Assembly (NCBI GenBank): GCA_002483395.1
Contig: DLHV01000107.1
Coordinates: forward strand, 7,102-12,440
Length of the DNA: 5,339 nt
Direction of reading: 5' to 3'
Source: Chloracidobacterium sp. UBA7659
GTDB taxonomy: Bacteria > Acidobacteriota > Blastocatellia > Pyrinomonadales > Pyrinomonadaceae
The notes under the pieces were generated by a model. The model saw only the letters and a list, made by a program, of their open reading frames with translations, ran no database searches and was not told where the DNA came from. Position 1 is the stretch's first letter. The number at the start of each line of letters is the position of its first letter. Below are positions 1 through 5,339 of this stretch, one piece after another. A program made the position numbers and the translations under genes.

Positions 1-59
1 CGTTCTGTTTGTAGAAGGCGAGCAATATGAGAACTGAGCTCCGAAGGAGTGTCCTGTTC
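1..59 (+). repeat. Plus-oriented short hairpin repeat units (one cut by the window edge)
   Basis: Positions 37-58 contain a small hairpin, CTCC (39-42) and GGAG (46-49) around a GAA loop, followed by TCCTGTT. This matches the complement of the two units at 78-148, which read hairpin then GGCCTGT on the minus strand. The CTGTTTGTAGAA at 5-16 looks like the tail of a further unit whose hairpin lies outside the window; it forms a perfect 12-bp inverted repeat with 118-129. This is seen directly in the sequence. That it belongs to a genome-wide dispersed family is inference. Confidence 0.55.
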
Positions 60-77
60 GTTCTTAATTGAGATTTT

Positions 78-148
78 ACAGGCCGCCCTTACAGGGCTTC
101 GAAACTGTCGGCACGGGTTCTACAAACAGGCCCGCTCCTATCGGAGCT
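78..148 (-). repeat. Two minus-oriented short hairpin repeat units with covarying stems
   Basis: Two related blocks lie here. On the plus strand each begins ACAGGCC(C), continues with a stem, a short TA-containing loop and the opposite stem, and ends in GCT. Unit one (78-98) has stem GCCCT/AGGGC (85-89, 93-97). Unit two (126-148) has stem GCTCC/GGAGC (134-138, 143-147). The stems differ in sequence but both pair perfectly, while the flanking ACAGGCC is conserved. This suggests that structure is under selection or is required for copying, as in REP-type or small palindromic intergenic elements. I do not recognise a named family with confidence. Confidence 0.6.
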
Positions 149-354
149 ATTCGCTAATAGTAGAATACCAGAAATATCTGAACAGAATTCCCTGTTTTCA
201 AACTGGACCACTACAAAGCCGTGAAACTCTTGACACAACATTGCATCTATGCGACAATATTTCAGCCACGCATCTCGGTGCGGCCAGGGCAGGTCTTTGA
301 CAATTAGAGATTCGGACGCGAACAGATTTGCTCAGGTCGTGCGCAGGCTGGCAC
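149..354. other. Intergenic stretch without a credible gene
   Basis: No reading frame here looks like a protein. The only open frame that crosses it starts at a GTG at 49, runs through the hairpin repeats and has no recognisable domain. The one regulatory-looking element is the promoter candidate at 230-258. A small AACAG/CTGTT inverted repeat (181-185, 192-196) is too short to weigh. Confidence 0.5.
230..258 (+). promoter_or_regulatory. Candidate sigma-70-type promoter facing the tandem repeat units
   Basis: A perfect -35 hexamer TTGACA (230-235) is followed after a 17-bp spacer by GACAAT (253-258), which matches the -10 consensus at four of six positions. Transcription would start near 265 and read through the two covarying repeat units at 355-598. 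No gene follows on this strand until 1890, so if the promoter is real the product would be a non-coding RNA. Confidence is low because such a match can occur by chance. Confidence 0.3.
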
Positions 355-467
355 AAATCGTTCCATTAAGAAGCAGTGTTAAAACATAGTGGAACGATTT
401 TTCGCTGTAACCAGCATGGCTGCAATATTTAAGCCGTTCCACTTTCGACACCTAAGTGGAACGATTT
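355..467 (+). repeat. Repeat unit A: four alternating arms of CGTTCCA/TGGAACG
   Basis: The unit carries the arm core GTTCCA at 360-365 and 436-441 and its complement TGGAAC at 390-395 and 457-462. Arms one and two form an 11-bp perfect inverted repeat (355-365 with 390-400) that extends to 14 bp with one G-U pair. Arms three and four form a 10-bp hairpin (435-444 with 454-463) with a 9-nt loop. Arms one and four can also pair as an 11-bp terminal inverted repeat (355-365 with 457-467), so alternative folds exist. AGTGGAACGATTTTT occurs twice (388-402, 455-469), so both hairpins are followed by a T-run, like a terminator on the plus strand. The unit aligns along its whole length with unit B, sharing GCTGTAACC (404-412) and TTAAGC (429-434). 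Function is unknown. Confidence 0.8.
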
Positions 468-481
468 TTGGAAACCACGAC

Positions 482-598
482 TGTCTCACTTAAGAGTTTG
501 TGTAAAAACAAAATGAGACAATTTATGGCTGTAACCGATTGTAATTGGGAGACTTAAGCTGTCTCACTTTCAGCACTTCGTGACACTTAAGTGAGACA
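482..598 (+). repeat. Repeat unit B: four alternating arms of TGTCTCA/TGAGACA
   Basis: This is the homologue of unit A, beginning 14 bp after it. The arm core is GTCTCA at 483-488 and 561-566 and TGAGAC at 514-519 and 592-597. The outer arms form a 13-bp perfect terminal inverted repeat (482-494 with 586-598). The inner arms three and four form a 10-bp hairpin (560-569 with 589-598). Arms one and two pair over 7 bp plus two more after a mismatch. Shared landmarks with unit A in the same order are TTAAGA, AAAACA, GCTGTAACC (528-536), TTAAGC (554-559) and GACAC before the last arm. A further CACGAC/GTCGTG pair (476-481, 611-616) frames the unit. Relative to unit A every arm carries the same three substitutions, so all pairings are preserved. 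Confidence 0.8.
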
Positions 599-693
599 AT
601 TTCCCAAACTGTCGTGACTATGCAAAATGGCGAGACGGGACGAAACGGACGGGTGTTGATCCTAAATGTGCTCAGACCAATACCGAATTTATT
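599..693. other. Short intergenic stretch, nothing clear
   Basis: Between repeat unit B and the hairpin at 694-754 I see no gene, promoter or repeat that I can support. The open frame on the minus strand across 523-720 runs through repeat unit B and part of the hairpin and has no domain-like features. Confidence 0.4.
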
Positions 694-754
694 GCCGCAA
701 AAAAGGCACAAAATACGCAATCTTAACCTTGCGCCTTCTGTGCCTCTTTGCGGC
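694..754 (-). repeat. Long imperfect hairpin after the VOC operon (REP-like, possible terminator)
   Basis: The arm GCCGC-A6-GGCACA (694-710) pairs with TGTGCCTCTTTGCGGC (739-754) with a one-base bulge. An inner stem CGCAA/TTGCG (716-720, 729-733) closes on an 8-nt loop. It begins 6 nt beyond the stop codon of the downstream VOC gene on the minus strand, where a terminator is expected. However, no strong T-run follows on that strand, so a classical intrinsic terminator is not certain. Purine-rich palindromes of the GCCGCAAAG type commonly occur as dispersed intergenic repeats in bacteria, which is the alternative reading. Confidence 0.6.
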
Positions 755-760
755 TAATTC

Positions 761-1156
761 TTAAGCCTGGACAAACTGAATGATCGAGAAGCCTGCGCCG
801 GATGGATCGGCTACCATCGACATACGCCCGACGCCCGGCGCGTCAAAGGGCGGAACGCGAACGCTGCCGCCTTTCGCGACGATTTTTTCAACTGTTTCGT
901 CAGCATTTGTGACGGCGAAGTAAGTGCTCCAGTGCGAAGGTGGCGGTTCCGGTCCCCAATTTTCGTCGATCGCCATCATTCCGCCATGGGCGGTGCCGTC
1001 CATGACGATTTCTTTATAATCCATCGGCGTGACTTTGCTCTGCTCGAGCGTCCAGCCGAAGAGCTTTGAATAAAATTCCAACGCGGTGGGAAGATCTTTG
1101 GTCGCCAGCTCACGCCAGCAGATCGTTCCGTGACTCGGTACTTTGAATTCAGCCAT
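761..1156 (-). CDS. VOC-family (glyoxalase/bleomycin resistance-like) protein, downstream copy
   Basis: A 131-residue single-domain protein of the vicinal oxygen chelate fold. It shows the typical half-modules: a first beta strand with CWREL (13-17), a helix ending in FYSKLFGW (28-35), GGMMAID (58-64), then HWSTYFAV (75-82) opening the second module, a helix with DETVEKIVAKGG (86-97), and VGRMSMVADPSGAGFSIIQ (109-127) at the end. Such proteins usually bind a metal or small molecule, but the substrate cannot be read here. The final strand ends in a glutamine where many glyoxalases have a glutamate ligand, so metal chemistry is doubtful. The ATG at 1156 is chosen because a strong purine-rich ribosome binding site lies directly before it; the frame is open further upstream, but only through the preceding gene. 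It is the second gene of a two-gene operon with its paralogue and is probably a cytoplasmic protein. Confidence 0.88.
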   Translation of the reverse strand: MAEFKVPSHGTICWRELATKDLPTALEFYSKLFGWTLEQSKVTPMDYKEIVMDGTAHGGMMAIDENWGPEPPPSHWSTYFAVTNADETVEKIVAKGGSVRVPPFDAPGVGRMSMVADPSGAGFSIIQFVQA

Positions 1157-1170
1157 TTTCCTCCTCCTCC
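1157..1170 (-). promoter_or_regulatory. Triple-register ribosome binding site filling the gap between the VOC genes
   Basis: On the minus strand the whole 14-nt gap reads GGAGGAGGAGGAAA, between the TAA of the upstream gene and the ATG of the downstream one. Three overlapping GGAGG registers place Shine-Dalgarno cores 9, 6 and 3 nt from the start codon. This fixes the start at 1156 and predicts strong translation coupled to termination on the upstream gene. Confidence 0.8.
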
Positions 1171-1599
1171 TTATTGTTGCATCCTGAACGTCGCAATCAT
1201 CGCGCCGGTTGGGTCCTGAATAATGCACATGCGGCCGACATTTGGAATGTCCATCGGCTCACGGATTATGGTCGCTCCCAGCTCTGTGGCGAGCTTCGCG
1301 TTTTCATCTACGTTATCGACGGCGACGTAGGTCATAAAATGCGGCGGCGGTGGATTTCCGCCGAACCAGGCGGGATCGATTTGATACATGCCGCCGACGG
1401 GGTTTTCACTGCCGTCGGTCGAGAATTCAATGTATTCCATACCGGGCTGGGCGGCATTGCTTTCTTTGAATTTCCAGCCGAAAATCGAGCTATAAAAAGC
1501 CTTGCATTTGTCGGCGTCATTGCTGGCGATCTCCGTCCAGACAAACGAGCCATGTTTGGGGACCGGCATACCGGCCATTTCACTTGCTTGTTCTGCCAT
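1171..1599 (-). CDS. VOC-family (glyoxalase/bleomycin resistance-like) protein, upstream copy
   Basis: A 142-residue paralogue of the downstream gene with the same order of blocks: PVPKHGSFVWTEIA (12-25), FYSSIFGW (35-42), GGMYQID (69-75), PPPPHFMTYVAVDNVDEN (83-100), a helix with LATELGA (103-109), and VGRMCIIQDPTGA (121-133). Length fits one VOC domain of two beta-alpha-beta-beta-beta modules. The ATG at 1599 is preferred over an in-frame upstream start at 1656, because AGGAG at 1608-1612 sits 8 nt before it and the family similarity begins only after it. It is first in the operon. The tandem pair probably arose by gene duplication and might form a heterodimer, since VOC proteins commonly build their sites across paired modules. 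Substrate and reaction are unknown; no resistance role can be claimed. Confidence 0.88.
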   Translation of the reverse strand: MAEQASEMAGMPVPKHGSFVWTEIASNDADKCKAFYSSIFGWKFKESNAAQPGMEYIEFSTDGSENPVGGMYQIDPAWFGGNPPPPHFMTYVAVDNVDENAKLATELGATIIREPMDIPNVGRMCIIQDPTGAMIATFRMQQ

Positions 1600-1776
1600 T
1601 TTCAATTCTCCTTGTATTAGTTTAAGAAAATATTCTACGTTCTTGCTGAATACCATTTATTACGCATAGATCGAGATTTTGTTTTACCTTGCGAGTTTTG
1701 CCTCCGTTTGCCGAAAATCCATAGCTCGCTACATCCGGTTGGTGTGTTCCGAGCAAAATAGCCGAAAAATAAATTT

Positions 1777-1803
1777 GTTGCAAGCGTGCAACTTAGTGTT
1801 GCA
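1777..1803 (+). promoter_or_regulatory. Candidate operator: three alternating TTGCA half-sites
   Basis: GTTGCA (1777-1782), TGCAAC (1787-1792) and GTTGCA (1798-1803) form direct and inverted half-sites with starts 10 and 11 bp apart, about one helical turn. The first two make a 6-bp inverted repeat around AGCG. A weaker fourth match, TGCAAT, lies at 1840-1845. The last full half-site overlaps the -35 element of the promoter for the XRE regulator, so binding there would block transcription. Autoregulation by the adjacent HTH protein is the natural inference. Confidence 0.5.
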
Positions 1804-1827
1804 TTCAAAAAAAAACTGTGTTATGTT
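1799..1827 (+). promoter_or_regulatory. Candidate promoter of the XRE regulator gene
   Basis: TTGCAT (1799-1804) and TATGTT (1822-1827) are separated by 17 bp, four of six matches to consensus in each hexamer. A run of nine A (1807-1815) lies in the spacer. Transcription would begin near 1834 and leave a leader of about 55 nt before the ATG at 1890, which carries AGGAGG at 1879-1884. The rest of the 290-bp divergent intergenic region (1600-1889) shows no convincing promoter for the VOC operon on the other strand. Confidence 0.5.
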
Positions 1828-1889
1828 TTATGTGTGAAATGCAATTAGCACCTATGACACTATGCAGATCATGGATGTAGGAGGAGAAT

Positions 1890-2285
1890 ATGGCATTTAA
1901 GTATGACAACTTTATTAACACCGTCGAACTCGGCCTGGCGATAAAACGCAGAAGGGAAGAGTTGGGCCTTAGCCTTAGGGATGTGGCGGACGTGACGAAC
2001 GTTTCTGCCTCGACACTTTCGCGTATCGAGAACGGGACCGGCAAGCCGGACGCCGACAACATTGCTCGGCTTACCGGCTGGCTTGACATGCCGATCGACC
2101 GCGTGATGAATAAACAGACCGTCAACGACGTCGAACCGGTGATCTATTATCCGCACGAAGCTACGCCTGAGATCGTCGCTGCACACCTGCGGGCCGATAA
2201 AAAGCTGACGCCGGAAACAGCCAAGGCTTTGTCGGAACTTTTCCGCGTCGCGTACAAGCAATTCAGTAAACCCGGCAAGAAATAA
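1890..2285 (+). CDS. XRE-family helix-turn-helix transcriptional regulator
   Basis: A 131-residue DNA-binding protein. Residues about 14-72 form a Cro/C1-type HTH: LGLAIKRRREELGLSLRDVA, then VTNVSASTLSRIENGTGKPDADNIARLTGWL with the recognition helix around STLSRIENG (41-49). The C-terminal part (about 90-125) is a predicted helical region with LRADKKLTPETAKALSELFRVAYKQF as its core. I recall similar tails in XRE regulators encoded next to ImmA/IrrE-type peptidases, but no such peptidase gene is here. The ATG at 1890 is preceded by AGGAGG five bases away. Half-sites over its promoter suggest negative autoregulation. It is followed 58 nt downstream by a small membrane protein on the same strand, a possible partner or target. 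A role in phage-type or stress control is speculative. Confidence 0.88.
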   Translation: MAFKYDNFINTVELGLAIKRRREELGLSLRDVADVTNVSASTLSRIENGTGKPDADNIARLTGWLDMPIDRVMNKQTVNDVEPVIYYPHEATPEIVAAHLRADKKLTPETAKALSELFRVAYKQFSKPGKK

Positions 2286-2343
2286 GAGAATCGGGAATTT
2301 TTTGCGGTTTTGTGATTTAACAGGAGTACGTCAAATAAAGACT

Positions 2344-2742
2344 ATGATGGAATTACAGCAAACGCATGCATGGGAGACGAAACGTCATCGGGGTTTTGTG
2401 GTCGATACGACATTCGTTCTCTTCTTTTTGGCCGTTGACTGCGGCCAGCGGTTCACGTTTGGGATTGACGGATTGTTGTCGGCTGTAACGCTTGCAATGT
2501 TTGTTGTCCTGCCTTATTTCTTGCCGTTTCAGGGCGAAAAGCCTAAGTTTGAACGCTGGCTGTTCGGAAGAGTGGTTATCGCCGCATTCGCGATAGTTCT
2601 AGGGGCAATGTTCCATCAGGCTCTTGGCGTAATATTGCCCGAAATGTTTCGGTTCATCCCGTTCACGCTTTTGATCGTTGCTGCAATGATCAGCGGTTAT
2701 GTTCAATTCTACGGCCTCTTAAGATTTCGTTTGGCCAAATAG
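2344..2742 (+). CDS. Small integral membrane protein of unknown function
   Basis: I do not recognise this 132-residue protein. It has a charged N-terminus (ETKRHR, 11-16) and four probable membrane segments at about 17-32, 42-62, 75-97 and 103-125, and ends in a short basic tail (RFRLAK). A hydrophilic loop at 63-72 (QGEKPKFERW) separates the two helix pairs. Acidic residues D21 and D32 border the first segment. The start is uncertain: ATG at 2344 or 2347 begins the natural protein, yet the only Shine-Dalgarno-like stretch, AGGAG at 2322-2326, is 17 nt away. The frame is open up to a TTG at 2302. It lies downstream of the XRE regulator and is closed by an intrinsic terminator, so the two are probably co-transcribed. 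Confidence 0.7.
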   Translation: MMELQQTHAWETKRHRGFVVDTTFVLFFLAVDCGQRFTFGIDGLLSAVTLAMFVVLPYFLPFQGEKPKFERWLFGRVVIAAFAIVLGAMFHQALGVILPEMFRFIPFTLLIVAAMISGYVQFYGLLRFRLAK

Positions 2743-2768
2743 GCAAAAGGCGCTAAGCGAAAAGCAAG

Positions 2769-2804
2769 ATCCGTGCGTACATCTGGAGTGCGCACGGATT
2801 TTTT
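2769..2804 (+). terminator. Rho-independent terminator after the regulator-membrane protein unit
   Basis: ATCCGTGCGTAC (2769-2780) pairs with GTGCGCACGGAT (2788-2799) over 12 bp with a single G-U pair and a 7-nt loop, followed by six T (2799-2804). It lies 26 nt after the membrane protein stop codon and just before the toxin-antitoxin promoter region, so it insulates the two units. Confidence 0.88.
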
Positions 2805-2817
2805 CATTGCATTGAGT

Positions 2818-2833
2818 TATAACATATGTTATA
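2818..2833 (+). promoter_or_regulatory. Perfect 16-bp palindrome, probable operator/promoter of the toxin-antitoxin module
   Basis: TATAACATATGTTATA is a perfect palindrome. It contains or overlaps several -10-like hexamers (TATAAC 2818-2823, TATGTT 2825-2830, TATATA 2830-2835). The best -35 candidate is TTGCAT at 2807-2812, 17 bp before the last of these. The site lies 17 bp before the antitoxin start codon. MazE/AbrB-type antitoxins typically repress their own operon by binding such palindromes, so this is most likely the autoregulatory operator. The exact -10 element is not certain. Confidence 0.65.
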
Positions 2834-2850
2834 TAGAGATAGGAGGATAT

Positions 2851-3078
2851 ATGACTAGTACACTAAAGCTGACGACAATCGGTAATTCTACGGGAGTAAT
2901 ATTACCAAAGGACATATTGGAAAAGCTTCGTGCTTCGAAAGGAGATACGATATTTGCGGTCGAAACACCAAATGGAATCGAACTCACACCTTACGACGCC
3001 AAATTCGCTCGGCAAATGGAGGTTGCGGAACGGGTAATGAGAAAACACCGTGACGTGCTTCGCAAACTCGCCGAGTGA
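2851..3078 (+). CDS. AbrB/MazE-type antitoxin
   Basis: A 75-residue protein with a SpoVT-AbrB swapped-hairpin DNA-binding domain in residues 3-46. The diagnostic run is LKLTTIGNSTGVILPKDILE (5-24), followed by GDTIFAVETPNGIELTP (31-47). The C-terminal helix (about 48-75, charged, KFARQMEVAERVMRKHRDVL) is the expected toxin-binding tail. Although the frame is open from 2773, the true start is the ATG at 2851: AGGAGG at 2841-2846 is 4 nt away, and the upstream part crosses the terminator and operator. It sits directly before a Doc-type toxin, with stop and start nearly overlapping, so it should neutralise that toxin and, together with it, repress the promoter. Base composition is more AT-rich than the flanking trp/aro genes, consistent with horizontal acquisition. 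Confidence 0.9.
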   Translation: MTSTLKLTTIGNSTGVILPKDILEKLRASKGDTIFAVETPNGIELTPYDAKFARQMEVAERVMRKHRDVLRKLAE

Positions 3079-3080
3079 TT

Positions 3081-3476
3081 ATGACATTTGAATGGATCGA
3101 ACCGAATGCAGTTTTGGCGATGCATAAACGCCAGATCGCTGAGCACGGCGGTACGGAGGGAGTGCGCGACGAAGGATTATTACTATCGGCTCTTGCCCGA
3201 CCGGAAAATCTGCATGCTTATGGGGAGGATGTTGACTTAGCGGCACTGGCCGCCAGTTACGCGTTCGGTATAGCGAAAAATCATCCTTTTTTGGATGGAA
3301 ATAAGAGAACGGCATTAGTTGTGGCCGTGGCGTTCCTCAATCTCAACGGATACGATTTCGAGGCGCCGGGAGAAGAGACCTATATTACATTTCTGCGGCT
3401 TGCAGAAGGCTCAATCACGGAAGAAAATCTTGCAGGCTGGTTTCGGGAAAGACTCTATTCATTGCCCGAAAACTAA
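3081..3476 (+). CDS. doc: Doc-type toxin (death-on-curing, Fic fold)
   Basis: A 131-residue protein of the Doc subgroup of the Fic fold. The catalytic motif is HPFLDGNKR at 68-76, with His68 as the expected base, Asp72, Asn74, and Lys75 in place of the Gly of canonical AMP-transferring Fic enzymes. In the P1 phage Doc protein this motif variant goes with phosphorylation of elongation factor EF-Tu and arrest of translation; that activity here is inference from family. Other typical parts are the HKRQIAEHGGTEGVRDEGLLLSAL opening helix-loop (15-38), the GIAKNHPF run-in, and the Gly-Tyr-x-Phe near 90-93. Length and motif look intact. The start is ATG at 3081, two bases after the antitoxin stop; a GTG at 3075 overlapping that stop is the alternative. 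No Shine-Dalgarno precedes either, so translation is probably coupled to the antitoxin. Confidence 0.9.
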   Translation: MTFEWIEPNAVLAMHKRQIAEHGGTEGVRDEGLLLSALARPENLHAYGEDVDLAALAASYAFGIAKNHPFLDGNKRTALVVAVAFLNLNGYDFEAPGEETYITFLRLAEGSITEENLAGWFRERLYSLPEN

Positions 3477-3486
3477 ACCGTACTTA

Positions 3487-4512
3487 TTAAACGACCGCGA
3501 ACGTGTTTTCGTTAACAAGTTCGTAAATCTTTCGGACCTGTTCGACCAACTCGCCATATTGGGCTAGCGTAAGTGCCTGAGCTCCATCACATAAAGCTTC
3601 TTCGGGACACGGGTGTACCTCGATGATCAATCCGTCAGCTCCGGCGGCAACGCCCGCGCGGGCCATCGGGTTCACCATGTAGTTATGGCCCGTTGCGTGA
3701 GACGGATCGACGATGATCGGGAGATGCGACATCCGCTGAACCACCGGAACGATTGAAAGATCGAGCGTGTTGCGGGCATGGTCGGCAAACGTGCGGATGC
3801 CGCGTTCGCAGAGGATGACGTCATAATTGCCCTCTGACATGATGTATTCGGCGGCGAGCAGGAATTCGTCAAGAGTCGCGGACAGGCCACGTTTTAGCAG
3901 GATTGGTTTTCGCGTTTGGCCGGCATATTTCAGCAGCGAAAAATTCTGCATATTGCGGGCGCCGATCTGTATGCAGTCGCCATATTTTTCGACGAGATCT
4001 ATACCGCGTTCGTCCATCGCCTCCGTGACAATATTCAGGCCGTACTGTTCGCGAACCTCGGCCAATATCTTCAACCCGTCCTCGCCCATTCCCTGGAATG
4101 CATAAGGCGATGTTCTCGGTTTAAATGCACCTCCGCGAAAGAATTTCGCCCCCGATTTGGCCACATCTTGGGCGACCTTGAACACCTGTTCGACATTTTC
4201 AACCGCACACGGCCCAGCGATGATCGCGAGTTCTGCCCCGCCGATAACTGCGTTTCCCACTTTGATGACCGATTTTTCGGGCCGAAGTTCCTTTGAGATC
4301 AACTTATATGGCTTTGTAACACGGATGGCGTCGGCGACGCCGGGGAGATTCTCGAAATGGGCGGAATCGACCGCCCCTTTGTTTCCGGTGATGCCGATGG
4401 CTGTACGGTTCTCTCCCGGCAACGTGTGGCCGCGAAGGCCAAGCCCCTCGATCACTTCCACAACCCGATCAATATCGGAGCGGCTTGCGTCAGGTTTCAT
4501 TACAATCAACAT
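3487..4512 (-). CDS. aroF: 3-deoxy-7-phosphoheptulonate (DAHP) synthase, type I-beta with regulatory domain
   Basis: A 341-residue cytoplasmic enzyme that condenses phosphoenolpyruvate and erythrose 4-phosphate, the first step of the shikimate pathway. Residues 1-65 form the ferredoxin-like (ACT-like) regulatory domain ([10 protein letters not shown] start), used for feedback inhibition by aromatic amino acids in Thermotoga-type enzymes. The TIM barrel follows: GPCAVE (100-105), [15 protein letters not shown] (123-137), [10 protein letters not shown] (181-190), [12 protein letters not shown] (202-213), ILCERG (233-238), [11 protein letters not shown] (266-276) and [17 protein letters not shown] (296-312). 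The expected metal ligands Cys102, His272, Glu298 and Asp309 are all present. AGAGG lies 11 nt before the ATG. It follows trpA by 37 nt in the same direction. It converges with the toxin gene, 10 bp from its stop, with no terminator seen. Confidence 0.97.
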
Positions 4513-4549
4513 GTCTGCTTTAACCTCTTACAATTGCAAAACTACAACT

Positions 4550-5339
4550 CTAAATTCTGGCTCCATCTTTTGCAAACGGCGGCAATAACCTGGCGACAAA
4601 ATCCTCGACCGCTTTCGCTGCAACCCCGGAATCGGCAACCCGTTCGATCTCCGCGACGATGGCCGACCCAACAACCGCAGCATCCGCATATTGCCATACC
4701 TCGTCTATCTGTGCGGCTGTCGAAATACCAAAGCCGACCGCGATGGGAAGATCGGTAAATTTTCGGGCACGATTTACTAGGGTCTCGGCTGCGGAACTCA
4801 TTTCATTCCGCGTTCCCGTTACACCCGCACGTGACACGGCGTAGATAAATCCCCGCGCATTCTTGCAGATCTTCTCAAGCCGATGGTCGGTTGTCGTTGG
4901 GGCAATGAGAGAAATCAGGTCAATTCCATGCGCTGCGAAGCGTTCCGAGATTGTCTGGGCTTCATCCTCGATCACATCGGTGAGCAAGACGCCATCGACA
5001 CCCGAAGCGTTGGCCGCAGTGACAAAAGATTCGATCCCAAAACGCATTATTGGGTTGAAATAACTAAACAGCACAATCGGAACATCCGAATGCTCCCGAA
5101 ACTGCGTAGCTAGTCCCAATACATTAGCCAAAGTGGTTCCGCCGTTCAACGCCCGCTGCGACGAGCGCTGTATCGTCGGCCCGTCCGCCATCGGGTCACT
5201 GAAGGGAACGCCGAGTTCGATCACATCGGCGCCCATTTCGGCGAGTTTCAGAATAATCGATAGTGAGGTTTCAAGGTCCGGATCGCCCGCGGTAACAAAG
5301 GGTATAAAGCCTTTGCGCCCGTCCTTTCGCATTTCATTA
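4550..5339 (-). CDS. trpA: Tryptophan synthase alpha subunit (5' end beyond the window)
   Basis: TrpA cleaves indole-3-glycerol phosphate to indole and glyceraldehyde 3-phosphate and passes indole to TrpB in the alpha2-beta2 complex. Counted from the first in-frame ATG (5332), the motifs are GFIPFVTAGDPDL (8-20), DVIELGVPFSDPMADGPTIQ (36-55) with catalytic Glu39 and Asp50, loop 6 SRAGVTG (167-173), and the phosphate-binding GFGIS (200-204) and GSAIV (222-226). These acids correspond to Glu49 and Asp60 of the E. coli enzyme. This shows that the visible ATG would remove about ten N-terminal residues, and the frame stays open to the edge. The gene is therefore taken as partial, with the true start outside the window. 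No ribosome binding site can be judged. The stop is 37 nt before aroF, so the two form one transcription unit. Confidence 0.95.
   Translation of the reverse strand, partial: NEMRKDGRKGFIPFVTAGDPDLETSLSIILKLAEMGADVIELGVPFSDPMADGPTIQRSSQRALNGGTTLANVLGLATQFREHSDVPIVLFSYFNPIMRFGIESFVTAANASGVDGVLLTDVIEDEAQTISERFAAHGIDLISLIAPTTTDHRLEKICKNARGFIYAVSRAGVTGTRNEMSSAAETLVNRARKFTDLPIAVGFGISTAAQIDEVWQYADAAVVGSAIVAEIERVADSGVAAKAVEDFVARLLPPFAKDGARI

Follow-up and report, generated by a model that had tools for sequence, protein, structure and literature searches.

In RSF1010, iterons are bound by RepC, a protein separate from the RepA hexameric helicase, and in CRISPR arrays with boxA leaders a promoter and a boxA precede the repeat array. 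According to the published accounts, as excerpted, SaPI Rep helicases recognise short repeats directly downstream of their own gene through a C-terminal domain, and SCC Cch2 specifically binds such downstream repeats (PMC7581432). Likewise, in PICIs the origin directly adjoins the initiator gene on its 3' side and has an A+T-rich stretch between two iteron sets (PMC6092414), and the integrative element SGI1 has its iteron origin (oriV) immediately downstream of rep (PMC7433901). For REPIN/RAYT, the excerpted accounts describe a single gene that maintains short dispersed palindromic copies in trans (PMC3116915, PMC8049555), and REP hairpins are given loops of 4-5 nt in the CGTC type and 2-20 nt in the GTAG type (PMC3733652).

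Here we analysed a stretch of 5,339 nucleotides from Chloracidobacterium sp. UBA7659 (hereafter the window; its own genome is G000), which holds an array of two four-arm units behind a leader. Its features are as follows, the arms having been read from the window sequence.

Positions about 196 to 680, + strand: dispersed element with leader, two four-arm units and tail (ends approximate), from blastn among own-genome copies.
Positions 230 to 258, + strand: sigma70-type promoter-like site, TTGACA-17-GACAAT, from the window reading and the own-genome leader alignment.
Positions 241 to 254, + strand: putative operator TTGCATCTATGCGA between both hexamers, from TTGCAT/ATGCAA-like words recurring in the leaders of several species.
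Positions 292 to 305, + strand: boxA-like GGTCTTTGACAATT, from counts of the pattern TTTGA[ACT]AA and comparison with rRNA leaders.
Positions 354 to 471, + strand: unit A, arm class TTCC, a covariance model match of 105 bits (unit A is also in the training set).
Positions 359 to 365, + strand: unit A arm 1, CGTTCCA.
Positions 390 to 396, - strand: unit A arm 2, TGGAACG.
Positions 435 to 441, + strand: unit A arm 3, CGTTCCA.
Positions 457 to 463, - strand: unit A arm 4, TGGAACG.
Positions 477 to 606, + strand: unit B, arm class TCTC, a covariance model match of 100.6 bits (unit B is also in the training set).
Positions 482 to 488, + strand: unit B arm 1, TGTCTCA.
Positions 514 to 520, - strand: unit B arm 2, TGAGACA.
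Positions 560 to 566, + strand: unit B arm 3, TGTCTCA.
Positions 592 to 598, - strand: unit B arm 4, TGAGACA.

Reading the window confirmed the four arms per unit and the twelve coordinated changes reported in the initial annotation: the arms of units A and B differ at three positions, each altered in 4/4 copies. The proposed homology of the two units was borne out by their alignment (repeat family D1, 74% over 47 nt; inverted pairs I3, I4 and I9). Both units are as first described, but the element is longer than was stated, since own-genome copies remain similar beyond the array for as much as 158 nt on the upstream side and 74 nt on the downstream side (blastn). The alternating arm orientation likewise stands for the window's units, but arm 1 can be direct in other copies. 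Gaps between arms are 15-39 nt in these two units, unlike the 20-40 bp short-loop hairpin of CGTC and GTAG REPs. A promoter/boxA leader ahead of a repeat array is a likeness to CRISPR; the element differs, as had been argued, in having no direct repeat/spacer pattern, since its arms mostly alternate and the stretches between them are homologous across units, and in comprising only one to three units.

Its recurrence shows that the array is no product of chance. A DNA search of its own genome returned 13 further matches at E<=1.6e-4 (best 7.6e-80; 24 in all at E<=10), and the same kind of search gave matches in four of 59 other genomes (G004, G011, G021, G033). A covariance model built from 29 units extended the family to 8/41 genus genomes at E<=0.01, with 20 matches in G000, 37 in G011, 46 in G021, 24 in G033, 21 in G006, 9 in G061, 3 in G008 and 3 in G004; the remaining 33/41 had no match at this threshold, under stricter filters that lose weak matches. 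These 163 matches include opposite-strand overlaps, and removal of the lower-scoring overlaps and of the duplicates L064 and L174 left 126 distinct units, read from part of the matches in all eight genomes; L108, one of 13 own-genome loci fetched, was left out of this reading. The units occur in arrays of one to three, and the arrays mostly occupy different sites: when the ORFs closest to 82 arrays are compared, only two interspecies pairs are strongly alike (68% and 61%) and one further pair weakly so (30%). In 19 relatives, the orthologue of window gene 1171-1656 has no unit in its 1.5 kb flanks. In searches of open-licence full texts we found no description of the four-arm layout or of the family, and to that extent the layout is undescribed, as initially suggested.

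The initial annotation proposed a search for arm-class-specific neighbours; the neighbour found is the gene of a predicted helicase, with one unit no more than about 100 nt behind it in 9/9 genomes carrying it (model matching). The best matches of the encoded protein are RecA-fold ring ATPases; Foldseek names KaiC first, and VIA-align ties RepA, T7 gp4, KaiC and DnaB. Residues 351-389 of the G011 protein match HTH_7/HTH_23 at scores under the Pfam cut-offs, an HTH model exceeds its cut-off in the G021 protein, and the structural model of the C-terminal tail has three helices at 356-394 (block pLDDT 75-93). The likely arm reader is thus a protein with a predicted RepA/DnaB-like RecA-fold ATPase and a predicted C-terminal helix-turn-helix (HTH). 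Behind the gene, the unit is mostly GTTCCA in G000, G011, G021 and G004, mostly GTCTCA in G033, G006 and G008, and mostly GTCCCA in G061, with no clear class in G030; unit A of the window belongs to the class found behind the own-genome helicase gene, TTCC. In a phylum-wide search at E<=1e-30, 9/297 sampled genomes had matches, all of them from the window's genus. Named public records holding the linked gene are MAGs of Acidobacteria, Pyrinomonadaceae and Chloracidobacterium, and a scan of viral contigs showed no helicase relative. A recognition-helix code was considered and rejected: the three GTCTCA-class genes have K/R-A-T, but A-T also occurs in the recognition helices of G018:C3 (TGTTCCG) and G060 (no cluster), and the cases are too few.

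The family protein differs from the RSF1010 RepA helicase in its C-terminal HTH tail. With SaPI Rep and SCC Cch2 the locus shares a helicase gene, a C-terminal DNA-binding domain (predicted here) and short repeats directly downstream. It departs from them in an ATPase that looks RecA-fold (RepA/DnaB-like) by sequence and model, in a four-arm site with dozens of scattered chromosomal copies that have their own leaders, and in an intact word class that tracks the resident gene in most multi-class genomes. The resemblance to SGI1 lies in repeats immediately 3' of a rep-type gene, whereas SGI1 has 17-bp direct iterons and another Rep, and dispersed chromosomal copies do not figure in the excerpted SGI1 account (PMC7433901). 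The upkeep of short dispersed copies by one gene in trans would be common to REPIN/RAYT and this family, but here the linked gene is a helicase rather than a Y1 transposase, and the units are four-armed and have leaders. The logic of a gene with repeats downstream is therefore already known; what is new is the dispersed copies with leaders of their own.

We consider it rather likely that the units are dispersed four-arm sites, each arm of which is read by the HTH tail of the linked predicted helicase; with a single protein as the reader of the four arms, they would be expected to change in concert. An arm-reading partner whose specificity has shifted was one of two possibilities raised at the outset, and helicase linkage, class intactness and flips of arm 1 support it.

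Across the 126 units the arm words are mostly YGTTCCA, YGTCTCA and YGTCCCA. Arms 2-4 all belong to one class in 96 units, and the other 30 are mixed or drifted (23 in classes other than the resident helicase-linked class, 7 in that class), so that the coordination seen in the window holds widely but is not absolute. Independent variation of the arms, which had been named as an argument against concerted change, does occur, mainly in decaying classes. Arm 1 is inverted in 101 units, direct in 12 by script (within one mismatch, two G000 cases being ambiguous by eye), neither in 12 and both in 1; in ten units, eight in G011 and two in G004, it is flipped with its word kept. Because a flip preserves the word but breaks the pairing, recognition of the arm word is favoured.

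The other possibility raised at the outset was base-paired structure. In its fullest form, the array would encode a structured non-coding RNA made from a regulated rRNA-type promoter with boxA antitermination, its arms being RNA stems and the changes compensatory, which we regard as unlikely. Pairing itself is evident in most units: pairing extends to 95% of arm cells over the 29 units aligned, compared with a mean of 88.6% in 500 shuffles (0/500 as high), the covariation score is 0.295 versus 0.174 in shuffles, and the window's two units fold better than shuffles on the + strand (z -5.3 and -3.0) as well as the - strand (z -4.4 and -4.5). Pairing leaves the flipped arm 1 unexplained, however, and neither pairs changed on both sides (6 versus 5.6) nor further pair types (10 versus 13.9) exceeded shuffle levels in these 29 units. 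Each helix has eight pairs, of which four are invariant, as a read word would predict; at the seven core pairs, seven of the exceptions are C·A and three are G·U, and the outermost (eighth) position frequently has G·U or no pair. Together, the flipped arm 1 and the C·A exceptions weaken a pure base-pairing reading. An Rfam search of the window gave no family at the array and one sub-threshold match elsewhere (E<=1), and distant genes of the helicase family are followed by other words, often as direct, unpairable repeats about 9 bp apart.

The leaders also bear on the RNA explanation, this time in its favour. The promoter-like site at 230-258 has a TG one base ahead of the second hexamer (extended -10) and is conserved in the own-genome leader alignment, and sites of the same kind occur in the leaders of other species. 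The leaders of four-arm arrays can be aligned with each other in G000, G006 and G033, less well in G021, and have in common a TTGACA-type promoter, TTGCAT/GTTGC boxes and a boxA-like stretch; those of the G011 copies gave no mutual blastn alignment, and like motifs were read there by eye. A strict promoter pattern occurs upstream of 14/77 four-arm arrays (downstream, 2/77; antisense, 4/77), so the designation as promoter draws more on the leader alignments. TTTGA[ACT]AA is present upstream of 48/77 arrays, downstream of 1/77 and upstream in antisense in 5/77, in a count without ten helicase-linked loci, L064, loci whose units lie on both strands, or loci that have <150 nt upstream. In the rRNA leaders of two relatives, G011 and G033, GTTGATATTTGAAAACTAA precedes 16S, so that the element's box is of the genus's own boxA type; 16S was found in 2/8 genomes, and the comparison covers those two. 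Given these promoter-like and boxA-like sequences, the array is probably transcribed, and the leaders point to a role for the transcript, something that a model of a pure DNA site does not require. We rejected the array as the leader of a downstream gene, as neighbour orientations are even (18/18/18/13 of the 67 arrays with both neighbours found, out of 82 examined, by a crude ORF caller with some spurious ORFs). Elsewhere in the window (region from 1790), TTGCAAGCGTGCAAC and TTGCAT words that resemble those in the element's promoters lie ahead of an XRE-like HTH gene (1890-2285, + strand; by eye), whose product could be a regulator of these promoters.

Less probable still is that a transposase moves the array as a mobile repeat like a REP/REPIN or MITE, the helicase linkage being secondary. 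The dozens of dispersed copies with just two strong interspecies nearest-neighbour matches would fit such an element, as would the lack of a counterpart of the window copy beside the orthologous gene in the 19 relatives. So would a sequence some 350-520 nt ahead of the helicase gene in the own genome (L032) that by eye resembles the tail of a REP-associated Y1 transposase, and which is followed by palindromes of another kind. Against this, in 9/9 genomes the linked unit is immediately preceded by the helicase gene and not by one for a REP-associated tyrosine transposase; 19 copies from G006 and G033 show by eye no terminal inverted repeats at their ends; and the arm spacing does not fit the 4-5 nt loops given for CGTC REPs in the excerpted source (PMC3733652).

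Beyond the close relatives, GTTTCA stands behind the helicase-family gene in G021:C3, G020, G010 and G031, TGTTCC in G002, TTCCGC in G018:C3, TGTAAA and GTTACA in two Bacteroidota genomes, and TGTCCC in a Butyricimonas plasmid and a phage-labelled faecal record; TGTCCC is not behind the same kind of gene on a B. fragilis plasmid. By word count, 17/37 family genes have a significant downstream cluster (p<=0.02), and 20/37, including 4/9 close ones, have none in this exact-word test. Upstream clusters were found for 7/35 genes, six of them from a long-tailed subfamily (L202, L207, L210, L203, L209, L213), in which the word cluster lies upstream instead of downstream. If a gene keeps its word in the genome, scattered TGTTTCA clusters are expected in genomes with that gene, a prediction made after one such cluster in G021 had been seen. 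In this second ATPase lineage, with TGTTTCA clusters behind the gene, there are 51 matches in G031, 50 in G010, 71 in G020 and 50 in G021, these being overlapping matches, so that clusters are fewer. Among the other 37 genomes, G033 has 7 matches, G000 has 1 and the other 35 have 0, and the reversed pattern has 0 matches in all 41; no gene with TGTTTCA behind it was found in G033, despite its 7 matches. A strong promoter-like site is upstream of 9/23 TGTTTCA clusters (downstream, 1/23; antisense, 1/23), and the boxA-like pattern is absent from the 3 loci looked at. Word dispersal is not a universal rule: the helicases of another lineage (G002, G014, G018) have no dispersed clusters of the two words tested, for which cluster matches numbered 9 in G000 (TGTTCC) and 10 in G010 and 13 in G020 (TGTCCC). 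On two annotated Bacteroidales plasmids (L184, L185), a helicase homologue lies between an excisionase-/HTH-type gene and a DUF6371 gene, accompanied by integrase and mobilization genes; this arrangement is possibly the kind of replication module ancestral to the helicase family.

Intactness of the arms differs by class. Arms 2-4 are intact in 72/79 units of the class beside the helicase gene and in 24/47 units of other classes (p 6e-7, only a guide because units are copies of each other), the resident class being read from the unit beside the gene. Where all units belong to the gene-side class, the counts are 17/17 in G006, 1/2 in G008 and 3/5 in G061; for the gene-side class versus other classes, they are 13/13 versus 2/10 in G033, 18/18 versus 5/12 in G011, 4/7 versus 2/8 in G000, 1/1 versus 1/1 in G004 and 15/16 versus 14/16 in G021. 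The signal is carried by G033 and G011, weakly by G000 and not by G021, where no helicase for GTCTCA or GTCCCA was found. Eight of the 47 other-class units have no clear majority; assigning every unit by nearest word gave the same counts (stratified p 1.9e-6), and using clear-majority units only gave 72/79 versus 24/39 (p 2.5e-4). Removing the linked units left 47/50 versus 23/46 in the four multi-class genomes (stratified p 1.8e-6). Gene conversion or hairpin-templated repair that keeps the four arms alike with no reader is very improbable, since, although hybrids with uniform hairpins but two differing hairpins exist (L139), it would affect every class alike, yet intactness in G033 and G011 follows the resident helicase class, and it does not predict the TGTTTCA dispersal. 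As a separate observation, TTCC units of G033, a non-resident class there, drift repeatedly to CGTGCCA, most often in arm 3 (L110, L111, L113, L114, L115, L168, L169, L171), which may be an intermediate of a specificity change.

Gene-unit linkage, dispersal, arm classes, the intactness bias and the leader motifs are all read from sequence; for binding, loading, strand opening, replication and spread by way of the arm-reading helicase, we infer the following. If the SaPI Rep and SCC Cch2 helicases are a guide, the unit that follows the gene would be an origin-like loading site, at which the arms would take up several HTH tails, the ATPase would assemble into its ring and the A+T-rich spacers would melt. 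Dispersed copies, each a leader with one to three units, would be non-autonomous sites that load this helicase in trans, and transcription running through a copy would open or prime its DNA. When the specificity of the helicase shifts, units with the new word would be kept while those with the old word drift. More tentatively, a chromosomal helicase present in single copy might maintain, across the host chromosome, a population of dozens of origin-like sites that duplicate its loading site and are not autonomous. Such a population would resemble a REPIN society, but with a self-loading replicative helicase in the place of the transposase; every copy would be a site where a promoter drives strand opening, and a switch in helicase specificity would go together with a switch in the site word. 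If true, bacterial chromosomes can carry tens of loading sites for a non-DnaB helicase, placed there by a replication module that is selfish or domesticated. Arm classes and HTH variants would form a natural set of protein-site pairs with a directly testable recognition code, and reading of DNA would explain 'covarying' repeat arms that could be mistaken for RNA structure.

Two other features of the window were noted. At 2851-3476 (+ strand), an AbrB/MazE-like gene is followed by a Doc/Fic-like gene, a pair with a toxin-antitoxin look (by eye, from the ORF list). Positions 1-160 hold a second repeat, an inverted CTGTTTGTAG/CTACAAACAG with CGCTCCTATCGGAGC-like words, which was also seen by eye in flanks from G011 (L120, L057).
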